64,000 nucleotides of DNA from a virus (IMGVR_UViG_3300009152_000030:110118-174117), one strand, 5' to 3'. Numbered from the stretch's first letter, positions 1 through 64,000 are shown. Notes: generated by a model from the letters alone, not told the origin. Made by a program: numbers and translations.

Positions 1-2
1 CT

Positions 3-767
3 ACTACTGGCTTAGGATTTAGATGGGGAGGTTACTTTGGTACAGGAAAGTATTATCTTAGAAGTGAAAAAACTACAACTGAGCAATTACGTAAACCGAA
101 TAACGATGGCAAATTCGAGGGAGAAATAGTAGAGTGGAATCCTGGAAAAAAAATCTTTGAAAAACATAAGATTCCCCTAGTTGATGAGGAGGGTGTTCAG
201 GTGGTAGTCTGGAGACCAGATAAGTTTGACAAAAAAGGTAAGCTAATTGAAGCTGCACACTGGGAGAAGCAATATTGGGACGAAGTAGATAATATTGGTT
301 GGGATTCTATGCATTTTGATTTTCGACCGATTGGAGGTGGGTGGAATCCTGGGGGACTAGATTCAAGGTCAAGAGAGTTATTAACAATTCCAGTTGGACT
401 GGGTAACCCAACAGGAGAACCTATCCCTCCAAGAAGTGTAGGGTTGTCAAAGACTGGAGTCCAGAATTTAAGATTACCACTAACTCCAGAAGAGTCTTAC
501 CATAGATTTAATGAAACTTTAGGAATTCCTATTCCTAAAGATTTTGTTGGCGTAGCACCTCCTCCGGTAATGTTAAATAATCGAATATCCGAACTTGAAT
601 ATAATGCACGGGAGGCAGAAATAGAAGCCAGCCAAATGACTCCGTATACCGGCTATTCTGATCCTGATAGTCAGCCTGTAACTGTTCCAATAGTTACAAC
701 AAGTACTAAAAGTAAAACATCGCAGCCGCGTGAGCGTGCACCAAGTGGTCCTTACCGTGAGCGTTAA
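3..767 (+). CDS. M15-family-like peptidase, 5' end missing
   Basis: The reading frame is open from the left edge of the window, so the start lies outside it; the GTG at 201 is only an internal codon. The visible 254 residues begin with GFRWGGYF and later contain WDSMHFDF. This is the usual ending of M15 D-Ala-D-Ala carboxypeptidase / L-Ala-D-Glu endopeptidase domains (F-x-W-G-G ... H-F-D/E), where the His binds zinc. The upstream HxxGxAxD motif would lie outside the window. After the domain comes an EESYHRFNETLGI segment that has a counterpart in the next gene, then a low-complexity Ser/Thr/Pro/Arg tail. It probably cuts peptidoglycan from the virion as a tail-associated lysin. Family assignment is from two motifs; substrate is inference. 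Confidence 0.65.
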   Translation, partial: TTGLGFRWGGYFGTGKYYLRSEKTTTEQLRKPNNDGKFEGEIVEWNPGKKIFEKHKIPLVDEEGVQVVVWRPDKFDKKGKLIEAAHWEKQYWDEVDNIGWDSMHFDFRPIGGGWNPGGLDSRSRELLTIPVGLGNPTGEPIPPRSVGLSKTGVQNLRLPLTPEESYHRFNETLGIPIPKDFVGVAPPPVMLNNRISELEYNAREAEIEASQMTPYTGYSDPDSQPVTVPIVTTSTKSKTSQPRERAPSGPYRER

Positions 768-839
768 GGCAAGATACAATTGAATAAATAATTCAAGAAA
801 GCAAGAGGACGATAGAATAAAGTAAGTAAATAAATAAAT

Positions 840-869
840 GATCTCCTTGCTTAATATAGTATAGAGATC
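840..869 (+). promoter_or_regulatory. Inverted repeat in the leader of the hub gene
   Basis: A 6-base inverted repeat (GATCTC ... GAGATC) encloses an AT-rich stretch with TATAGT and TATAGA hexamers, about 17 bases before the hub start codon and just before its AAGGA ribosome site. The preceding 120-base gap also holds runs of AAATA. It could be an operator, a leader hairpin or part of a promoter. No good -35/-10 pair could be fixed, so the role is open. Confidence 0.3.
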
Positions 870-886
870 TAAAAGGAAGATTACTA

Positions 887-3800
887 ATGAGTGAACAAAG
901 AAAAAGTACATATACTTTTGGAACTGATAGGTATGTTCCTGATCCTTGTGCTTCAAAGACTTACTTTAGAAGGGATCCTGCTAAGCGAAATCCTTTAACT
1001 GATGCTCCAGCAGGATGGCATAATCTGGTAGACGTAGATCCTCGTCTAGAAGCTATGATCAAAGCGGCAAGTAAATTTTTGCCTCCAGGCTGGCAGGTAA
1101 CAAATAAAGGTAGTGTAAATGAACCAGGCTCTAAAAATATACCAAGACCTTTTACAGGTCATACAACAAGAGCAAAATCCCAACAACGTCCTGCAACGAT
1201 ACTAAGAAGTACCAGTGGCAAAGCTCATCATCCAAGAGGACGGGCTATAGATACTGCTCTTATAGATGATAATGGTGACGCTCTACCCAACATTAGAAGT
1301 GCTAATTATTTTAGAGTCTATGAGTTATTTGCACAAATAGTTGTTAAGTGTATAAAAGAGGGGTTGGTTGTCAAGGACAATGGAGACGCATACGACTGGA
1401 GTGATCTTCTTCCAGGAGGCGCTGGACATTCAAGAGGCCCAACAAACGATCAGGGAGACGCTTTAGATCGCTCTTATCAGAACGGAGGTTTGAATGCGGC
1501 GGGCCAGCAAACAGGTATTCCGCAGGGAGGTACTGGTGTTCGTTGGATGGGTTATCTAATTGACAATGATGGCACTGGTACTGACATTACTGCAGATACA
1601 ATGCACTTTGACTTTGGTGGAGGTGGAGGTGGAGGTGGAACTTTTGCAACTGGCGCTTCACAAGAGGTAATTACTCGATTAAAGAGACTTGCAAAAAATC
1701 AAAATATCTCTATTAAGAATGAATTAGGTGGGGAAAATCCTATTACTAAGGGTGTTCCAAATTGGGCAGCATTCAAATTGCCACAAAGCGCAGAAGAAAG
1801 TGCAGCTAGGTTCAGAGAAGCTCTTGGGCTACGACCTATTGAAGTTGCACAGGTTGATCCACCTACCCCACCAGTTGAAGTGCCGGCCGTACTACCACCG
1901 CCTCCTGCAGTTGCAGTACTACCAGCACCTCCTGCAGTAGAACCTACGCCGCCTCCTCCTCCTCCTGCAGAAGTTACTCCTGCTCCTACACCAGCACCAG
2001 TGCCCCCGCCACCAGAGCCTGCTAAGCCAGAGATAGCCCCGCCGGCAGAGACTGAAGGCGAACTTTTACTTGCTGTTAGGAAATATAAAAAGCAGATTGA
2101 AGAACTTAAAGAGATGGGATGGAACCTTTACACAAAAGATCTAACTTCATTTGATTTATTCTATAAAGAAAATACGTTGATAATTCCAACGTCAACTAAT
2201 CCTAATATAAAATTTGATAGATCTGGTATAGGCATAGATAATGTCTATACGTCTAGTCACTTATTTTGTGACTTTATATCTGCAACGTCTTTCAACGTAT
2301 TTAAGAAATTACCTATTCAAGGAATTAGTATGCCAACTGCCCAATTTCTTGGGCGTGCTGATAACAGCTTCTTAGTTTCATTTAAGTCTCTTGGTTTAGA
2401 TTCTGTTCGTCAAATAGAAGTCATAAAAGATACTCTAAAGAAGCAAGCTATACAGTATAAGTTTATTCCTGAGTCTTATGTTCTAAGAGTAGAGAATAAC
2501 TTTATTAATGCAATGGGAGATCTATATTTTGTAATCAATGGATTAGATAGTGCAACACTACCTGAAACGCCAGGTACTTATGCAACTGAAATGCGATTAA
2601 CTGCTAATGATATTTACATTAAGAATCCAAAGATTAAAAGACAATCACTAGTCAGTAGTAAAGATATTAAAAGAACTTTTATAGAAGAGTTGCTTTCAAG
2701 AACAAGTGTTACTTATGGGATAGAAGTACCTGGTAAAGAAAATATAATTTCAAGTATTGATTCTATTTCTAATAATTATGATCCAACGTCTATTACGGCA
2801 ACTGATCCAAATGAAGCTGTTATAGACTTATTAGACTCAAGTCTTAATAAGATTCAAGATGAACTTTTCTTGTATTGGAATACAACAAGAAGTGTTTGGT
2901 ACAACGATACCCTTCAAGGCCTAGGTGAAGGCCATAAAGCCTTCATGCGTAATATTTGTGGCATTATTAATCTTTGCAATAGGTTAATTATTCCCAATGG
3001 CTATAGATATATAGATACTGATTATCGACTCAAAATCCCAGAAGGAAAAGAGATAATTGATTTATTCCATCGCAAAGGAAATGGGTTTCTACATCCTACT
3101 CTTAGATACGATGAACCTTATTTATGGCTTAAAGACTATAGTAAAAAATACGAAAGTGAATTTCTTCCAGGAGGTATGGGCACAGTACTTGGACAACAAT
3201 ATATTTTATTCCAGTTGCTTGCTCCTATTGGTCTTGATGGTATTGCTCCGGCCTATTGGGATTTTAAACTTGAGTTTGAGCATACAGAATATGACTTAAG
3301 TGAATTGCCACTTCGTATTGAAGCTTTTAGCTTTGCCGATGGTGAAGGGCAAAGCTCTTATGCTGATGCATTAAATGCTTGGTCTAAGTCAGGAGATGTA
3401 AAAACAAACCCAATGGCTCCATTTATTAGATCTCATAGATCTGTTCTTGCCCTTGCGAGGAATACTTGGTTTCTTTGGATGTGGCGAACTTCTCTTATGC
3501 AACAGAATGCTACTGGAAATAGTGCACTAGGTTATGCCGCATCTTTTTTTGAAGGTACTCCTAGAGTATTTGTTGAGCTTCGTGATGCTAATAAAACCAA
3601 AACAGATACAGCTCTTCGTGAAAATTGGCATTATGTTAGATATTTTGCGCCAAATGAAATTTTCCAGGAAGAAATTCCTGGCCCAAATTTTCTCAGAGGT
3701 CTAACCGTCGAAGCCAAAGAATACGGCGTTAATATATTTGAGCTAGTCAAGCCTATTACAAGTCTTGAAACTCTAATGTTTCCCCAAGATGATATTGGGG

Positions 3801-6800
3801 GAGGCTTTAAAGATGGAGATGACGTCTCTACAAGTAATCCTTATACAATTATGAAGCCTGGCGCTAAGATGTTATTTAAACCTTGGAAAGGTTTTGATGT
3901 TAAAGATATGATTCTTGATATTGCATTAGTTTGGGGTGGTGAATTTGTAGTTGCAAAAATAGGAGCAGGAATTGTAAAGGTTGGATCTTTTATTATTGGC
4001 AAAGGAACTGCTGTAGTCAAAGCAGGAGGAGCAGTAGTTGCTAACACTAAAGCAGGCTCAACGGTAATGACAACCGCAGGAGCTGTTACTGCATGGTGGA
4101 AAACAAGTGGTTTTGTTGTGGCTTGTACGCAAAAACTTTCTGCTATCAGACATTGGCTGCTTTGGAATTCAGCAGCTACGGATATTAGAATTGCTGGTCT
4201 TTTAGTAAAAGATAAAGTTTCTGCTATCGGAAGCCGTCTAGGGATGGCAGCAGCAACTGTTCCCAAGACTTCAATTAGAGCACGCGTAGCTGCCCAAGAT
4301 GCGTTAGCCGCTGGGGGTATGAGCTCAAAGACTATTCAATTTGTTCCAGGAAAACAAACACTTATTACAGCTGCTTCAGTTGCTGGTGAAGATATATACG
4401 ATGCCTACAGTAAGAGTTTAACGCAAGACCAGCTTAATACTGAATTAGCAAAAAACAGAATTAATAATAGTGTTGGTGGGTTTGGTCTGAATTCTGCTAA
4501 TGCTCAATTAAACGTCGAAAGTTTCTATTATGATTTTCATGAAAGAACAATCAATGGCGCAAATCCTAATTATGATCAAGATTCAGTTGTATTAACAAGT
4601 ATTACAAGATGGCAAGGAGGAGCTTCTGGGGATATAATTGATGCCGACGTAGGACTTGATATTGAACGCTTTTTTGAAGCTGCAGGTCGAGATGGAGATC
4701 CAGTTAAAAAACCTCTTCTATTAAAAAATAACAAAGGATACAAAAATCCAAGAAAAGTTGTTGATTTTGTTACTGAGTTTGAAGAGATTATTAATAACCC
4801 AGGATCAAATGGTTGGATGAAGTTAACTGTTCCTAACAAGTACTTTATGGATTATATTTGGAACTATTTAATTATTCCTTATTTGAATAATGTTTTTGAT
4901 TTCGAGAATATCTATAAAATTAGCACTGAGACAGAATTCTTCCCAAAGACAAGAGAACTTTTAATTGCACAAGAACAGAGCCTAGTGGAAGCTACATACG
5001 AAGACTTAGATCTTCCTTTGCATCCTTACTGGAATCAAAGAGTAAGTGCTCTTGGATTTGATGCAGTTGTAGATAATTTTTATCAGAATCAAGATATGCC
5101 TGATAATCAAGTTATTGCTAATTTCTCAAGAGGAAATAGTTTTACTGAGCCAGATTTTTATCTTTATAATCCATCGATTGACGGCAATGACGAACTACTT
5201 GCGGATCGACAGATTGATAACACAAAACTAAGCGCAAGATGGTCCGCTGAAGATATATATAATTTTGGAATTAATATGTCTGCTAACCTTGCTGCTGGAG
5301 ATGTTGAGAGACTTCAAAAAACAGGTAGCCCTTTAAACGCAGATTTACGAGGTGGAACTCCTGCTACCCGCAAAAATTTTAAAGATACATACAAGTCATT
5401 CCTTGATCAGAATAAATTAATGGAAGGAGTAATTGGAGCTTGGAATAACGAAATTCATGATACGCAAGTTGCTCCCAAGCAGGATCCTAATCTTGATAAT
5501 GCTGACAAAGTTGATAAGGCTACTGGTGAAAATCTTGCATATCCAAAGTCAAAAAGCCCAAAGGCTGGATGGGAAGAACTAGTATTATGGCTTGGCCCTA
5601 ATCAAGACTTACTTGCTCCTATGTCTATGAACTTTGACAAAAGTGATAGTGAGAACATTAACCTAAGAATGAGTACACTTGCAAACGTTACTCTTCAGGA
5701 TTTTAATAGAGTCAAAGGAGAAGACTATATTCTTAGAATGCAGCAATATCTTCGAGAAGATTATAACGAGTTCTTAAAAAGCATTAAGCGCCCAGAAGTT
5801 GGCGAGACAGAAGAAGGTATTTCTCCTGATGAGTCCATAGAACCTTCTCCTGCCGGAACTGCAGAAAAACCAAGACAAAAATTTGGACAACCAGAAGAAA
5901 CTAATCAATCAGTGGCAAGACCAGATTTTAATCTTTATAACTTTTTTGATGACGACTGTGGCGGAGGAGATCCTTCAGTCCTGTTACAGTTTTCTACTGA
6001 AAGATACGCAAACTTAACTAGATTACATGATGGACTAAAAAGCATTGGTAGAAAAAAACTAGCAGCAAGAAGAGCTTATCCTGTTTGTAAAATTTATCTA
6101 ATAGAAGAAGACGATATTTATAATTCAGAATATGTAGAGTTAGATGAAATTTATACATATTCTAAAATTGAGCGATTGGAAATTGCTGATAGTCGTAAAC
6201 GTCCAAGTTCTATTTGTCGACTTACATTTGTAGATCCAAATGGTGTCCTTACTGGTTTTAATCAGTTCTCAAAAGCAGCCAACTCTATATTGATTGGCGA
6301 TGATAAGATTACTGAAAGAAGAGCTAATGTTGGAACTGGGTTAGATTTCGAATCTAGCAATGCGCTTGTTAGAGGTACAGAATTTGAGCAATCCGATATT
6401 GGGTTTGTTTTAAATGCGGGGATGAAGATTAAAGTATGCTTAGGTTTTAGTAATGATGCTAATAAGCTAGAAGAGGTATTTCTTGGAGAAATTACTGATA
6501 TTAATCTAGATGGCTCTGGGAATAAGATTGAAGTTGTTGCCCAGTCTTATGGAGCTGAATTAATTGCAAAATTAAAAGGAACTACGCCAAAAGAGACATC
6601 AGTTCAGCATATGGATACTTTTGATCTTTTAGCTAGATTAATGTTTGAGCCAGAAATCATTCACTTTGGTAAAAAGAAATTTGACAGTATTATTTCCTTT
6701 GGTGAAGACAAAAGTATTGAAGTATCAAACTTGGCTTATAAAGAAGGATTTGCTGTTGGCGGTATGCATAATGCTAGAAGAAAAGGTGGTTTTATAAACT

Positions 6801-9052
6801 ATCTTTATACTTTTGAGGATAGTCTTGATATGAACTGGATTGACGGGACTCTTGACGCCTTAGAGAATTGGAAAACAAATGCAAATAAAGCTTATGTTAT
6901 AAAGCCCAATGCAGGTCCTCAGGATGATAATCTATATATCCCTAGCTACCAACCCTTACAAGGTTACTATTGGTATGACTGGTTTGGCACATGGACTGGT
7001 GCACTAACAAGAGATGGTACAGCACGTGTTGTTCAAGTTGAAGATGGGCAAGTAAAAGAATTCGAAGATAGAGCCAAGAAGGCTGGAATTCCTACTTATT
7101 CTGCATGGGCAGCAGCAGCAACAACTCTTCCATTGGCTTGGAAATTGGGTAAAGGTGCGGGCGCTATTACTAAAACAAAAATTGGTCTTATAATAGCAGG
7201 AGCCTTAGGCTTTGGAGTTATACTTAAAGCCGTGTTCCAGGCAATGGGAACAGCCGGATACTATACAGTTGACTGGTTGCTTGGGCCAGATCAAGAGGAA
7301 GTGGAAAAAACGCTTGAAGAAGCAAAGTCTTATGGTGGTACTATCTTAGAAAGACATGCCCTTGCAAAAAGTAACCAAGACGAACATAAACAAAATAGTC
7401 CAATGTTAATTTCCGTTTATGATCCTGAAACATTAATTTATAATGTTTTCTACTCTACAATCTGGGATGTCTTTGAGGAGATGACCTATCGCCACCCTAG
7501 TTATGTCAAGCATCCTAGAATTTATAAGAATAGCAATAGAATGACTATGTTCTTTGGTCTTCCTGATCAAAATATGTGGGAATACTGTGGAGATCCTCTA
7601 GATGTTTATCGTCAAAATAAAATCTTTAGAAAAATACTAAAGTCAGGCGGAAAGCTAGAAGAAGGTAGCCCTTTCTTGCAAGAAACAAGAAGAGATACAA
7701 GAAGTGACTACACTCTTCCTGACTATGGGAATGTGCCAAGTGTTAATTCTGAAGAAATTGCAAATTTTGTCAGAATAGCAAGAAGACGTTTTAGACCATT
7801 CAGAACTTGGCATAATCTCAACTCCTATACAGACATTATTAGCAATGATATAGAGGCTACAGCTGATGGCTGGTATACAGAAGTTGAAGTGCAATTTAAT
7901 GACAGCACCATAAAGGGTGGTGCGGTTACAGAGATTAAAAATCCTAATGCATTCATTGACTGGAATGCTAACAATTCTGTTACAAGAAAGGCAAATATAG
8001 ATTTATCTCCTCAGTTTATAAGAAAGACTACATACCAATTTCCTAACTGCAAAAGTAAAGGAATGGCTTCAACCTATGCAAGATCAATACTTGCGAAACA
8101 AGCAAAAGAAATGTACAAAGGCTCACTTACAATTATGGGTAATCCCCATATCAAACCTTATGATATTTGTATCTTAAACGATACTTATAACAATATTTAT
8201 GGGCCTATAGAAGTTGAGGAAGTGCATCATATCTTTAGTCCAGAAACTGGGTATATTACACAACTTTACCCTGACACACTTGTAGTTGAAGAAGATGTTA
8301 CTCCTTATATTATTTTCAATGGACTACAGAGTGGTGTTTACACTAGAACTCAATACTATATGGAATTAGCCCTTGCAGCTTTCCCAACATGGGGTGAAAA
8401 GAATAATATGACAAGTGAGGGACAGTACTATCTCGATAGTTTAAACCAAGTAATAGAAAATTACAGACAAAAAGTTATTGGAATGCAAGAAGAAATAAGT
8501 GCTGCTGCCGATTTTACTGAGTTTTTATCAACAGGGGCTGGCGCTCTTGGCGGAATTGGCGGTGGATTATTAGGGTTAAGTACTAAAAGATTCGTATTTG
8601 GATTTGGTGGATTTGGCAGTGCCGCTAGCGCACTTCTAGGATCTGCAATTGCTGGAAGCCTAGCTTATTTCTATGCATCTTCATCTTTAACTTCAATCAT
8701 ATATAACTATATTGCTGAAGGTCGGGCCTACATGATGATTCCTTTGACAAGAGAAGGTATCCCCATGGTGGCAGGAACAAACATAGGCATGAGTACTGGT
8801 ATGTATAAGTCCCCTGGTCAATATATCCGTCAGTACTGGATGGATGGTGGACTTGGGCAGTCTATGACAAGAGCGGATTCTATAATGAAAACTGCAAATG
8901 CAAGATTAAGATACGGCGCAGCAATGGATAACACTTTACTTGAAGCTCAGTTCACAGCAGACGACCTAGGCTTCACCTATGATAAGATGTTTGAAGATAT
9001 TGGTGGTAAACTTGCAAATGATTACTTGTTCCCCAAGGTAAAGAAACAATAA
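887..9052 (+). CDS. Giant baseplate hub protein with N-terminal M15-like peptidase
   Basis: This 2721-residue protein has an AAGGA ribosome site before its ATG. Residues about 60-245 look like an M15 zinc peptidase: HHPRGRAID at 114-122 fits HxxGxAxD, and GVRW (217-220) with MHFDF (239-243) completes the domain. A Gly tract (244-251) and a Pro-rich linker (about 324-387) follow. Residues about 1730-2440 resemble the gp27/late-control-gene-D hub fold: a G-F...F-L-G-E-I-T-D-I strand region near 1855-1875 and the typical 'GNPHIKPYDICI' ending near 2420. Three long hydrophobic segments lie near residues 1005-1075, 2067-2125 and 2545-2615, which is unusual for a hub. Known hubs join tail tube to baseplate and often carry a lysin. 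Roles of the middle 1300 residues are unknown. Confidence 0.75.
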   Translation: MSEQRKSTYTFGTDRYVPDPCASKTYFRRDPAKRNPLTDAPAGWHNLVDVDPRLEAMIKAASKFLPPGWQVTNKGSVNEPGSKNIPRPFTGHTTRAKSQQRPATILRSTSGKAHHPRGRAIDTALIDDNGDALPNIRSANYFRVYELFAQIVVKCIKEGLVVKDNGDAYDWSDLLPGGAGHSRGPTNDQGDALDRSYQNGGLNAAGQQTGIPQGGTGVRWMGYLIDNDGTGTDITADTMHFDFGGGGGGGGTFATGASQEVITRLKRLAKNQNISIKNELGGENPITKGVPNWAAFKLPQSAEESAARFREALGLRPIEVAQVDPPTPPVEVPAVLPPPPAVAVLPAPPAVEPTPPPPPPAEVTPAPTPAPVPPPPEPAKPEIAPPAETEGELLLAVRKYKKQIEELKEMGWNLYTKDLTSFDLFYKENTLIIPTSTNPNIKFDRSGIGIDNVYTSSHLFCDFISATSFNVFKKLPIQGISMPTAQFLGRADNSFLVSFKSLGLDSVRQIEVIKDTLKKQAIQYKFIPESYVLRVENNFINAMGDLYFVINGLDSATLPETPGTYATEMRLTANDIYIKNPKIKRQSLVSSKDIKRTFIEELLSRTSVTYGIEVPGKENIISSIDSISNNYDPTSITATDPNEAVIDLLDSSLNKIQDELFLYWNTTRSVWYNDTLQGLGEGHKAFMRNICGIINLCNRLIIPNGYRYIDTDYRLKIPEGKEIIDLFHRKGNGFLHPTLRYDEPYLWLKDYSKKYESEFLPGGMGTVLGQQYILFQLLAPIGLDGIAPAYWDFKLEFEHTEYDLSELPLRIEAFSFADGEGQSSYADALNAWSKSGDVKTNPMAPFIRSHRSVLALARNTWFLWMWRTSLMQQNATGNSALGYAASFFEGTPRVFVELRDANKTKTDTALRENWHYVRYFAPNEIFQEEIPGPNFLRGLTVEAKEYGVNIFELVKPITSLETLMFPQDDIGGGFKDGDDVSTSNPYTIMKPGAKMLFKPWKGFDVKDMILDIALVWGGEFVVAKIGAGIVKVGSFIIGKGTAVVKAGGAVVANTKAGSTVMTTAGAVTAWWKTSGFVVACTQKLSAIRHWLLWNSAATDIRIAGLLVKDKVSAIGSRLGMAAATVPKTSIRARVAAQDALAAGGMSSKTIQFVPGKQTLITAASVAGEDIYDAYSKSLTQDQLNTELAKNRINNSVGGFGLNSANAQLNVESFYYDFHERTINGANPNYDQDSVVLTSITRWQGGASGDIIDADVGLDIERFFEAAGRDGDPVKKPLLLKNNKGYKNPRKVVDFVTEFEEIINNPGSNGWMKLTVPNKYFMDYIWNYLIIPYLNNVFDFENIYKISTETEFFPKTRELLIAQEQSLVEATYEDLDLPLHPYWNQRVSALGFDAVVDNFYQNQDMPDNQVIANFSRGNSFTEPDFYLYNPSIDGNDELLADRQIDNTKLSARWSAEDIYNFGINMSANLAAGDVERLQKTGSPLNADLRGGTPATRKNFKDTYKSFLDQNKLMEGVIGAWNNEIHDTQVAPKQDPNLDNADKVDKATGENLAYPKSKSPKAGWEELVLWLGPNQDLLAPMSMNFDKSDSENINLRMSTLANVTLQDFNRVKGEDYILRMQQYLREDYNEFLKSIKRPEVGETEEGISPDESIEPSPAGTAEKPRQKFGQPEETNQSVARPDFNLYNFFDDDCGGGDPSVLLQFSTERYANLTRLHDGLKSIGRKKLAARRAYPVCKIYLIEEDDIYNSEYVELDEIYTYSKIERLEIADSRKRPSSICRLTFVDPNGVLTGFNQFSKAANSILIGDDKITERRANVGTGLDFESSNALVRGTEFEQSDIGFVLNAGMKIKVCLGFSNDANKLEEVFLGEITDINLDGSGNKIEVVAQSYGAELIAKLKGTTPKETSVQHMDTFDLLARLMFEPEIIHFGKKKFDSIISFGEDKSIEVSNLAYKEGFAVGGMHNARRKGGFINYLYTFEDSLDMNWIDGTLDALENWKTNANKAYVIKPNAGPQDDNLYIPSYQPLQGYYWYDWFGTWTGALTRDGTARVVQVEDGQVKEFEDRAKKAGIPTYSAWAAAATTLPLAWKLGKGAGAITKTKIGLIIAGALGFGVILKAVFQAMGTAGYYTVDWLLGPDQEEVEKTLEEAKSYGGTILERHALAKSNQDEHKQNSPMLISVYDPETLIYNVFYSTIWDVFEEMTYRHPSYVKHPRIYKNSNRMTMFFGLPDQNMWEYCGDPLDVYRQNKIFRKILKSGGKLEEGSPFLQETRRDTRSDYTLPDYGNVPSVNSEEIANFVRIARRRFRPFRTWHNLNSYTDIISNDIEATADGWYTEVEVQFNDSTIKGGAVTEIKNPNAFIDWNANNSVTRKANIDLSPQFIRKTTYQFPNCKSKGMASTYARSILAKQAKEMYKGSLTIMGNPHIKPYDICILNDTYNNIYGPIEVEEVHHIFSPETGYITQLYPDTLVVEEDVTPYIIFNGLQSGVYTRTQYYMELALAAFPTWGEKNNMTSEGQYYLDSLNQVIENYRQKVIGMQEEISAAADFTEFLSTGAGALGGIGGGLLGLSTKRFVFGFGGFGSAASALLGSAIAGSLAYFYASSSLTSIIYNYIAEGRAYMMIPLTREGIPMVAGTNIGMSTGMYKSPGQYIRQYWMDGGLGQSMTRADSIMKTANARLRYGAAMDNTLLEAQFTADDLGFTYDKMFEDIGGKLANDYLFPKVKKQ
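1616..1639 (+). repeat. Four tandem GGTGGA units coding a Gly tract
   Basis: Four perfect copies of the hexamer GGTGGA encode part of the poly-Gly run directly after the MHFDF motif of the hub's peptidase domain. The tract could vary in length by slippage without breaking the frame, and probably acts as a flexible hinge between the peptidase and the rest of the hub. Confidence 0.8.
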
Positions 9053-9627
9053 TGCCCAAAGTACCAAAGACAAATATTGGCTATAAAATAAACAAATCCT
9101 TTGACCAGCAGTCGGTAGGTAGTCCAGGGTTACATACTTCTGTGAGTGTTAAGGGTTATATTCAATCGGTTTTCTTTCCAGGGGATATTTTACCCTCAGG
9201 GACTCAACTTGTTGGTAATAGTGTTTATATTGACTTTAGAATTAGCCTAATACAAGGTAGAGATAAAGCTGGAAATAAAAGTATTGTACATGGAGAAGTT
9301 CTGGACGTTGAGTGGAATAATATATTAGAAAGTAACTCTAGGAGTGAAAGTCCTAAAGTATTTAGATTAACTTCTACTCCTCAAGAATTGTTTACTAGCT
9401 TTGGTTCAAAGCAAACAATAGAAAGAATACAACCTGTTATTGAGTATACATTTAGTCCTACAAGTTTTTTATCTGGTGTTGCTACTATAATTGGAGATTC
9501 TAGATTTGGCAATGGAGGAGAAATTTCTCCTGAGCAATGGTCATATACACATAATAAAAATAGATCTGGTAATGCTATTCAAATATTCTCAGCAATGCTA
9601 AATAATATAAAAATCCCTGGGTTTTAA
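9052..9627 (+). CDS. Hypothetical baseplate-region protein, 191 aa
   Basis: The ATG overlaps the hub stop (TAATG), so it is translated in the same unit. The protein is soluble and beta-rich in appearance, with no signal peptide, membrane segment or recognised motif. It contains a long polar central section and ends with a short IKIPGF tail. Its place between the hub and the gp25/J-like genes is where contractile-tail phages keep hub-associated or spike proteins. That suggests a small baseplate component, but there is no motif to support a more exact name. Confidence 0.6.
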   Translation: MPKVPKTNIGYKINKSFDQQSVGSPGLHTSVSVKGYIQSVFFPGDILPSGTQLVGNSVYIDFRISLIQGRDKAGNKSIVHGEVLDVEWNNILESNSRSESPKVFRLTSTPQELFTSFGSKQTIERIQPVIEYTFSPTSFLSGVATIIGDSRFGNGGEISPEQWSYTHNKNRSGNAIQIFSAMLNNIKIPGF

Positions 9628-9635
9628 GGAACAAA

Positions 9636-9953
9636 ATGGCTGAAACAAAAATTATCAAGCTCCCTGACGGAGAAGCTTTTATTGAAGTTGGATTAGATTA
9701 TGTAAGAATAGGAGCAGGAACAGAAACTTTCCTTGTCCTAGATAAAAAATCTATGAACGCAGGAGCTGGCTCTATGAACTGGCAAATGAGCCCTGACCAG
9801 ATGACATACTATGGCATGCTAACTCATGTTAATCCAATTGCTGGAATGTTTCCAATTGGTCCAAAGTATATGATTAGTCCAGGTCCACTGCTTGCTTTTG
9901 CTAATATGTTTGCTATGAATGCACTAATAGGCGGCGCTGTAGGTATGCTTTAA
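9636..9953 (+). CDS. Hypothetical small protein, possible spike or hub accessory
   Basis: The 105-residue protein is in the tail operon; its last base is the first base of the next ATG. The N-terminal half (IIKLPDGEAFIEVGLDYVRIG) is beta-like, and the C-terminal 45 residues are rich in Met, Gly, Ala and Pro with a mildly hydrophobic end (ALIGGAVGML). PAAR-type spike tips and short spike proteins are common at this position, but no PAAR motif or metal-binding His/Cys set can be seen. Function is unassigned. Confidence 0.55.
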   Translation: MAETKIIKLPDGEAFIEVGLDYVRIGAGTETFLVLDKKSMNAGAGSMNWQMSPDQMTYYGMLTHVNPIAGMFPIGPKYMISPGPLLAFANMFAMNALIGGAVGML

Positions 9954-10426
9954 TGGCTTCAATTCAAGATCCATATGGAGTAAAAGATATAAAGATTTCA
10001 CCTAACTGGGACTTTGCATTGACTAGCAGACCAGAGGGTTATTCGGATCTTGCTTTTACAGACGAGTCAAGTCTTGATACTTTTAAACAGGTAATTAGAT
10101 TATGTTTAAATACAGCAGTGGGAACATATAAAACTAACTTACAGTTTGGTGCGTCTCCTAAAGGGAAAAAAAGTCTTGTGACTTCAAATGGAATGGCTCA
10201 GCTAAGATCTTATATATATCAGAATATGGTTAATAGTAATATTAATCCAAATAGGTACGCATTAAAAGTTGATGTAATTCCTGATCCAGTTAATAAAGAA
10301 GCAGTTATTATTCATGTGCAATTGAATATTCCTTCAGTTAATGGTGGCACTATACCAGTTATGATCAACTCTGTATTCTATGATGGCACGCAGGAACTTA
10401 AAACAATTACAGGTTTTGGAGAATAA
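9953..10426 (+). CDS. Probable gp25/W-like baseplate wedge protein
   Basis: The 157-residue protein overlaps the upstream gene by one base and sits directly before a J-like wedge gene, the usual order for the gp25 (W) family. The central part has the family's feel: a helix (SSLDTFKQVIRLCLNT) followed by VGTYKTNLQFGASPKG, comparable to the 'L.T..GE....FG' core, then a helix and paired beta strands. In contractile tails this protein joins the sheath to the inner baseplate. Similarity is weak by eye, so the call rests partly on gene order. Confidence 0.5.
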   Translation: MASIQDPYGVKDIKISPNWDFALTSRPEGYSDLAFTDESSLDTFKQVIRLCLNTAVGTYKTNLQFGASPKGKKSLVTSNGMAQLRSYIYQNMVNSNINPNRYALKVDVIPDPVNKEAVIIHVQLNIPSVNGGTIPVMINSVFYDGTQELKTITGFGE

Positions 10427-10428
10427 TA

Positions 10429-11604
10429 ATGGGAATAAGATCTGAAAACGCTATAAGAAAAGAAATCATTAATGATTCAAAGCGTAGACTTGGTGCTACG
10501 TATTATGGAGCTGGCTCTATGTTAGATGGCCTTGCGACGGATATAAGCAAGCAAATTGCACAGCTAGAAGCCCAACAAGAACAAATCTTAAGAGATATAC
10601 ATTTCAATACAATTGCAGAAGACCAAATTTCAAAGTATGCAGAAGATTTTAATGTCAAGAGAAAGATCGGCAGAAAAGCTAAGTCTGAATCCACTGACTT
10701 TAATGTATTAGTTAGTTCAACAAATGGGTTATCCATTAATAGCAATTTAAGACTAAACAATATTGAAATAGTAGGATTAACACTTACAAGTGGAAATAAG
10801 AAATATTTTATAACAGAAATTGAACCTAATGGATATTCTCAGCTAAGTGCGTATGTTGGTGTCCAGGCCTATGCTTTGGGTGCAGATTTCAATGTATCTA
10901 AAGGTGAGTTAAATAAATTTGAAAAATCTTATCAAGGGCTTACCGTTACAAACACAAGAGCAATCTTGAATGGAGAAGATCTAGAAACAATGGATTCTAT
11001 AAGAAATAGAATCCTTGAGAAAATTGAATCAAATGCAAATACTGAATTTATTTTAAATAGCGCAATTTCAAGACTATCTGGATTAGGTAAAACTACAATA
11101 ATAAGAAACTATGATGGCCCTGGAGCTTTAATGGTTTGTGTCCAACCTTACTCTGGAGTTGTATATCCTGAGTCAACAATCCGAGAGCTACAAACAAAGT
11201 TAGAAATGGAAATAGGTGCTGGAAGAAAAGTTCTGGTTAAAAACTTTGATCCAGTTGGATTTGTTTTTAAAACAACAATTACAGCAAAAGCAGGATTTAC
11301 AGCTACAAATCTTATTGATAGTGTAAAGATTGCAATTAGTGATTACTTCAACGGACTTAGTGGAGGCCAAAGTGTTTCACTTGGTGCTCTTGCTGCACGA
11401 GTATTAAATTCAGTTCCTGGTGTTAAAAGTTTAGGCTCCGGCTCAAACAGTTTTGACTCTGTTGTTTACACAACTTACGAAGGAAGTGCAAAGTTTAAAT
11501 ATATAGCAAGTCCAGGTGAAAGTATTTCTATTTTAGATACTCAAATTGCAACATTAGGTTCACCCGATGGTTCTCCCGCTGTAATCATAGATGTAATCGA
11601 ATAA
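10429..11604 (+). CDS. Baseplate J-like (gp6-type) wedge protein
   Basis: The 391-residue protein begins two bases after the upstream stop. The middle region shows hallmarks of the baseplate J/gp6 family: a 'G.D.....GELNKF' segment, then NTRAILNGEDLETMDSIRNRI (the conserved G-x-D/E-x-E-x-x-x-x-x-R-x-R-I stretch), a long linker with an NYDGPGALMV strand, and a C-terminal alpha/beta domain. Length fits the family. In myovirus-type tails these proteins form the wedge ring of the baseplate. With the hub and gp25-like genes this is the best evidence for a contractile tail. Confidence 0.85.
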   Translation: MGIRSENAIRKEIINDSKRRLGATYYGAGSMLDGLATDISKQIAQLEAQQEQILRDIHFNTIAEDQISKYAEDFNVKRKIGRKAKSESTDFNVLVSSTNGLSINSNLRLNNIEIVGLTLTSGNKKYFITEIEPNGYSQLSAYVGVQAYALGADFNVSKGELNKFEKSYQGLTVTNTRAILNGEDLETMDSIRNRILEKIESNANTEFILNSAISRLSGLGKTTIIRNYDGPGALMVCVQPYSGVVYPESTIRELQTKLEMEIGAGRKVLVKNFDPVGFVFKTTITAKAGFTATNLIDSVKIAISDYFNGLSGGQSVSLGALAARVLNSVPGVKSLGSGSNSFDSVVYTTYEGSAKFKYIASPGESISILDTQIATLGSPDGSPAVIIDVIE

Positions 11605-11605
11605 C

Positions 11606-13288
11606 ATGAGTTTTTATAAAGAACTAAGAAAAAGACCTTACTATTCATTAAGTGCGCAAAAACTTGCCAATTCCTTTCCGGATTGGTCTCTTGCAAGATC
11701 GGATAAGCATAGTAATTTCCAAACAATAATGTCTGACATGTCAGAGCAATTTGATATGTTTTCATTTTTAGTGCATAACAACTATAATAATCAATTCTAT
11801 CCAGAACAAGATGTTACCTTACCAACTTATTACTATAAGTACTCTGATGATGGAAGTGTTTTTTTTACAGTAGGCACGGGAACTTTTAATCTACCACCAA
11901 GTACTGTTGTTGGAAAGATTGGAGCAACAACATATGAGCTAACCCCCTGCTCTTATGGTGATATTCTAGATTTAGGAAATCGCCAATACCTAAGCTTTGA
12001 AGAGTCTATTGATAGAGATGCAAGAGTCTCGGTCTTGGAAGCAAAAAATGCGTATGGCTCTAATCCTTATCTTGGTTTTTTTGATAGTATCAAAAGTAAA
12101 AGCGAGTTCATTCTTTTTATTAAAGAGCCAATCTACTTAGGGTTTGCTTTAATACCAAAAGATGAGACTCTTGAAATTGTAAAAGAAGATTTCTTTGCTA
12201 AAAGAAAAAACTCAGCAGGAAAAAGTGCTTATATTTTTGGTAATGCTATTCTTGCAGAATATCAAACAACTGCTAATATATCACTTATTAACCTATTACC
12301 AAAGTATGAACATTCATTTGAAGGAGTTATTGCTCCGGGAATTTATGTTATGAAATTTGACCTACTACTTGAAAGTCAATTAGACAACTTCTATGTACAA
12401 TTGGTAATAAATAATTCGTTTCCTTCTTCAAGAAAGAAAACATTATATACTAGAAACTATACAATTGAAAATGCAAACAAAACATCTTTTATGTCTATAA
12501 AAGATGATTCACTAGTTGTTGAAAGCATTGACTATGTTCAAGAAACTAGCGATTTTGTACTTGATAGTTATCTACTATTTGATGATAACAATGAAACAGT
12601 ATATCCTTCTTCTTTCTTAAAGAAAGAAGTAATCATGTATGCATTAGAGAATCCGAGTGACTCAGAAGAACCTAGCAAACTTCATATGTATGATTTGTTT
12701 TTACATGGAGCTCATAGTGTATACAATGACAACACTACTTATGCAATGAATGTTGTCTGTGATAAGATCGACTACAAGCCTGGAGATGAAATATATCTTG
12801 AAACTAGACCAGTAGAATTTCTTTACGGAAACAAAGTAAGAACTTTTGTAATGCAAGTTGAAAATATTGAAAGTGGATTGAAATATTATATTGGTGCCGA
12901 TGGCTATAACTTCGCAGAGGAAGATCCTTGGGATCCAGGTCCAGTTAGAACTTTTGATTTAAAGAATCAAGAAGTAAGATGGAAGTATACTCTTCCCGTC
13001 GATCTAGTAGGAACTTTTGTCTTTACTGTTTTTGATGTAAATACAAGACTAACAATTGGTAAAAAAATTATTAATGTTGATTACAAAGTGCCTTATAAGA
13101 GTTTTATTTTAGATGCGAATTACACTGGATACGAATTAGGTTTCAATCCAGACCAAGAACTTGAACTTACAAAAAGTATTAATGAAATAAAATGTTTGTC
13201 CTTTATTAAGGATGGTTGGATTTATGATGCAACAAGTAATGCTATTTATACAAATACAGAGTTTGATGAACTTGTAACGGGGTATTAA
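11606..13288 (+). CDS. Hypothetical baseplate/tail protein, 560 aa
   Basis: It starts one base after the J-like gene's stop and its stop overlaps the next ATG. The N-terminal 80 residues are helical and charged (SFYKELRKRPYYSLSAQKLANSFPD); the rest is beta-rich with many Tyr, Phe and Asp. Residues about 385-520 read like Ig-type strands (KPGDEIYLETRP ... VDLVGTFVFTVFD). Its position right after the J-like gene matches where P2-type phages have protein I or T4 has gp7/gp8, but no sequence link could be seen. Probably a wedge or baseplate periphery protein. Confidence 0.6.
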   Translation: MSFYKELRKRPYYSLSAQKLANSFPDWSLARSDKHSNFQTIMSDMSEQFDMFSFLVHNNYNNQFYPEQDVTLPTYYYKYSDDGSVFFTVGTGTFNLPPSTVVGKIGATTYELTPCSYGDILDLGNRQYLSFEESIDRDARVSVLEAKNAYGSNPYLGFFDSIKSKSEFILFIKEPIYLGFALIPKDETLEIVKEDFFAKRKNSAGKSAYIFGNAILAEYQTTANISLINLLPKYEHSFEGVIAPGIYVMKFDLLLESQLDNFYVQLVINNSFPSSRKKTLYTRNYTIENANKTSFMSIKDDSLVVESIDYVQETSDFVLDSYLLFDDNNETVYPSSFLKKEVIMYALENPSDSEEPSKLHMYDLFLHGAHSVYNDNTTYAMNVVCDKIDYKPGDEIYLETRPVEFLYGNKVRTFVMQVENIESGLKYYIGADGYNFAEEDPWDPGPVRTFDLKNQEVRWKYTLPVDLVGTFVFTVFDVNTRLTIGKKIINVDYKVPYKSFILDANYTGYELGFNPDQELELTKSINEIKCLSFIKDGWIYDATSNAIYTNTEFDELVTGY

Positions 13289-14190
13289 TGTCTACTTTTC
13301 GGAAAATTGATTCGCCAAAGTCTAGCATAGACATAGATAATGCTGCTTTTAAGTTTGGACTTGTTAGAGGAGACAAAGAGTCCATTAAGGATTTTAAAAG
13401 ACGTGTTCTGTCTTTGTTCACACATAGCTCATCATTGACTGACCAAGGTATCTCTGCAACGCTTGCAAGGGCTTTTAACACTAGGCCATACCTTGCTGGC
13501 TATATCGACACCCAACCAAACGCAATGGTACCGCCAACACGGATTAATTTTGATGGATATACCCTAATGGTGGAGAGTGGCGCAGGAAGTAGAGTTTCTC
13601 CTGGTGGAATTCTCTATACAAAAATTGGTGCGGAAACATTAGTATCTGACTGTGTGACTCTTCTTGCAGAAGATAATGTTGCTATATATAACATTATAGA
13701 TCCAAGATTTAATAATAAAAAACTATTATCAATCTTGCCGTTTAAAAACTATGAAGATGATCTCTCGGCAGACGTAAGACCAGGAGTTAATAGATTACCT
13801 CATAGGAATATAGTTCCAGATTCTTTTATCTCCGATAGCATTATTATTAGAACTAGAAAATCAAGCCCAAGAGAAGTTGCGTCTTCTGGAGACTATTATT
13901 ACGATGGAGTAGATAAATTAATTATTTATGATTCTAGTAGATTTGGAGATATTAAAGTATCATATTCAGTAGTGCATAGATATATACCAATTTACTATTG
14001 TCCAGTAAAAGTAGTAAGTGCATACAAAATATTACAAACCATGGCTTCAAATGTTGAAACTGCCTCTTCAGTCGTACCTGTCTCAGACAGTGATATAGAT
14101 ATTCTTTGGGATATCTTCATTACAAGTAAGGTCTGGAAAAGCAATCAAACAAGCCCCATATCTGCAAACGGAACATTCTATGGCTCTTAA
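13288..14190 (+). CDS. Hypothetical tail protein, 300 aa
   Basis: The first codon overlaps the preceding stop, and the last 11 bases overlap the next gene, so the cluster is tightly coupled. The N-terminal 75 residues contain a helical stretch (VRGDKESIKDFKRRVLSLFTH) reminiscent of baseplate proteins that bind a wedge. The remainder is beta-like. There is no signal peptide or membrane segment. No family is recognised; a structural baseplate role is inferred only from context. Confidence 0.55.
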   Translation: MSTFRKIDSPKSSIDIDNAAFKFGLVRGDKESIKDFKRRVLSLFTHSSSLTDQGISATLARAFNTRPYLAGYIDTQPNAMVPPTRINFDGYTLMVESGAGSRVSPGGILYTKIGAETLVSDCVTLLAEDNVAIYNIIDPRFNNKKLLSILPFKNYEDDLSADVRPGVNRLPHRNIVPDSFISDSIIIRTRKSSPREVASSGDYYYDGVDKLIIYDSSRFGDIKVSYSVVHRYIPIYYCPVKVVSAYKILQTMASNVETASSVVPVSDSDIDILWDIFITSKVWKSNQTSPISANGTFYGS

Positions 14191-17125
14191 AAATATAGAA
14201 AATAGCATACAAGAAATTAATTTCCCAATTAATATCTATAGCTATATTGGAGACGTAGACGAAATAAAAAAAGAATATCCAAAAGATTCAGGACTAAATT
14301 ACAATAGTACTTTTGGCCAAGGTAATTTTTTCAATGAAGTTGTAGGAAATAAATTTTTTCCTGTTTATATGCCAACCAATGAAATACCGAGATCTTCTTA
14401 TCGGAGTGGTGTTGAGAACTTTAATGATTTGACTTCATCTCTTAAGGATGGAGTTTTTTACGTTAAGCCAGGAGAGTACAGTATTCAAGGTACAGTTATG
14501 TACTTAAACTACTTAAACTATCAAAACCTAGCAACTAGTACATTGGCCCAACAGGTATTAACTCTACCAACCTATAACACTAAGCCTAGTTTAAATTTCT
14601 TTAAAGCAGCAGTGTATAAAAATGAATCTTTCTGGATGTCTCCCAGTGAACATAATATTGCCGGTGAATATAGCCCACAAAACTATATAGGTTATAGTTT
14701 TACAAATGATCAAAATCTTTTGGTCAATAATTATGTCTATAGAGGATCAGAAATTAAATTGCCTGTTGTCAGTAAAAGATTTTATGAAGCAGACTTTGAT
14801 ATATCAAGTGAAAGTTTAGAACTGCATGCAGAACTTCTTGGTGTTATTCAAGCTAAAAATGTGAAAACTACCCAATACTTTAACTCTGTATACTCACCTA
14901 TGACAGAAATAACTAGTAGTCCAGGAGTTCTTACTGATAGTAAAACACATATTGCTGTAGACACAGATGGCACTGTAGATTTCTACACTTTAAAGAACTC
15001 ATATATGGAAGCTGAGCTATATGGACTTGAGCAAATTTTAAAGAAAATTGCAGATGATCCAGGTGGGCCTGGAATAAGCGAGTATGATGGGGAAAAAGTA
15101 TGTTATGTAAATAGATATAAAGGTGAAGTCTTTTTTAGTAAACGGACATTACTGGGAAATATTAGTTCCTTATCTTTGCCTAATTTTGGTGGAACTGGTG
15201 TAGCTATTCCAAGTCAGTATTTAACAGGTGGGGAATTAGATCCTAGTGAAAATCCTTATTTTGTAATTACCTTTGATGAGCCTTCAATAGCTGCTATGTT
15301 TGATGATTGTGGTCTTGTTCGTATAACCGGAGTAGACAGCGGCTATATACCTAAGGAAAACGTTTTAATCTTTAATAAGATTGGCAGCAAGACCGTACAG
15401 TTCAGATGGCCAGACTTTGAAGAGTACTTAGGAGATCCTTTATATACAAAAGAAACATTTGGAAATAAGATTTTTATAAATCCTTATACTGCAATGCTTA
15501 CTCCAGACGTAGACTCCAAAGTATATGCGCTTTATGATGCAGTAATTGAGTTTCAAAAAGAAGTTCCAATTGCCAAAAGAGAATTTTTATTCTCAGAAAT
15601 AAAGCCTTGGCTTTGGAAGAAGCAGAGAACAATTGCTGTTCTCTCAAAAAGTGAAAAGGTTTACCCTTATTACATTTCTTTAAAACCAATAGATACACCT
15701 TATCTTTATACAAAAAATGGAATCAGTGTATATGGACCATTGTACAATGGAGCAGAGATAGTTTTACTAGAAGGGCAAGTTACATCTTATGATGGTCAAC
15801 CTGTTATTGAGTGCGATGTAACTGTAAATGTTTTAACAGGAGAAGGTAACCTTGATGGTGAAACATCAATTGTTGTAACAACAGATGACGAAGGTAAGTT
15901 TTATACTTCTTATGATCCTAAATCTTCACGAGCTGCTTGGTTAAACTTCAAAGATGGCGATATTATAAGAGGCGCAACTTCTACAACTTTACATGCTAAT
16001 AGCGACTATAATGATTCTAAGTTATTTGAATACATTAACAGTGGTGATCAAGAAGTTATTATATATACAATATTAAAAGATGACGGTAGTCTTGGTACAT
16101 TAGGTAATAGGTTAATACTTGGAAGTAAAGACTATTTACTATCTGGTATGTCTCCAAGAGAAGAATATAAGAAAATGCTAACCGGGCCCTTTGGATACCG
16201 ATTTGAAGGAAGAGGATTACATGGATTTTATATTTTTGATTTTCTGAGTGAAGAAGATGTTGCTAAGTATGTTGGTGGAAAAGTTAAACTATCTTATCTC
16301 TCATACTCAGGCTCTGATACTGAGGCAGATTTTATAATTAAAGATATACAAAGTTATCCTGAAGTTTGGCGTACTGCAGATCCACTTGTTTACCAATACC
16401 CTAAAGATATTATTGATTACCGATTTAATACTTATCTAGTTTTTATTGAAGAGATAGATACTAATGGAGTAGTAAACGCAGCGGATATAAATACTATAGG
16501 AGTAGCGTCTTTCTTCACGTCTTCAGACGTACAATATGACAACGCTAAACTGAATGGAAGAAGAGTTGTTATTGCAGAAGCAAAAACCCATCGAGAGGAT
16601 TGGTTACATCCAAGTATAGATGACTATTTAATTGATAAACAAATATTTGGCCCTGTTTTTACTAGCACTTATAACTCGTACAATAGGAGTTTTACAGTAA
16701 ACTCTGTGCTACCTTTATCAGATTCAAGTGATCCAAGTAAAATAATTGCAGGATTTTCTTTATTCCCAGAAAAGTTTGCAACTTTACAAGCAACAACTCT
16801 GGGCAAATATAACATCCCAATTTACTCTAATAAAGCTCAGTTCTATATAACTTTAAATGATAGAGATAGAGGTGTTGTAAAAACACTATTAAATAAATAT
16901 GTCCCTTATGGCTTTAGAATAAGAGATGATGTGAACTACGTAGGAAGTTCGACTATAGATATGGAAACATTTCTTACAATTAATGTAACTTCAGGAAATT
17001 CCTTTTCAAGTCATAAATTTCCTTTAATTTCCTACCTAGATGGCAATGGTATTATTTATTCAGGCACAGCATACAAAACAGATTCTTCGTCTTTGGGCTT
17101 GACTTTAAAATCAACTGAAGATTAA
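14180..17125 (+). CDS. Large structural protein with an Ig-like domain, 981 aa
   Basis: The gene overlaps its neighbour by 11 bases. Most of the protein is beta-rich and unassigned. Residues about 527-595 read as a bacterial Ig-like domain: EGQVTSYDGQPVIECDVTV, then VVTTDDEGKFYTSY, the pattern of 'G.V.D..G.P......V.....DG.F' found in invasin-type and phage surface domains. Such domains often decorate tails and bind carbohydrate or simply extend a fibre. Together with its size this suggests a baseplate or tail appendage. No enzyme motif was seen. Confidence 0.6.
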   Translation: MALKNIENSIQEINFPINIYSYIGDVDEIKKEYPKDSGLNYNSTFGQGNFFNEVVGNKFFPVYMPTNEIPRSSYRSGVENFNDLTSSLKDGVFYVKPGEYSIQGTVMYLNYLNYQNLATSTLAQQVLTLPTYNTKPSLNFFKAAVYKNESFWMSPSEHNIAGEYSPQNYIGYSFTNDQNLLVNNYVYRGSEIKLPVVSKRFYEADFDISSESLELHAELLGVIQAKNVKTTQYFNSVYSPMTEITSSPGVLTDSKTHIAVDTDGTVDFYTLKNSYMEAELYGLEQILKKIADDPGGPGISEYDGEKVCYVNRYKGEVFFSKRTLLGNISSLSLPNFGGTGVAIPSQYLTGGELDPSENPYFVITFDEPSIAAMFDDCGLVRITGVDSGYIPKENVLIFNKIGSKTVQFRWPDFEEYLGDPLYTKETFGNKIFINPYTAMLTPDVDSKVYALYDAVIEFQKEVPIAKREFLFSEIKPWLWKKQRTIAVLSKSEKVYPYYISLKPIDTPYLYTKNGISVYGPLYNGAEIVLLEGQVTSYDGQPVIECDVTVNVLTGEGNLDGETSIVVTTDDEGKFYTSYDPKSSRAAWLNFKDGDIIRGATSTTLHANSDYNDSKLFEYINSGDQEVIIYTILKDDGSLGTLGNRLILGSKDYLLSGMSPREEYKKMLTGPFGYRFEGRGLHGFYIFDFLSEEDVAKYVGGKVKLSYLSYSGSDTEADFIIKDIQSYPEVWRTADPLVYQYPKDIIDYRFNTYLVFIEEIDTNGVVNAADINTIGVASFFTSSDVQYDNAKLNGRRVVIAEAKTHREDWLHPSIDDYLIDKQIFGPVFTSTYNSYNRSFTVNSVLPLSDSSDPSKIIAGFSLFPEKFATLQATTLGKYNIPIYSNKAQFYITLNDRDRGVVKTLLNKYVPYGFRIRDDVNYVGSSTIDMETFLTINVTSGNSFSSHKFPLISYLDGNGIIYSGTAYKTDSSSLGLTLKSTED

Positions 17126-17141
17126 ATATAAGGAATTATAA

Positions 17142-20100
17142 ATGAGTGATTTTCTTAAGACTCCGGCTACCAATGTAGTGTCAACTATCTGGACGGCAGG
17201 AGAGCAGCCAACAGCAAGGAAGTTCAATGTTACGTTTAATAGCTATTATCAAGCTTTAAATACTGTATGTAAAATCCTAGGACCCCTGGACAATGATAAT
17301 CCTTCATTTAATAGTCGAGGAACCATAGTCTCTTCTTATACATATGGAAAAATGAATGATGAGGAGCGAGAGATCCTGTATGAAGATGCCGAAAAAGCTA
17401 TAGTAAATAGCTTTAATCTTGCAAGAATTATTGGACCTCATGCTTCTTTAAATCCTATTTATCTTCCAGGGTCAGTGCATACAAAAGTAGAGCAGGCAAC
17501 TGGATGGCTCTTGAACTCTACCAAGAAAGTTCAGCAATTACCTTTCCCACCTTATACAGCAGGAACTCCATATACACAGGCCGGTGCCAATTGGACTTGT
17601 AGTTATGACGTAGAGATATGGAGTGGTGGAGCACTATCCTCTGCTTGGAAACCAGTTCCAACACCAAGTATGGCCGTAACAACTAAGACTAATAAGGTTT
17701 GGCATTTAAGTGTTGATGGAACACTTTACTCCAATCAAGCTTTTACTTCTGGAGATTACATCAAGTATACTTTACGTGTCCCTAATACATTTGGAGTGCT
17801 AGATTCAGGTTACAATTGCATTCCTGACTTGTCTATTTTTTCTCTAACCGATTATGCGCGTGGGATTTTATACGACGAATTGGAATACAAAGGAGCGCTA
17901 ATTGTAAGCTATATTAGTTCAGATGGCTCTTACTCAAAATGGCAAGTTATATTGCCAAAAATCATATCAGCAAAAGATAGTCTTGTTAACTTAGATGGAA
18001 GAGGATTTTCTGCCACTGGAAGTAGTGATACCTTTGAGCCATTTGGAAAATATATTCCAGCAAATCCGTCTGTTGGAATCCCAACATCAGGTAAACGTTA
18101 TACATTGCCTTACCATTATATATCAGTCAATGGAACTAATTTAACTGAAAATGTTCTTAGTCTATACGACTCTGCGAGAGGAAAAAGTTATAGTCTTAAT
18201 TTAAAGTGGGAAAGAACTAGTAATGAATGTGTCTTATATTTTTATGGACCTCTGTCATTAAAAGATCAGTTTGTCGCAAATGATGGCACAACGTTATTGT
18301 CTAGTGGCACTTCACTTACAAATAGTAAAGATTTTGTTTTATTTTGTCTTGGTACAAATATTTCAGACACACTTGCTCAAACTACATTAAACTATGCAAG
18401 ACATAGACATGATGGTTTAGACTCTTATCGTATTAGCCACAGAAATCTTCTTGATCAAGAAAATAATATGCAAGGATTCCCTGATGATCAAGATGGAAGT
18501 AATGGTGGTCTAGATTTTATTAACTATAATAGGCAACTTAGTTTTAGTATGGTAAGAGATAATCCGCATACGCAGTATTTGAATAGGCTTGGTTATAGAT
18601 TTGGTGGAAGTCAAGGCTTCTATAGTAACTTTTCAAGTAGCCTGGCTGTTGATCTGAATGCAATGCATGGTGACCTACTTTTCTATCCTATTTACAATTC
18701 CAATCCTTCATATCAGTATTCAAGCGAAATAAACTATAATGCTAATTTTGCTATAGGTGATACCGTAGAGGAAATAACTTGGGATTTAACCAATCTTAGC
18801 TCAACAAAAACAGACGACTTTGTGGCCAGAAGAAGTCATGCAATGATATTTGGTTTCCCCGCACAATCTTCAAATAAAAAGTATTTGCTAGGAGCAACTA
18901 AGCTTTATTATGAGCCATACAATTTTATAAACTCTAGTAGCTGGGACAATACTGGGGAAAAATGGAATCTCTGGAGACATGGTTTTATTCCTGGTAATAC
19001 TACTGGCAACGGTACTTATGGTAGAGGTTTAAACATTGGATGGGGTAATCTATTTTTTGGACATAGAGAAGATATACTGAATGGTAGATTTACTCAAACT
19101 GAAACTAAAACAGAAGCAAGTGCTTTTTGGAGAACAAGTGAATTTAATGTAGTTACTACTGGTAATAATCAGGCTGGAAATAATACTAATAGTGAAATTA
19201 AAAATGGTTATGCCTATAGAGATGGATTCAATGTAAGAGCAGTAAAAGGTTCTAGTATTTGGTTATCCGCTGGAGATTCTTTTGCTGCTGGCTTGGGGCC
19301 AGCTGGTGGTAAAAATGTAGATTCTAATCCGGGAACAATTGCAATTGAGGCTAACTATCCTGCATATGAAGGCAGTGTTGTTACAGGAGGCGCTCGCAGT
19401 CTTTTAACATTGAATGAGTATAAAGAGCAAGGATCCTCTGGAGTCGGTATTTTTGCAAGCCCAGGGCCAAAAACAACTGTTGTTACAGGCGGCTCTATTG
19501 AAAATCGCATACCATGGGCTACAAAGATTCCAAGTAACTATACATTTGCTCAGCTATGGGATAAAAATTCTTTCATTACCTTACCAAGCACGGCGGTGGA
19601 TGAATTATGGGGTCGTGGACCGCTTTTAGATATATTTAGTCTTGCTCTAGATGTAAATAAAAAAAGTATTGATCCGGCTGGAGATTACTTCAATACTTTA
19701 AGTTCTGCAACTAATATTCCTGTTGGGAAAGATAGCAATCTTGGAAGTTGGCCGTTTGGAAGACCTCTAGTTAGAGGTACATATGGTATTGATTTTTGCC
19801 TAAGTGGACAATTAGATAACTTATCTACAGATTTCAAAACTGGAAATACGCTGTATGGGACATATGAACATGAAGATACTGTTCCAAGTGAATGGGGACC
19901 ATATAAGGCAGTTCTTAAAACTTCAAGTAATCTCAATGAATTTGTACATAGAGAGTTTAGATTTTGGGGTAAAAATAGTAAAGAACTACCTAGTTCAGAT
20001 TATGGAGATCTTGCTAATACACAAGGCGGTAATATTAACTTGCTTTATGGGTTAAATCAGCCCTACAAAAGATTTGGAAAATCTATCACAGATCTTACTA

Positions 20101-21458
20101 GCCAGCTTAGTGGTGGAGACGCAACCACATACAGCCCATGGCTAAATGCAAGAGCAATTTCTTTAGGCTCTTCCAATGCTATGAATTATGGATCAGCTAT
20201 AAGAAATGCATCATACGTAGATGCTTTCCAGGGTATACGTCACGATCCTTTGCAGTCTTATGTTGCGGAATATGTTTATCCTTTTAGAGCTGTAATAGAC
20301 ACAGGTTATTTTGTTAATCATTTTGTTTCGGCTATTGATGCTGCTACTGGCAATTTAACATATGTGGCAAATGGTGGGCCTAGTGAGGATGCAATCAATT
20401 CCGACATTACACAAATTATATGTCAGAGGAATATTGTTATTAAAGAATCTACTAATGCGGATAATCCTCTGCCTGATAATTACTATAGCAATAGTTTGGT
20501 TTTTGCATATATTGAAGATAATGCATTGCCATCAATAGATGCTTTAATAAGAGGAAGTGAAGAAATTTTTCTTCAGAATAGCTCAAGTTCTTATAGCAAT
20601 CTTTTTCCTAGATGCCTTGTTGATTTTAAAGTTAATTTAGATTACTTTATCGGTAAAAAAGTTGCCAACTATGAGACTACTTGGACATTGACTGAAAGTA
20701 ATGATCCTCAAAAAAACTCTCCGCATGAAGGGTTAATGGGTTTAGCTCCAGAGCATGAAAACGAAAGATCTTATGGAAGAGTTCTTGTCGGGTATAACGT
20801 TATGGTTCCTGCATCTGGTTTTGGTGTAAATGGTGTCACAGCACCTCTCGAATCTTATTCGGGCCAAGATAACTATACTGGAGTTGGTCTAAACCAGCAA
20901 GGCGTTAACAGATTGAATGTTGTTATGTCAAATAGACAGCCTCAACCTTTTATGGGCTATCTAGGGACCTCGACTGCCAACGCAAATTTACGGGTAAGGA
21001 ATAATCCCAATACTATTATTGGTTATCAGGATTTTCTTGGAAGAATACATGCCACCAATATGCCAGCATTGAATGCAAAATATCCATTATTCTCATCAGT
21101 ATATGATAACAAGTACCATACAAAAAAGAAATTCGCTTACGAAATAGATAATACAAAAGGCATCATTGACCAGTTATTTGTTCCAGTAGTTAATATTCCT
21201 GATTTTTATTTTGCAAGATACAGGGACGGAGGAGCCTGGAAACATAATTATAACTACTCTGTTCCTTATAGAGTGTATATAGCTGATCCTTCTACATTAA
21301 AGCCAGTATACAGAACTGGAACTGGAGCTTTTAAATATGCAGATGATATTGGTACGCCCAACCAAAGTTATTCTTTAATGAAAGTAATGGTTGAATTAAG
21401 AGGAAAAATAATAATTAAAGTAGTAACTGCTCCTATGACAAACCCAATTGTAGATTAA
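17142..21458 (+). CDS. Tail fibre-like structural protein, 1438 aa
   Basis: This is the second largest protein in the window, preceded by an AAGGA ribosome site after a 16-base gap. Two short motifs are typical of phage fibre and baseplate-attached proteins: ARHRHDGLDSYRI near residue 420, and NPHTQYLNR near residue 475, which resembles the 'HxQYL' phage tail repeat. The rest is long, polar and beta-like, with many Gly, Ser, Asn and Tyr. No catalytic motif was seen. It probably forms a fibre or a baseplate-fibre connector; the receptor-binding end is not evident. Confidence 0.65.
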   Translation: MSDFLKTPATNVVSTIWTAGEQPTARKFNVTFNSYYQALNTVCKILGPLDNDNPSFNSRGTIVSSYTYGKMNDEEREILYEDAEKAIVNSFNLARIIGPHASLNPIYLPGSVHTKVEQATGWLLNSTKKVQQLPFPPYTAGTPYTQAGANWTCSYDVEIWSGGALSSAWKPVPTPSMAVTTKTNKVWHLSVDGTLYSNQAFTSGDYIKYTLRVPNTFGVLDSGYNCIPDLSIFSLTDYARGILYDELEYKGALIVSYISSDGSYSKWQVILPKIISAKDSLVNLDGRGFSATGSSDTFEPFGKYIPANPSVGIPTSGKRYTLPYHYISVNGTNLTENVLSLYDSARGKSYSLNLKWERTSNECVLYFYGPLSLKDQFVANDGTTLLSSGTSLTNSKDFVLFCLGTNISDTLAQTTLNYARHRHDGLDSYRISHRNLLDQENNMQGFPDDQDGSNGGLDFINYNRQLSFSMVRDNPHTQYLNRLGYRFGGSQGFYSNFSSSLAVDLNAMHGDLLFYPIYNSNPSYQYSSEINYNANFAIGDTVEEITWDLTNLSSTKTDDFVARRSHAMIFGFPAQSSNKKYLLGATKLYYEPYNFINSSSWDNTGEKWNLWRHGFIPGNTTGNGTYGRGLNIGWGNLFFGHREDILNGRFTQTETKTEASAFWRTSEFNVVTTGNNQAGNNTNSEIKNGYAYRDGFNVRAVKGSSIWLSAGDSFAAGLGPAGGKNVDSNPGTIAIEANYPAYEGSVVTGGARSLLTLNEYKEQGSSGVGIFASPGPKTTVVTGGSIENRIPWATKIPSNYTFAQLWDKNSFITLPSTAVDELWGRGPLLDIFSLALDVNKKSIDPAGDYFNTLSSATNIPVGKDSNLGSWPFGRPLVRGTYGIDFCLSGQLDNLSTDFKTGNTLYGTYEHEDTVPSEWGPYKAVLKTSSNLNEFVHREFRFWGKNSKELPSSDYGDLANTQGGNINLLYGLNQPYKRFGKSITDLTSQLSGGDATTYSPWLNARAISLGSSNAMNYGSAIRNASYVDAFQGIRHDPLQSYVAEYVYPFRAVIDTGYFVNHFVSAIDAATGNLTYVANGGPSEDAINSDITQIICQRNIVIKESTNADNPLPDNYYSNSLVFAYIEDNALPSIDALIRGSEEIFLQNSSSSYSNLFPRCLVDFKVNLDYFIGKKVANYETTWTLTESNDPQKNSPHEGLMGLAPEHENERSYGRVLVGYNVMVPASGFGVNGVTAPLESYSGQDNYTGVGLNQQGVNRLNVVMSNRQPQPFMGYLGTSTANANLRVRNNPNTIIGYQDFLGRIHATNMPALNAKYPLFSSVYDNKYHTKKKFAYEIDNTKGIIDQLFVPVVNIPDFYFARYRDGGAWKHNYNYSVPYRVYIADPSTLKPVYRTGTGAFKYADDIGTPNQSYSLMKVMVELRGKIIIKVVTAPMTNPIVD

Positions 21459-21459
21459 C

Positions 21460-23676
21460 ATGAGTATTGCAATTACAATAAGAGTAACTGGTAATCCGGT
21501 TGAGTATGAATATGATATTCAAGTATATACTCATGTTCAACGTGATTATATTTACTATAGACAAGAAGTTAAGTCTAACGAGATTCAACTTGCCTACTTA
21601 GAAACATTACCTATTCTTTCACATGAAGCAATCGAATTAAATTCTTATTTGGAAAATATTATTCCGCCAATTGATACAACAGTATACAGTACAAAAGAAA
21701 ACGTAGTATACAGCGAGAAGAGTAACCTTATCTTTACTACGGTAACTGCGCCGGAGTCATACGGTAAAAAACCATTATTCTTTTGTCACAAGATAAAAGG
21801 AAAAGTTTCTAATGTAAGTTTTATTCCTTGGAAGAATGGGATAGATTCTTCTAACTGGATATATTTAGAGAAATATAATGCTATTTTTTCTGATCTTATG
21901 AATGATCTTGATAGCGAAATTGGAAGATACAATGCTAATTATGTACAGTATACGACTGGCTCAGGTTCAATCTATGCCCAAAGCGGTCAATCTATTAAGG
22001 AAATTTACAAAAGAGAACCATTGTTTTCAGAACAAACAGTATTTGATTATGATGAAGAGACTCTAGAAATTAATGAAAATGCGCCCGTCTACTACAAAAG
22101 TCAAGAAGCCAATGGGCAATGGAAATATCAATTTATAAAGCCGGTAAATGAAACACTATACTATACTGAGTATAGGCAAGCAAAACTCTCGGCAAGAATG
22201 AATCCTGGCTTGCCATTAAACTATAGTTGGCCAATAGAAATTATTGGTAGTTCTCTTACAGTTAAACCAAGCCAAGGGGCCAGCATAACTTATAACTGGG
22301 CAAACCCAGATGCTGATAGGTGGTTTCCTTACTATCCATACCTAACATTAAAAAAACAAGCTTACTATGTTAATAGAACTAGTTTTCAAGTTTTAAATAG
22401 CCATATTGTTTTAAATCCCTCAGAAAGTATTCATCTAACATTTAAAGTCTATAGATACTCAGAGAGCAGTAAAGACTATAACTTATTGTTTGCTCAATCA
22501 ACTGATATTGCTTATGTTGGTAAAAAAATATCCGGAAATTACATAGATAATAATATTATTAAATATACTAAGTTTACTGGCTCAGTAGATTACTCACTTG
22601 GAATAGTTACAATATCAGATCAAGTACCTCTTAATCCAAGAGACAAGATCATTGCAGAGTATGTAGTTAAAGAAGAAGAAAGTGAATATAACTTCTATAA
22701 CGTTAATCCTTTGCACAACAAAAAAGTCCTTGATGGATATCTATTTTTCTTTGCTACCCCAAAGACAGAAAGTGAAAACTCTAAAATATACTGGGCATGG
22801 ATAAAAGATAGATACAATGATGAAATATCTGCATACTCAGAATATGTCTATGATACAAACTATCCAAATAAATCTTTAATCCTAGGATTATTTGTTTCTG
22901 ATTTTAAAGATATGTGTACTTATAACTTTATAGAAAGTTATGTTCCTGACAGTCTTACAGCTGATATGAAATTCTTGCCAATATGTTCTGCTTCTTTTAA
23001 GAAAAAGAAATATACAGAGTTTTCTTCTATTAAAGACCTAAGAGTTCTAGGTGCACTTAAAGAGGATTATGAAATTGAAAAGAAAAACAAAAACGCTGTT
23101 TTTTCTAATATCTTAAATGCTTCTGGCTTTATCAATGTAGATAGTAGTTCTCAAGTTTTTGTCTATATCGACAAAGATCAAAGTTTCTATCCTGATTCTC
23201 TTGATGATTTAAACTTTAAAAACATTATCAATCAAAATCTTCCTGTTACTCTAGTAGGACATCAAAAAAGTATAAACTATGTAGACATTAGTTATTTACA
23301 TATTAAAGGTAGAACTGAGTCAGAAGAACAAATCTTGACCATAAACATGGAAGTTCTCCACAAAGGTAATAGACTTGCAGTTTACGTAGTGGATAATCCA
23401 AACGGTGTTTCTAGCAAAGACATTCTATTAACTACATTGGATGTAGTTGACTACTCAGAGTCAAATGCCGAACTAGAAAGTAATGGCACAGTACGTTATA
23501 CTAAGGAAGTAAATTTAGTGCCGGAGTCTGCAACTAGTACGACTTTAAATGATACTGTAAAAGATTTCATCTATCTTGCTTTCGAATCATATCAATATGA
23601 TCTTGCAACTGGTGAAGAAACTTTGCTTGGCCCAAGATCACAGGTATCTTGCTACTACATAGATAGGAGTCTCTAA
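21460..23676 (+). CDS. Hypothetical structural protein, 738 aa
   Basis: It starts one base after the upstream stop and overlaps the next ATG by one base. The sequence is very rich in Tyr, Lys and Glu with alternating hydrophobic residues, fitting a multi-domain beta protein. No signal peptide, membrane helix, Cys cluster or enzyme motif is visible, and I do not recognise the family. Its location in the unbroken tail block indicates a virion component. Confidence 0.55.
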   Translation: MSIAITIRVTGNPVEYEYDIQVYTHVQRDYIYYRQEVKSNEIQLAYLETLPILSHEAIELNSYLENIIPPIDTTVYSTKENVVYSEKSNLIFTTVTAPESYGKKPLFFCHKIKGKVSNVSFIPWKNGIDSSNWIYLEKYNAIFSDLMNDLDSEIGRYNANYVQYTTGSGSIYAQSGQSIKEIYKREPLFSEQTVFDYDEETLEINENAPVYYKSQEANGQWKYQFIKPVNETLYYTEYRQAKLSARMNPGLPLNYSWPIEIIGSSLTVKPSQGASITYNWANPDADRWFPYYPYLTLKKQAYYVNRTSFQVLNSHIVLNPSESIHLTFKVYRYSESSKDYNLLFAQSTDIAYVGKKISGNYIDNNIIKYTKFTGSVDYSLGIVTISDQVPLNPRDKIIAEYVVKEEESEYNFYNVNPLHNKKVLDGYLFFFATPKTESENSKIYWAWIKDRYNDEISAYSEYVYDTNYPNKSLILGLFVSDFKDMCTYNFIESYVPDSLTADMKFLPICSASFKKKKYTEFSSIKDLRVLGALKEDYEIEKKNKNAVFSNILNASGFINVDSSSQVFVYIDKDQSFYPDSLDDLNFKNIINQNLPVTLVGHQKSINYVDISYLHIKGRTESEEQILTINMEVLHKGNRLAVYVVDNPNGVSSKDILLTTLDVVDYSESNAELESNGTVRYTKEVNLVPESATSTTLNDTVKDFIYLAFESYQYDLATGEETLLGPRSQVSCYYIDRSL

Positions 23677-24287
23677 TGAATTTATCATGGTTTAGTTCTT
23701 CTCCGTTTACAACGGCAAATAATTTGATTAACGATAATAGTGTTATTAATGCTGTTTATTCCTCTGGAACTCCTGGTGGACAAATTCTTTCCTTCTGGGT
23801 GGTTAATAATGGGAATGAATTACCAAATACAGTTGTTGGAGAATTAGTTAATTTTGGATTTTATATTGACTCTGATAATCCAGAAGACAAAAATAAAATC
23901 TTAGACTTAGCTAGTCTTAAGAATGACGACGACGAGACTCCTTACGGACTTTATATTTTCTTCGGATGGACTGGAAGCAATGTGCCATCTGTTGATAGAG
24001 TTAGTGGATCTAGTGATTCAGAGTTACTTTCTAAGTTTAAAGTATCCTGGACAAAAGGAAATAGTGTAATAAATCCTATTCTTTTATCAGAATCTTATAC
24101 TTTTAATGGATCAAACTATACAAAAAGAACTAATCTTCAAGTGAATGAAGGAAATCTTGATGCCGACAATGAGGGTAAAGGTTCTCTGTATGTTGTTTTG
24201 GCATTAGTTGTTCCTCCCTCAGAGAGTAACTATGGTTCTTTCCTCTCAAAGATTAGATTAAATGCAACGTGCATAAAGGAAATATAA
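23676..24287 (+). CDS. Hypothetical structural protein, 203 aa
   Basis: It overlaps the upstream gene by one base, and the next gene starts immediately after its stop. The protein is Ser/Asn/Gly-rich and beta-like, with an acidic centre (NPEDKNKILDLASLKNDDDE) and a C-terminal SLYVVLALVVPP strand followed by LNATCIKEI. The pattern fits a small jelly-roll or Ig-like domain that could cap one of the neighbouring large proteins. No family is recognised. Confidence 0.5.
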   Translation: MNLSWFSSSPFTTANNLINDNSVINAVYSSGTPGGQILSFWVVNNGNELPNTVVGELVNFGFYIDSDNPEDKNKILDLASLKNDDDETPYGLYIFFGWTGSNVPSVDRVSGSSDSELLSKFKVSWTKGNSVINPILLSESYTFNGSNYTKRTNLQVNEGNLDADNEGKGSLYVVLALVVPPSESNYGSFLSKIRLNATCIKEI

Positions 24288-24677
24288 ATGATGTGGCAGG
24301 AAAAAGGAAATAATAATATTTGGTTGATTGAAAAGACACCAGTCTTTAATCTAAGGTCACCGGGAGTAACATTAAGTTTTCCTAATAAAAATATTGTTAT
24401 TGACTTATCTGGTATATATTCAATAAGAAAAAGAAGAATTATAAGAGATAATAGTTACGAGATAGTTTACAAGGTAACTATTGAAGAAATCCTCACAACT
24501 AGTAAGTTTGTTGGAATTGAGGAGATAGAAAGTCGAGAAACAAAAGTTGATCTTATCTTTCCAATCATCAAAACAATAAATAGTCTATCTGGTAAACGTC
24601 AGCGCCGCTTGCTAGTCAGTGAAAGAAGAAAAGCAATTGAATTTTCAGTTAATTCTCAAGGTAAAGTTATAGGATAA
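24288..24677 (+). CDS. Hypothetical small basic protein, 129 aa
   Basis: The protein is basic, with clusters such as IRKRRIIR and KRQRRLLVSERRK, and otherwise beta-like. It lies between larger structural genes with no spacing, so it is expressed with them. A small adaptor between tail proteins is possible. No motif or family is recognised and no membrane segment is present. Confidence 0.5.
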   Translation: MMWQEKGNNNIWLIEKTPVFNLRSPGVTLSFPNKNIVIDLSGIYSIRKRRIIRDNSYEIVYKVTIEEILTTSKFVGIEEIESRETKVDLIFPIIKTINSLSGKRQRRLLVSERRKAIEFSVNSQGKVIG

Positions 24678-24679
24678 CT

Positions 24680-26053
24680 ATGTCTGAACAATGTTACTTT
24701 ATAAATCCTAACTTTACTGCTAATACAACTATAGCTCAACCTTACTTCAATACTTTTGATATTGCAGGAAGAGTGCAAATTGTTGAGTCTATGTTCACTG
24801 ATCTTTCTCTAACAGTCCAAAGAGGAATGGTTGGCTTGGATGGTCTAATGAATAGACAAAAGAAACAGCAACTTACTCTAATGAATATGATGAGAGATGT
24901 AACTAGTGATTTATTTATAGAAAAAGCCTTTGTAACACTAGGCATAACAAAGTCGAAAGACACATTTAATGTTTGGCAATCATCTTGGCCTATTCTAGAG
25001 TGGGATACTATTGTAATAGATAAAGTGTCGAAAGAATTTGAAATAATTCAAGGAGATTTTAAGGCTCAAATAGTTGACAATGCTATTGTGAGTATAGATA
25101 CCGATACCCTAGGAACATATACAAGGGTTCACTATCGACTTTCTTCTGGAAAGGTTGCACCTGTAATAGTGGAAATTTCTAAAGATAAAGTTGCAAGTAA
25201 AAATAATATAAATCAGATATATATAAAAACACCACAAAGTGATTTCAATTTGTATCAAGATTTTTTTTCCAATGAAATTGGAATATCTAATGAAATAGAC
25301 CGTTTGATTATTCCAACAATGGTTTCTGAGTTAATTATATTTTATAAGAATACTCTTATAGATAAAAGAAACCATTTATATGTGAAAGCTTACCCGGTAG
25401 AGGCTCTAAGAGATGAGATTATAAGCGGAGAAACAACCTGGAAAACTGACACTGAAATATCTAACATCTCAGTGCTGAGTTTAGGTGAATACAATATCTG
25501 TGATCTAACTATTATTGCAGAAAATAGAACTTATAAAATGCAGTGTGGAAGCTCATTTACTAATAATTTTTCCAGATTAGATCTTCTAGGTTATTCCCCT
25601 AGTCTGAACGCAACTTACTTTAAGTTTCCATTCCCTGTAGATCTAACAGATACAATTACTATTTATAAGAATTTGAATACAGGTGTTCCAATATTAGATT
25701 GGGAGTATAGTTTTACTAGCGCATTAGGACCTTGGGATCCGGCTGAGAAACTTAGTGATTCTCAACAGGTATATCCTGTTACGGAGTTTACAGCTGCCAA
25801 AAAAGAGCTATACATTAAAGTAAATACATTCTGCGATAGTGGATATGCCCGCTATACTGGAAGTCAAGGAATAAACTGCAGTTGGCCTCTTAGTGAGGAT
25901 AAAAAATTTTTATGGACAGGTGGAAAAATTGAGTGTAAAGTAACTGGACCTATGCAGATTACTGCAAGAATAACATCTGGCTATAATCAGTTTAATTGGA
26001 ATAGTGAACTTTTAAATTTTATTTTTCCACTTGGACAAATAGGAATTAGTTAA
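24680..26053 (+). CDS. Hypothetical structural protein, 457 aa
   Basis: The N-terminal 95 residues are helical (AGRVQIVESMFTDLSLTVQRG ... RQKKQQLTLMNMMRDVTSDL), which would suit trimerisation or docking, and a beta-rich body follows. The two downstream genes (866 and 720 aa) have a similar plan of helical N-terminus plus beta body, so the three may be related appendage proteins, though no clear sequence identity was visible. No enzyme motif is seen. Confidence 0.55.
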   Translation: MSEQCYFINPNFTANTTIAQPYFNTFDIAGRVQIVESMFTDLSLTVQRGMVGLDGLMNRQKKQQLTLMNMMRDVTSDLFIEKAFVTLGITKSKDTFNVWQSSWPILEWDTIVIDKVSKEFEIIQGDFKAQIVDNAIVSIDTDTLGTYTRVHYRLSSGKVAPVIVEISKDKVASKNNINQIYIKTPQSDFNLYQDFFSNEIGISNEIDRLIIPTMVSELIIFYKNTLIDKRNHLYVKAYPVEALRDEIISGETTWKTDTEISNISVLSLGEYNICDLTIIAENRTYKMQCGSSFTNNFSRLDLLGYSPSLNATYFKFPFPVDLTDTITIYKNLNTGVPILDWEYSFTSALGPWDPAEKLSDSQQVYPVTEFTAAKKELYIKVNTFCDSGYARYTGSQGINCSWPLSEDKKFLWTGGKIECKVTGPMQITARITSGYNQFNWNSELLNFIFPLGQIGIS

Positions 26054-28654
26054 ATGATAAAGAAAATCAAAAACAAACTATATGATATTGAGTCAAAAGT
26101 AAGTGGAAACTTCATTGTCCCAATTGAGATAAGTGCTCCAGGCGATACCTTAGCTATTCCAACTGTCCTTAGGCATAGTACTCTTATTAAAGGTAACACT
26201 TCGGATCCTATTACTTCAGTAAATGCGGAGATGCAATCTTTAGAGTTATGCTATGCTGACTTACTGCGACTTTCTACTATTTTTTATAATAGTAGAGAAT
26301 ATCAGTTAAAAAATTTAAAGCAAAGATATGATCTTCTTAGATTAAGAAAGCAAGGACTGACTAGTCTAGGTCTAGGAGTAAAGACTAGTGCTATACAGCT
26401 AAATGATAAAAAGTTATTAGTGGCAAGTAATACCTATGAGTTTGTTAATTCTGGAATTACTGGAAAGCCAACAAAAATAGAACTAGTTACTCCTAAAACT
26501 TTTGGGATTAGCACAGACTCAAACATTATTGTTGGAGATTCACGAAATAAAATTTTAAATTCTTTAGCTGATAGTATTTTTAGTTCAGATCAAAATGATT
26601 TATTCTCAGTACATCGGCGAGATGGAACAGATCTAAGTCTCATTATGTTTTTTGAATTCAAAAAAAAGAAAGAAATTATTAATGAGTTAATGATTAAGCT
26701 TATTGAAAAGCGCGGTCAAGAAGTTAAAATAGCTCTTTACGATATTGAAAGCCAAGAGTTAGTTTACTCTGGTCTATATAGTCCTGAGCCTATTCTGTTT
26801 GAAAAGCCAGTCAAAACATCTGGCTTAGAAATGGTTATTACATCTACTGGTATCCAAGGAAACCAACTAGATATTATTGAAATAGTATTCTATAGAAAGA
26901 CATTCAGAAATTCTTTGGGCAATGGTACTTACGGATTAAAAGCTACTACAGTAAATATGCCGTCATTCTCAGGCAAATATCTTACACTTGAAGATATAAC
27001 CCTGCAATATCCTTCTCACAAGTCTCTTCTTGATTTTGAAGTTAAATCTAATAACGAAAAATTATTTGCCTTAAGAGATGAAGAGCAACTAAGTGGACCA
27101 TATATTGATCCTAACTTTGAATTTACTTGCACTTTAAAAGACCCTAATACACTCTTAGAGTACCTAGGAGATCTTGAGTATGAGAAGTGTAGGATAGACC
27201 AAATCAACGACTCTTATAAGCTTTTTTCATCTATAATGACTGAAGATTCATATAAGATCACAAGAAATATTCCTGGGAATGAAGACGAAAATTTAGTTTT
27301 ACTTCCATTAAATATTAAAAATTTTGAAAGTTTTTTTATTGTCAAGGTTAATGGTGAAAGGTATTCGCAAATAGCAGAGTCTGACACCTATGATGGAAGA
27401 ACTTATAAAGTTGTCTTCACTGGAGATGGTTATATTTTTAAGTTTAAAAGTGTTGTTCAAAACTCTGAAATACTTATCAATGTCAATGGGTGTCCATCTT
27501 ATGTTGAAAAAGTAGAAAATGATTATAAAATAGTTTTTCCATGGCTAGGCCTTGGAACAACAGTAGCTTTCCATTATCCTACTAGCCAAGTTTCAACTTC
27601 AAAAGTTATTGATACTAGTTCATCAGTCATGAACTTGGACTGTAAAAGTATTGTTAGATTATCAATTGATAATTCGGCTTTTACAGAAAAACCCTTAGGG
27701 GCTGTTCTAGGAACAAACAATTATTCAGTTGATTATGCAAATGGATTCTTGTACAGAGGAACAGATATTAGTGGAAGAGTTTCAATTGTTCACTTTAACA
27801 GTAAAATGCATTCAACAAAAATATTGCATGATACTTACTCAGTAAAGATTCCAAACATAGAACAAAGTGAAAGACGTGATAACTCCGGTATCTCTATAAT
27901 CAATGTTAATAGTAGCATTGCCAATTTGAATAAAGTGAATTTTTTTAGCTATCACAAAGACAACGTATTAAAAGTTAATGTAAATAATGAGTTGAATTAC
28001 ATTCAAATCCCATCTGCATTGTCTTTAGTTAGGGGCTCTATTGTTCTAACTAATAGTACGACTTCAAAAAAAGAAATGCTATTCTATAATGGTATTGATG
28101 AATTAAATGATGAAAGTAAGGTTTTTGTTTATTATGACTATGTCGGACTAACAAATTCTTTACATGAATATAAAATAAGACACTACTCTAGGATTCCAGG
28201 GAATTTGTCCTCTTTAAAAATAGAAGTTCAAGATGTATATTTTTCGAATAGAAAGGGACTTAGAAGTCAAATTTCAAACGAAGGAGATTACTATTTTGAA
28301 AGTGAGACAGCAACCGAACTTGTAGGAAGATCTCTCTTTATAAAGTTAGACCAAAAGCCACCTTCTAGTATTCCAGTAACAATTACTACCACTGAAGTAG
28401 ATAATACTTTTAGTGTAGACTATTTACGTAATAGAATCTATATGAATAACCTTGGTACATTTACTGGAAATGTGAAGTTTTCTTATACAAGTTTATTATT
28501 AAAAGACTTTGAAGTTGCAATAGAGGTTAACAAAAAAGAAATCTGGGCTCCAAATGAATATGGAGTTATTGCCTCAAACCAAAAAGATTTAAGTGAACTT
28601 TTACCTTACTTTAGTCCAGTAGTAAAGTCTTTTTCTATAGGAATCATTGGCTAA
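26054..28654 (+). CDS. Hypothetical structural protein with coiled-coil segment, 866 aa
   Basis: It starts immediately after the upstream stop and overlaps the next ATG by one base. Residues about 58-105 are strongly helical with heptad-like spacing (EMQSLELCYADLLRLSTIFY, then EYQLKNLKQRYDLLRLRKQG) and probably form a coiled coil. The rest is beta-rich, and includes a region near residues 225-275 that reads like a carbohydrate-binding jelly roll. It is likely an oligomeric tail appendage. No family is named. Confidence 0.55.
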   Translation: MIKKIKNKLYDIESKVSGNFIVPIEISAPGDTLAIPTVLRHSTLIKGNTSDPITSVNAEMQSLELCYADLLRLSTIFYNSREYQLKNLKQRYDLLRLRKQGLTSLGLGVKTSAIQLNDKKLLVASNTYEFVNSGITGKPTKIELVTPKTFGISTDSNIIVGDSRNKILNSLADSIFSSDQNDLFSVHRRDGTDLSLIMFFEFKKKKEIINELMIKLIEKRGQEVKIALYDIESQELVYSGLYSPEPILFEKPVKTSGLEMVITSTGIQGNQLDIIEIVFYRKTFRNSLGNGTYGLKATTVNMPSFSGKYLTLEDITLQYPSHKSLLDFEVKSNNEKLFALRDEEQLSGPYIDPNFEFTCTLKDPNTLLEYLGDLEYEKCRIDQINDSYKLFSSIMTEDSYKITRNIPGNEDENLVLLPLNIKNFESFFIVKVNGERYSQIAESDTYDGRTYKVVFTGDGYIFKFKSVVQNSEILINVNGCPSYVEKVENDYKIVFPWLGLGTTVAFHYPTSQVSTSKVIDTSSSVMNLDCKSIVRLSIDNSAFTEKPLGAVLGTNNYSVDYANGFLYRGTDISGRVSIVHFNSKMHSTKILHDTYSVKIPNIEQSERRDNSGISIINVNSSIANLNKVNFFSYHKDNVLKVNVNNELNYIQIPSALSLVRGSIVLTNSTTSKKEMLFYNGIDELNDESKVFVYYDYVGLTNSLHEYKIRHYSRIPGNLSSLKIEVQDVYFSNRKGLRSQISNEGDYYFESETATELVGRSLFIKLDQKPPSSIPVTITTTEVDNTFSVDYLRNRIYMNNLGTFTGNVKFSYTSLLLKDFEVAIEVNKKEIWAPNEYGVIASNQKDLSELLPYFSPVVKSFSIGIIG

Positions 28655-30816
28655 TGAATATAACATTTGAAAATAAACTCTTTCATGGAAAAATAGAAGA
28701 CTCATTAACAGAGTCACTTATTCCTGTTGATAAAAATCTGTTCAATAATCCTTCTGTTCTGTCAGGAAAAATAACAGAACTAAGACAAAGAAGTGATCAG
28801 TTACAAGATCTAATTTACAGAAAGGCTATTGGTTTAGAGAGACAAATAATTGATTGGAATCTTGCATATCCTAAAATGCTTGTACAGCTAGAGGAATATG
28901 AGAAACATATCAATGACCAGTTATTTCTTAGAAGCGACAGCGATGGTTTCTTTAAAGTAATAGGAGACAATTTTAGTACATCTTCTAAGTTTGATCAGGC
29001 TTTAAGTAGCCAAGTTGTACTTGATGAGGCTTTACATAGCGTATCCCTAGAACACTCTATGGAACCTGCAAAGTTAACTTTACCAGCAGGCGCGTATTCA
29101 ATTAATATGTATATGGCTCCAGGTTCTGGGAATGACAGAATTGTTCCAGTGTATGGAAGTAACTTAAATAATCTTTTTGCAAGTAGTATGTCCAGTTGGA
29201 CTGGGCAAGTCATTACAGATGAACCAAAAAAGGTTTCTGTAATTCTTGAAATTGTTTTTCCGGAAACAAGAGAGGTTGGTGAATTAGCAATATCAGTTGT
29301 TGATTCTTCATTAAGTGGGTCTATAGACGCAATATCAATAGACAGTGAAAACGTTGCAACGCCAATTGTTCAAGGACAAGCTATTACTAACACTAACACA
29401 GTCCTAGTAAATAGAGCAGTAAAGAAAATTAATATACAAATTACAAAATCTAATTACGATGAGAAATATGATAGTGGAAAATATAGATATATTTTTCATA
29501 TCAAACGACTTGCTATAAAAGTCTCTACAGATGGATATGAAATAGAAGGTAAATTCAGATCTGTTGGAGAAAGTGTACAAGCGTCTAAGTTTGCAATAGA
29601 AGTTTGTGACTTTGAAGATGATGAGACAGCAATTCATTATTATATTGTTGCCAAAAATCTTTCTGGACTTACTAATGGTGGCTATGCCGTTCCAGTTGGA
29701 AGTAGCTCTGGACTAAATGCAATCTTAGCATTTAACTATTCAAGTCTCCCAATTGCTAATCCAGGCGATGAGACAGGCTATTATGCTGATGTACTTCCCT
29801 ATCTTACAATTGAAACTGGTGGCGAAAATTATGAAGTTAATGATCTTCTTATGTTTCGTGGAGACAATCTTGGCGGTCAATCTCCTGGCAATGATCTCTA
29901 CATTAGAGTTACAGATGTAAGTGAGTCTGGTAGCCTTGTTAGTTTTGATGTTATAAGTGGAACCTATTTTCTAGGTCAGGTTGCTGAGATCACTCCGCTT
30001 AACAAGCCTCCTGGTTCGGCCCCTTACTTCTTCAGTCTAAATGAGAACAATATAACAAATAATTATATTGTTCCTAATGCACTAGACACTACTAAAGCTA
30101 GTTCAGAAATACTAACATCACTTGGGTCTTATGGATTTTTGCAAGAGTACAACTATCACTATGTAAATCAAGTCCTAAGCCCAACTATAAATTCTCTTGA
30201 TTCCATTAATCTTTTTGGTAATTACGTTTCAAAAAACTCAGTAGAAGATTTACTTGAGTCTAAGGACGGATATTATATGACTTGGGTATATGCTGATGGA
30301 ACAATAAATTCTGAGATAAATGTGGGAGATTCTGGAGTTATATTTGAGGGATTAGTTCCTACTAACAAAGTATATAGGTTTACCAAAAATGGGTGGTACA
30401 AAGTTAAGATTCCTATCACGTCATATACAGATGTGGGAAATATTTTTTCGGATAACGAAAATTTAAGAAATCTAGATACTAAATATCCATATAATGGAAA
30501 ATATCTAATAGAAGGAACTAATCTTAATCTTGATCCTTATAAAGGGTTTAAAATAAGAGCAAAGAAAAAGTTTACTCGTTGCCATAGTTTAGCAAATCTT
30601 GGGAAAGAAAACTTTTATCTTATGGCATTTAATCCAAGTCAATACATTTTAGTATTACATAATCAAGTAGATATAAAAGACGCTTATGTTGAATTCCCTA
30701 GACAAACTGGTTTTGCAACACAAAGCAAAGAAGTGTCTTTGATTGCTAAATTTAAAACAACAAACACATCAAAAACACCTATCTTAGGTAGTTATAAAAT
30801 AAAGTTAGGAGAATAG
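28654..30816 (+). CDS. Hypothetical structural protein with helical N-terminus, 720 aa
   Basis: The first base overlaps the upstream stop. Residues about 36-95 are helical (GKITELRQRSDQLQDLIYRK, then LERQIIDWNLAYPKMLVQLE), followed by beta domains; the C-terminal part contains NGWYKVKIPITSYTDVG and similar jelly-roll-like strands. The plan matches the two preceding genes. It probably forms part of a tail or baseplate appendage, upstream of the fibre genes. No motif suggests an enzyme. Confidence 0.55.
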   Translation: MNITFENKLFHGKIEDSLTESLIPVDKNLFNNPSVLSGKITELRQRSDQLQDLIYRKAIGLERQIIDWNLAYPKMLVQLEEYEKHINDQLFLRSDSDGFFKVIGDNFSTSSKFDQALSSQVVLDEALHSVSLEHSMEPAKLTLPAGAYSINMYMAPGSGNDRIVPVYGSNLNNLFASSMSSWTGQVITDEPKKVSVILEIVFPETREVGELAISVVDSSLSGSIDAISIDSENVATPIVQGQAITNTNTVLVNRAVKKINIQITKSNYDEKYDSGKYRYIFHIKRLAIKVSTDGYEIEGKFRSVGESVQASKFAIEVCDFEDDETAIHYYIVAKNLSGLTNGGYAVPVGSSSGLNAILAFNYSSLPIANPGDETGYYADVLPYLTIETGGENYEVNDLLMFRGDNLGGQSPGNDLYIRVTDVSESGSLVSFDVISGTYFLGQVAEITPLNKPPGSAPYFFSLNENNITNNYIVPNALDTTKASSEILTSLGSYGFLQEYNYHYVNQVLSPTINSLDSINLFGNYVSKNSVEDLLESKDGYYMTWVYADGTINSEINVGDSGVIFEGLVPTNKVYRFTKNGWYKVKIPITSYTDVGNIFSDNENLRNLDTKYPYNGKYLIEGTNLNLDPYKGFKIRAKKKFTRCHSLANLGKENFYLMAFNPSQYILVLHNQVDIKDAYVEFPRQTGFATQSKEVSLIAKFKTTNTSKTPILGSYKIKLGE

Positions 30817-30817
30817 T

Positions 30818-32578
30818 ATGGCGCAGATAACTCCAGTAGGAACAGTTGATGTCGGTATTTTTATAAATCCAAATACTTTTACTCGTCAGATTGCCAAGTC
30901 TTATGAAATTGTTGGTAACAGAATAAACTTACTTTCAACTATTTTTACCTCTGGGCAAAGATCGCCAGTTCGCGTGTCAGATACTAGATGGACATTCAAT
31001 ATACCTTCTAATTTGAGTGCAAATGGCAGTATAAACGATAGCGCTAACGGACTAGATGGTACTACTATCTACACCTATGCCGGTGCTGATTACCTACTAA
31101 AGAATCCATTATTTTTAGTGACTAACAATCTAGTTACGACAGAGGTAAGACCAGCTACTATATATGAGTCTTTCCTAAAGATGATGGAATATATAGATAC
31201 ACAAATAGCTACTAGATACCAGGCTGTTCTTAGCGCAACTAATACTGGCGGCGGCACTGCTGGCAATGCAGATACTGGACTGATTACATTTGATAATGTA
31301 AGAATTATTGGTGCAGGAACAGCCAGTGGTGACCTTAGTGGCTATGGTACGATAGAACTTGTCCCAGATCTTAATCGATATATTCATGAACAATATTTAG
31401 TTATTGATCCTACTACTGGTGGACATATTCATATTCGTGCTGGAGGAGATCAAGATGCATCAAACAGTGTACTATTCTTAGGGGCAGAAAATACTCATGT
31501 TCGGGTATCAAACAATGATAGCGAACTAGGTGATGTAAGAGACAATACAGTTTCTATTCGGACATATAATGCTACAGATGAACTGTCTTATGACTGGGTC
31601 TTTAATAACGATGGAAGAATTTCTCTTCCTACAAAAGAAATTACTGGATATCAATACAATTACATACTGGAAGGAAATACGCTACAATTAGGTACCCCTA
31701 ATGTTGAAACTGTTATTACGGGACCAGCTGCAAATAGTACCTATCCTAACGCATCGCGTCTTGTCATACAAGGACAGCAAGGATATGGAACCGGCGAGGG
31801 CGGCGATATTTATATTTGGGGAGGTTGCGGTGATAATGAAGGACTTCCAGATCCTGGAACGTTAGGAGCTCCCGGCGGTAATGTAAAGGTACGAGGTGGT
31901 TACTCTTATGGAACTGCAGATGCTGGATATGTTAATATCCAAGGAGGCTTTCCTATTGGCAGTGGTGATGGTGGATATATTAATCTTCATGCCGGTGAGG
32001 CTAGTTCGGGATATGGTGGAAATATTTCTATTAAGGCCGGGCTTGCGTTATCTGGCACTGGAGGAGATGTAAGAATTGAAGCAGGAAGCGGGGATACTTC
32101 AGATGGTTCTGTATATATAAAAACAAGCAATATTGGTGTTGGTACTAGCGAATGGCAATTTGATGATAGTGGAAATATAATTTTACCTGCTGGTGGAGAT
32201 ATTTTAAACAGTGAAGGTAATTCAGTATTAAGTCCTGGAGTAGAAACTGTTTACGCTGAAACACTTGACACAGCAAGTGGACCTTATACTCTTGCATCAA
32301 AATTAGTCTCAACCTTAAGTAAATATACCCATTTAATAGATGCAGATGGAGCAGTACAAATTACACTACCAGATGATATGACAACTCCTATTGAGTATAC
32401 TATTGTAGATATAAGTGGCACCGCTGGAACTAATACAATATCAGTATATCCTGCTTCAGGCCATTCAGTTATCAGTGCACCGGCTTATCCACCTTTAATA
32501 ATAAATACGAATTACGGAGTAACTAGTTTTAAATGGATACCCGATTTAACTTCTTGGATCATACTTTACGGGAGATAA
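30818..32578 (+). CDS. Tail fibre protein with Gly-Gly repeat stem, 586 aa
   Basis: Residues about 175-230 contain YLVIDPTTGGHIHIRAGGDQ, a segment found again in the next gene. Residues about 310-430 form tandem units of 10-15 residues built on GG-D/Y-I/V-x-I-x-x-G-G (GEGGDIYIWGG, DAGYVNIQGG, GDGGYINLHAG, GYGGNISIKAG, GTGGDVRIEAG), the pattern of a triple-stranded beta-helix or glycine-rich fibre stem. The N-terminal 150 residues probably attach to the tail. The C-terminal 110 residues form a separate small domain (ITLPDDMTTPIEYTIVDISG) of the type that ends fibres. Confidence 0.75.
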   Translation: MAQITPVGTVDVGIFINPNTFTRQIAKSYEIVGNRINLLSTIFTSGQRSPVRVSDTRWTFNIPSNLSANGSINDSANGLDGTTIYTYAGADYLLKNPLFLVTNNLVTTEVRPATIYESFLKMMEYIDTQIATRYQAVLSATNTGGGTAGNADTGLITFDNVRIIGAGTASGDLSGYGTIELVPDLNRYIHEQYLVIDPTTGGHIHIRAGGDQDASNSVLFLGAENTHVRVSNNDSELGDVRDNTVSIRTYNATDELSYDWVFNNDGRISLPTKEITGYQYNYILEGNTLQLGTPNVETVITGPAANSTYPNASRLVIQGQQGYGTGEGGDIYIWGGCGDNEGLPDPGTLGAPGGNVKVRGGYSYGTADAGYVNIQGGFPIGSGDGGYINLHAGEASSGYGGNISIKAGLALSGTGGDVRIEAGSGDTSDGSVYIKTSNIGVGTSEWQFDDSGNIILPAGGDILNSEGNSVLSPGVETVYAETLDTASGPYTLASKLVSTLSKYTHLIDADGAVQITLPDDMTTPIEYTIVDISGTAGTNTISVYPASGHSVISAPAYPPLIINTNYGVTSFKWIPDLTSWIILYGR

Positions 32579-32579
32579 A

Positions 32580-35177
32580 ATGGCCAGCATACCTACTTTA
32601 CGCACATCTGACTTAAATATAAAATACTTTGACTTTGTTGTTAGAGCTGATGGAAAAGGAACTCACCAAACCATTGTGGACGCAATGGAAGCTGCTAGTC
32701 TTTTGCCAGGGCAACAATGTGTTTTTGTTAGTCCAGGGGTATATAATGAGGATCTGTTCCTATACTCAAATGTTTCACTTTTAAGTTTAGGCGTACCAGC
32801 TACTAGGGTACTAGAAGAGGGATCTGTTTTAGAAACTGGAGCTCCATTGGATGGAGCAATCCCTGATCTAGCAGAGCCCATCATAAGAGGAAATCATACT
32901 ATTTTCTATAGTGTTGACGAAGTTGGAGATGTTGTTCGTTCTCATTCTGTTGTTTATGATTCTATAAGATTTGAGTCAGCAAATACAGATAAGCCAATAA
33001 TTAATCTTCATAATACTTCACAAACTGTAAATAGTATTATTTATAATTCGGTTATTGAGTTTAAAGATTGTACTATTTCACAAATTGAAATAGGTGCTCC
33101 TACTAGTATGCAAGCTATAGCATGTCCTCCAGAAAATATGTTTAGTCGTCTTAGCTTAAGTCTTAATAATTGTACTTTTATACTTAGCACTAATGAATGT
33201 TTTCTTTTTAGCTCAAACACAACAGACCCTGAAGGTGTTGCAGGTAATATTTTTAATTTTGAAGATTGTAAATGTTTTAATATTCAAGATCTAGTAGCAA
33301 ACTTTCCTTATATGCAGATTAATGGCTGCAATGTTTGGGTTAAAGACTCTCATCTAGGTTATTTGTCTTATTGCTTTAATAGTGAAGATCAAAGTTGTTC
33401 TTTTGTAGGATACAATTCTATTCTATTAACAGCTAATCAATATATTTTTATTGAATCAGCGGTAGAAGGCGCAACTGGTGCGTCATCAATCAATTTAAAT
33501 AAATGCCAATTATCCACAAATAGCCCCCCTGAAGGTCCTATTAAGGAATACTTCTATGGTGATTATAATGTTATGGAAGCCAATCTAACAGATTGTACTT
33601 TAATAGATAGACCTACCAGTTTAGTTTCAGGTCTTGTTTCTGTAAGTATTACTAATACACTAAGTACAAGTATGGCTTATACTGGGGACATAACCTTTGA
33701 TGGTGTTAAGATAAAAGGAGCTTTAGGCGGAAGTGGTGACGGACTTGGCGCAGACACTATAGAATTAGTTCCTGATGTCGATCTGTATGCTGCTCATCAG
33801 TATTTAGTTATTGATCCTACTGGTCCAGATCATATACATATTAGAGCTGGCGGACCTCAAGATAATAGTGATGCTACACTTATTCTTGGAGGAGAAAGAA
33901 CAGCAGTACAGGTAAGTGATGAAACTGGTAATGTATATATTATCTCGAAGAATCCAGATCAGTTGAGAAATCTCGGAAATTCCGGCACAGGTAATGAACA
34001 ATTTATTCATTCAACTGCTATTGATCCTCCTATTGATATTGTTGTTGGTGATACTGTGCAATTATATCCAGACGGAGATCTTTTTACAGTAACAGAAGTT
34101 ACTGAGGGTGAAAGCTCAATAACGGTTGTTGCTGACGGGCTAACTTTTATGTCTGGATACGAATATATCTTTCATAGAAATCAAGGAGAAAATGTTTGGA
34201 CCTTTAATAATGATGGCAGAATCTCTCTTCCTACAAAGACTATGCCTGGGTATTACGCTGGTTATACGTTATCAGGAAGTACTTTGCAATTAGGCGCGGC
34301 TGGAAGTGAAACCATTATTACTGGTCCAACTCCTAATAGTGTAACTCCAAATGCTGAACGTTTTATAATTCAAGGCCAACAAGGTTACGCACAAGGTGAA
34401 GGTGGAGATGTTTATCTTTGGGCAGGCTGTGGTAATGATGATCTTGCAGATCCCCTAACAGAAGCAGGCCCTGGCGGTGACGCGAAGGTTCGAGGTGGCT
34501 ATTCATATGGTATTGCAGATGCAGGATATGTGAATATTGAAGGTGGTTGGGCTCAGGGAAGTGGAGCTGGAGGACATATCAATATTGAAGGTGGCCGTGC
34601 CCAAGGAGTTGGAGCTGGTGGATATGTTAATATTAAAGGAGGTTACGCAAATTCAACCGGTGACGGTGGTAAAGTCTGGATTAAAGGTGCAAATTCAAAC
34701 AGCGGTATAGGCGGAGACGTAGAACTTGAAGCTGGTACTGGAGCCACAGCCGGAGCCATTAAGATTACAAATGGTGACTATACTTGGAATTTTGATAATA
34801 ATAAAAAATTAAACTTTCCGGGTTCTCAAAACTCCCAGTCCTTTAACAAGGCAAATGGTAGCCTTGTAATAGGTGACACTGAAACAGGAGTAGCCTGGAC
34901 AGGTAATGAATATATATCTACGGCAAAAGTAATTCTTCAAGCAGAATACGATAATGGAAGTTCTTGGAGAACACATAGCTGTGAAGTATTGGTAATCAGA
35001 AAAAAACTTAGTGATACTGTTAATCACATAGTATATGGAGCCGTATATACTGATGACCCATTATTTACATTGTCTACTACTGTTGTAGACGGAATGACTA
35101 TTTTATCAATAGCTAATCTAGATGGTGGGTATTTACATGTTTCTACATTTGTTACTGAAATTGGCACCTGCAGTTAG
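32580..35177 (+). CDS. Tail fibre with pectin-lyase-like domain and Gly-Gly repeat stem, 865 aa
   Basis: The N-terminus (VVRADGKGTHQTIVDAMEAA ... QQCVFVSPGVYNEDLFLYSN) matches the start of right-handed beta-helix pectate-lyase/pectinesterase-like domains. Residues about 395-440 (YLVIDPTGPDHIHIRAGGPQ) and the GG repeat stem at about 590-725 closely parallel the previous gene, so the two fibres share a stem module joined to different ends. The C-terminal 120 residues are distinct. It may recognise or degrade a surface polysaccharide; catalytic residues could not be identified, so binding without cleavage is also possible. Confidence 0.75.
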   Translation: MASIPTLRTSDLNIKYFDFVVRADGKGTHQTIVDAMEAASLLPGQQCVFVSPGVYNEDLFLYSNVSLLSLGVPATRVLEEGSVLETGAPLDGAIPDLAEPIIRGNHTIFYSVDEVGDVVRSHSVVYDSIRFESANTDKPIINLHNTSQTVNSIIYNSVIEFKDCTISQIEIGAPTSMQAIACPPENMFSRLSLSLNNCTFILSTNECFLFSSNTTDPEGVAGNIFNFEDCKCFNIQDLVANFPYMQINGCNVWVKDSHLGYLSYCFNSEDQSCSFVGYNSILLTANQYIFIESAVEGATGASSINLNKCQLSTNSPPEGPIKEYFYGDYNVMEANLTDCTLIDRPTSLVSGLVSVSITNTLSTSMAYTGDITFDGVKIKGALGGSGDGLGADTIELVPDVDLYAAHQYLVIDPTGPDHIHIRAGGPQDNSDATLILGGERTAVQVSDETGNVYIISKNPDQLRNLGNSGTGNEQFIHSTAIDPPIDIVVGDTVQLYPDGDLFTVTEVTEGESSITVVADGLTFMSGYEYIFHRNQGENVWTFNNDGRISLPTKTMPGYYAGYTLSGSTLQLGAAGSETIITGPTPNSVTPNAERFIIQGQQGYAQGEGGDVYLWAGCGNDDLADPLTEAGPGGDAKVRGGYSYGIADAGYVNIEGGWAQGSGAGGHINIEGGRAQGVGAGGYVNIKGGYANSTGDGGKVWIKGANSNSGIGGDVELEAGTGATAGAIKITNGDYTWNFDNNKKLNFPGSQNSQSFNKANGSLVIGDTETGVAWTGNEYISTAKVILQAEYDNGSSWRTHSCEVLVIRKKLSDTVNHIVYGAVYTDDPLFTLSTTVVDGMTILSIANLDGGYLHVSTFVTEIGTCS

Positions 35178-35185
35178 GAGGAATT

Positions 35186-36748
35186 ATGAGCACTAAACCA
35201 TTTACAGTTTCAGATCATAACAGCAATAGTATTGTTACTATTTATGGTTATAGTGCAACACAGTTTGTTGTTGGAGTAGCAGGAAAAGCGCCCTATACAA
35301 GTATACAAACAGCCATTAATGATGCATATACATTAGCTAGTAGTAGTGATAGTGCACAAGTAGTTTATGTAAAGCCAGGCTTATATTTAGAAAACTTAAG
35401 TTTTAAACCTGGTGTAGCTGTAGTTGGTACTGAAGTACCTAGTACACTGGATAATGTCTCATACGATCCAACAGATGTTTCTCAAAATTATGGAGTATTT
35501 ATAAAAGGAACACATACTTTTGACGAAAGTCTGGGAGAGTTTAATGTTAAAAACATAATATTCTTTTGTGAGCGAACTGAAGGTGATATCATTAACTTTA
35601 CTGGAAGTACTTATATTACAAGTACTTATACTTTTGAGAACTGCAAATTTATTTTTATAAATCCTTCAATAGATAGTGCTAAGTTTTTTAACTGCACTAG
35701 TTCAAATGCTGCTTACGAAGGTCTTGCTGTTTTCTTTAAAAGTTGTCTTTTTTATGCCAAAGATGGCTATGGAGATGATGACTATTGTATGTTTTATTTG
35801 CTAGGAGCAAATGGAACTAAATATACTTTTGATAATTGCACAATCAAAAGCACATGGGATAGTACAGGTAGGATTGCATACTTATATGCTATAGAGGCAG
35901 GATCGGGAGATGCTTGGTACGTTAATTTTTCTGACTGTAAAATAGATAAAGTGCAATTAATAATACAGGGTGGAACTAGTGAAATTATTCTATCTATAGA
36001 TAATTGCAATCTTACTAGTTATGACACACCAGTAATTAATTTTGGCGATTCCAGTTATATGTGTAAAGTTATTAATTCGTATATCTATATCTCAGAGGCA
36101 GTTGGCTATGCAATAGCAGGAGATTTTACGGACATACTTGATTTAACAGGAACAATCTTTGCAAGTCAACACTCTAGTGCGCCAAAAACTTGGCTTGCTA
36201 ATATAGCTCACTGGCCCAATATTACTAATAGCTCAATAGTATCTTCTGGTCCTGTTTACTGTGTTTACACTGATAATCAAAATCAAGTAGCAGCAGCAGC
36301 AAACACAGCATATCCTATGCGTTTTAATACATTAGAAGAAGGATATGGAATTACTGTTGTAAATGATAGTCAAAGTCCACCACAACCCACTAAGATTACT
36401 TTTGAGTATCCTGGAGTATATAATCTTCAATTCTCAGCTCAACTTGATAGAGTCTCAGGTTCTGGTAATGCAGATGTGAATATTTGGCTTAGAAAAAATG
36501 GCACGACTGGAGCTGCAAATGTTGCTAATACTGATACTAAAATTACTATGTCTGGCGGTGCATCTGCGGCTAAGACAGTAGCAGCTTGGAACCTTATGTT
36601 TACTGCTGTTGCAGGAGACTATGTGCAGCTATGTTGGGCGACTGAAGATATACATATAGAAATAATACATGCAGATGCGGTGACAACTGCCGGTCAGGAA
36701 CGTCCTGCTACACCAAGTGTTATATTAACTGTATACAAAATAAAGTAA
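35186..36748 (+). CDS. Tail fibre/spike with pectin-lyase-like fold, 520 aa
   Basis: A GGAGG ribosome site precedes the ATG. Residues about 30-90 (APYTSIQTAINDAYTLASSS, then VVYVKPGLYLENLSFKPGVA) mark the first coils of a beta-helix, continued by repeated '...NCKF/DNCT/DCKI' turns to about residue 340. The C-terminal 150 residues (TFEYPGVYNLQFSAQLDRVS ... NIWLRKNGT ... AVAGDYVQLCWAT) read like a C1q/TNF-like jelly roll, a common receptor-binding head on phage fibres. Host recognition is the likely role. It follows the two GG-stem fibres and precedes the lysis genes. Confidence 0.75.
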   Translation: MSTKPFTVSDHNSNSIVTIYGYSATQFVVGVAGKAPYTSIQTAINDAYTLASSSDSAQVVYVKPGLYLENLSFKPGVAVVGTEVPSTLDNVSYDPTDVSQNYGVFIKGTHTFDESLGEFNVKNIIFFCERTEGDIINFTGSTYITSTYTFENCKFIFINPSIDSAKFFNCTSSNAAYEGLAVFFKSCLFYAKDGYGDDDYCMFYLLGANGTKYTFDNCTIKSTWDSTGRIAYLYAIEAGSGDAWYVNFSDCKIDKVQLIIQGGTSEIILSIDNCNLTSYDTPVINFGDSSYMCKVINSYIYISEAVGYAIAGDFTDILDLTGTIFASQHSSAPKTWLANIAHWPNITNSSIVSSGPVYCVYTDNQNQVAAAANTAYPMRFNTLEEGYGITVVNDSQSPPQPTKITFEYPGVYNLQFSAQLDRVSGSGNADVNIWLRKNGTTGAANVANTDTKITMSGGASAAKTVAAWNLMFTAVAGDYVQLCWATEDIHIEIIHADAVTTAGQERPATPSVILTVYKIK

Positions 36749-36760
36749 GGGGTACTTAAG

Positions 36761-37309
36761 ATGTCTAATCAAAATCTTGTAGATATTGCGCTAAAGGAAG
36801 TTGGCGTTCGTGAAGTTCCTATTAATAGTAATAGAGGTCCTCGGGTAGAGGAATTCCAAAAGTATGTTGGTGCTTGGCTAGTAGGTAGTGCCTGGTGTGC
36901 TGCATTTGTAGCCTGGTGCTTTGGGCAAGCTTATCCTGGTGCTAACCCTGCTGGTAAACAGAGTGCCGCTGTAATGGGCTTCTGGTCTCGTAATAAAGAC
37001 CGTAAAGATTTTGTTCGTTTCTTACCTGCAGATGTAAAGTCTGGCAAGTATAAAGTAGAAGCAGGAGATATCTTTGTCTTATGCCATGATGCAACTAAAA
37101 TACCTCAAGTTCAGTCTGGAGCTATTAAAGGCCATATTGGACATTGTGGTATTTGTGATGGCAAAATGTTATCTGATACTAAGTTTGGAACAATTGAAGG
37201 TAACACTAATGATGCAGGAAGCCGTGAAGGTGGTGGTGTCTATCATCGTTCGCGTAACCTTGACGAAGCTAAGCTTGTGGGATTTGTGCGTTATCTAGGC
37301 AAGAAGTAA
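36761..37309 (+). CDS. CHAP-domain endolysin (amidase/endopeptidase)
   Basis: This is a 182-residue single-domain lysin. GSAWCAAFVAWC places the catalytic Cys at 46, GHIGHCGI gives His 128, and IEGNT (145-149) gives the third polar position, the order seen in CHAP (NlpC/P60-like) domains. There is no separate cell-wall-binding domain and no signal peptide, so release would depend on a holin. The next gene, overlapping the stop, is a membrane protein suited to that role. It cleaves peptidoglycan amide bonds at the end of infection; exact bond unknown. Confidence 0.88.
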   Translation: MSNQNLVDIALKEVGVREVPINSNRGPRVEEFQKYVGAWLVGSAWCAAFVAWCFGQAYPGANPAGKQSAAVMGFWSRNKDRKDFVRFLPADVKSGKYKVEAGDIFVLCHDATKIPQVQSGAIKGHIGHCGICDGKMLSDTKFGTIEGNTNDAGSREGGGVYHRSRNLDEAKLVGFVRYLGKK

Positions 37310-37608
37310 TGTTTAATCTTTCCGCTATACTTTTTAAAAGATTTAGTGGAGCTTTTCTTGGGGACAAGAGTAGCTATATTAGTCGTAAGCTTGGCCTGGT
37401 ATACTGGGCCTTGCATACGTTAACATTCTTATATCTTATGAGTCCAGTGGGTCAAGCTACTGGTTTGTATATGATTCCTCAGTTAATGAGTGATGATGTA
37501 TTCACTGCAGCTTTTGTAGGACTTGTAGGATTATATATGGGTGCTAATGTTATAGATAGAACAAGAGGCACGGATACAAAGATAAAAGAAGATAAGGTGG
37601 AGGAGTAA
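37309..37608 (+). CDS. Probable holin, two membrane helices
   Basis: The ATG overlaps the endolysin stop (TAATG). The 99-residue protein has two hydrophobic segments, about residues 28-47 (KLGLVYWALHTLTFLYLM) and 64-84 (VFTAAFVGLVGLYMGANVI), and a charged C-terminal tail (DTKIKEDKVEE). Size, topology and position after a signal-less endolysin fit a small holin that opens the inner membrane. Holins share little sequence, so this is a call from topology and context. Confidence 0.65.
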   Translation: MFNLSAILFKRFSGAFLGDKSSYISRKLGLVYWALHTLTFLYLMSPVGQATGLYMIPQLMSDDVFTAAFVGLVGLYMGANVIDRTRGTDTKIKEDKVEE

Positions 37609-37808
37609 TGGCTATTGATAATAACTATATTCTAGAAAGAATTGGTGCTATTGAAAAACGTATCAATGATCTTCAAAAGATTATTGAAGGGATTCCTAAG
37701 TTGCGCCAAGTAGGAGCGCTTAAAGCAGTCTTAGAGCAAGAACAAAAAGATATGAACAGTAAGCTATTTGATCTAACTGCTAGAGTTGAGAAACTTGAAA
37801 ATAAGTAG
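37608..37808 (+). CDS. Small coiled-coil protein in the lysis cassette
   Basis: It overlaps the upstream stop by one base and is the last + strand gene before the terminator. The 66 residues are almost wholly helical with heptad spacing (ILERIGAIEKRINDLQKIIE, LFDLTARVEKLENK) and no membrane segment or lipobox. It could regulate the holin or form a multimer elsewhere. It does not look like a spanin, because it lacks a transmembrane anchor or lipoprotein signal. Confidence 0.6.
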   Translation: MAIDNNYILERIGAIEKRINDLQKIIEGIPKLRQVGALKAVLEQEQKDMNSKLFDLTARVEKLENK

Positions 37809-37828
37809 ACTAGATTAGATAGAAATAA

Positions 37829-37860
37829 AAAACCCCAGCCAAATCAATGACTGGGGTTTT
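37829..37860. terminator. Bidirectional terminator between converging units
   Basis: A 10-base stem (AAAACCCCAG / CTGGGGTTTT) with a 12-base loop is flanked by A-runs on the left and T-runs on the right. Read on either strand it gives a GC hairpin followed by U residues. It lies between the last + strand gene (ends 37808) and the last - strand gene (ends 37881), exactly where both units must stop. Confidence 0.9.
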
Positions 37861-37880
37861 CTTTTGCCTTAATCTATTGT

Positions 37881-38309
37881 CTAGCAGACATAGATTGAAA
37901 TAGATGTAAATTCCGGAACAAAGTTACTTCTAGAGCCATCATAATTGATAGCCATATAGCGAGTACTAACATGGAATGGCAGCAATAGTGGAAGATTGAC
38001 TGGATCTGAAAAGGATACAATTTGTGTAGGCGTACCATTAATAACAGCGTCTTCTAGTTCTTGGCGAGTTTCTGCAAACCAAAGGTTATACACAGCAGTT
38101 CTATGTTCACCATCAGCATAAGCTGTCATCATATTAAATTTAATAGATCTGCTAGTCTGTTGTTGACCAGAAAGCTCAAGAAAATCAATATAAACGGTCT
38201 CCGAGGGATCAAATCCGCCACCGTCCATAAAGCTAAGTTCTGTTAATCCAGCTGAAGGCACCCAATGGAATGCCTGTATCTTTTTATCTGTAGCATTAAG
38301 CCAAGGCAT
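37881..38309 (-). CDS. Hypothetical protein, 142 aa
   Basis: This is the last gene of the - strand unit; its first base overlaps the stop of the upstream gene. The protein looks like a compact beta sandwich with alternating strands (KKIQAFHWVPSAGLTELSFM, SRSIKFNMMTAY, FVPEFTSISIYVC) and no signal peptide or membrane helix. It ends in Cys. I do not recognise a family, and neighbouring genes give no clear lead. Confidence 0.55.
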   Translation of the reverse strand: MPWLNATDKKIQAFHWVPSAGLTELSFMDGGGFDPSETVYIDFLELSGQQQTSRSIKFNMMTAYADGEHRTAVYNLWFAETRQELEDAVINGTPTQIVSFSDPVNLPLLLPFHVSTRYMAINYDGSRSNFVPEFTSISIYVC

Positions 38310-38773
38310 TATTCGGACTCCTCAGTTTCTAGATCATCAGAATCAGAAGACTCATCGCTTTCTACAGCAACTTTCTTACGGCCACGCTTCTTAGAAGCGG
38401 ACTTCTGTGTTGGGATAGATGTTGAATCTTCTTCCTTCTCTGACTCAATAGCAGCTTCAGTAACAGCTGGAACAAAAAGGTCTTCACGCTCTTCTACGTT
38501 TGCCTCGCCATCGTCGATAAGAACCTTCTTGGCAAAGTCAACAGTAGCCTTAAGATTCTTAAGACCAGCCAAGTCAATTAGATACTGAGTATCAGGAGGA
38601 GCTTCGCCAATTAGCTTTACAATGCTGGTAACTACTAAACCATTGCGAATGTATGTTGGATTAACATAAAAACGAAAAGATGTAGCGCCAAGAGATTCTG
38701 CAATCTTAATGCACTCCTTTACTACTCTTAAAGACTGCGTACGTAGATCTACTAATTTAATATCTGATTCCAT
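38309..38773 (-). CDS. Hypothetical protein with acidic, lysine-patched tail
   Basis: The first 90 residues form a likely alpha/beta domain (TSFRFYVNPTYIRNGLVVTS and PDTQYLIDLAGLKNLKATVD). The last 55 are low-complexity, very acidic (EEREDLFVPAV, DESSDSDDLETEESE) and interrupted by a basic patch SKKRGRKK. Such tails are often unstructured and mediate protein or nucleic-acid contacts. A GGTGAAAT stretch precedes the ATG. No family is recognised. Confidence 0.55.
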   Translation of the reverse strand: MESDIKLVDLRTQSLRVVKECIKIAESLGATSFRFYVNPTYIRNGLVVTSIVKLIGEAPPDTQYLIDLAGLKNLKATVDFAKKVLIDDGEANVEEREDLFVPAVTEAAIESEKEEDSTSIPTQKSASKKRGRKKVAVESDESSDSDDLETEESE

Positions 38774-38855
38774 ATTTCACCTTAACAATAACGAAAAATA
38801 ATAAAAATGAGTATGGCTACAACACCATGCAAGAAGGCGTTCTTATCGCCATTCA
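38774..38855 (-). other. AT-rich intergenic gap with two weak hairpins
   Basis: Read on the - strand, this 82-base gap after the surface-protein gene has two short 4-base stems (GGCG/CGCC and ATGG/CCAT) followed by ATTTTTATTATTTTT. It could be a weak terminator after the surface-protein gene. The stems are too short to be sure, and no promoter could be fixed. Confidence 0.3.
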
Positions 38856-39395
38856 TTAGATATTGTTCTTTCTACGAAGAAAGAGTAGTGTGCCAACTAC
38901 CGCAAAGATACCGAAAATGCTAGCAATAGCAGGAGCAGCGGAACAGCCTGAACCCTCTTTGCTTTTGGCGGCAGCATCGGCCGCTCCTGAGCCGCTGCCA
39001 TCAGTCTCGGGAAGAGTTGTATCGGTACCAGTATCAACACCTGAACCACTACCATCTACGGGAGTGACTTCACCTGAACCTGAACCACCAGCATCAGCTT
39101 CTCCAGATCCACAATCAGGATCAACGGCAGCTGAGCCCTCAGAACCTGAACCGGAACCTGAAGTAGCGGTATCGCAAGGAGCAGGAATTGCCTCTGGGAC
39201 ACAAGCAAGTAGCTCGGTGGCACAAGAGTCACAGGCTGAGCCTTCGGCACAAGGAGGACACTCTGCACTAGCAACAGCAGCACAGACTTCGCCGGTAGCG
39301 CAATCTGTAGTGGTAACGCACTCAGTAGCATATGCAGCTGAAGCTACAAGTAGGGTAGCAAGAAATGAAACTAGGGTAAACTTAATCTTATTCAT
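38856..39395 (-). CDS. Secreted Cys-rich protein with MYXO-CTERM-like sorting end
   Basis: The start chosen is the ATG at 39395, because GGAG lies 8 bases before it; the ATG at 39407 has no such site. The 179-residue product has a clear signal peptide (cleavage after AYA, residue 23) and a Cys-rich segment at about 24-70 with a C-V-T-T-T-D-C-A-T-G-E-V-C pattern as in myxobacterial surface proteins. A long Gly-Ser/Asp/Thr linker follows (about 75-145). The end is G-S-G-C (Cys 151), a hydrophobic helix (153-173) and RRK, the layout of MYXO-CTERM sorting signals. It is probably anchored at the cell surface. Its coding sequence is visibly more GC-rich than its neighbours, suggesting transfer from a host. 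Confidence 0.7.
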   Translation of the reverse strand: MNKIKFTLVSFLATLLVASAAYATECVTTTDCATGEVCAAVASAECPPCAEGSACDSCATELLACVPEAIPAPCDTATSGSGSGSEGSAAVDPDCGSGEADAGGSGSGEVTPVDGSGSGVDTGTDTTLPETDGSGSGAADAAAKSKEGSGCSAAPAIASIFGIFAVVGTLLFLRRKNNI

Positions 39396-39418
39396 TTTAA
39401 TCTCCATTTTATAATTGA

Positions 39419-40138
39419 CTAGTTAGTAGGAAGAACAACTGCGTAATAGGCAGGGTTCCATGCAACATTTTTATAAATATCTTTCTTTAAAGCATTATAA
39501 ACTTTTTCAGGATTACCGAATGTAGCAAGTTCTTCTTTTCTTGCAATCCATTCTTTATCAAGTCGTGCTTTAAGTTCAGGCTCCTTAGCAAGATGATCAG
39601 TGAGAAGAGTCTCTCTTGTCTTATCCTTGCTAACAAAAATATCTAAAGTCCAAAACCAACGAGTGTTGCCGTCTACGACCTTCGAGTCTTGACGATAACT
39701 AAACCCAATTGCTTTAGAATTAGTATAAACTAATTTACTAATTAGTTCGGCAGCATCAAGTTTGCTAATCTTTGTAGGATTTGCGACTTCATGCTTAACA
39801 GGAATATAGTCATAACTGGGACCACACACTAGACGCAGTTCAGTAAGATTACCATAAGAACTAATAGCAGTATGAATGCTGGTAGTAAGTAACTCTTGTT
39901 TTAGAAATACTTCACCACTTGGAACAAGTAGCGCAGGATTAGTAAAGACATGAATGTTAGAGCTGACAGGAGCAAACTCCTTCATCTTATTTACAATGTC
40001 TGTCTGTGAAGTGGCGTTAACAATAATATTCTTAATTTCAGGTTGATCCTGTAATTCCCTTCGTAGATCCTCAGTTAGTAATTCTTCTCCACTGGGTCTT
40101 CCACTCACAACAGGTAATACGCCTTTTGCTCTTGCCAT
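39419..40138 (-). CDS. Hypothetical protein, 239 aa
   Basis: An AAGGAG site precedes the ATG. The protein is soluble and alpha/beta, starting with a basic MARAKGVLPVVSGRPSGEEL segment; the middle has several strands (LTELRLVCGPSYDYIPV, KAIGFSYRQDS) and the C-terminal third is helical and charged. No signal peptide, membrane segment or known motif is seen. It lies between the nuclease/HTH genes and the surface-protein gene, but nothing ties it to either. Confidence 0.55.
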   Translation of the reverse strand: MARAKGVLPVVSGRPSGEELLTEDLRRELQDQPEIKNIIVNATSQTDIVNKMKEFAPVSSNIHVFTNPALLVPSGEVFLKQELLTTSIHTAISSYGNLTELRLVCGPSYDYIPVKHEVANPTKISKLDAAELISKLVYTNSKAIGFSYRQDSKVVDGNTRWFWTLDIFVSKDKTRETLLTDHLAKEPELKARLDKEWIARKEELATFGNPEKVYNALKKDIYKNVAWNPAYYAVVLPTN

Positions 40139-40147
40139 TCTATCTCC

Positions 40148-40372
40148 TTAATCAGTTAATATATTTATCATTTCTTGTTTTAGTTCTTTGTACTCATTTA
40201 CTGTAATAGACATAATGTCTTGTATTTCAATTTGAGTCATTCCTAAAAAGTAAGATCTCACAAATGAACGAAGAGTAGGCGGCATTTTATCATATTTTTT
40301 TATTATATCTAACTTATTTATTAGATTTCTTTCTAGGTTTACGAGTATTTTTACTTTTGGTAGGTTTTGCAT
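40148..40372 (-). CDS. Small HTH-like protein, possibly sigma region 4-like
   Basis: The long form (74 aa) overlaps the RusA-like gene by 59 bases and has no clear ribosome site; a shorter form from the ATG at 40285 would not overlap. Residues 30-74 (LRSFVRSYFLGMTQIEIQDI, then MSITVNEYKELKQEMINIL) read as a helix-turn-helix of the sigma-70 region 4 type, 'G.tq.EI...i.v....y'. It may bind DNA or partner the phage sigma factor, whose own region 4 looks divergent. This is a suggestion from pattern only. Confidence 0.45.
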   Translation of the reverse strand: MQNLPKVKILVNLERNLINKLDIIKKYDKMPPTLRSFVRSYFLGMTQIEIQDIMSITVNEYKELKQEMINILTD

Positions 40373-40856
40373 CTGTAGACTTTTTCTTTGGCTTGGTTTT
40401 CTTCTGATCCTCAGTCGCCAATAAAGTATTGGGAATAGGATACTCTACTCCGTCTAGGATAGGTAACACTTCAATTACTACCCTAGGGTTGAGTGGGTCG
40501 TAATGTTTAAATAAAGTCATAGAAACAATCTGACAATCATCTCCATAGACTTGACCAGTCAAAGCGTCGCAGGTTGTTTTTGGAAGATTAGGTAAGTCTT
40601 TGCGTCGCTTAGTGCCTAGAAAGTAATGTATATTCATCTGAACTGGTCCAACTTTGAAAAGTGGCCGTTCAACACCTGGGAACTCATTTAGATATTGATC
40701 TATCTGATGAGTAATAAGTTTCTCATAGTCTAGAAACTTTTCAGGTACGTAAACTTCGCTTTTCTTAGTCTTCCAATTAAACCTACTCATAGTAGCATTG
40801 CTTTTGCTAATAGGTTCGCCATCAATAACAATTCTAAATAGGCTAACTTGACTCAA
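40314..40856 (-). CDS. RusA-like Holliday junction resolvase
   Basis: The start is TTG at 40856, with AAGGA five bases ahead of it and overlapping the upstream stop region. The 180 residues begin with IDGEPISKSN, the RusA 'G.P..K' opening, and contain KDLPNLPKTTCDALTGQVYG followed by DDCQI (86-110), matching RusA's 'D.DN..K...DAL...DD.QI'. In E. coli RusA three Asp residues are essential; here D87 and D106/D107 are present but the second Asp position is Pro 89. The last 50 residues are Lys/Thr/Pro-rich and basic, suitable for DNA contact. It would resolve branched DNA before packaging if still active. Confidence 0.75.
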   Translation of the reverse strand: MSQVSLFRIVIDGEPISKSNATMSRFNWKTKKSEVYVPEKFLDYEKLITHQIDQYLNEFPGVERPLFKVGPVQMNIHYFLGTKRRKDLPNLPKTTCDALTGQVYGDDCQIVSMTLFKHYDPLNPRVVIEVLPILDGVEYPIPNTLLATEDQKKTKPKKKSTDAKPTKSKNTRKPRKKSNK

Positions 40857-40864
40857 GCAATTCC

Positions 40865-41425
40865 TTATTTCTTTTTGAAGAATCCTGTATTCGATTTAAA
40901 CCCAGTCTTCCCATTGTCTTTCTGTTCTTGGTATATACGCTTTGTATATTCTTTGCTCATAGAGGATACAAGCTTTCTATGGTCAAGGATATCTTGATTA
41001 GGTTCCACGGCAACTTTTGTAAAGCCATGATTGCCAAGTTCAAGTATAGCTTCTTTGTGTTTGTTGTCAAACACTTCTTGCGTAAAGTTATCTTTATAAC
41101 TAAAAGCAATGTAGATAAGCCCCGATCTTTTAGCAGACAGGGCTTTCTCTACATCACGTAAAGAGCCTTTTGCAAAGTTAAAAGATGCCTTCTCTTCTGA
41201 GATACCACCAAATCTAACAGCTTTATAGTGTTGCTCACCATGCACCTCAACAACAAGGCTAAGGGCAGGTATATAAAAATCAAATCTATCTAAAGGATTA
41301 GGATGATCTGGGCAAATCTCCTTAACATTCTGCTCTTGGTAAATACCAAGGCCAGTTAAATTTAACTGTTCAAGGAGAGCACCCATTGCTTTGTGATATT
41401 GACTAGCACTATCTTGATAAATCAT
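40865..41425 (-). CDS. PD-(D/E)XK / Vsr-like endonuclease
   Basis: The core RFDFYIPALSLVVEVHGEQHY (residues 47-67; Asp 49, Glu 60, Glu 64, His 66) is the pattern of phage recombination or very-short-patch-like nucleases, in which an Asp and a following E-x-(H/D)-G-x-Q-H bind metal. The segment before it (YQEQNVKEICP) is also typical, 'YEQ..v..i'. The C-terminal 60 residues are basic. The start overlaps the upstream stop by four bases (ATGA). It probably cuts DNA during recombination or host DNA breakdown; substrate is unknown. Confidence 0.65.
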   Translation of the reverse strand: MIYQDSASQYHKAMGALLEQLNLTGLGIYQEQNVKEICPDHPNPLDRFDFYIPALSLVVEVHGEQHYKAVRFGGISEEKASFNFAKGSLRDVEKALSAKRSGLIYIAFSYKDNFTQEVFDNKHKEAILELGNHGFTKVAVEPNQDILDHRKLVSSMSKEYTKRIYQEQKDNGKTGFKSNTGFFKKK

Positions 41426-41727
41426 TCTTTACCAAATTTAATGCCACTTATATCACTAAGCCAATCATCAACAAACTTGGCTATTTCTTTATACTCTTCG
41501 TCATCTTGAATTACTTCAAACTGTCCGGTAGTCGTCTCGTTCAAGTACCATTTCTGATCTGGTCCTGTTTCGATCGTAACCATACAAAATGTTCGAAATC
41601 CTTTTGTGACAGTACAAATATGTTTAACAATAGTTTTGCCAGTTGGATTTGGCATCGCATTTGTTAACTCATATTGATTACCGTCTGTTACTTGAAGTGA
41701 TCCAAAGTATTTATTGAAAGTTGCCAT
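41422..41727 (-). CDS. Hypothetical protein, 101 aa
   Basis: This small soluble protein appears to be a single beta-rich domain (VKHICTVTKGFRTFCMVTIE) with an acidic helical C-terminus (QDDEEYKEIAKFVDDWLSDI). Its stop overlaps the nuclease start by four bases, so translation is coupled. It could be an accessory of the nuclease, but no motif supports a function. Confidence 0.5.
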   Translation of the reverse strand: MATFNKYFGSLQVTDGNQYELTNAMPNPTGKTIVKHICTVTKGFRTFCMVTIETGPDQKWYLNETTTGQFEVIQDDEEYKEIAKFVDDWLSDISGIKFGKE

Positions 41728-41735
41728 ATATATCC

Positions 41736-42296
41736 TTAGCCTGAGCTACCAAATCCATTCTCTCCCCTTTGAGTATTAAGATACTCTTTTGGGACCTGAC
41801 TAATGTCATCTACAAGTTTAAATGAAAATTTAGTAGGTTCCATTGGAATAGCTTGAAGATAAGCTCTGTTAGAGTCAACTCTAAAGTCTCTGTCTACATA
41901 AACCAAAGATTGCCATTCGTTTCTATAATCCCAATCAATGTAGCCCATTGTGTTAGATAAATGAATTGCATCTGCATCAAAGACTTTAATATTTGCATTT
42001 TTACAGGCCTCAAGATAAGGAGGATCATCTATCGTCGGAGCAAGCTTACGTAAATTGCCAGAACTACTTCTAGGAAGTAGAAGCATATCTGCCCCATGCG
42101 GAGCGTAAGTCTTGAAACCAAGTGGAATCATATAAGTTAATTGATCTTCGCTGTTCTGTCTACCAAGCAGAAGAAAATTATCTGGAATATTAAAAAATAA
42201 ATCAAGTGTCTTAGCTTCGTAATTAGAAGACATCTTAGCTGTCATCAAATTAGCAGTGTCTCTATTTGTTGCTAAAACATAAATATAATCTGACAT
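41736..42296 (-). CDS. dut: dUTP diphosphatase (trimeric dUTPase family)
   Basis: Conserved dUTPase motifs appear in order: GADMLLLPRSSSGNL (68-82) with the P-R-S-S signature, LSNTMGYIDWDYRNEW (113-128) matching 'L.N..G.ID..YR.E' with the catalytic Asp, NRAYLQAIP (143-151), and the C-terminal closing motif RGENGFGSSG (177-186), which folds over the active site of a neighbouring subunit. It hydrolyses dUTP to dUMP and pyrophosphate, keeping uracil out of DNA and feeding dTMP synthesis. An insertion of about 25 residues (84-108) separates motifs 2 and 3. A GAGGT ribosome site precedes the ATG. Confidence 0.88.
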   Translation of the reverse strand: MSDYIYVLATNRDTANLMTAKMSSNYEAKTLDLFFNIPDNFLLLGRQNSEDQLTYMIPLGFKTYAPHGADMLLLPRSSSGNLRKLAPTIDDPPYLEACKNANIKVFDADAIHLSNTMGYIDWDYRNEWQSLVYVDRDFRVDSNRAYLQAIPMEPTKFSFKLVDDISQVPKEYLNTQRGENGFGSSG

Positions 42297-42318
42297 CTTT
42301 ACCTCAATAAATTAAATA

Positions 42319-42693
42319 TTACTTATAATTGTTTCCAAGAATTGTCTTGCAGGTTCTTGGGATCTTAACTATTGCTCTTGCATATAGAGTCTCCATAACT
42401 GAAGGATCTTCGGCAGCTTGACTTTGGAAATCCATAAATGAAATTCCATTCTCTTCGCAGTATAGAGTCCTCTCTTTGAAAATTGCGTTTTGCAATTGTC
42501 TTAGTTCGTACTCCGCTCTCTTGCGATAGAGACGGTCAATGTTGTATTTGCCACCTGGATTAGGTCTATATGCATTATGCATTCTTAGCATATTAGCTTC
42601 ATCGCCATATATGCGTCTTGTCCTTGGAGCATCTAGGCTATCTGTTGCTGGTTGAATAGCAGTAATAGGATTATCAAAGTCAATAGGTTCCAT
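42319..42693 (-). CDS. Hypothetical protein, 124 aa
   Basis: The ATG overlaps the upstream stop, with GGAG ahead of it. The protein has a disordered N-terminus (DNPITAIQPATDSLDAPRTR), then a mostly helical basic and acidic middle (RLYRKRAEYELRQLQNAIFK). No motif is recognised. It lies between dUTPase and the Fe-S nuclease-like gene in the replication unit. Confidence 0.5.
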   Translation of the reverse strand: MEPIDFDNPITAIQPATDSLDAPRTRRIYGDEANMLRMHNAYRPNPGGKYNIDRLYRKRAEYELRQLQNAIFKERTLYCEENGISFMDFQSQAAEDPSVMETLYARAIVKIPRTCKTILGNNYK

Positions 42694-43442
42694 TAGCTCT
42701 CCTTGCTATCTGAATACATGCTATTGCATTTTGTATACAATGGACATGTTTGTAATTTACAATTAAAAATTGGCAAGTAAACATTTTTCTTGTAAGCAAA
42801 AAGTGTACTCGCGTATACGCTATTTAATTTCCTCAGATCAATATCTTTATCTGTGAAATTCTCTATATTATAATTAGATCCACTCAAATATACAATATAT
42901 ATTTTCTTATTCCAATGCTTTAGCAATGGTAAGTGGAAGTAAGGTGTCTTAATGAATTCCTTTTTAGGGAAAAAACTAAATAAATAAATAGCTTTTTCAG
43001 TAATTAAAGGAATAGCAAAATTAACTGTTACTCCTAAACTTTCATAAAACTCAATATGATTAACATCAGTAATTGAAAGTTCTTGTAAGTAAGATCTCCA
43101 TTTAAATATAGAGAAAAGAATATCATTATTTTTATTATGAAAAATAAAACTATTCCCTGCTTTCTTCAAAAGATTTTGAGCTATCGAAAATCTTAGGACT
43201 ATGTCGGTGTCACTTGGGAAATCTCCTTTCTTTCCATAATAATTTAAAACATATACCATTAAATGGTGTAGTAACAAACTATATGGATCTTTAGAGAAAT
43301 CCCAAGCAACAACACGATCGAGTATCTCATTCCTAAAATACTCTCCGCACCTCATAAAGCTAACTAATTGATTCACGTTAAGAGCACGAAGTTTTTTACT
43401 TGTATCAACTAGATCATCAATGGGTGCAGAGATTCTAGGCAT
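42693..43442 (-). CDS. Degenerate Cas4/AddB-like Fe-S nuclease-like protein
   Basis: The ATG at 43442 is preferred because AGAGG lies six bases ahead; it overlaps the helicase gene by 8 bases. The opening LNVNQLVSFMRCGEYFRNEI (from about residue 22) resembles the 'S.S.L..f..CP..f' start of Cas4/AddB nucleases. The end carries C-x4-C-x5-C (Cys 228, 233, 239), which with Cys 32 would form a 4Fe-4S site. The middle lacks a clear D ... E-x-K set and Q-x-x-x-Y helix, so nuclease activity may be lost. It may act as a structural partner of the intact Cas4-like enzyme at 47074-48255. The family call is moderate. Confidence 0.5.
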   Translation of the reverse strand: MPRISAPIDDLVDTSKKLRALNVNQLVSFMRCGEYFRNEILDRVVAWDFSKDPYSLLLHHLMVYVLNYYGKKGDFPSDTDIVLRFSIAQNLLKKAGNSFIFHNKNNDILFSIFKWRSYLQELSITDVNHIEFYESLGVTVNFAIPLITEKAIYLFSFFPKKEFIKTPYFHLPLLKHWNKKIYIVYLSGSNYNIENFTDKDIDLRKLNSVYASTLFAYKKNVYLPIFNCKLQTCPLYTKCNSMYSDSKES

Positions 43443-45984
43443 CGTCATCCTCTAAAGCCCAGACGTCAACGTCTTCTTTCTTGGCATAGTCTTTGTTGTT
43501 CTTATCATCAGCCTGGTCTCTGGCATTAACAACCTGAGCAATCTCATAGGTGTCAACTTCTTCGAACCATGAGCTCGTGGGATGGAATAGGAAACAGTGA
43601 GTATCCTTATCGCCTGAGATCTTGTTCTTGCCAATGATTGCCTCAATGACTGGGAACTTCTGGACAACACCAGGACGGCTAACACTCTTAGTCTCATGGT
43701 ACCAGTTACTCTTATCGCCAAATACATGCTTATGATTATAAACGTGTACAATAGCGCTAGCGTCGTATCTAAAGGCACGGGACTCTGCTAGGCTAGAGTT
43801 AGTCGGGCGCTGATCCTTCTGCCTCTTATTCGAGTCGCTGTTGTACTCTAGGGTACCGCCAATAGCAATGTTGTGACGGACTGAAGCCATCTTAACACGA
43901 TTAGAGATATCCTTGAATGCAAGACGCGCATCAGCATTACCAAGCGGAAGCTTATGAATATTATCTAGGTAAGCAAAGATATTATCGCTAGGATACTTTT
44001 TACGAAAACTAGCAATAGCACGCTCAAAGTCTTCTAGGTTCTGGGCATGTGGAATGCCAAAGAGCACTAGACGTTCTTCGCGGGCCATCTTCATAATCTC
44101 CTGATAGCCAACCTTGTAAGCATAAAGCATATCCTGCTCTAGCTGAGGATCAATATCACGAAGGATCTTACCCCAGTACTTAGGACGAACAATATGATTG
44201 ATCTCTAGAGGAAAGCCATCCTCGTATCCGCGATAACCACGAGTACGATGACGACCAGCCATGGCTACAAACTTAGGAAACAACTCAGGAACGCTATCGT
44301 CAATGGTCATGTAAAGAACATGAAGATTGTTCTCAGCTTCTGGCAGTGCTAGGTTATAACATGTAAAGCTACTGAATGAACTCTTACCTGCATTCTCTTC
44401 ACCACCTATGCAAATCATGCGACCTCTTGACCAGTCATTGTTAAATGCACTGGCAAATCCGGGCATGAGTGGCATTTGAAAACCAGGGAAAACAGCTTCA
44501 AACGCTTCTGCCTCATCTTGAAAACGAAGCATCTCTTGAAGATAAAAATCACCGCTACTGACACTGGTATTGGTATCAGCCTGAATGCTTTCAATCCTGG
44601 TCCTGAGGCCATCAAGAACTGAGATAGCACTAGTAGGATTCTTACGGATATCAAGCATAGCTTGATCAGTAAGGTCTTTTACCTTCTGCTTCTGGGTAAG
44701 TTCCTTCTCATTTACGATGTTATCAATCTCTTCAGTAATAGTATTGAAGCTGTAACCAGTTTTCATACTAAGACTACGAGCTAAATCTTCTCGTTCTAGA
44801 GGACTATGGAAGCTAGAGATAAGCTTAATAAGATCAAGCATAACCTCGCGGGATCCATTCTCTCTAGTCAACTCACCAAAGAGCCAGTCAAAAGCAGGAA
44901 CATTCTCAACAGTCTTGAATACTTCAATGTCATTAGCTCTGATGAACTCATCCGGGTCAAGATCGCCGTTAACGCGAAGATCTTTAACATAAAGCTTATG
45001 GCCGCCTAGAGTACTAGCATGTTCTCTAATGGCATTGATGGTGCATTTAATGCCTGCGTCATCAGGATCAAAGCAAAGTACATACTTACTAGGATTGAGA
45101 TTCTTAAGAAGTCTAGCTTGACCTGGAGTTAGACTAGAGCCACCTGCTGCCACCGTAGCTTTAAGGCCGTTATGGTAACAAGTAATTGCACTACTCTGAC
45201 CCTCAAAGACATATAGAGTATCAGCTCCTGCCTTAATAGCTTGCTTGGCAATCTTATGATTATAAAGCAGGTTGCTCTTATCAAAGATTGGAACAATGCC
45301 ACTAGTGTTTACCCACTTATCCTTGTCGCCTTTTTGCCAAGTAATCTTACGAGCTGCAAAGCCAACGGTTCTACCTTTCTCGTCATAGAATGTGGTTACT
45401 AGTTTGTTCTGGGGATCGGCAAACATACTTGTGTCATAAATGCCAAATCCCTGGTCAGGACGCTCTTCTCTTAGCTTATCTAGTACAGTAAGCCCATCTC
45501 CAATCTCTACATAGCCAACGCCCATCTCAAGCAGTTTATCTGCATTCCATGAGCGCTCTGCAATGTACTTATACAAATCTTGGTGAGCAGTATCAGTAAT
45601 CTTGGTAATAGATGAGGAGACCTCATGATATACTTGAAAATACTTTTGACGCTCGATTTCCTCTGGGCTTGGCTTGCCAAAGTTATAGTCAATAGCAAAT
45701 AGATCTGCTACTTCCTTAGCAACATCAACAAACTCATCACCAGCAAGTTGCCGGCCAGTTCTAATTGCGTGGACGTTCAAAGAACTACCATAAAAGCCGC
45801 AACTAAAACACTTTACATATCCACGGTCATCATAAACATGCATACTAGGATTATGGTCGTCATGGTCTGGATTGACACAGACAACTTTCTTATTCTTTGT
45901 AACCTCAACACCAATCTTCTCAAGGTACTGAGAGACTGGGATTCTATCAATTGTTTCTACTAACTCACTCAGATTCGTAATCAT
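43435..45984 (-). CDS. Primase-helicase fusion (CHC2, Toprim, DnaB-type)
   Basis: The 849-residue protein has three parts. The zinc site is C36-x4-H41 ... C59-x2-C62 (CHC2 primase type). The Toprim domain at about 255-345 contains YVFEGQSSA and CFDPDDAG, with metal-binding Glu and Asp. The RecA-fold helicase starts at about 520 with Walker A GEENAGKSS and a YMTIDDS Walker-B-like strand. The layout matches T7 gp4-type replicative primase-helicases, which unwind the fork and prime the lagging strand. An AGAGGA site precedes the ATG. The acidic C-terminus may bind ssDNA-binding protein. It should work with the split Pol III alpha encoded upstream. Confidence 0.9.
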   Translation of the reverse strand: MITNLSELVETIDRIPVSQYLEKIGVEVTKNKKVVCVNPDHDDHNPSMHVYDDRGYVKCFSCGFYGSSLNVHAIRTGRQLAGDEFVDVAKEVADLFAIDYNFGKPSPEEIERQKYFQVYHEVSSSITKITDTAHQDLYKYIAERSWNADKLLEMGVGYVEIGDGLTVLDKLREERPDQGFGIYDTSMFADPQNKLVTTFYDEKGRTVGFAARKITWQKGDKDKWVNTSGIVPIFDKSNLLYNHKIAKQAIKAGADTLYVFEGQSSAITCYHNGLKATVAAGGSSLTPGQARLLKNLNPSKYVLCFDPDDAGIKCTINAIREHASTLGGHKLYVKDLRVNGDLDPDEFIRANDIEVFKTVENVPAFDWLFGELTRENGSREVMLDLIKLISSFHSPLEREDLARSLSMKTGYSFNTITEEIDNIVNEKELTQKQKVKDLTDQAMLDIRKNPTSAISVLDGLRTRIESIQADTNTSVSSGDFYLQEMLRFQDEAEAFEAVFPGFQMPLMPGFASAFNNDWSRGRMICIGGEENAGKSSFSSFTCYNLALPEAENNLHVLYMTIDDSVPELFPKFVAMAGRHRTRGYRGYEDGFPLEINHIVRPKYWGKILRDIDPQLEQDMLYAYKVGYQEIMKMAREERLVLFGIPHAQNLEDFERAIASFRKKYPSDNIFAYLDNIHKLPLGNADARLAFKDISNRVKMASVRHNIAIGGTLEYNSDSNKRQKDQRPTNSSLAESRAFRYDASAIVHVYNHKHVFGDKSNWYHETKSVSRPGVVQKFPVIEAIIGKNKISGDKDTHCFLFHPTSSWFEEVDTYEIAQVVNARDQADDKNNKDYAKKEDVDVWALEDDDA

Positions 45985-45992
45985 ACATTCCT

Positions 45993-47090
45993 CTATTTTA
46001 GTATTTCAGTAGCTATCTTTATAAGAACAGTTTTCTTAAAAAAGATAGGTTGTTTAATATTAACACTCTTAAGCCATTCTCTTATTTCAATTGGAGTATG
46101 CTCATTGTAGCCTTGAATACCATATTTTCTATAGATGAACTCTTGTTCAAGAGTATTCAATTTGTCAATTACTGAAGAGAAATTAGAACAAAAAGTTTTT
46201 TGATCTAAGTTTAAATTTACATCTTCGATTTGTTCATCTTTCTTTTCCTTGTCCACTATAAGTGTCATCGGATCTTCAGAAAATGCCTGATCATTATTGT
46301 ACAAAGCAATCTGATTGTATGGTGTATAGCTATAAATATAACCAAAGGCATGAGAAACACTTGACTCTTTCATCCTGGTAAGGCTAGAAAGTTTACCAAT
46401 ATTCTTACTAGAGTAAGGAATATTATGTTTCCGTATTGCTCCAAGGACTTTAGTTATATCAATTGTTAGATGGACTGGCAAGCGAATTAATCTAGCTTTA
46501 TTAGATAAAGCACGAGTAATCTTCTGCTTAATCCACCAAGTCGCATATGTTCCAAGTTTAACGTTTTTGTTTGGGTCATATCTATCTATTGCATACATAA
46601 ACCCAAAAACACCTTCTTGTATTAGATCATCAACAGATAATCCTTTACCGCCATAGCTACTTGCAATCTTCACTATCAAACGAAGATTATGAGCCACTAG
46701 AGTCTCTTCAAGCTCTAGAAAAACTTCCTTATATGGAATTAATTCTAGAAGATAAGATAACTCCTCTTTCTCGGCAACTAAAAGACTAGTTGTTATAGCA
46801 TCATTAGGAGATTCTAGTTTAAGTGCCACAACACCTAAGCGGTCTTTTAAATGTGTATACTGCTGCTTCAAGTAGAAATATTTACAGGCAAGACGATGCA
46901 TCTCAGCATCTTTCATTCTAGGATGGTTTTTAATGTAGTCGCTAAGATAAGCAATACTATCTTTTTCCATTCCATAGATTACAGAAGAAGAGTCAGAGAT
47001 TCGAGGCTCAAGACTGAGTGTATAGTTCCTTGTTTTCTTAGGAACTAATGTATTCAGACTAACTACCGAGTTGCTATTCGTCTTCTTCAT
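45993..47090 (-). CDS. Sigma-70 family transcription factor
   Basis: Residues about 128-205 form sigma region 2: NLRLIVKIASSYGGKGLSVD, DLIQEGVFGFMYAIDRYD, and GTYATWWIKQKITRAL, the -10 recognition and melting segment. Region 3 follows (205-250). The C-terminal part (310-365) aligns only loosely with region 4: LNTLEQEFIYRKYGI is there, but the helix-turn-helix is unusual (TPIEIREWLKSVNI). The N-terminal 125 residues are phage-specific. It would redirect host RNA polymerase to phage promoters, probably middle or late. It overlaps the Cas4-like gene by 17 bases, with GAGGG before the ATG. Confidence 0.85.
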   Translation of the reverse strand: MKKTNSNSVVSLNTLVPKKTRNYTLSLEPRISDSSSVIYGMEKDSIAYLSDYIKNHPRMKDAEMHRLACKYFYLKQQYTHLKDRLGVVALKLESPNDAITTSLLVAEKEELSYLLELIPYKEVFLELEETLVAHNLRLIVKIASSYGGKGLSVDDLIQEGVFGFMYAIDRYDPNKNVKLGTYATWWIKQKITRALSNKARLIRLPVHLTIDITKVLGAIRKHNIPYSSKNIGKLSSLTRMKESSVSHAFGYIYSYTPYNQIALYNNDQAFSEDPMTLIVDKEKKDEQIEDVNLNLDQKTFCSNFSSVIDKLNTLEQEFIYRKYGIQGYNEHTPIEIREWLKSVNIKQPIFFKKTVLIKIATEILK

Positions 47091-48255
47091 CGGAACCCTC
47101 CATTGTGCTAATTCTTTCTATATCAGTAACATCTAGTTTAGTTAGATCTCTAGGAGTCCCATTTGCCTCATAGCATATATTCTTGAATGGACAGTAACTA
47201 CAGTTCCAGTCGCCTTTTCTAACTTTCTTGCCTTTCGTAAACAACTCCATGTCTATTTTCGATAGTTCTTTACGACTAGCTAAGGTGGCTATCTTAGCCT
47301 GGTCATAGAAAAGTTCAAAGTCTCTGCCAGGAAGTGTTTCATTCTCAAGATGAGTATGAAGTTCCTGATAACGTTGAAGTATATGTTCAGCATACAACAC
47401 ATGCTTATATGGCTCACGATCTACATAAACTCTATGCAAGAACTTACCATTGGATACTTTCTCTTTTATAAGATCGATATCAAACTCTTTTCGCTCGCCA
47501 TTCTCACGATTAATATATGCAAGTTTCCAGTATCTATATTCCTTTTTAAGAATACAGAAATACATATGGTAAAGAATTGACTGAAGCAAATGCTCAGGCT
47601 TTGGCTCAGGTAAACTAATCCAGTGGCCTTTCTTACTCTTTACTCCAAATACTTGTCGAGGTCCTTTGTATCCTGAGATACTTTTAATCTCAATGCCAAC
47701 AATGTTATTAGTCTTAATATCACTAGAGTTTATTGAAGGATTGCCGTCTCGATCAAAGGTTGGAAGTTCATAGTCTTCTTTGGCAGGTATTGTGACTGCA
47801 AGATCTAATTCACCACTAATTACTGGTTTCAATAATTTATACGGGAATGGAAGTTCCCATTTAAATCTAAGACTATTTGTTTCATATACACAAGCTCTTT
47901 TGCTTTCATCAGTAATTGCTATTTCTGCGTATTTACTTAATGAAAACTTCCAAAGTTCCTTCGGGGTAAAAGGTTCAGCAGCTAGCACATGATCAAGATT
48001 AGGCTTGATGCTGGTAGCTTCCATGCGCTGAATCATAGCTCTGAACCATGACTTGCGAACACAACCGCCGATAATTATATCTTCGTTGTGCTCGTTTTTA
48101 ATTTTAGCGCTTGCCTCACTGGGATACAGATTAATATCTGGACGAATTCTGCTAGGTTGATTAGCAATACTTCGATCTAGTGTGCCCCAAAAGGAAAATT
48201 TATGTTCTGAGCTTGGGAATGAAACCTTTGTATCTTTCTTCGGTTTCTTCGCCAT
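47074..48255 (-). CDS. Cas4/RecB-like 4Fe-4S PD-(D/E)XK nuclease
   Basis: The 393-residue protein has all parts of the Cas4/AddB nuclease plan: Cys 65 (GGCVRKSWF), the metal ligand Asp 151 in SGELDLAV, Glu 189 and Lys 191 in GIEIKS, the Q-x-x-x-Y helix at 225-229 (QSILYH), and C-x2-C-x5-C at 352-361 (CSYCPFKNIC), which with Cys 65 holds an iron-sulphur cluster. Related phage enzymes are 5'-3' exonucleases used in recombination and end processing. No CRISPR array or other cas gene is in the window, so adaptation is unlikely. An AAGGA site precedes the ATG. Confidence 0.8.
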   Translation of the reverse strand: MAKKPKKDTKVSFPSSEHKFSFWGTLDRSIANQPSRIRPDINLYPSEASAKIKNEHNEDIIIGGCVRKSWFRAMIQRMEATSIKPNLDHVLAAEPFTPKELWKFSLSKYAEIAITDESKRACVYETNSLRFKWELPFPYKLLKPVISGELDLAVTIPAKEDYELPTFDRDGNPSINSSDIKTNNIVGIEIKSISGYKGPRQVFGVKSKKGHWISLPEPKPEHLLQSILYHMYFCILKKEYRYWKLAYINRENGERKEFDIDLIKEKVSNGKFLHRVYVDREPYKHVLYAEHILQRYQELHTHLENETLPGRDFELFYDQAKIATLASRKELSKIDMELFTKGKKVRKGDWNCSYCPFKNICYEANGTPRDLTKLDVTDIERISTMEGSDEEDE

Positions 48256-48282
48256 TGTTTTCCTTAAAATATAGATAATCAG

Positions 48283-48355
48283 CTCTGGCTACAGGATTCG
48301 AACCTGTGACCTAGAAATTAACAGTTTCCCGCTTCTACCGCTGAGCTAAGCCAGA
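48283..48355 (-). tRNA. tRNA-Asn (GTT)
   Basis: The - strand sequence folds as a tRNA: a 7-base acceptor stem (TCTGGCT/AGCCAGA), a short D arm with GGTA, an anticodon stem GGAAA/TTTCT (one G-T pair) with loop CTGTTAA giving anticodon GTT, and a T arm ACAGG/CCTGT with loop TTCGAAT. The base after the acceptor stem is G, the discriminator expected for tRNA-Asn. CCA is not encoded. The D stem has only three good pairs. It may help translate AAC/AAU codons, which are common in the Asn-rich tail genes. Confidence 0.92.
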
Positions 48356-48365
48356 ATTGATTATA

Positions 48366-48393
48366 ATAATAGACTATTTTAAAACAATGTCAA
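48366..48393 (-). promoter_or_regulatory. Sigma-70-type promoter for the tRNA
   Basis: On the - strand a perfect TTGACA (-35, 48388-48393) is followed after 16 bases by TATTAT (-10, 48366-48371), five of six matches to consensus. A start about 6-8 bases later falls almost exactly at the tRNA 5' end (48355). It lies in a gap after the 48398 stop. The downstream Cas4-like and sigma genes could also be read from it. Confidence 0.7.
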
Positions 48394-48397
48394 CAGA

Positions 48398-48766
48398 TTA
48401 AATCAGCTTAATCTCAGGTGTAGGAACAACAGGAACAGGCTGAGGATCCGCAGAAAGCATATCTTCATCAGACATCTCTCTCATCTTATCGTTTGCAATC
48501 TTTGCGAACTCGCCATTCCGTCTAAGGAATTCTGCCATAAACTTGTCCTTCTCAATGGCTATACCATTAGCAGCAAGAGTGTCAACCAGAGTATCGACTA
48601 GTGCTGAAACCATGTATCCCTGATAGAGGCCAACGCTATTGTTAACAGCCATATATACATTATTCATGTATTGATTGACTTCTTCGCGGGTAGGTGAACC
48701 CTTAAGAAAGTCTTCGCTGTACTCGGGCTCTGCGGTATTGTCTTGTAGGTTATCTTGTTCAATCAT
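48398..48766 (-). CDS. Hypothetical acidic protein, 122 aa
   Basis: The protein is acidic and mostly helical (SPTREEVNQYMNNVYMAVNN, LVDTLVDTLAANGIAIEKDK) with a disordered N-terminus and a Pro-rich end (ADPQPVPVVPTPEIKLI). No motif is recognised. It follows the metallophosphoesterase gene and precedes the tRNA promoter. It may be a small replication or structural accessory protein; there is no evidence for either. Confidence 0.5.
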   Translation of the reverse strand: MIEQDNLQDNTAEPEYSEDFLKGSPTREEVNQYMNNVYMAVNNSVGLYQGYMVSALVDTLVDTLAANGIAIEKDKFMAEFLRRNGEFAKIANDKMREMSDEDMLSADPQPVPVVPTPEIKLI

Positions 48767-48776
48767 CTTGTACCTC

Positions 48777-49937
48777 TTACTTTAAATAGTTTAATGTTCC
48801 GCAATACTTAACGTCAGTCTCGTTAAATAATGTATTGCCATCTTGGTCTTGGTAAACGACTGCATATCCTAATGTAACTGCTTCCTTTGTGAACTTAGCA
48901 CTGCGCTGATAGTCCATCAACTTAACTAAGCAACCTTGCTCCATTACAAGTTTACCCTTGTAGACAAGCTTACCTAGCTTATGTGTATGTCCCATAACAA
49001 CACAATCATAACTATCCCATTCTAGGAAGTTTTGCAAATAATCGCAAGCTTTAACTACAGTGCCGAGAGGCGCGCTGAGATAAGTGCTTGGGTGTAAAAA
49101 TACGGTCTTGTTTAGTTGAAGGATCCAAGGATTACCCTGTGGATTGTATATAACGTTTGGTAGTTCTACAGTGCCAATATGAGCACCATCCTCATCTAGG
49201 ATATAACCCTTTGCTAGATAGTATAGAGTGTCCTTGCATGCAAACATCTGCATGGTTGGATCAATCTTATTAGCAAAGTATTTTTCAAGTCTATGCTCGT
49301 GGTTGCCACGTACGATATAAACCTGAGGAAAGATTCCAGCAACTTTACGAACAAATTCCAAAGCCATTGTGTACTCTAGATGCATTGGGATGTTCTTATC
49401 CTTGGCAAAGCTACTAGCGGCGTAACCGTCTAGTAAGTCGCCATTAAGAACAAGAATATCTGCATCTTTGTGTAGCCCAATAACTTCGTCAATTATTTCT
49501 TGGTTTTGGAATGGAAAGTGAATATCACTTAAACTAAGAATCTTAATTGCTGCTTCTGCTGTGCTAGCTCTCTTGGTTAGGAAAACCTTGTCCTTTGCGT
49601 CCTTAACGGCATCGAGATAAGCTTGTATACTACCTGCCTTCTCGACATCCTTTGTGACATCCTTGGGGTCTTCTGCGCTTGCTAGAGCTTGGATAACAGT
49701 TGGCTTAGTAGGGCCAATCTTCTTAGTCTTGATGTTCTTACTACTTGGGATCTTATAGTAATTAATAATCTTATTCAAGGTAGAAGTAGCTTTAGGATTG
49801 TCACCCTTCTGTACTTCTATGGCTCCCCTCTTGGCAAGGCGCTCTAGCGTATGCCTAGATATATTGTACTTAATAGAAAGTAAAGTACCAGGAATCCAAG
49901 TATCAAGATCTTCTTTTTGCCAAATAACTGTATTCAT
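48777..49937 (-). CDS. Metallophosphoesterase with N-terminal HTH domain
   Basis: Residues 130-386 carry the calcineurin-like signature in order: SLSDIH (Asp 138, His 140), NGDLLDG (Asp 167), GNHEH (Asn 212, His 213), a His at 282, and GHTH (His 317, 319). All metal ligands are present. Residues about 12-45 (GTLLSIKYNISRHTLERLAK) look like a helix-turn-helix that could bind DNA, followed by a Lys/Pro linker. Family members are phosphatases, nucleases or phosphodiesterases. A DNA-binding front end next to Pol III genes favours action on nucleic acid, but the substrate is unknown. Confidence 0.75.
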   Translation of the reverse strand: MNTVIWQKEDLDTWIPGTLLSIKYNISRHTLERLAKRGAIEVQKGDNPKATSTLNKIINYYKIPSSKNIKTKKIGPTKPTVIQALASAEDPKDVTKDVEKAGSIQAYLDAVKDAKDKVFLTKRASTAEAAIKILSLSDIHFPFQNQEIIDEVIGLHKDADILVLNGDLLDGYAASSFAKDKNIPMHLEYTMALEFVRKVAGIFPQVYIVRGNHEHRLEKYFANKIDPTMQMFACKDTLYYLAKGYILDEDGAHIGTVELPNVIYNPQGNPWILQLNKTVFLHPSTYLSAPLGTVVKACDYLQNFLEWDSYDCVVMGHTHKLGKLVYKGKLVMEQGCLVKLMDYQRSAKFTKEAVTLGYAVVYQDQDGNTLFNETDVKYCGTLNYLK

Positions 49938-49946
49938 ATAGGGACC

Positions 49947-52364
49947 TTACTTTATTAAAGTAATTTTTCCTACTGGGCGAATCCGTAAGAAGTCATCTTT
50001 CTTAGTTGCTTTGTAGGAGAAAAATAATAGGGAACAATAGTCAAGTTTGTCTTTCAATTCTTCATATTGATCTGAGAACAATGTGACTTCTGATATAGAA
50101 GATAAATCTTCGATTGTCAATGTTGCCATTAATTTTCCTTTCGATTTACCACTTTTAATTTGCTGTTCTTTAATATGAGATACCGCAACGAGCAGATTGC
50201 CTTCGTTACTATTTGTTTCATCTATATCCTCTATTTGACTAATTAAAATGCCAGGAGGCGTCTTAGTGATATAGGACAGAGGATGGCGGCTAATAAAGAA
50301 CTTACAATATTCAGATTCCCATTTGACAATTTGAAGTGGGACTTTGTATCCCAGACTTTTCTTGATAGATTCTAGGTCAGGAAAGACAGGCTGTTCTGGA
50401 ACTTTGAGTACCAATGGCTTCTTAGGTCTTAGTTCAGAGTAAACCTTCTTACTGTCAGAATCTAGTTGGACTGTAATGACACCAGCTTTTACTTTGGTAG
50501 TCCAGTCATCGAGCAATGCAGGATAAGCATCTAGCTCTTTGTTACGCTCAAAAGCTTGAACTATTCTTGTTTGATAGTTTTCAACCTTTGTATAGTAATC
50601 AAAGATATCAGAAAGTTTCTCTACAAGCTTAACTCTGTCATATCCAAAACTATCAAAGGCACCAACCTTTGCAAGTATGCTAACAACGCCAGCATTAATC
50701 TTTGTTCGATTAATTCTAGTAAAGAAGTCAGCCATGCTTGTAAAGGACTTTCGGCCACGAGCCTTCAGTATAAGATCGCTAGCTTTGTTACCAATGCCAT
50801 TGATCATGCCAAGGCCAAATAGGATAGTGTTATCATCCAGCTTAGTAAAACCAATATCACTATTGTTAATGCTAGGTGGAAGAATATTGTATCCCATCTG
50901 CCGATACTCGTTGATATAACGAACCAGTTTCTCTGGCTTACCACTCCTAACAGTCATTAGCGTAAGCATAAAGTCTGTAGGATAGTAAGTTTTAAGATAT
51001 GCATTGAAATATGTAATGAAAGCATAAGCAAGAGCATGACTTTTATTAAATCCATACTCAGCAAATGCTGCAATGATATTCCATATACGAGTTGCTTCGC
51101 TAGTATTAATCTGATGAAGACGTCCACACCCGTCCACAAAAAGTGTGCGATACTCTTCCATTAGAATAGCGTCCTTTTTGCCCATTGCTTTTCTAATCTT
51201 ATCAGCTTCTTGTAAGGTTACACCTGCAAGAATTTGACATGCTGCCATAATTTGTTCTTGGTAAATAAGAACACCTCCGGTCTCAGCAAGTATACCATCA
51301 AGTAAGGGATGCAATTTATTTTGAGTCTCTTTAGTTGTCTTGTAATCGATATAGTCTTGGAGAAGACCAGAGTCACGAGGACCAGGACGATTAAGAGCTG
51401 AGAAAACTGCAAGATCCTGAACGCTCTGTGGCTTAAGATCAGCTACAAGCTTTAGGAGATAAGTCTCCTCCATCTGGAATAGGCCAGCAGTAAATCCTTT
51501 ATTGATTAATTCAAACACTGCAGGATCATCTACTGGAACTTCTTCCTCTAGCCATTTAAGGGACTTGCCAATACGCTTACAGGTAAGATCATTAATAGTA
51601 AGACAGTCAATTCTAAGGATATCGAACTTAATAAAGTTCATCTTCTCTAGAGTTGGACCTTCCCACTGCGTAAGATTAAACCAGTCTGCGCCTTCAGTCT
51701 TGCTTTTGCGAATTGAAATCATCTGGTCTACTGGACTTGTACCAATTAAAACTGCGCTAGCATGTACGCTGACCTCCTTGGCTTGACCATCGACTGGTCC
51801 GCAAAGACTAAAGATTTCCTCATTAGCTTCTACAACCTTCTTAATGTGCTCACTATTGTCTTCAATTAGCTCTTTGTAAGTTACGTATTTACCACGGTGA
51901 CTTTCAGGCAAACTATCAGCAAGACGTTCTGCGTCAGCAATAGTTCTGTATGATCCATCTGCGTTCTTAAGTAACTTAGTAAAAGCCTTAACACTAGTCT
52001 TAAGAGACCATGGCTTATAAGTTGAGACACGAAGAACACGGTCATGACCATATTTAGTTTGCAGTGCTTTGATTAGATCATCAGCACGGACATTACAAAA
52101 GTCAGTGTCAATGTCTGGACCTTCGCCGTCAACGTTATAAGTTATACGTGAATCAGAATTGTAATTATCAGACAACTTAAGCAAATATAGAATTGCACTA
52201 TTAGACTTATTAGACAATGATTTCTGCGAATCATAAGCATTGTTTATAAATACTAGAGTTTCAGGAGTAAGATACTTAATCTCAAACTCCAAATAGTCTT
52301 TATTAACACCTGGCAACCTTTCCTTGTTAAAGAAAGATCGTATGTTTTCTATAGTAATTGACAT
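49947..52364 (-). CDS. dnaE: DNA polymerase III alpha, C-terminal (catalytic) half
   Basis: The true start is the ATG at 52364, with GGAG seven bases ahead. The 805-residue protein has a novel N-terminal 80 residues, then PDIDTDF (83-89), the catalytic palm motif (Asp 84, Asp 86), IKFDILRIDCLTI with the third catalytic Asp, the finger region (LFQMEETYLLKLV, SALNRPGPRDSG, LIYQEQIM, FNKSHALAYA), tandem HhH and an OB fold near the end (LATLTIEDLSSISEVTLF). It therefore holds the whole catalytic triad. The PHP domain and first palm part are in the gene at 52649-53929. The two products must associate to form a working polymerase. Confidence 0.88.
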   Translation of the reverse strand: MSITIENIRSFFNKERLPGVNKDYLEFEIKYLTPETLVFINNAYDSQKSLSNKSNSAILYLLKLSDNYNSDSRITYNVDGEGPDIDTDFCNVRADDLIKALQTKYGHDRVLRVSTYKPWSLKTSVKAFTKLLKNADGSYRTIADAERLADSLPESHRGKYVTYKELIEDNSEHIKKVVEANEEIFSLCGPVDGQAKEVSVHASAVLIGTSPVDQMISIRKSKTEGADWFNLTQWEGPTLEKMNFIKFDILRIDCLTINDLTCKRIGKSLKWLEEEVPVDDPAVFELINKGFTAGLFQMEETYLLKLVADLKPQSVQDLAVFSALNRPGPRDSGLLQDYIDYKTTKETQNKLHPLLDGILAETGGVLIYQEQIMAACQILAGVTLQEADKIRKAMGKKDAILMEEYRTLFVDGCGRLHQINTSEATRIWNIIAAFAEYGFNKSHALAYAFITYFNAYLKTYYPTDFMLTLMTVRSGKPEKLVRYINEYRQMGYNILPPSINNSDIGFTKLDDNTILFGLGMINGIGNKASDLILKARGRKSFTSMADFFTRINRTKINAGVVSILAKVGAFDSFGYDRVKLVEKLSDIFDYYTKVENYQTRIVQAFERNKELDAYPALLDDWTTKVKAGVITVQLDSDSKKVYSELRPKKPLVLKVPEQPVFPDLESIKKSLGYKVPLQIVKWESEYCKFFISRHPLSYITKTPPGILISQIEDIDETNSNEGNLLVAVSHIKEQQIKSGKSKGKLMATLTIEDLSSISEVTLFSDQYEELKDKLDYCSLLFFSYKATKKDDFLRIRPVGKITLIK

Positions 52365-52365
52365 T

Positions 52366-52656
52366 CTAACTCCAGCATTGACGGGCAATAGATTTAAATA
52401 AGTGTAAAGTTTCTTTACGCTTATGATGTGCATTAGATACTTGGTTATTAACCATAATGTATCTAAAGAATAAAGCAAGTAATATTAAAAAAGGATGCTT
52501 AATAGCCCAGAAGTTCTTCTTGTTAAATATAGACTTAAGAATAAAAGACTCCTTTAGAGATTCTATGCTTTGAGTTTCTGTATTGTAAACAAATTCTTCT
52601 GCAATTGTGTTGCGATAAGGAACCTCTGGCATATCTATTTTTATATTTTTAAGCAT
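52366..52656 (-). CDS. 96-aa ORF between the two polymerase halves
   Basis: The ATG overlaps the stop of the N-terminal polymerase gene (ATGCTTAA), and the stop TAG lies two bases before the start of the C-terminal polymerase gene, with that gene's GGAG inside its last codons. Translation is therefore likely coupled across all three genes. The protein is basic, with one hydrophobic segment (about 52-68, KHPFLILLALFFRYIMV) and a His/Lys/Arg-rich tail (NAHHKRKETLHLFKSIARQC). No intein, HNH or LAGLIDADG motif is evident. It may be a linker subunit, the remnant of a mobile element, or non-functional. Confidence 0.5.
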   Translation of the reverse strand: MLKNIKIDMPEVPYRNTIAEEFVYNTETQSIESLKESFILKSIFNKKNFWAIKHPFLILLALFFRYIMVNNQVSNAHHKRKETLHLFKSIARQCWS

Positions 52657-53929
52657 TTAATTCCTTCATATCCTCTGAAAAGTCTAAAGATATTCTTACT
52701 CGACCAGGATTCAGGAAGCGCTCAAAGAGTAAGCCATGCTTAACAGGATCAAGATGCTTAGCAGTGATTCCAAGTGACCATGAGATCAAAGATCCGCCAC
52801 CAGAACCACGTGCTGGGCCAACGGGTATACCCATACCCTTAGCAAGACTAACATAGTCCTGAACGACAAGGAAATAAGAACTATAACGAGCCTCGTCAAT
52901 GACTTGGAACTCGTATTTAATTCTATCCTTATATGCCTTAGGAACATCCGCCCAGGTAGCTACGCCAAGTCTAGCTATAAGTCCAGCCTTAGCCTTCTTA
53001 AGCAACATTAAGCTTGTGCCTTCCGGAGTAAGACCTTCAAGCTGAAGATTGGGAGCTCTAGTGACTCTTTCAAAGTAGTCACCATCTACAAGATCTGCTA
53101 CATGCTGAGTATTAGTAATTGCTTCGTGTGGCAATTGCCAATCGTCGCATAAGCCCTTAGCAAATTCCGCATCATACATCCAAGCATTGTGGTCTTGGAC
53201 TTCATATGGCATTGTATCTGGAGTCTTATGCATACTCACACACATAACATAGCTACGTAGTTTATACTGATCTTGGTTCTGATGATGTGCATCTGCAGTA
53301 AGGACAAGGGGAATATTCTTGCGTTTACTTAGATCAATTAGATATTGATTATAGCCATATTGCTTTTCAACATTGTTATGCTGAAGCTCAAGGAAGAAGC
53401 TGTCGTCGCCGACTGCCTCTCTAACTTCATCACACCATCTATCAATCTTTGCATGTTCACCCCAGTGCCAGTACTTAAAGCACTGACTACTGATACAAGT
53501 ACTAGTAGCAATCAAGCCCTTAGCATGTTGCTTAAACATCTCTAAGTCAATGCGAGGATAACGATAAAAGCCATCCTCATATGAATACTTAGTAAGCTTC
53601 ATAAGATTCTTATAGCCTTCTTCATTCTTAGCAAGTAATAAGAAGTGGCCATTGTTAACTGCCTTCTCTGCAACGCCATTCTCTGGCATAAAATCAGACT
53701 TAGTCTTAGCATCATTAAATGCAAGATAAGTCTCATTGCCAATAATAGGCTTTACATTAGCAGCCCGGCAACCTTTTACAAACTCTGGAATGCCACCCAT
53801 ATATCCATGGTCGGTCAAAGCAACTGCATTCATCCCTCTAGACGCAACAATCTTGCCCATTTGATCAGCTGGCTGTAAGCCATCAAGCAATGAATAATAA
53901 CTATGTGCGTGAAGATGTACCATTCCCAT
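52649..53929 (-). CDS. dnaE: DNA polymerase III alpha, N-terminal (PHP) half
   Basis: The ATG at 53929 is chosen (GAGAG ahead; protein start MGMVHLHAHSYYSLLDG matches DnaE N-termini); the upstream in-frame TTG is less likely. The 426 residues hold the PHP domain with apparently intact metal ligands: HLHAHS (5-10), LTDHG, GNE, TADAHH. The first palm segment follows, with IPVGPARGSGGGSLISWSLG and GLLFERFLNPGRVRI. It then stops at LDFSEDMKELNA, exactly where bacterial enzymes have P-D-x-D-x-D-F. An active PHP domain could provide proofreading. It needs the 49947-52364 product for catalysis. Confidence 0.88.
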   Translation of the reverse strand: MGMVHLHAHSYYSLLDGLQPADQMGKIVASRGMNAVALTDHGYMGGIPEFVKGCRAANVKPIIGNETYLAFNDAKTKSDFMPENGVAEKAVNNGHFLLLAKNEEGYKNLMKLTKYSYEDGFYRYPRIDLEMFKQHAKGLIATSTCISSQCFKYWHWGEHAKIDRWCDEVREAVGDDSFFLELQHNNVEKQYGYNQYLIDLSKRKNIPLVLTADAHHQNQDQYKLRSYVMCVSMHKTPDTMPYEVQDHNAWMYDAEFAKGLCDDWQLPHEAITNTQHVADLVDGDYFERVTRAPNLQLEGLTPEGTSLMLLKKAKAGLIARLGVATWADVPKAYKDRIKYEFQVIDEARYSSYFLVVQDYVSLAKGMGIPVGPARGSGGGSLISWSLGITAKHLDPVKHGLLFERFLNPGRVRISLDFSEDMKELNA

Positions 53930-53968
53930 ATCATTCTCTCTTATGTTAAAAATGAACAAACACCAATA

Positions 53969-53997
53969 GGTGACAAGGCTAAGTATAGCCCGTCACC
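53969..53997 (-). promoter_or_regulatory. Strong hairpin in the leader of the polymerase genes
   Basis: A 29-base element forms a 6-base stem (GGTGAC/GTCACC), a small internal loop and a second 5-base stem (GGCTA/TAGCC) closed by a 4-base loop. It lies in the 93-base gap between phoH (ends 54023) and the polymerase start (53929), about 40 bases before the start codon. T-rich DNA follows but not directly, so it is not a classic terminator. It may be an attenuator, a processing site or a protein-binding leader. Confidence 0.6.
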
Positions 53998-54022
53998 ACA
54001 TGGTTTGCAATAGCAAAAAGTA

Positions 54023-54925
54023 TTAAGCGACTAGTTTCTTGCAGATCTGTATTCCAAGCTCAGCCAAAGGACTGCGCTCAATTTCAATAAGTTCTACGAA
54101 ACTAGTAAGCGGACTCTCTTGATAAATGTCAAGTCCGATTGTTTGAAGGACTGGGCAAAGTTTACCTTTACGGTTTTCTTTTTCGTCAATCTGATCTGTA
54201 TCAGCCATAAGTATTAACTTACTCTTCTCACCTAGACGAGTGATTAGAGTCTTGAACTGATGGATCTCAACGTTCTGGGCTTCATCACAAATGACTAAAG
54301 CATTTGTAAAGTCTTCACCACGCATATATTCCAAAGGAATGCATTCAATCTTGCCTTCTTCGAGCTTCTGCTCAAAGATCTTTAGGTAAGTTTTACCCCA
54401 GATCTTTGCAAGAGCGCGTTCGTAAGAGCTGAAAACAGGTTTCATCTTGTCTATGATTGTGCCTGGAACATCGCCAATTCTGCCACCGCTAGCAGTCGTA
54501 GCTTGGGCTCTGCTTTTAGTTAGAATAATTCTTTCGAATTTCTTCTCATCAAGCATATTAATTGCAGCAACCATTGTTACATAAGTCTTACCTGAGCCAG
54601 CGCCACCAAAGACTGTAAGCATTGGGATAGTTTGATCATATAAAGCAGACAGTAAATATTTTTGCTCTAAGTTCTTAGGTGTAAATTTCTTAACTGTAGG
54701 TAGATTTATATTGACTAAAGCTTCTCCATTCCAACGTTTAAGAGCACTATAGCTTCCATGTCTAAAACACCAATAGCTATTAACTGGGGGTGGTGTCATC
54801 TCAAGCCATGGATCAAAGTCAAGATCATCAATAGTAACAGGGTCGTCTGTGAATAAAGGCCCTAAATCTGCTGAATATTCCACATCAATTATTGTAGGAT
54901 GAAATATTTCCTTTGGCTCTTGCAT
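54023..54925 (-). CDS. phoH: PhoH-like ATPase
   Basis: The 300-residue protein has the PhoH plan: a front segment (KFTPKNLEQKYLLSAL), Walker A GGAGSGKT at 107-114, the TKSRAQATTASGGRIGDVPG loop characteristic of the family, EYMRGEDFTNALVICDEAQN with Walker B near 213, and a LMADTDQID sensor strand. Extra N-terminal 75 residues are phage-specific. PhoH proteins are common in large phages and have RNA-related ATPase/helicase-like activity, but their role in infection is unsettled. An AAGGA site precedes the ATG, and the VWA gene lies just upstream. Confidence 0.9.
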   Translation of the reverse strand: MQEPKEIFHPTIIDVEYSADLGPLFTDDPVTIDDLDFDPWLEMTPPPVNSYWCFRHGSYSALKRWNGEALVNINLPTVKKFTPKNLEQKYLLSALYDQTIPMLTVFGGAGSGKTYVTMVAAINMLDEKKFERIILTKSRAQATTASGGRIGDVPGTIIDKMKPVFSSYERALAKIWGKTYLKIFEQKLEEGKIECIPLEYMRGEDFTNALVICDEAQNVEIHQFKTLITRLGEKSKLILMADTDQIDEKENRKGKLCPVLQTIGLDIYQESPLTSFVELIEIERSPLAELGIQICKKLVA

Positions 54926-54933
54926 TGAGTTCC

Positions 54934-56277
54934 TTACAAATAGATCTTGTTCAAGTTAGGTAATTTACGATTGACTGTCTCCTTTGGCACAACTAGATAA
55001 AATTTATTTGTAATATTACTTTTATTTATTTCTGGAATTATCCCATCAGTGAAACATAATATTGCGTCATATTTGTATCTACCGTTATGTTGATTAATTC
55101 TTTTTATTGCAGGATTCAAATCTGTTCCGCCACCACCTTTCCAATCAATACTATCTGCAAAGCTTCTGTTCTTTGTCTTTACTAATTCTTCTCTAACGAC
55201 TGTATCACCCATCAGGTAATGTATGTTTGCATGCCTTGATAACTTCTTTATATAAGATACAAATTTTTGAGCAAGCAACAAGTCAATGCTACCACTTGTA
55301 TCAAGAATACAAGCAATTAGAGGGCGAGTAGTTTTCTCATGACCAGGCAATACTCCAGGAAGTACGCAGTTATACTTAGCCCAAGAAGGGTTAGATTTAT
55401 TTTTCTTACCTGCTCTTTTTAACTGTTCAATTAGTCGCAAAGCAGTGTCAGAAGTTTCTTTTACTGTAATCCTTTGAGTATCATATTTCTCAAAACTAGT
55501 GTCATTTAAAAATGGGTCTTGAGAGATATCTGGAATTTTTGCTATCTGTTTTTCTAATGTAGCTTCTCTATCCTTAATCTCTTCATCTGTCAGCTCAAAG
55601 TCGTCAAGCATATCATCAGAAAGATCTGATTCAGCTTTCAAGATGTCTTCATCAGTGACATTAAGTTTAAGCCATTCAAAAATTTCCTCAGTAGTTATCT
55701 TAAAAATACTTCTTCTTAGTCCGCCTAGTCCCTGATACAAAGGACTAGATGGAGAAAGATAGTGAAGAGATAGACTAGGATGATTTATGTTTCCTAGCTC
55801 TTTCACTCCAGTATAAAAGACATTGTCTACAACATTAGTAAACCCGTAATCCGGCTGTAAACAATCGTAAGACTGATCTTCGAATAGGAGTTCGGTGTTT
55901 AACTTTATGTCCTGAGCAATGTTAAGTAACAAATGATATTGTCTTGGCGTCTTATACATCTTCACAGGATGGGCATATATAAAATGCTTTAACTCGTGAA
56001 GAATAATAAAAGCGTTCTGATGCTCAGAGTAAGTTGCCATCTTGTCTGCGTGCAGATAGAGACAATACTCTTTGCTTTCCTTATCCCAGGATATAGCAGC
56101 AATGAACTTCTCACCAAAACCTTGTTCTTTTACTGTTGTATCGTTTAGATAATGCTTATTTATATATGGCAAGTATCGAAATAAATAATTGTAATTAAAT
56201 ACATAAGATTTAGTACTTGAAGATGATTTAAAGGATAAATCCGAAATGTATTTTATTAATTTATTTATATTGCTCAT
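54934..56277 (-). CDS. Metallopeptidase-like/VWA protein, MoxR partner
   Basis: The start is the ATG at 56277, forming an ATGA overlap with the MoxR gene; the ATG at 56298 has no ribosome site. The N-terminal part has HELKHFIYAH (94-103), an H-E-x-x-H zinc-peptidase motif with a further His, as in DUF2201-type proteins. The C-terminal part is a von Willebrand A domain with MIDAS residues: CILDTSGSI, GGGGTDLNPA and LCFTDGI. Between them lies an acidic helical section. Bacterial MoxR-VWA pairs act as chaperones that load metal or remodel complexes. A phage copy could act on a host or virion target. Confidence 0.78.
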   Translation of the reverse strand: MSNINKLIKYISDLSFKSSSSTKSYVFNYNYLFRYLPYINKHYLNDTTVKEQGFGEKFIAAISWDKESKEYCLYLHADKMATYSEHQNAFIILHELKHFIYAHPVKMYKTPRQYHLLLNIAQDIKLNTELLFEDQSYDCLQPDYGFTNVVDNVFYTGVKELGNINHPSLSLHYLSPSSPLYQGLGGLRRSIFKITTEEIFEWLKLNVTDEDILKAESDLSDDMLDDFELTDEEIKDREATLEKQIAKIPDISQDPFLNDTSFEKYDTQRITVKETSDTALRLIEQLKRAGKKNKSNPSWAKYNCVLPGVLPGHEKTTRPLIACILDTSGSIDLLLAQKFVSYIKKLSRHANIHYLMGDTVVREELVKTKNRSFADSIDWKGGGGTDLNPAIKRINQHNGRYKYDAILCFTDGIIPEINKSNITNKFYLVVPKETVNRKLPNLNKIYL

Positions 56278-57377
56278 TCTAATGTATTGACCTGCCATTT
56301 TGTTTGAGACAACATAGCATAGAATTCAGGATACTCTTTTGCATATTGCAAAATATACTGAGTACTAGCTAGTTGATCCTTTGTCAAGGTTGGAATTAAG
56401 TTCTTATACTCAGAGAAAACAAGAACACTATCATAGTAGTCTATGGTCTTTGAGTTAATTCTATTAAGAATAGAATCGTTAAAGAATGATTCTTTAGCAA
56501 TCCAGTCCTTGTTAAGAAGAATGTTAAGCCATTTATTAGCAATGTTAGATTTAATTAGACCACTGGCAAGTGCAAAGACTGCCGTCTTTGTCTCCCCAGT
56601 AATCTCTATGCCATTAGTTCTGGCCCAGAGAGTCCAAAGAGCAAGACGATTAAGCATCTCGATAGTACGAGGACATGGGCTAATTTCTTTTTCGATATCC
56701 CATTCTCCTGCAAGTTGACCCGACTGTATATTCTCAATAGGATTATTCATATTAGAGAGGATATACGACATAGCTGGATCAATTATGTCGGAGCATTGAG
56801 ATAGGAATTCAGAAGTTGTTAAGTTGTAATGGACATGAGCCCATCTGCTTTTCATAGCTTTGTCTAGTGTATCTGTGTTGAACTCACCAACAGGAGGGTT
56901 ACAAGCACTGATTAGGCGGCTATTTTGAGGTAAGGCATACTCACCTAGCCGACGCTCTGCTGTGATACTCATCATTGCGTTAATGCCTTCTTGCGTGCCA
57001 CGATTTAATTCGTCTACAAAAAGAACAAAGAAATCTGAGTCTACAGAGTTTGGAAGCCAGGAAGGCTTTGTCTTTCTATGGACCATCCGTTCAGCATCTA
57101 CAACTGGTATACCCCAGTCTGCAGTGTCCGTATGTGCTAATCTAAGATCAAAAGATGAAGGATTAAACACACTAGATACTTGACGTTTAGCAAAAATACT
57201 CTTACAAAACATAGGAGTCTCAAGCTTTAGGTCTCGAAAGAAATTATCTATTGTCTTGGATATAATCGTGCTTTTACCAATGCCACTAGCGCCCCAGACG
57301 CAAACAGGAATGTCTGCGTCCAGGGCTATTCTAGCGACTTTTTCTAATTCACTAGAGGAGATTGTCAATGACGCCAT
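56274..57377 (-). CDS. MoxR-type AAA+ ATPase
   Basis: The 367-residue protein has Walker A GASGIGKST (29-37), a Walker B FFVLFVDELNRG near 110-121, a sensor region NSRLISACNPP, and SRWAHVHYNL with the likely arginine finger. The LRLAHTDTADWGIPV insert and ELNRGTQEGINAMMSITAER stretch are typical of MoxR/RavA-like AAA+ proteins. An AAGGA site lies inside the end of recA. It is coupled by an ATGA overlap to the VWA/metallopeptidase gene, its expected partner. It presumably uses ATP to remodel a protein complex selected by that partner. Confidence 0.82.
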   Translation of the reverse strand: MASLTISSSELEKVARIALDADIPVCVWGASGIGKSTIISKTIDNFFRDLKLETPMFCKSIFAKRQVSSVFNPSSFDLRLAHTDTADWGIPVVDAERMVHRKTKPSWLPNSVDSDFFVLFVDELNRGTQEGINAMMSITAERRLGEYALPQNSRLISACNPPVGEFNTDTLDKAMKSRWAHVHYNLTTSEFLSQCSDIIDPAMSYILSNMNNPIENIQSGQLAGEWDIEKEISPCPRTIEMLNRLALWTLWARTNGIEITGETKTAVFALASGLIKSNIANKWLNILLNKDWIAKESFFNDSILNRINSKTIDYYDSVLVFSEYKNLIPTLTKDQLASTQYILQYAKEYPEFYAMLSQTKWQVNTLE

Positions 57378-57378
57378 T

Positions 57379-58497
57379 CTAGTCCTTGGTTTCGTATGCG
57401 ATTTTGCGCTTACGTGTTAGCGGATAGCGAGCTTCAAAATGATTGACTCCAAGTAGATCACAAAGAGAAGCTCTTGCAGCTGCATCACTTCTAAGTAGTT
57501 CTGCAAGATTATTCCTGCCTTGAACCTTAAGAGCAATAGCAGGAACCTGGAGCCAGGCACCAGCAGCAACGATATGCTTCTGAGCTAGACCCATAGTAAT
57601 AAGCGAGTCAACTCGGTCAAGACCGATACCCCACTTAATACTAATCTCTACCTCGTCCTCTGCACGAGCCGCACCCTGCGCCTTAACAATCTGGACCTTT
57701 CTAAGATTCTCTTTGCCATCACCAGGGATAGGAAGAATCTTGAGACGAAGTCTAGCATAGTAGCGAATAGCCCGGCCACCTGTAGTGATAGTACCGCGAG
57801 CACCCATTGGAGTAATATTAACTCTCATCTGGTTACTCGTAATTAAAGTACAGTCATAGGTCTTGTATGAAGTAGCAAGCCTACCAAGTACCTTAGAGCT
57901 AAGCAAAGCATGCCAGCCAATTGCGCCGTCACCAGCCTCTGCATTATTATCTGCAGACGCAGGAGGACTAAGAGCAGCCCAGCTATCTAATCCAATACAT
58001 GAAAACATACCACTACGAATCAGTTGGTCTAGAAGGGTAAGAGCTTGCTTGCCATTCTGAGGAAGACTATAGACAAATCTTTCGTCGTCCACGGGTACTC
58101 CAAGGTGACGTGCATACTCGGCATCGAAGTTACCTTCCATGTCGATAAATGCAATACCACGTTCTGGAAAAGCCTTAGCAAAGCTAGCTAATGCTTCGTA
58201 CATCAGAGTAGTCTTACCAGACGACTCCTCGCCCGCAATTTCAATAAAGGTGCCACGAGGCCATCCTGCATTCTCACCAAATCCACCAAGCAAACTATCC
58301 AGACAAGGATCACTTGTCGGAACAAAGCTGAATGTAGGTAAGCTGTCCTTGCCAGTGACAAGAACAAGTTCTTCGCCATATTGCTTAATCTTGCTTATCT
58401 TAAAAGCATTAAAAGTTTTAGGATTCCAGGTTACAGCTCCCGGCGTAGCAAAAGAAGATTCTTCTTCTGTTTCCCATTCTGTTTCTTCTAAACTCAT
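57379..58497 (-). CDS. recA: RecA-family recombinase
   Basis: Walker A is GEESSGKTT (89-97), followed by AFIDMEGNFDAEYARHLGV (near 115-133), Walker B CIGLDSWAAL, the TSNQMRVNITPMG stretch and the DNA-binding L2 loop RGTITTGGRAIRYYA, all typical of bacterial-type RecA rather than UvsX. Length (372) is close to bacterial RecA. The N-terminal 60 residues are acidic and unusual, and the C-terminus is basic, opposite to the acidic tail of E. coli RecA. It would drive strand exchange in recombination-dependent replication with the RusA-like and Cas4-like enzymes. An AAGGTG site precedes the ATG. Confidence 0.92.
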   Translation of the reverse strand: MSLEETEWETEEESSFATPGAVTWNPKTFNAFKISKIKQYGEELVLVTGKDSLPTFSFVPTSDPCLDSLLGGFGENAGWPRGTFIEIAGEESSGKTTLMYEALASFAKAFPERGIAFIDMEGNFDAEYARHLGVPVDDERFVYSLPQNGKQALTLLDQLIRSGMFSCIGLDSWAALSPPASADNNAEAGDGAIGWHALLSSKVLGRLATSYKTYDCTLITSNQMRVNITPMGARGTITTGGRAIRYYARLRLKILPIPGDGKENLRKVQIVKAQGAARAEDEVEISIKWGIGLDRVDSLITMGLAQKHIVAAGAWLQVPAIALKVQGRNNLAELLRSDAAARASLCDLLGVNHFEARYPLTRKRKIAYETKD

Positions 58498-58513
58498 ATA
58501 TCACCTTATGATT

Positions 58514-58542
58514 ATTTTAAATAAAATAAAAATCTATAACAA
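58514..58542 (-). promoter_or_regulatory. Possible sigma-70-type promoter before recA
   Basis: On the - strand TTGTTA (58537-58542, four of six -35 matches) and TAAAAT (58514-58519, five of six -10 matches) are separated by 17 bases. They lie in the AT-rich 61-base gap between the small gene ending at 58559 and the recA start at 58497, leaving a short leader. The AT-rich surroundings make chance matches likely, so this is moderate. Confidence 0.45.
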
Positions 58543-58558
58543 TAGGAAAGTTGTATTG

Positions 58559-58756
58559 CTATTCAGTATAAAATAGATCTCTTAAATCCTGTTTAGTATA
58601 TTTACGCCCGTTAAGATCAATAGATCTGTTTCCTTGCATAAATTCCTTTAGATTATTTTGAAGATCATCTTCTAAGTCTAAAGAGAAAACATCTTTTAAG
58701 ATGCGCAAAAGACTCTGCGGATCTGGAATTTTTTCATCTAGTTTAATGTTTGACAT
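58559..58756 (-). CDS. Hypothetical small acidic protein, 65 aa
   Basis: The start is the ATG at 58756, which has AGGGA six bases ahead, just after the reductase stop. The longer frame to 58831 would overlap the reductase and has no such site. The protein is helical and acidic (LLRILKDVFSLDLEDDLQNN, LKEFMQGN), ending KQDLRDLFYTE. No family is recognised. Position suggests co-expression with the ribonucleotide reductase. Confidence 0.55.
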   Translation of the reverse strand: MSNIKLDEKIPDPQSLLRILKDVFSLDLEDDLQNNLKEFMQGNRSIDLNGRKYTKQDLRDLFYTE

Positions 58757-58763
58757 GTATTCC

Positions 58764-60692
58764 CTACTTGACAGGACAGAATCCACCTTCGCAATCGCTA
58801 GAGTCAACACTCGCGTCAAATGAAATACCATTGATTAACTTAGTTGTTCTAACCAGTTCATTATAGACATCTTCTGTGATTTCTTCAAGAGGCGCTTGCT
58901 TAAAACCATGCTCAGAATGTAATAAGAATGAAAGACTTTTATGATTTAAAGTATAGTTCTCACGAAGATATTCTTTAACCTGATCAAGTTCTTCTTTCCT
59001 ATAGTAGATAGTGCAAGATACACTATTGTCTGACCAATCTTCCTGTAGTCTTTTAACAACTGCAAGCTGATCAAGAGCTGTCATGTCTCTAGCTAGAAGT
59101 GTACCTTCTGGGTAAGAGAATGGAAACTCAGCCACCATAGTTGAATAGTCAAGGCTACCGTCAAAGTTTTCCTGATACTCAATCTTATAATTGTGTGAAC
59201 GCACTACTTCAATCAATGGATGATTAGCAGCAATACGAATACGACGAATAAGATGTCTAGCATAAGCAGGATGTGCACCCGGTGTAACACCAGGAAGCAA
59301 ACTAAGTGTACCGCTAGGTTTTACGGTAGTAAGTTTAACGCTAACAGGGAATCCCTTTGCAGCGCTATACTCAACATCGTAAGCACGAAGCTCGCCATAA
59401 ACATCCCTGAGCCAAGACTTTTGTTCATCTGTAGCTTGAAGATATCCAGTGATACCAATACCCATACGCATATGTTTATTGACAATCTCTTCTGTCTCTG
59501 AGTGGTGGCAATGTAAAGCCAAGCTATGCTTGTTAATACGGTAAAGTAGCTTACATACGTCAGCTAATTCAGCTGGACTTGTTATGTTAGGAAGAAATAC
59601 TTCTGCCAAACAGCAAGTCTCAAAGTTAGCAAGACTCTGTTCTGCGCATGGGTTATAGCCCATGACAGCAGGATCAGGATACTCTGTTTCGCCAAGGCGA
59701 CCCATAGCACGCGAAAGCTTAAGGTTAATTAAACCATAAGGCTCTCCCTTGCCTTCATAACCATCCCAGAACATATCTGGAAGGTCATTGATATCGTCAC
59801 AAGCTACACTATTATTAGACATTGCACGCCAGCTTGGGATAGTACCCAAGTCCCAACGCTTAGCAAGTAAGAACTCAATATCGTCACAGTCACCGATGGC
59901 GATCTGTGCGCTACGTCGGACGTTACCAGCAACTACAATGCTGCCAATAATGTTCATGATATCTAGACAATCAACACTGCGTAATTGCTTACCAGCGCGC
60001 CTCTCTAGAACCTTACCAATATTAGCTATACCTTCACATAAAATCTCAGGTCCGCTAGCTACGCCACCAAAGCCTTTGATTGGCGCGCCCTTACCACGAA
60101 TTAGCTGAGTGCTAAATGTAAATGTATTCTTCTTGTCTGCAAGGAATGCAGCCTTAAGAGTCTTAGCTAATAGTGCAACCCAACCTTCTCTTGTGTCAGA
60201 CACAATGAAGTCAGAGTCTCCTTGATCTCTGCGGGTTGGGCTCTTAAAGTTCTTACGAACCTTAGGAAGTTTATTAATGTGCTCACGCTGAATATTGTAG
60301 CCAACGCCACAGCCAAGCATAAGCATATCCATTGTCCAAGTGAATGGACGAACAGGTCCGTCTACAACAGTAAAAGCACAGTTCTGTAAGCTAGGAAGAC
60401 CTAAGTCCTTAACAGTTCTAGTGCCTAGTTGCCACAGAAAGCGGCCAGCAACGGTACCTTTGAGCTCAAGCATATAAGTCCTAAGCCTAGCTTTCTCATA
60501 GGCCGTAAAACCCACCTTAAGCTGCTTCTCACTAGCATTAAGAACACGATCTACGGTGTCAGTCCATTCCTCTGTTGGGCCATTAAGATCAGTCTCACTA
60601 AGCCTTCTAGCATAGGTTCTCTTGTAAGTTAGATAGCCTACAGTGCTCCAAGGTGTAACTATATCTTTTGTAAAATTATCAATATTTGGCAT
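58764..60692 (-). CDS. Class II (B12-dependent) ribonucleoside-triphosphate reductase
   Basis: The 642-residue protein matches the monomeric RTPR type. Key residues are visible: Cys 105 (LQNCAF) and Cys 360 as the redox pair, Asn 347, Cys 349 and Glu 351 in YNPCAEQ (thiyl radical site), TVKPSGTLSLLPGVTPGAHP for substrate phosphate, and a C-terminal CEGGFC (634-639) that re-reduces the active site, close to the Lactobacillus RTPR ending. It makes dNTPs directly from NTPs using adenosylcobalamin, without oxygen or a small subunit. It is about 100 residues shorter than the Lactobacillus enzyme. Activity depends on host vitamin B12. Confidence 0.9.
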   Translation of the reverse strand: MPNIDNFTKDIVTPWSTVGYLTYKRTYARRLSETDLNGPTEEWTDTVDRVLNASEKQLKVGFTAYEKARLRTYMLELKGTVAGRFLWQLGTRTVKDLGLPSLQNCAFTVVDGPVRPFTWTMDMLMLGCGVGYNIQREHINKLPKVRKNFKSPTRRDQGDSDFIVSDTREGWVALLAKTLKAAFLADKKNTFTFSTQLIRGKGAPIKGFGGVASGPEILCEGIANIGKVLERRAGKQLRSVDCLDIMNIIGSIVVAGNVRRSAQIAIGDCDDIEFLLAKRWDLGTIPSWRAMSNNSVACDDINDLPDMFWDGYEGKGEPYGLINLKLSRAMGRLGETEYPDPAVMGYNPCAEQSLANFETCCLAEVFLPNITSPAELADVCKLLYRINKHSLALHCHHSETEEIVNKHMRMGIGITGYLQATDEQKSWLRDVYGELRAYDVEYSAAKGFPVSVKLTTVKPSGTLSLLPGVTPGAHPAYARHLIRRIRIAANHPLIEVVRSHNYKIEYQENFDGSLDYSTMVAEFPFSYPEGTLLARDMTALDQLAVVKRLQEDWSDNSVSCTIYYRKEELDQVKEYLRENYTLNHKSLSFLLHSEHGFKQAPLEEITEDVYNELVRTTKLINGISFDASVDSSDCEGGFCPVK

Positions 60693-60743
60693 TTTAAACT
60701 CTCTTAAAATAAACGGGAATAGAAGCGGGTAAGGATTATCTTA

Positions 60744-61256
60744 TCACTGGGTTTCGAAGCCCTCTGATCCTTTACCAAAAGCTTTTAACTCACTATTGAC
60801 TGAGTAAGCTACGCTCTCCAGTACCCTTCTCATACCTATAAGTTGGCCCTGAATTCTTTCAAAGAAATCTACTAGAAAGCTATGTAAAACTTCCTTTGTA
60901 TTATCGTCATCAAACTCCACGTCAAGACTTGCCTGTAACTGATCTACAGTAAACTTAGGATTATCTTTCTTAAGTTGCAAAAGTTTTGCAGCTTTATAAG
61001 ACTTGGTAGCAGAGTGATGAAGATCTCTGGCCAGAACGGCTTGACTGTGCTTGTGATTCACATCACTAAGTAAGTCCGCAATACGTCTAAATTGCCTATA
61101 GACGTCCTTAACAGTCATATCATCGGGCAAACTTACCCGATAATACTCAGCCCATTCTGTCAGAGTCTTCTTATTGAAAGAAATAGTATTGACTAGGTTG
61201 ATATCAGTTACGCAGCTTTTCTTTGCAGACTCAACTTTATCTTTATCTATTTCCAT
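60744..61256 (-). CDS. Hypothetical helical protein, 170 aa
   Basis: An AAGGAG site precedes the ATG. The protein is almost wholly helical with charged heptads (VKDVYRQFRRIADLLSDVNH, SYKAAKLLQLKKDNPKF, FLVDFFERIQGQLIGMRRVL). No motif or membrane segment is seen. It lies between the SpoVG-like and reductase genes. A role in recombination or replication complexes is possible, but there is no direct evidence. Confidence 0.55.
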   Translation of the reverse strand: MEIDKDKVESAKKSCVTDINLVNTISFNKKTLTEWAEYYRVSLPDDMTVKDVYRQFRRIADLLSDVNHKHSQAVLARDLHHSATKSYKAAKLLQLKKDNPKFTVDQLQASLDVEFDDDNTKEVLHSFLVDFFERIQGQLIGMRRVLESVAYSVNSELKAFGKGSEGFETQ

Positions 61257-61266
61257 CAGTTACTCC

Positions 61267-61686
61267 TTAGTCAGTTTCCCACTCGTCTGACGTGCTAGCT
61301 TTAGCAGTAACTTTGGCAGGAGCGGGCTTCTTTGCAAGGTATGCGTCAGGAACACTGCTCTTCGCAGCTGGCTTACCTGCAGCAGGCTTAGCAGCTGACG
61401 ATGCCGAGCGTGTCTGGCCACCCGTCTGACTCTCATATTCATCAACAAGCGCCTGCTTAATATCAAGCAAGAACTGGCCACTTTCCTTAGGAGCAATAAT
61501 CGTATCCTCATATGCCTCCCCGCGCTTAGCGCTAGGAGCACCAGCAAATAGACCGTTCTTACCCTTAACTACCTTCCATCCCTTCAGGATAAGATCACCA
61601 TCGTCGGTCACAAGAGTGACATCAGCCATAGCGACAACAGGACCAGTAGGATTACTAAGGGGATTGACACGAACTTTAATTTCCAT
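61267..61686 (-). CDS. SpoVG-like nucleic-acid-binding protein
   Basis: Residues 1-85 resemble SpoVG: IKVRVNPL ... GPVVAMADVTL ... LKGWKVVKGKNGLFAGAPSA ... EAYEDTI, with the characteristic V-x-x-G-x-N/K-G-L-F-x-x-x-P-S segment. SpoVG proteins bind DNA and RNA and act as regulators. The last 55 residues are low-complexity Ala/Lys/Pro/Ser ending in DEWETD, an extension that recalls the acidic tip of ssDNA-binding proteins. A role in phage replication or regulation is possible. A GAGG site precedes the ATG, which overlaps the small ORF upstream. Confidence 0.6.
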   Translation of the reverse strand: MEIKVRVNPLSNPTGPVVAMADVTLVTDDGDLILKGWKVVKGKNGLFAGAPSAKRGEAYEDTIIAPKESGQFLLDIKQALVDEYESQTGGQTRSASSAAKPAAGKPAAKSSVPDAYLAKKPAPAKVTAKASTSDEWETD

Positions 61687-61825
61687 AATTTACCTCTTTG
61701 ATTTTGGCAAGTTTACTTTCGTTGTACTTGGCCAGCAAGTTAAAACCAATCTCAAAAATGATTGGTGTAGCAATAATAATAGCCTGTTTAACGGCATATT
61801 TATTTTTTAATAAATAATAATACAT
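61676..61825 (-). CDS. Small membrane protein, 49 aa
   Basis: An ATG at 61825 with AAGAG upstream opens a 49-codon frame ending TAA at 61676, overlapping the SpoVG-like start by 11 bases. The product starts MYYYLLKNKYAVKQ and has one hydrophobic segment (AIIIATPIIFEIGFNLLA, about 15-32), then a basic tail. It fills an otherwise empty 160-base gap. Single-helix small proteins of this type are common in phages; function unknown. Confidence 0.5.
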   Translation of the reverse strand: MYYYLLKNKYAVKQAIIIATPIIFEIGFNLLAKYNESKLAKIKEVNYGN

Positions 61826-61849
61826 GTAATACTCTTAAATAATAATTAG

Positions 61850-62188
61850 TTACTCAGTCTCAATATCTGACTTGAATGATTCAACTTCACTAACTACAGT
61901 AAAATCTCCTGATCCTACTAGACTACCGATTTGAAAAGCAACAAAAAGTAGAAGACCTGCGGCATTAAGTGTCTTCTCTCCACCAAGAACGCCCAGTGCA
62001 GTAAGCATAGGATCATTCTGAGCTAGAAGAGTCTCAATCATAAGCATGACTGCCTTCTTGCCTTTCGTATTCTCAATGCCTTCAGGTTGGTTGATCTTAT
62101 CAACAATTGCCTTAAGCAAAGAAGCAAAAGGAATTTCCTCTGAGTCTTTGTTTAGGATTTTAATCTTGACATCGTTTTCTTGTTCCAT
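61850..62188 (-). CDS. Hypothetical protein, 112 aa
   Basis: It starts in a TAATG overlap with the upstream gene, with AAGAGGG ahead of it. The protein has an acidic N-terminus, a helical middle (LLKAIVDKINQPEGIENTKG) and a moderately hydrophobic region (NAAGLLLFVAFQIGSLVGSG) that could be a buried or membrane helix. No family is recognised. Confidence 0.5.
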   Translation of the reverse strand: MEQENDVKIKILNKDSEEIPFASLLKAIVDKINQPEGIENTKGKKAVMLMIETLLAQNDPMLTALGVLGGEKTLNAAGLLLFVAFQIGSLVGSGDFTVVSEVESFKSDIETE

Positions 62189-62736
62189 TAGCCCTCTTTT
62201 TTATAAGTTATGAATAAGTTGCCATTATTATGTGAAAAATTATATGGAATACCATGTTGATCCATTGCTTTCATTCCCATTGCTTGGAAGAAATATGGAT
62301 TATATCCGTACGGATCTTTGAATCTACTTAAGTGGTTTCGAAGCTCTCCAGCTACATATGGACTATTAGTATAGATTCTAAGTTTTGTGCCAGTCATTAG
62401 GCTATTAAATCCTAAGCCACTAGTATACTGCTTTAGTGCAAGACTTGCAAGCAAAAAAGTAGTTTTAGTGTAGATATCGTAGCCTTCAGGCAGCAACTCT
62501 TTATACTTATAAACAAAGAAATCTGTCTTGTCCATATCTATATCTGGACCTTCGGTAGACCCGTATCTATAGACAACCATTTGCTCTACATCATCAAAGA
62601 ATAGACCAATATGGGTCCAGAGGCCGTGCCTATATGGAAATCCAAGTCTGGGATTAAAGCCATATCCAAAGGAAAAAGCTATAGTCCACATATAAGTACG
62701 AATCTTATCTAATACTTTATAGTAAAAATTCTTCAT
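62188..62736 (-). CDS. Hypothetical protein rich in aromatic residues, 182 aa
   Basis: The 182 residues are rich in Tyr, Phe and Gly (IRTYMWTIAFSFGYGFNPRL, LKQYTSGLGFNSLMTG, DPYGYNPYFFQAMGM) and form a likely alpha/beta domain. No signal peptide or catalytic motif is seen. Its stop overlaps the next start, so it is coupled to the 112-aa gene. Function unknown. Confidence 0.5.
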   Translation of the reverse strand: MKNFYYKVLDKIRTYMWTIAFSFGYGFNPRLGFPYRHGLWTHIGLFFDDVEQMVVYRYGSTEGPDIDMDKTDFFVYKYKELLPEGYDIYTKTTFLLASLALKQYTSGLGFNSLMTGTKLRIYTNSPYVAGELRNHLSRFKDPYGYNPYFFQAMGMKAMDQHGIPYNFSHNNGNLFITYKKEG

Positions 62737-62744
62737 AGTAGTTC

Positions 62745-63272
62745 TTACTTCTTTGGATCTCTTTCACGCTGAAGATCAAGATGTAAGCCGGTCATATAGA
62801 TACTAGCTGTACGACACAGGTTAATGAAGATATCCATCTCACCTGAGGTCATTGAGGTAGAGATACTATCACCAGCCTCATTGCGCATCGTAAGCATATA
62901 AGTACCAAGGTACTTGTCTACGCCACTCTGCATTGTAAGCTTCTTGACGTTATCCTCGCTAGCGCCAGGCGGCACGTGAATAAGGTTTAAGGTCTGACGC
63001 TGTGAGGTGTCAACCCAACCATTCATTACACCATTATAGAAACTAAGAATCTGATAGATATCGTTAATGCCTACGGCAAAAACAATCTTATTACCCCAGT
63101 CAAAGGTATTATGACCACCTTCGTTCTTCCCACCAGTTGCACGAGCAAACTGGAGATATACTGCACCCTCCTTTTCTACTTGCTTACCGTACTCACTATC
63201 TTTAGTGGTTACAGGAATGTAAGAGATCTGAAGGGCACTACTCTTTTTAACAATCTGAAACTGCTTTGACAT
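62745..63272 (-). CDS. Hypothetical protein, possible ssDNA-binding Whirly/PC4-like
   Basis: AAGGTG precedes the ATG. The stretch GAVYLQFARATGGKNEGGHN followed by FDWGNKIVFAVGINDIYQIL resembles the Whirly/PC4-type pattern of beta strands with a W-x-N/K-K-I-x-F core and a following helix. The C-terminal half has strand and helix segments (YMLTMRNEAG, GEMDIFINLCRTASIYMTGL). Phages usually encode an ssDNA-binding protein near recA and polymerase, and no OB-type one is visible here, so this is a candidate. The similarity is weak. Confidence 0.45.
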   Translation of the reverse strand: MSKQFQIVKKSSALQISYIPVTTKDSEYGKQVEKEGAVYLQFARATGGKNEGGHNTFDWGNKIVFAVGINDIYQILSFYNGVMNGWVDTSQRQTLNLIHVPPGASEDNVKKLTMQSGVDKYLGTYMLTMRNEAGDSISTSMTSGEMDIFINLCRTASIYMTGLHLDLQRERDPKK

Positions 63273-63293
63273 TACTTCACCTTATTCTATTGT

Positions 63294-63764
63294 TTATTCT
63301 TGAGGAAATAATTCCCACTTGTCTAGTATTAAATTCTTGTTTTCCAATTTCCAATTAAATGCTTCAGATAACTTCTGAAGATAGAAGAATAAAACTTCCT
63401 CATCTTCAAAGAAATCAGTATAAACGAATTGCAATTCCTCTGTAGAAACTACATCCTTGTCAGAAGCATCCTTTTGACTGTTATAGACAAAAGTAAATAA
63501 TTCTTTATATAACGTACTATTAACAACAAGGAGAGGTTCATCCTTAGCTAAGGATTTAAACTCTTTTGAGTTTGCTGTGAATACTCCCTTACAGTAGCAA
63601 GTCAATTTGAATTTGTCAAGATCTTCTCGCTCCCAAATCATATTAAAACCTATTGCTTTAAAATCATTGTCGGCTTTAACAAGAATGGGAGTTTCCAATG
63701 TTTGTAATTCTGAGATACTCTTTAGTTCAAAGTCTGCTTTAGTAGCGGTAAATCTCTGAGGCAT
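63294..63764 (-). CDS. Hypothetical protein, 156 aa
   Basis: An AAGGA site lies eight bases before the ATG. The protein is a mixed alpha/beta domain with strands (IGFNMIWERED, KFKLTCYCKGVF) and an acidic C-terminal half (DVVSTEELQFVYTDFFEDEE). Cys residues are few and no metal or nucleotide motif is seen. The start overlaps the end of the partial gene upstream by 43 bases. Function unknown. Confidence 0.5.
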   Translation of the reverse strand: MPQRFTATKADFELKSISELQTLETPILVKADNDFKAIGFNMIWEREDLDKFKLTCYCKGVFTANSKEFKSLAKDEPLLVVNSTLYKELFTFVYNSQKDASDKDVVSTEELQFVYTDFFEDEEVLFFYLQKLSEAFNWKLENKNLILDKWELFPQE

Positions 63765-64000
63765 TTAATATTCCTTCTATTAGTTCCATTACTTTCAGAT
63801 AAATATCTACCAGAAAGTATTTTCGGGTGTTTAATAAGAGCTTGGAATTGTTTAATACGATTTAAATTTGAAAAATGCTCTAACCAATTTTCCATAAGTA
63901 CTGGCTCAGTAATAAAAATATCCAGTGAAGCCTTAGGTTCATTTTGCTCTATCTTTATCTCTGGAAGTATAGATAGTAAAAGATAAGTCTTATAGTCTAA
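63722..64000 (-). CDS. Hypothetical protein, 5' end missing
   Basis: The - strand frame is open from the right edge and stops with TAA at 63722, giving the last 92 residues of a protein (…EQNEPKASLDIFITEPVLME … FSNLNRIKQFQALIKHPKIL …). The end runs 43 bases into the next gene, more overlap than usual here. The visible part is mixed helix and strand with a basic C-terminus. No motif is recognised. Confidence 0.5.
   Translation of the reverse strand, partial: LDYKTYLLLSILPEIKIEQNEPKASLDIFITEPVLMENWLEHFSNLNRIKQFQALIKHPKILSGRYLSESNGTNRRNIKCLRDLPLLKQTLN

What the first reader, a model, noticed from the sequence alone, without database searches (positions are those of the whole stretch)
49947..53929. 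DNA polymerase III alpha split just before its catalytic palm motif, with an ORF in the gap
Seen: one gene ends with LLFERFLNPGRVRI plus a short tail; the next starts with about 80 unfamiliar residues and then PDIDTDF. Bacterial enzymes have these two motifs adjacent in one chain. A 96-aa ORF fills the gap, with start and stop coupling on both sides. Known: split inteins divide dnaE in cyanobacteria and several genes in phages. No intein splicing motif is visible at either end here, so the halves probably assemble as separate proteins. The new ends could be docking segments. A fragmented polymerase with all catalytic Asp in one half would be an unusual phage replicase.
Basis: partly seen in the sequence, partly recalled or inferred. 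Interest (0 to 1): 0.85.

Follow-up and report, generated by a model that had tools for sequence, protein, structure and literature searches.

The report
Two-piece phage replication DNA polymerase
A phage copies its DNA with a bacterial-type replication polymerase that is made as two separate proteins, cut right at the catalytic site, and the same cut is conserved in many uncultured phages, so it is a real two-part enzyme and not a sequencing error or a self-splicing intein.

Summary
On the minus strand, dnaE (Pol III alpha) is two genes. The N half (426 aa) carries the PHP domain and the nucleotide-binding side of the palm. The C half (805 aa) carries an 82-aa extension, then PDIDTDF with all three catalytic Asp, fingers, HhH and a probable OB fold. 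A coupled 96-aa ORF lies between. It is not an artefact: six other IMG/VR contigs keep the same break. Tail, middle ORF and extension are under purifying selection. No intein is detectable at the break, although the same profile finds split inteins elsewhere in dnaE of distant relatives. The contig has no detectable PolA or PolB.

The extension and short N tail recur in about 26 distinct phage sequences; N and C halves are separate genes wherever both were seen. The gap content changes (nothing, other ORFs, reversed ORFs, up to 3.7 kb), so the 96-aa ORF is a clade-specific extra. Other phages (Cellulophaga phiST, Tenacibaculum Larrie) split dnaE at the same point independently (one-clade tree rejected, p=7e-5). 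The extension probably derives from a decayed copy of the palm segment that ends the N half, suggesting fission by partial duplication (inferred). Split Pol III alpha is known in other phages: new variant of a known kind.

The parts
52649..53929 (-). N half of DnaE, 426 aa: PHP domain plus GS half of the palm
   Evidence: Pfam PHP 9e-41 and DNA_pol3_alpha profile positions 5-109; PDB DnaE 5lew/7pu7 residues up to ~420
53378..53917 (-). PHP domain (residues 5-184); metal-ligand-like residues HxHxH, DH, E, H, C, D.H present where the M. tuberculosis DnaE1 chain has them
   Evidence: function as proofreading exonuclease is inferred
52790..52819 (-). GS motif GPARGSGGGS of the palm, residues 371-380 of the N half
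52652..52687 (-). N-half tail LDFSEDMKELNA, related in position and pattern to tails of distant split relatives (GR...xIF/DF..xM); possibly a decayed copy of the catalytic strand
   Evidence: 0/200 column shuffles reach the score, but the hhalign probability is only 3%
52366..52656 (-). 96-aa ORF in the gap, coupled to both neighbours; homologs 28-34% identical in the same place in close relatives, not found in distant ones
   Evidence: (omega 0.11-0.14 among the three relatives)
49947..52364 (-). C half of DnaE, 805 aa: catalytic Asp strand, fingers, HhH, probable C-terminal OB fold
52119..52364 (-). 82-aa N-terminal extension of the C half; confidently predicted helical domain (block means of pLDDT 83-91 for residues 1-70) joined by a linker with pLDDT below 50
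52098..52118 (-). PDIDTDF catalytic motif, D84 and D86 of the C half
   Evidence: invariant in alignment A8; aligned to the PDB DnaE motif
51621..51623 (-). third catalytic Asp, D248 of the C half
   Evidence: invariant column in alignments A7/A8
51126..51557 (-). fingers domain
   Evidence: PF17657 6.9e-43
50628..50894 (-). helix-hairpin-helix domain
   Evidence: PF14579 2.7e-23
49956..50204 (-). probable C-terminal OB fold
   Evidence: AF2 strands at residues 721-803, OB-fold structure matches at E about 0.01, weak PF01336

Best explanation
This is a genuine two-polypeptide (bipartite) DnaE-type replicase. The chain is cut in the palm, just before the strand that carries the first two catalytic aspartates. 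The N protein brings the PHP domain and the GS/nucleotide-binding part of the palm; the C protein brings all three metal-binding Asp, the fingers and the DNA-binding parts. The two are made from one operon with overlapping or abutting ORFs (shown by gene geometry; translational coupling inferred) and assemble without a peptide bond (inferred from the absence of an intein and from the halves being separate genes in every relative where both were seen). The new ends, a short N-half tail and a folded 82-aa C-half domain, are conserved and most likely help to hold the halves together (inferred). The break probably arose by a partial duplication of dnaE in which the two copies decayed in complementary ways, leaving a decayed second copy of the palm segment as the extension (inferred, less certain than the rest). 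The 96-aa ORF is a selected but clade-specific gene that sits in the gap.
For: Same split in six other contigs with the same spacing. Purifying selection: bodies omega 0.016-0.043; tail, middle ORF and extension mostly 0.03-0.2 where dS is measurable. All three catalytic Asp intact and invariant. Only Pol III alpha hits in the 174-kb record, no PolA or PolB. No intein profile hit at the break, whereas the same profile hits split inteins in distant relatives L010 and L107 at another site (2.6e-7, 2.6e-4). The extension occurs in 35 contigs, 26 distinct sequences aligned; in the loci inspected N and C halves are separate, with gaps of about 0.25 to 4 kb. AF2 gives a compact helical extension and a DnaE fold for the body. 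The extension family matches the L069 extension at score 32.6 against a null maximum of 18.2, and the L069 extension matches the canonical palm segment with probability 94.
Against: No complex was modelled or assayed, so assembly and activity are inferred. The direct profile match of the extension to the canonical palm segment is weak (2/300 and 1/150 shuffles reach it), so the duplication origin rests on one intermediate, L069. Between the window clade and its nearest relatives the tail dS is saturated and the middle ORF is only about 30% identical, so its constraint is shown only among the three relatives. The record may be incomplete, so another polymerase elsewhere cannot be excluded. Most data are metagenomic.
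Confidence: 0.85

Rival explanations
1. A highly diverged split intein joins the halves after translation.
For: Split inteins in dnaE are well known, and distant relatives of this phage carry one at the CFNKSH site of the same gene.
Against: No Hint or intein profile hit on any of the three ORFs; no Cys/Ser block A or terminal HN motif visible; the extension is predicted all-helical, not the beta-rich Hint fold.
Confidence: 0.03
2. A self-splicing intron or translational bypass joins the halves at the RNA or ribosome level.
For: The gap has constant length in close relatives (608 nt).
Against: No Rfam intron in the junction; tail, middle ORF and extension evolve as protein-coding sequence; the gap varies from about 250 nt to about 4 kb in relatives.
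Confidence: 0.02
3. The break is a pseudogene or assembly error.
For: Stop codons and frame changes lie inside a conserved gene.
Against: Independent assemblies agree and omega in the bodies is 0.016-0.043.
Confidence: 0.01
4. The halves are separate proteins, but fission followed insertion of a mobile gene such as a homing endonuclease, as in the Aeh1 nrdA 'genes in pieces', and not a partial duplication; the extension is an acquired docking domain. (This rivals only the origin part of the best explanation.)
For: Gap contents are variable and foreign-looking. The break sits at a conserved catalytic motif. Tails of another split lineage weakly match the Intein_splicing profile (0.0012, 0.0027).
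Against: No recognisable endonuclease in the window gap; the extension family resembles the L069 extension, itself a decayed palm copy.
Confidence: 0.35

Closest known systems
Split dnaE of Cellulophaga phages phi13:1/phiST and Tenacibaculum phage Larrie
   Same: Two adjacent genes annotated 'DNA polymerase III alpha subunit', broken at the same point between FERFLN.GR and PDID.
   Different: Different tails (beta-rich-looking N tail that in related gut loci is weakly intein-like; KLV[DN]GTL before PDID), no 82-aa helical extension, separate origin (one clade of all split rows rejected, p=7e-5).
Split minimal Pol III alpha of group 2.2 jumbo phages (Iyer et al. 2021, PMC7824862)
   Same: Nucleotide-binding half and Mg2+-binding half made as separate proteins.
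   Different: Described as minimal, without the other domains of Pol III, from distantly located genes and accompanied by a family B polymerase. Here PHP, fingers and HhH are present, the genes are adjacent, and no PolB is found.
Split-intein dnaE (cyanobacteria) and 'fractured genes'
   Same: dnaE encoded in pieces, in phages with other genes between them.
   Different: Known break lies at another site and the product is joined by trans-splicing; no intein here.
Genes-in-pieces nrdA of phage Aeh1 (Friedrich et al. 2007; from general knowledge and citations seen)
   Same: A phage replication-related gene broken into two functional proteins.
   Different: There a homing endonuclease gene caused the break; none is recognised here.

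Membership tests
C-family DNA polymerase (DnaE) | PHP, palm with GS motif, two Asp in PDIDxDF and a third Asp, fingers, HhH | tested here: met
   features are spread over two chains
C-family DNA polymerase (DnaE) | polymerase activity of the assembled enzyme | not testable with these tools
   needs biochemistry
Split-intein (fractured) gene | IntN at the end of the first half and IntC at the start of the second | tested here: not met
   no hit at this break; positive control at the other break of distant relatives
Genes-in-pieces by homing endonuclease | homing endonuclease ORF in the gap | tested here: not met
   96-aa ORF has no significant family match and a low-confidence fold
Gene with group I/II intron | intron RNA in the gap | tested here: not met
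   protein-coding evolution
Split minimal Pol III alpha of jumbo phages (Iyer 2021) | minimal core, halves in distant genes, PolB present | tested here: not met
   larger domain set, adjacent genes, no PolB in the record

The most novel reading that the evidence does not exclude
The C half keeps a pseudo-palm: a decayed copy of the GS segment that occupies or guards the palm of the C protein until the N protein displaces it, so that polymerase activity is switched on only by assembly. A broad, uncultured phage family would then use a polymerase regulated by a self-derived decoy domain.
Probability: 0.15. Interest if true: 0.85.

Novelty: new variant of a known kind. Interest (0 to 1): 0.6.

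Why it matters
It indicates that a replicative polymerase can be cut through its active-site domain and still be maintained as the only polymerase found in these phages, that the same cut arose at least twice, and that a whole phage group carries it without splicing at that point. It gives natural split points and candidate docking ends for a C-family polymerase, and a case in which gene fission by partial duplication can be tested.

Tried and rejected
Rfam scan of the junction: only chance hits. Intein, Pfam, PHROG and NCBIfam profiles on the three ORFs: no intein and nothing significant for the 96-aa ORF; the weak flavivirus M/prM and AFWIR hits (E 0.05 or worse) look like chance matches to a hydrophobic stretch. 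AF2 of the 96-aa ORF failed to give a usable model (pLDDT 56.5), so it was not used for a fold search. tblastn of the extension against 50,697 phage records gave nothing at full length, and the genome-contig scan found no cellular relative (only one peptide pattern was scanned). Direct profile comparison of the extension with canonical palm segments was borderline; the link comes through L069. The first tree dropped rows through a bad filter and was redone; L069 was left out of the redone tree as a long branch.

Full report
What is there. The window is positions 110118-174117 of a 174,117-bp IMG/VR virus record. On the minus strand three ORFs follow each other: the N half of DnaE (53929..52649, 426 aa), a 96-aa ORF (52656..52366) and the C half of DnaE (52364..49947, 805 aa). 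The 96-aa ORF overlaps the end of the N half by 8 nt, and the C half starts 1 nt after the stop of the 96-aa ORF; AAGGAA and GGAG sequences precede the two internal starts. The N half holds the PHP domain and the first part of the Pol III alpha catalytic domain (profile positions 5-109); the C half picks up at position 101 with PDIDTDF and continues through fingers and helix-hairpin-helix, with a probable OB fold at its end. Against solved DnaE chains the two halves tile the chain with no missing core. All three metal-binding Asp (D84, D86, D248) are in the C half and are invariant in an alignment with distant phage DnaE.

It is not an artefact. Seven other IMG/VR contigs carry the same genes at 91-100% identity, and the six that reach the junction keep the same break and the same 608-nt spacing from FERF to PDID. 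Nei-Gojobori estimates give omega 0.016-0.043 for both bodies in every pair compared. Among L003, L004 and L005 the 96-aa ORF has omega 0.11-0.14, the extension 0.07-0.11 and the tail 0.03-0.2. Between the window and L003 or L005 the extension is 0.22-0.27, while dS is saturated for the tail and the 96-aa ORF. So all pieces look like selected proteins, which also argues against an intron. No PolA or PolB Pfam match exists in the record, only the two Pol III alpha halves.

No intein at this break. Neither half nor the 96-aa ORF hits an intein profile. The method is sensitive enough: in distant relatives L010 and L107 the same dnaE gene is broken a second time at the CFNKSH site, and there the intein profile is found at 2.6e-7 and 2.6e-4. 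Rfam finds no intron.

The split is shared by a large group. A search with the extension alone found 35 contigs, 26 distinct sequences aligned. In the loci inspected the C half starts with the same 77-97 residue domain and the N half ends shortly after FERFLN.GR with a related tail. The halves are separate genes wherever both were seen, with gaps from about 250 nt (L147, no ORF) to 3.7 kb (L144) or about 4 kb (L149). In L140, a nearer relative, the gap holds a different 138-aa ORF with the same kind of start/stop overlap; in L010, L106, L107, L151 and L162 a reversed ORF sits there. The 96-aa ORF was found only in the window clade. It is therefore a selected local gene and not a general third subunit. 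In L106 the genes after dnaE (phosphoesterase, Cas4-like nuclease; named by eye from sequence) are in the same order as in the window, which fits common descent of the split; the tree of the C-half body does not group the two sets but does not reject the grouping (p-AU 0.19).

The same cut arose more than once. Cellulophaga phages phi13:1 and phiST, Tenacibaculum phage Larrie and several gut and environmental contigs split dnaE at the same point with different ends. Bacteroides phage BS-TP1 has a Dda-like helicase gene in the gap. A tree that forces all split rows into one clade is rejected (p-AU 7e-5), and starred branches force at least two changes. The N tails of two members of that wider set (L049, L120) match the Intein_splicing profile weakly, at the same profile region (0.0012 and 0.0027, below the curated cut-off); that these are remains of an intein is a suggestion only.

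How it probably works and arose. AF2 of the C half (pLDDT 77.9) gives a compact helical extension (block means 83-91 for residues 1-70), a poorly ordered linker (residues 73-83) and a DnaE body. The extension thus looks like a separate folded domain on a tether, as expected of a docking domain, but its contacts were not tested. In contig L069 the C-half extension looks like a decayed copy of the canonical palm segment that ends the N half (hhalign probability 94; hmmsearch 16.4 bits against a shuffle maximum of 15.3 in 2000). The window-type extension family matches the L069 extension well above column-shuffled controls (32.6 against a maximum of 18.2), but matches the canonical segment itself only at the margin (1/150 and 2/300 shuffles as high). 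The N-half tail aligns in register with the catalytic strand it replaced, without its catalytic Asp pair (0/200 shuffles, but a low probability of 3%). Together this suggests a partial duplication with complementary loss. It is an inference with one key intermediate.

What is known. Iyer et al. 2021 (PMC7824862) described a split minimal Pol III alpha in group 2.2 jumbo phages, with the same functional division but no other Pol III domains, distant genes and an accompanying PolB. PHROGs already holds families whose profiles look like such N and C halves (phrog_13169 and phrog_12219). Surveys of bacterial DnaE read here mention cyanobacterial split inteins but no phage split of this kind; the 2011 survey of viral replicases was not held. 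No cultured phage with the 82-aa extension was found. The finding is a new variant of a known kind.

Noticed in passing
L147, L149, L153, L154, L159, L160, L163, L164, L166 N-half C-termini: One subgroup of split relatives ends the N half in [ILMK]PF*, resembling the SSB C-terminal tip (recalled, not tested).
   Followed up: no
L144, L145, L157 (L106), L158 (L107), L162 N-half C-termini; related form in L141 (L010): Another subgroup ends in a C-x-H-x-H motif (CSHSH, CGHSH, CQHSH, CNHKH), a possible metal-binding tail; in L141/L010 it lies before the end.
   Followed up: no
L010:5300-7750 and records G008, G010, G011, G013: A second break of the C half near the CFNKSH site; in L010 and L107 an intein profile is hit there and in L010 other genes lie between the pieces. 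In the G records only two separate match pieces were seen.
   Followed up: partly
L026, L028, L032 upstream of the GS motif: Sequence resembling the end of an intein lies just before or near the GS motif of dnaE.
   Followed up: no
L010:3436-3936, L106:4567-4938, L107:4455-4982 (all reversed): Reversed ORFs of 120-175 aa in the dnaE gap that look related to each other (..QIDVVTLLG..), of unknown function.
   Followed up: no
window 48282-48355: A single tRNA-Asn (gtt) gene a few genes downstream of dnaE.
   Followed up: no
window 38856-39407: ORF with a signal-like N-terminus, GSGSGS repeats and a C-terminal hydrophobic stretch followed by basic residues, like a surface-anchored protein.
   Followed up: no
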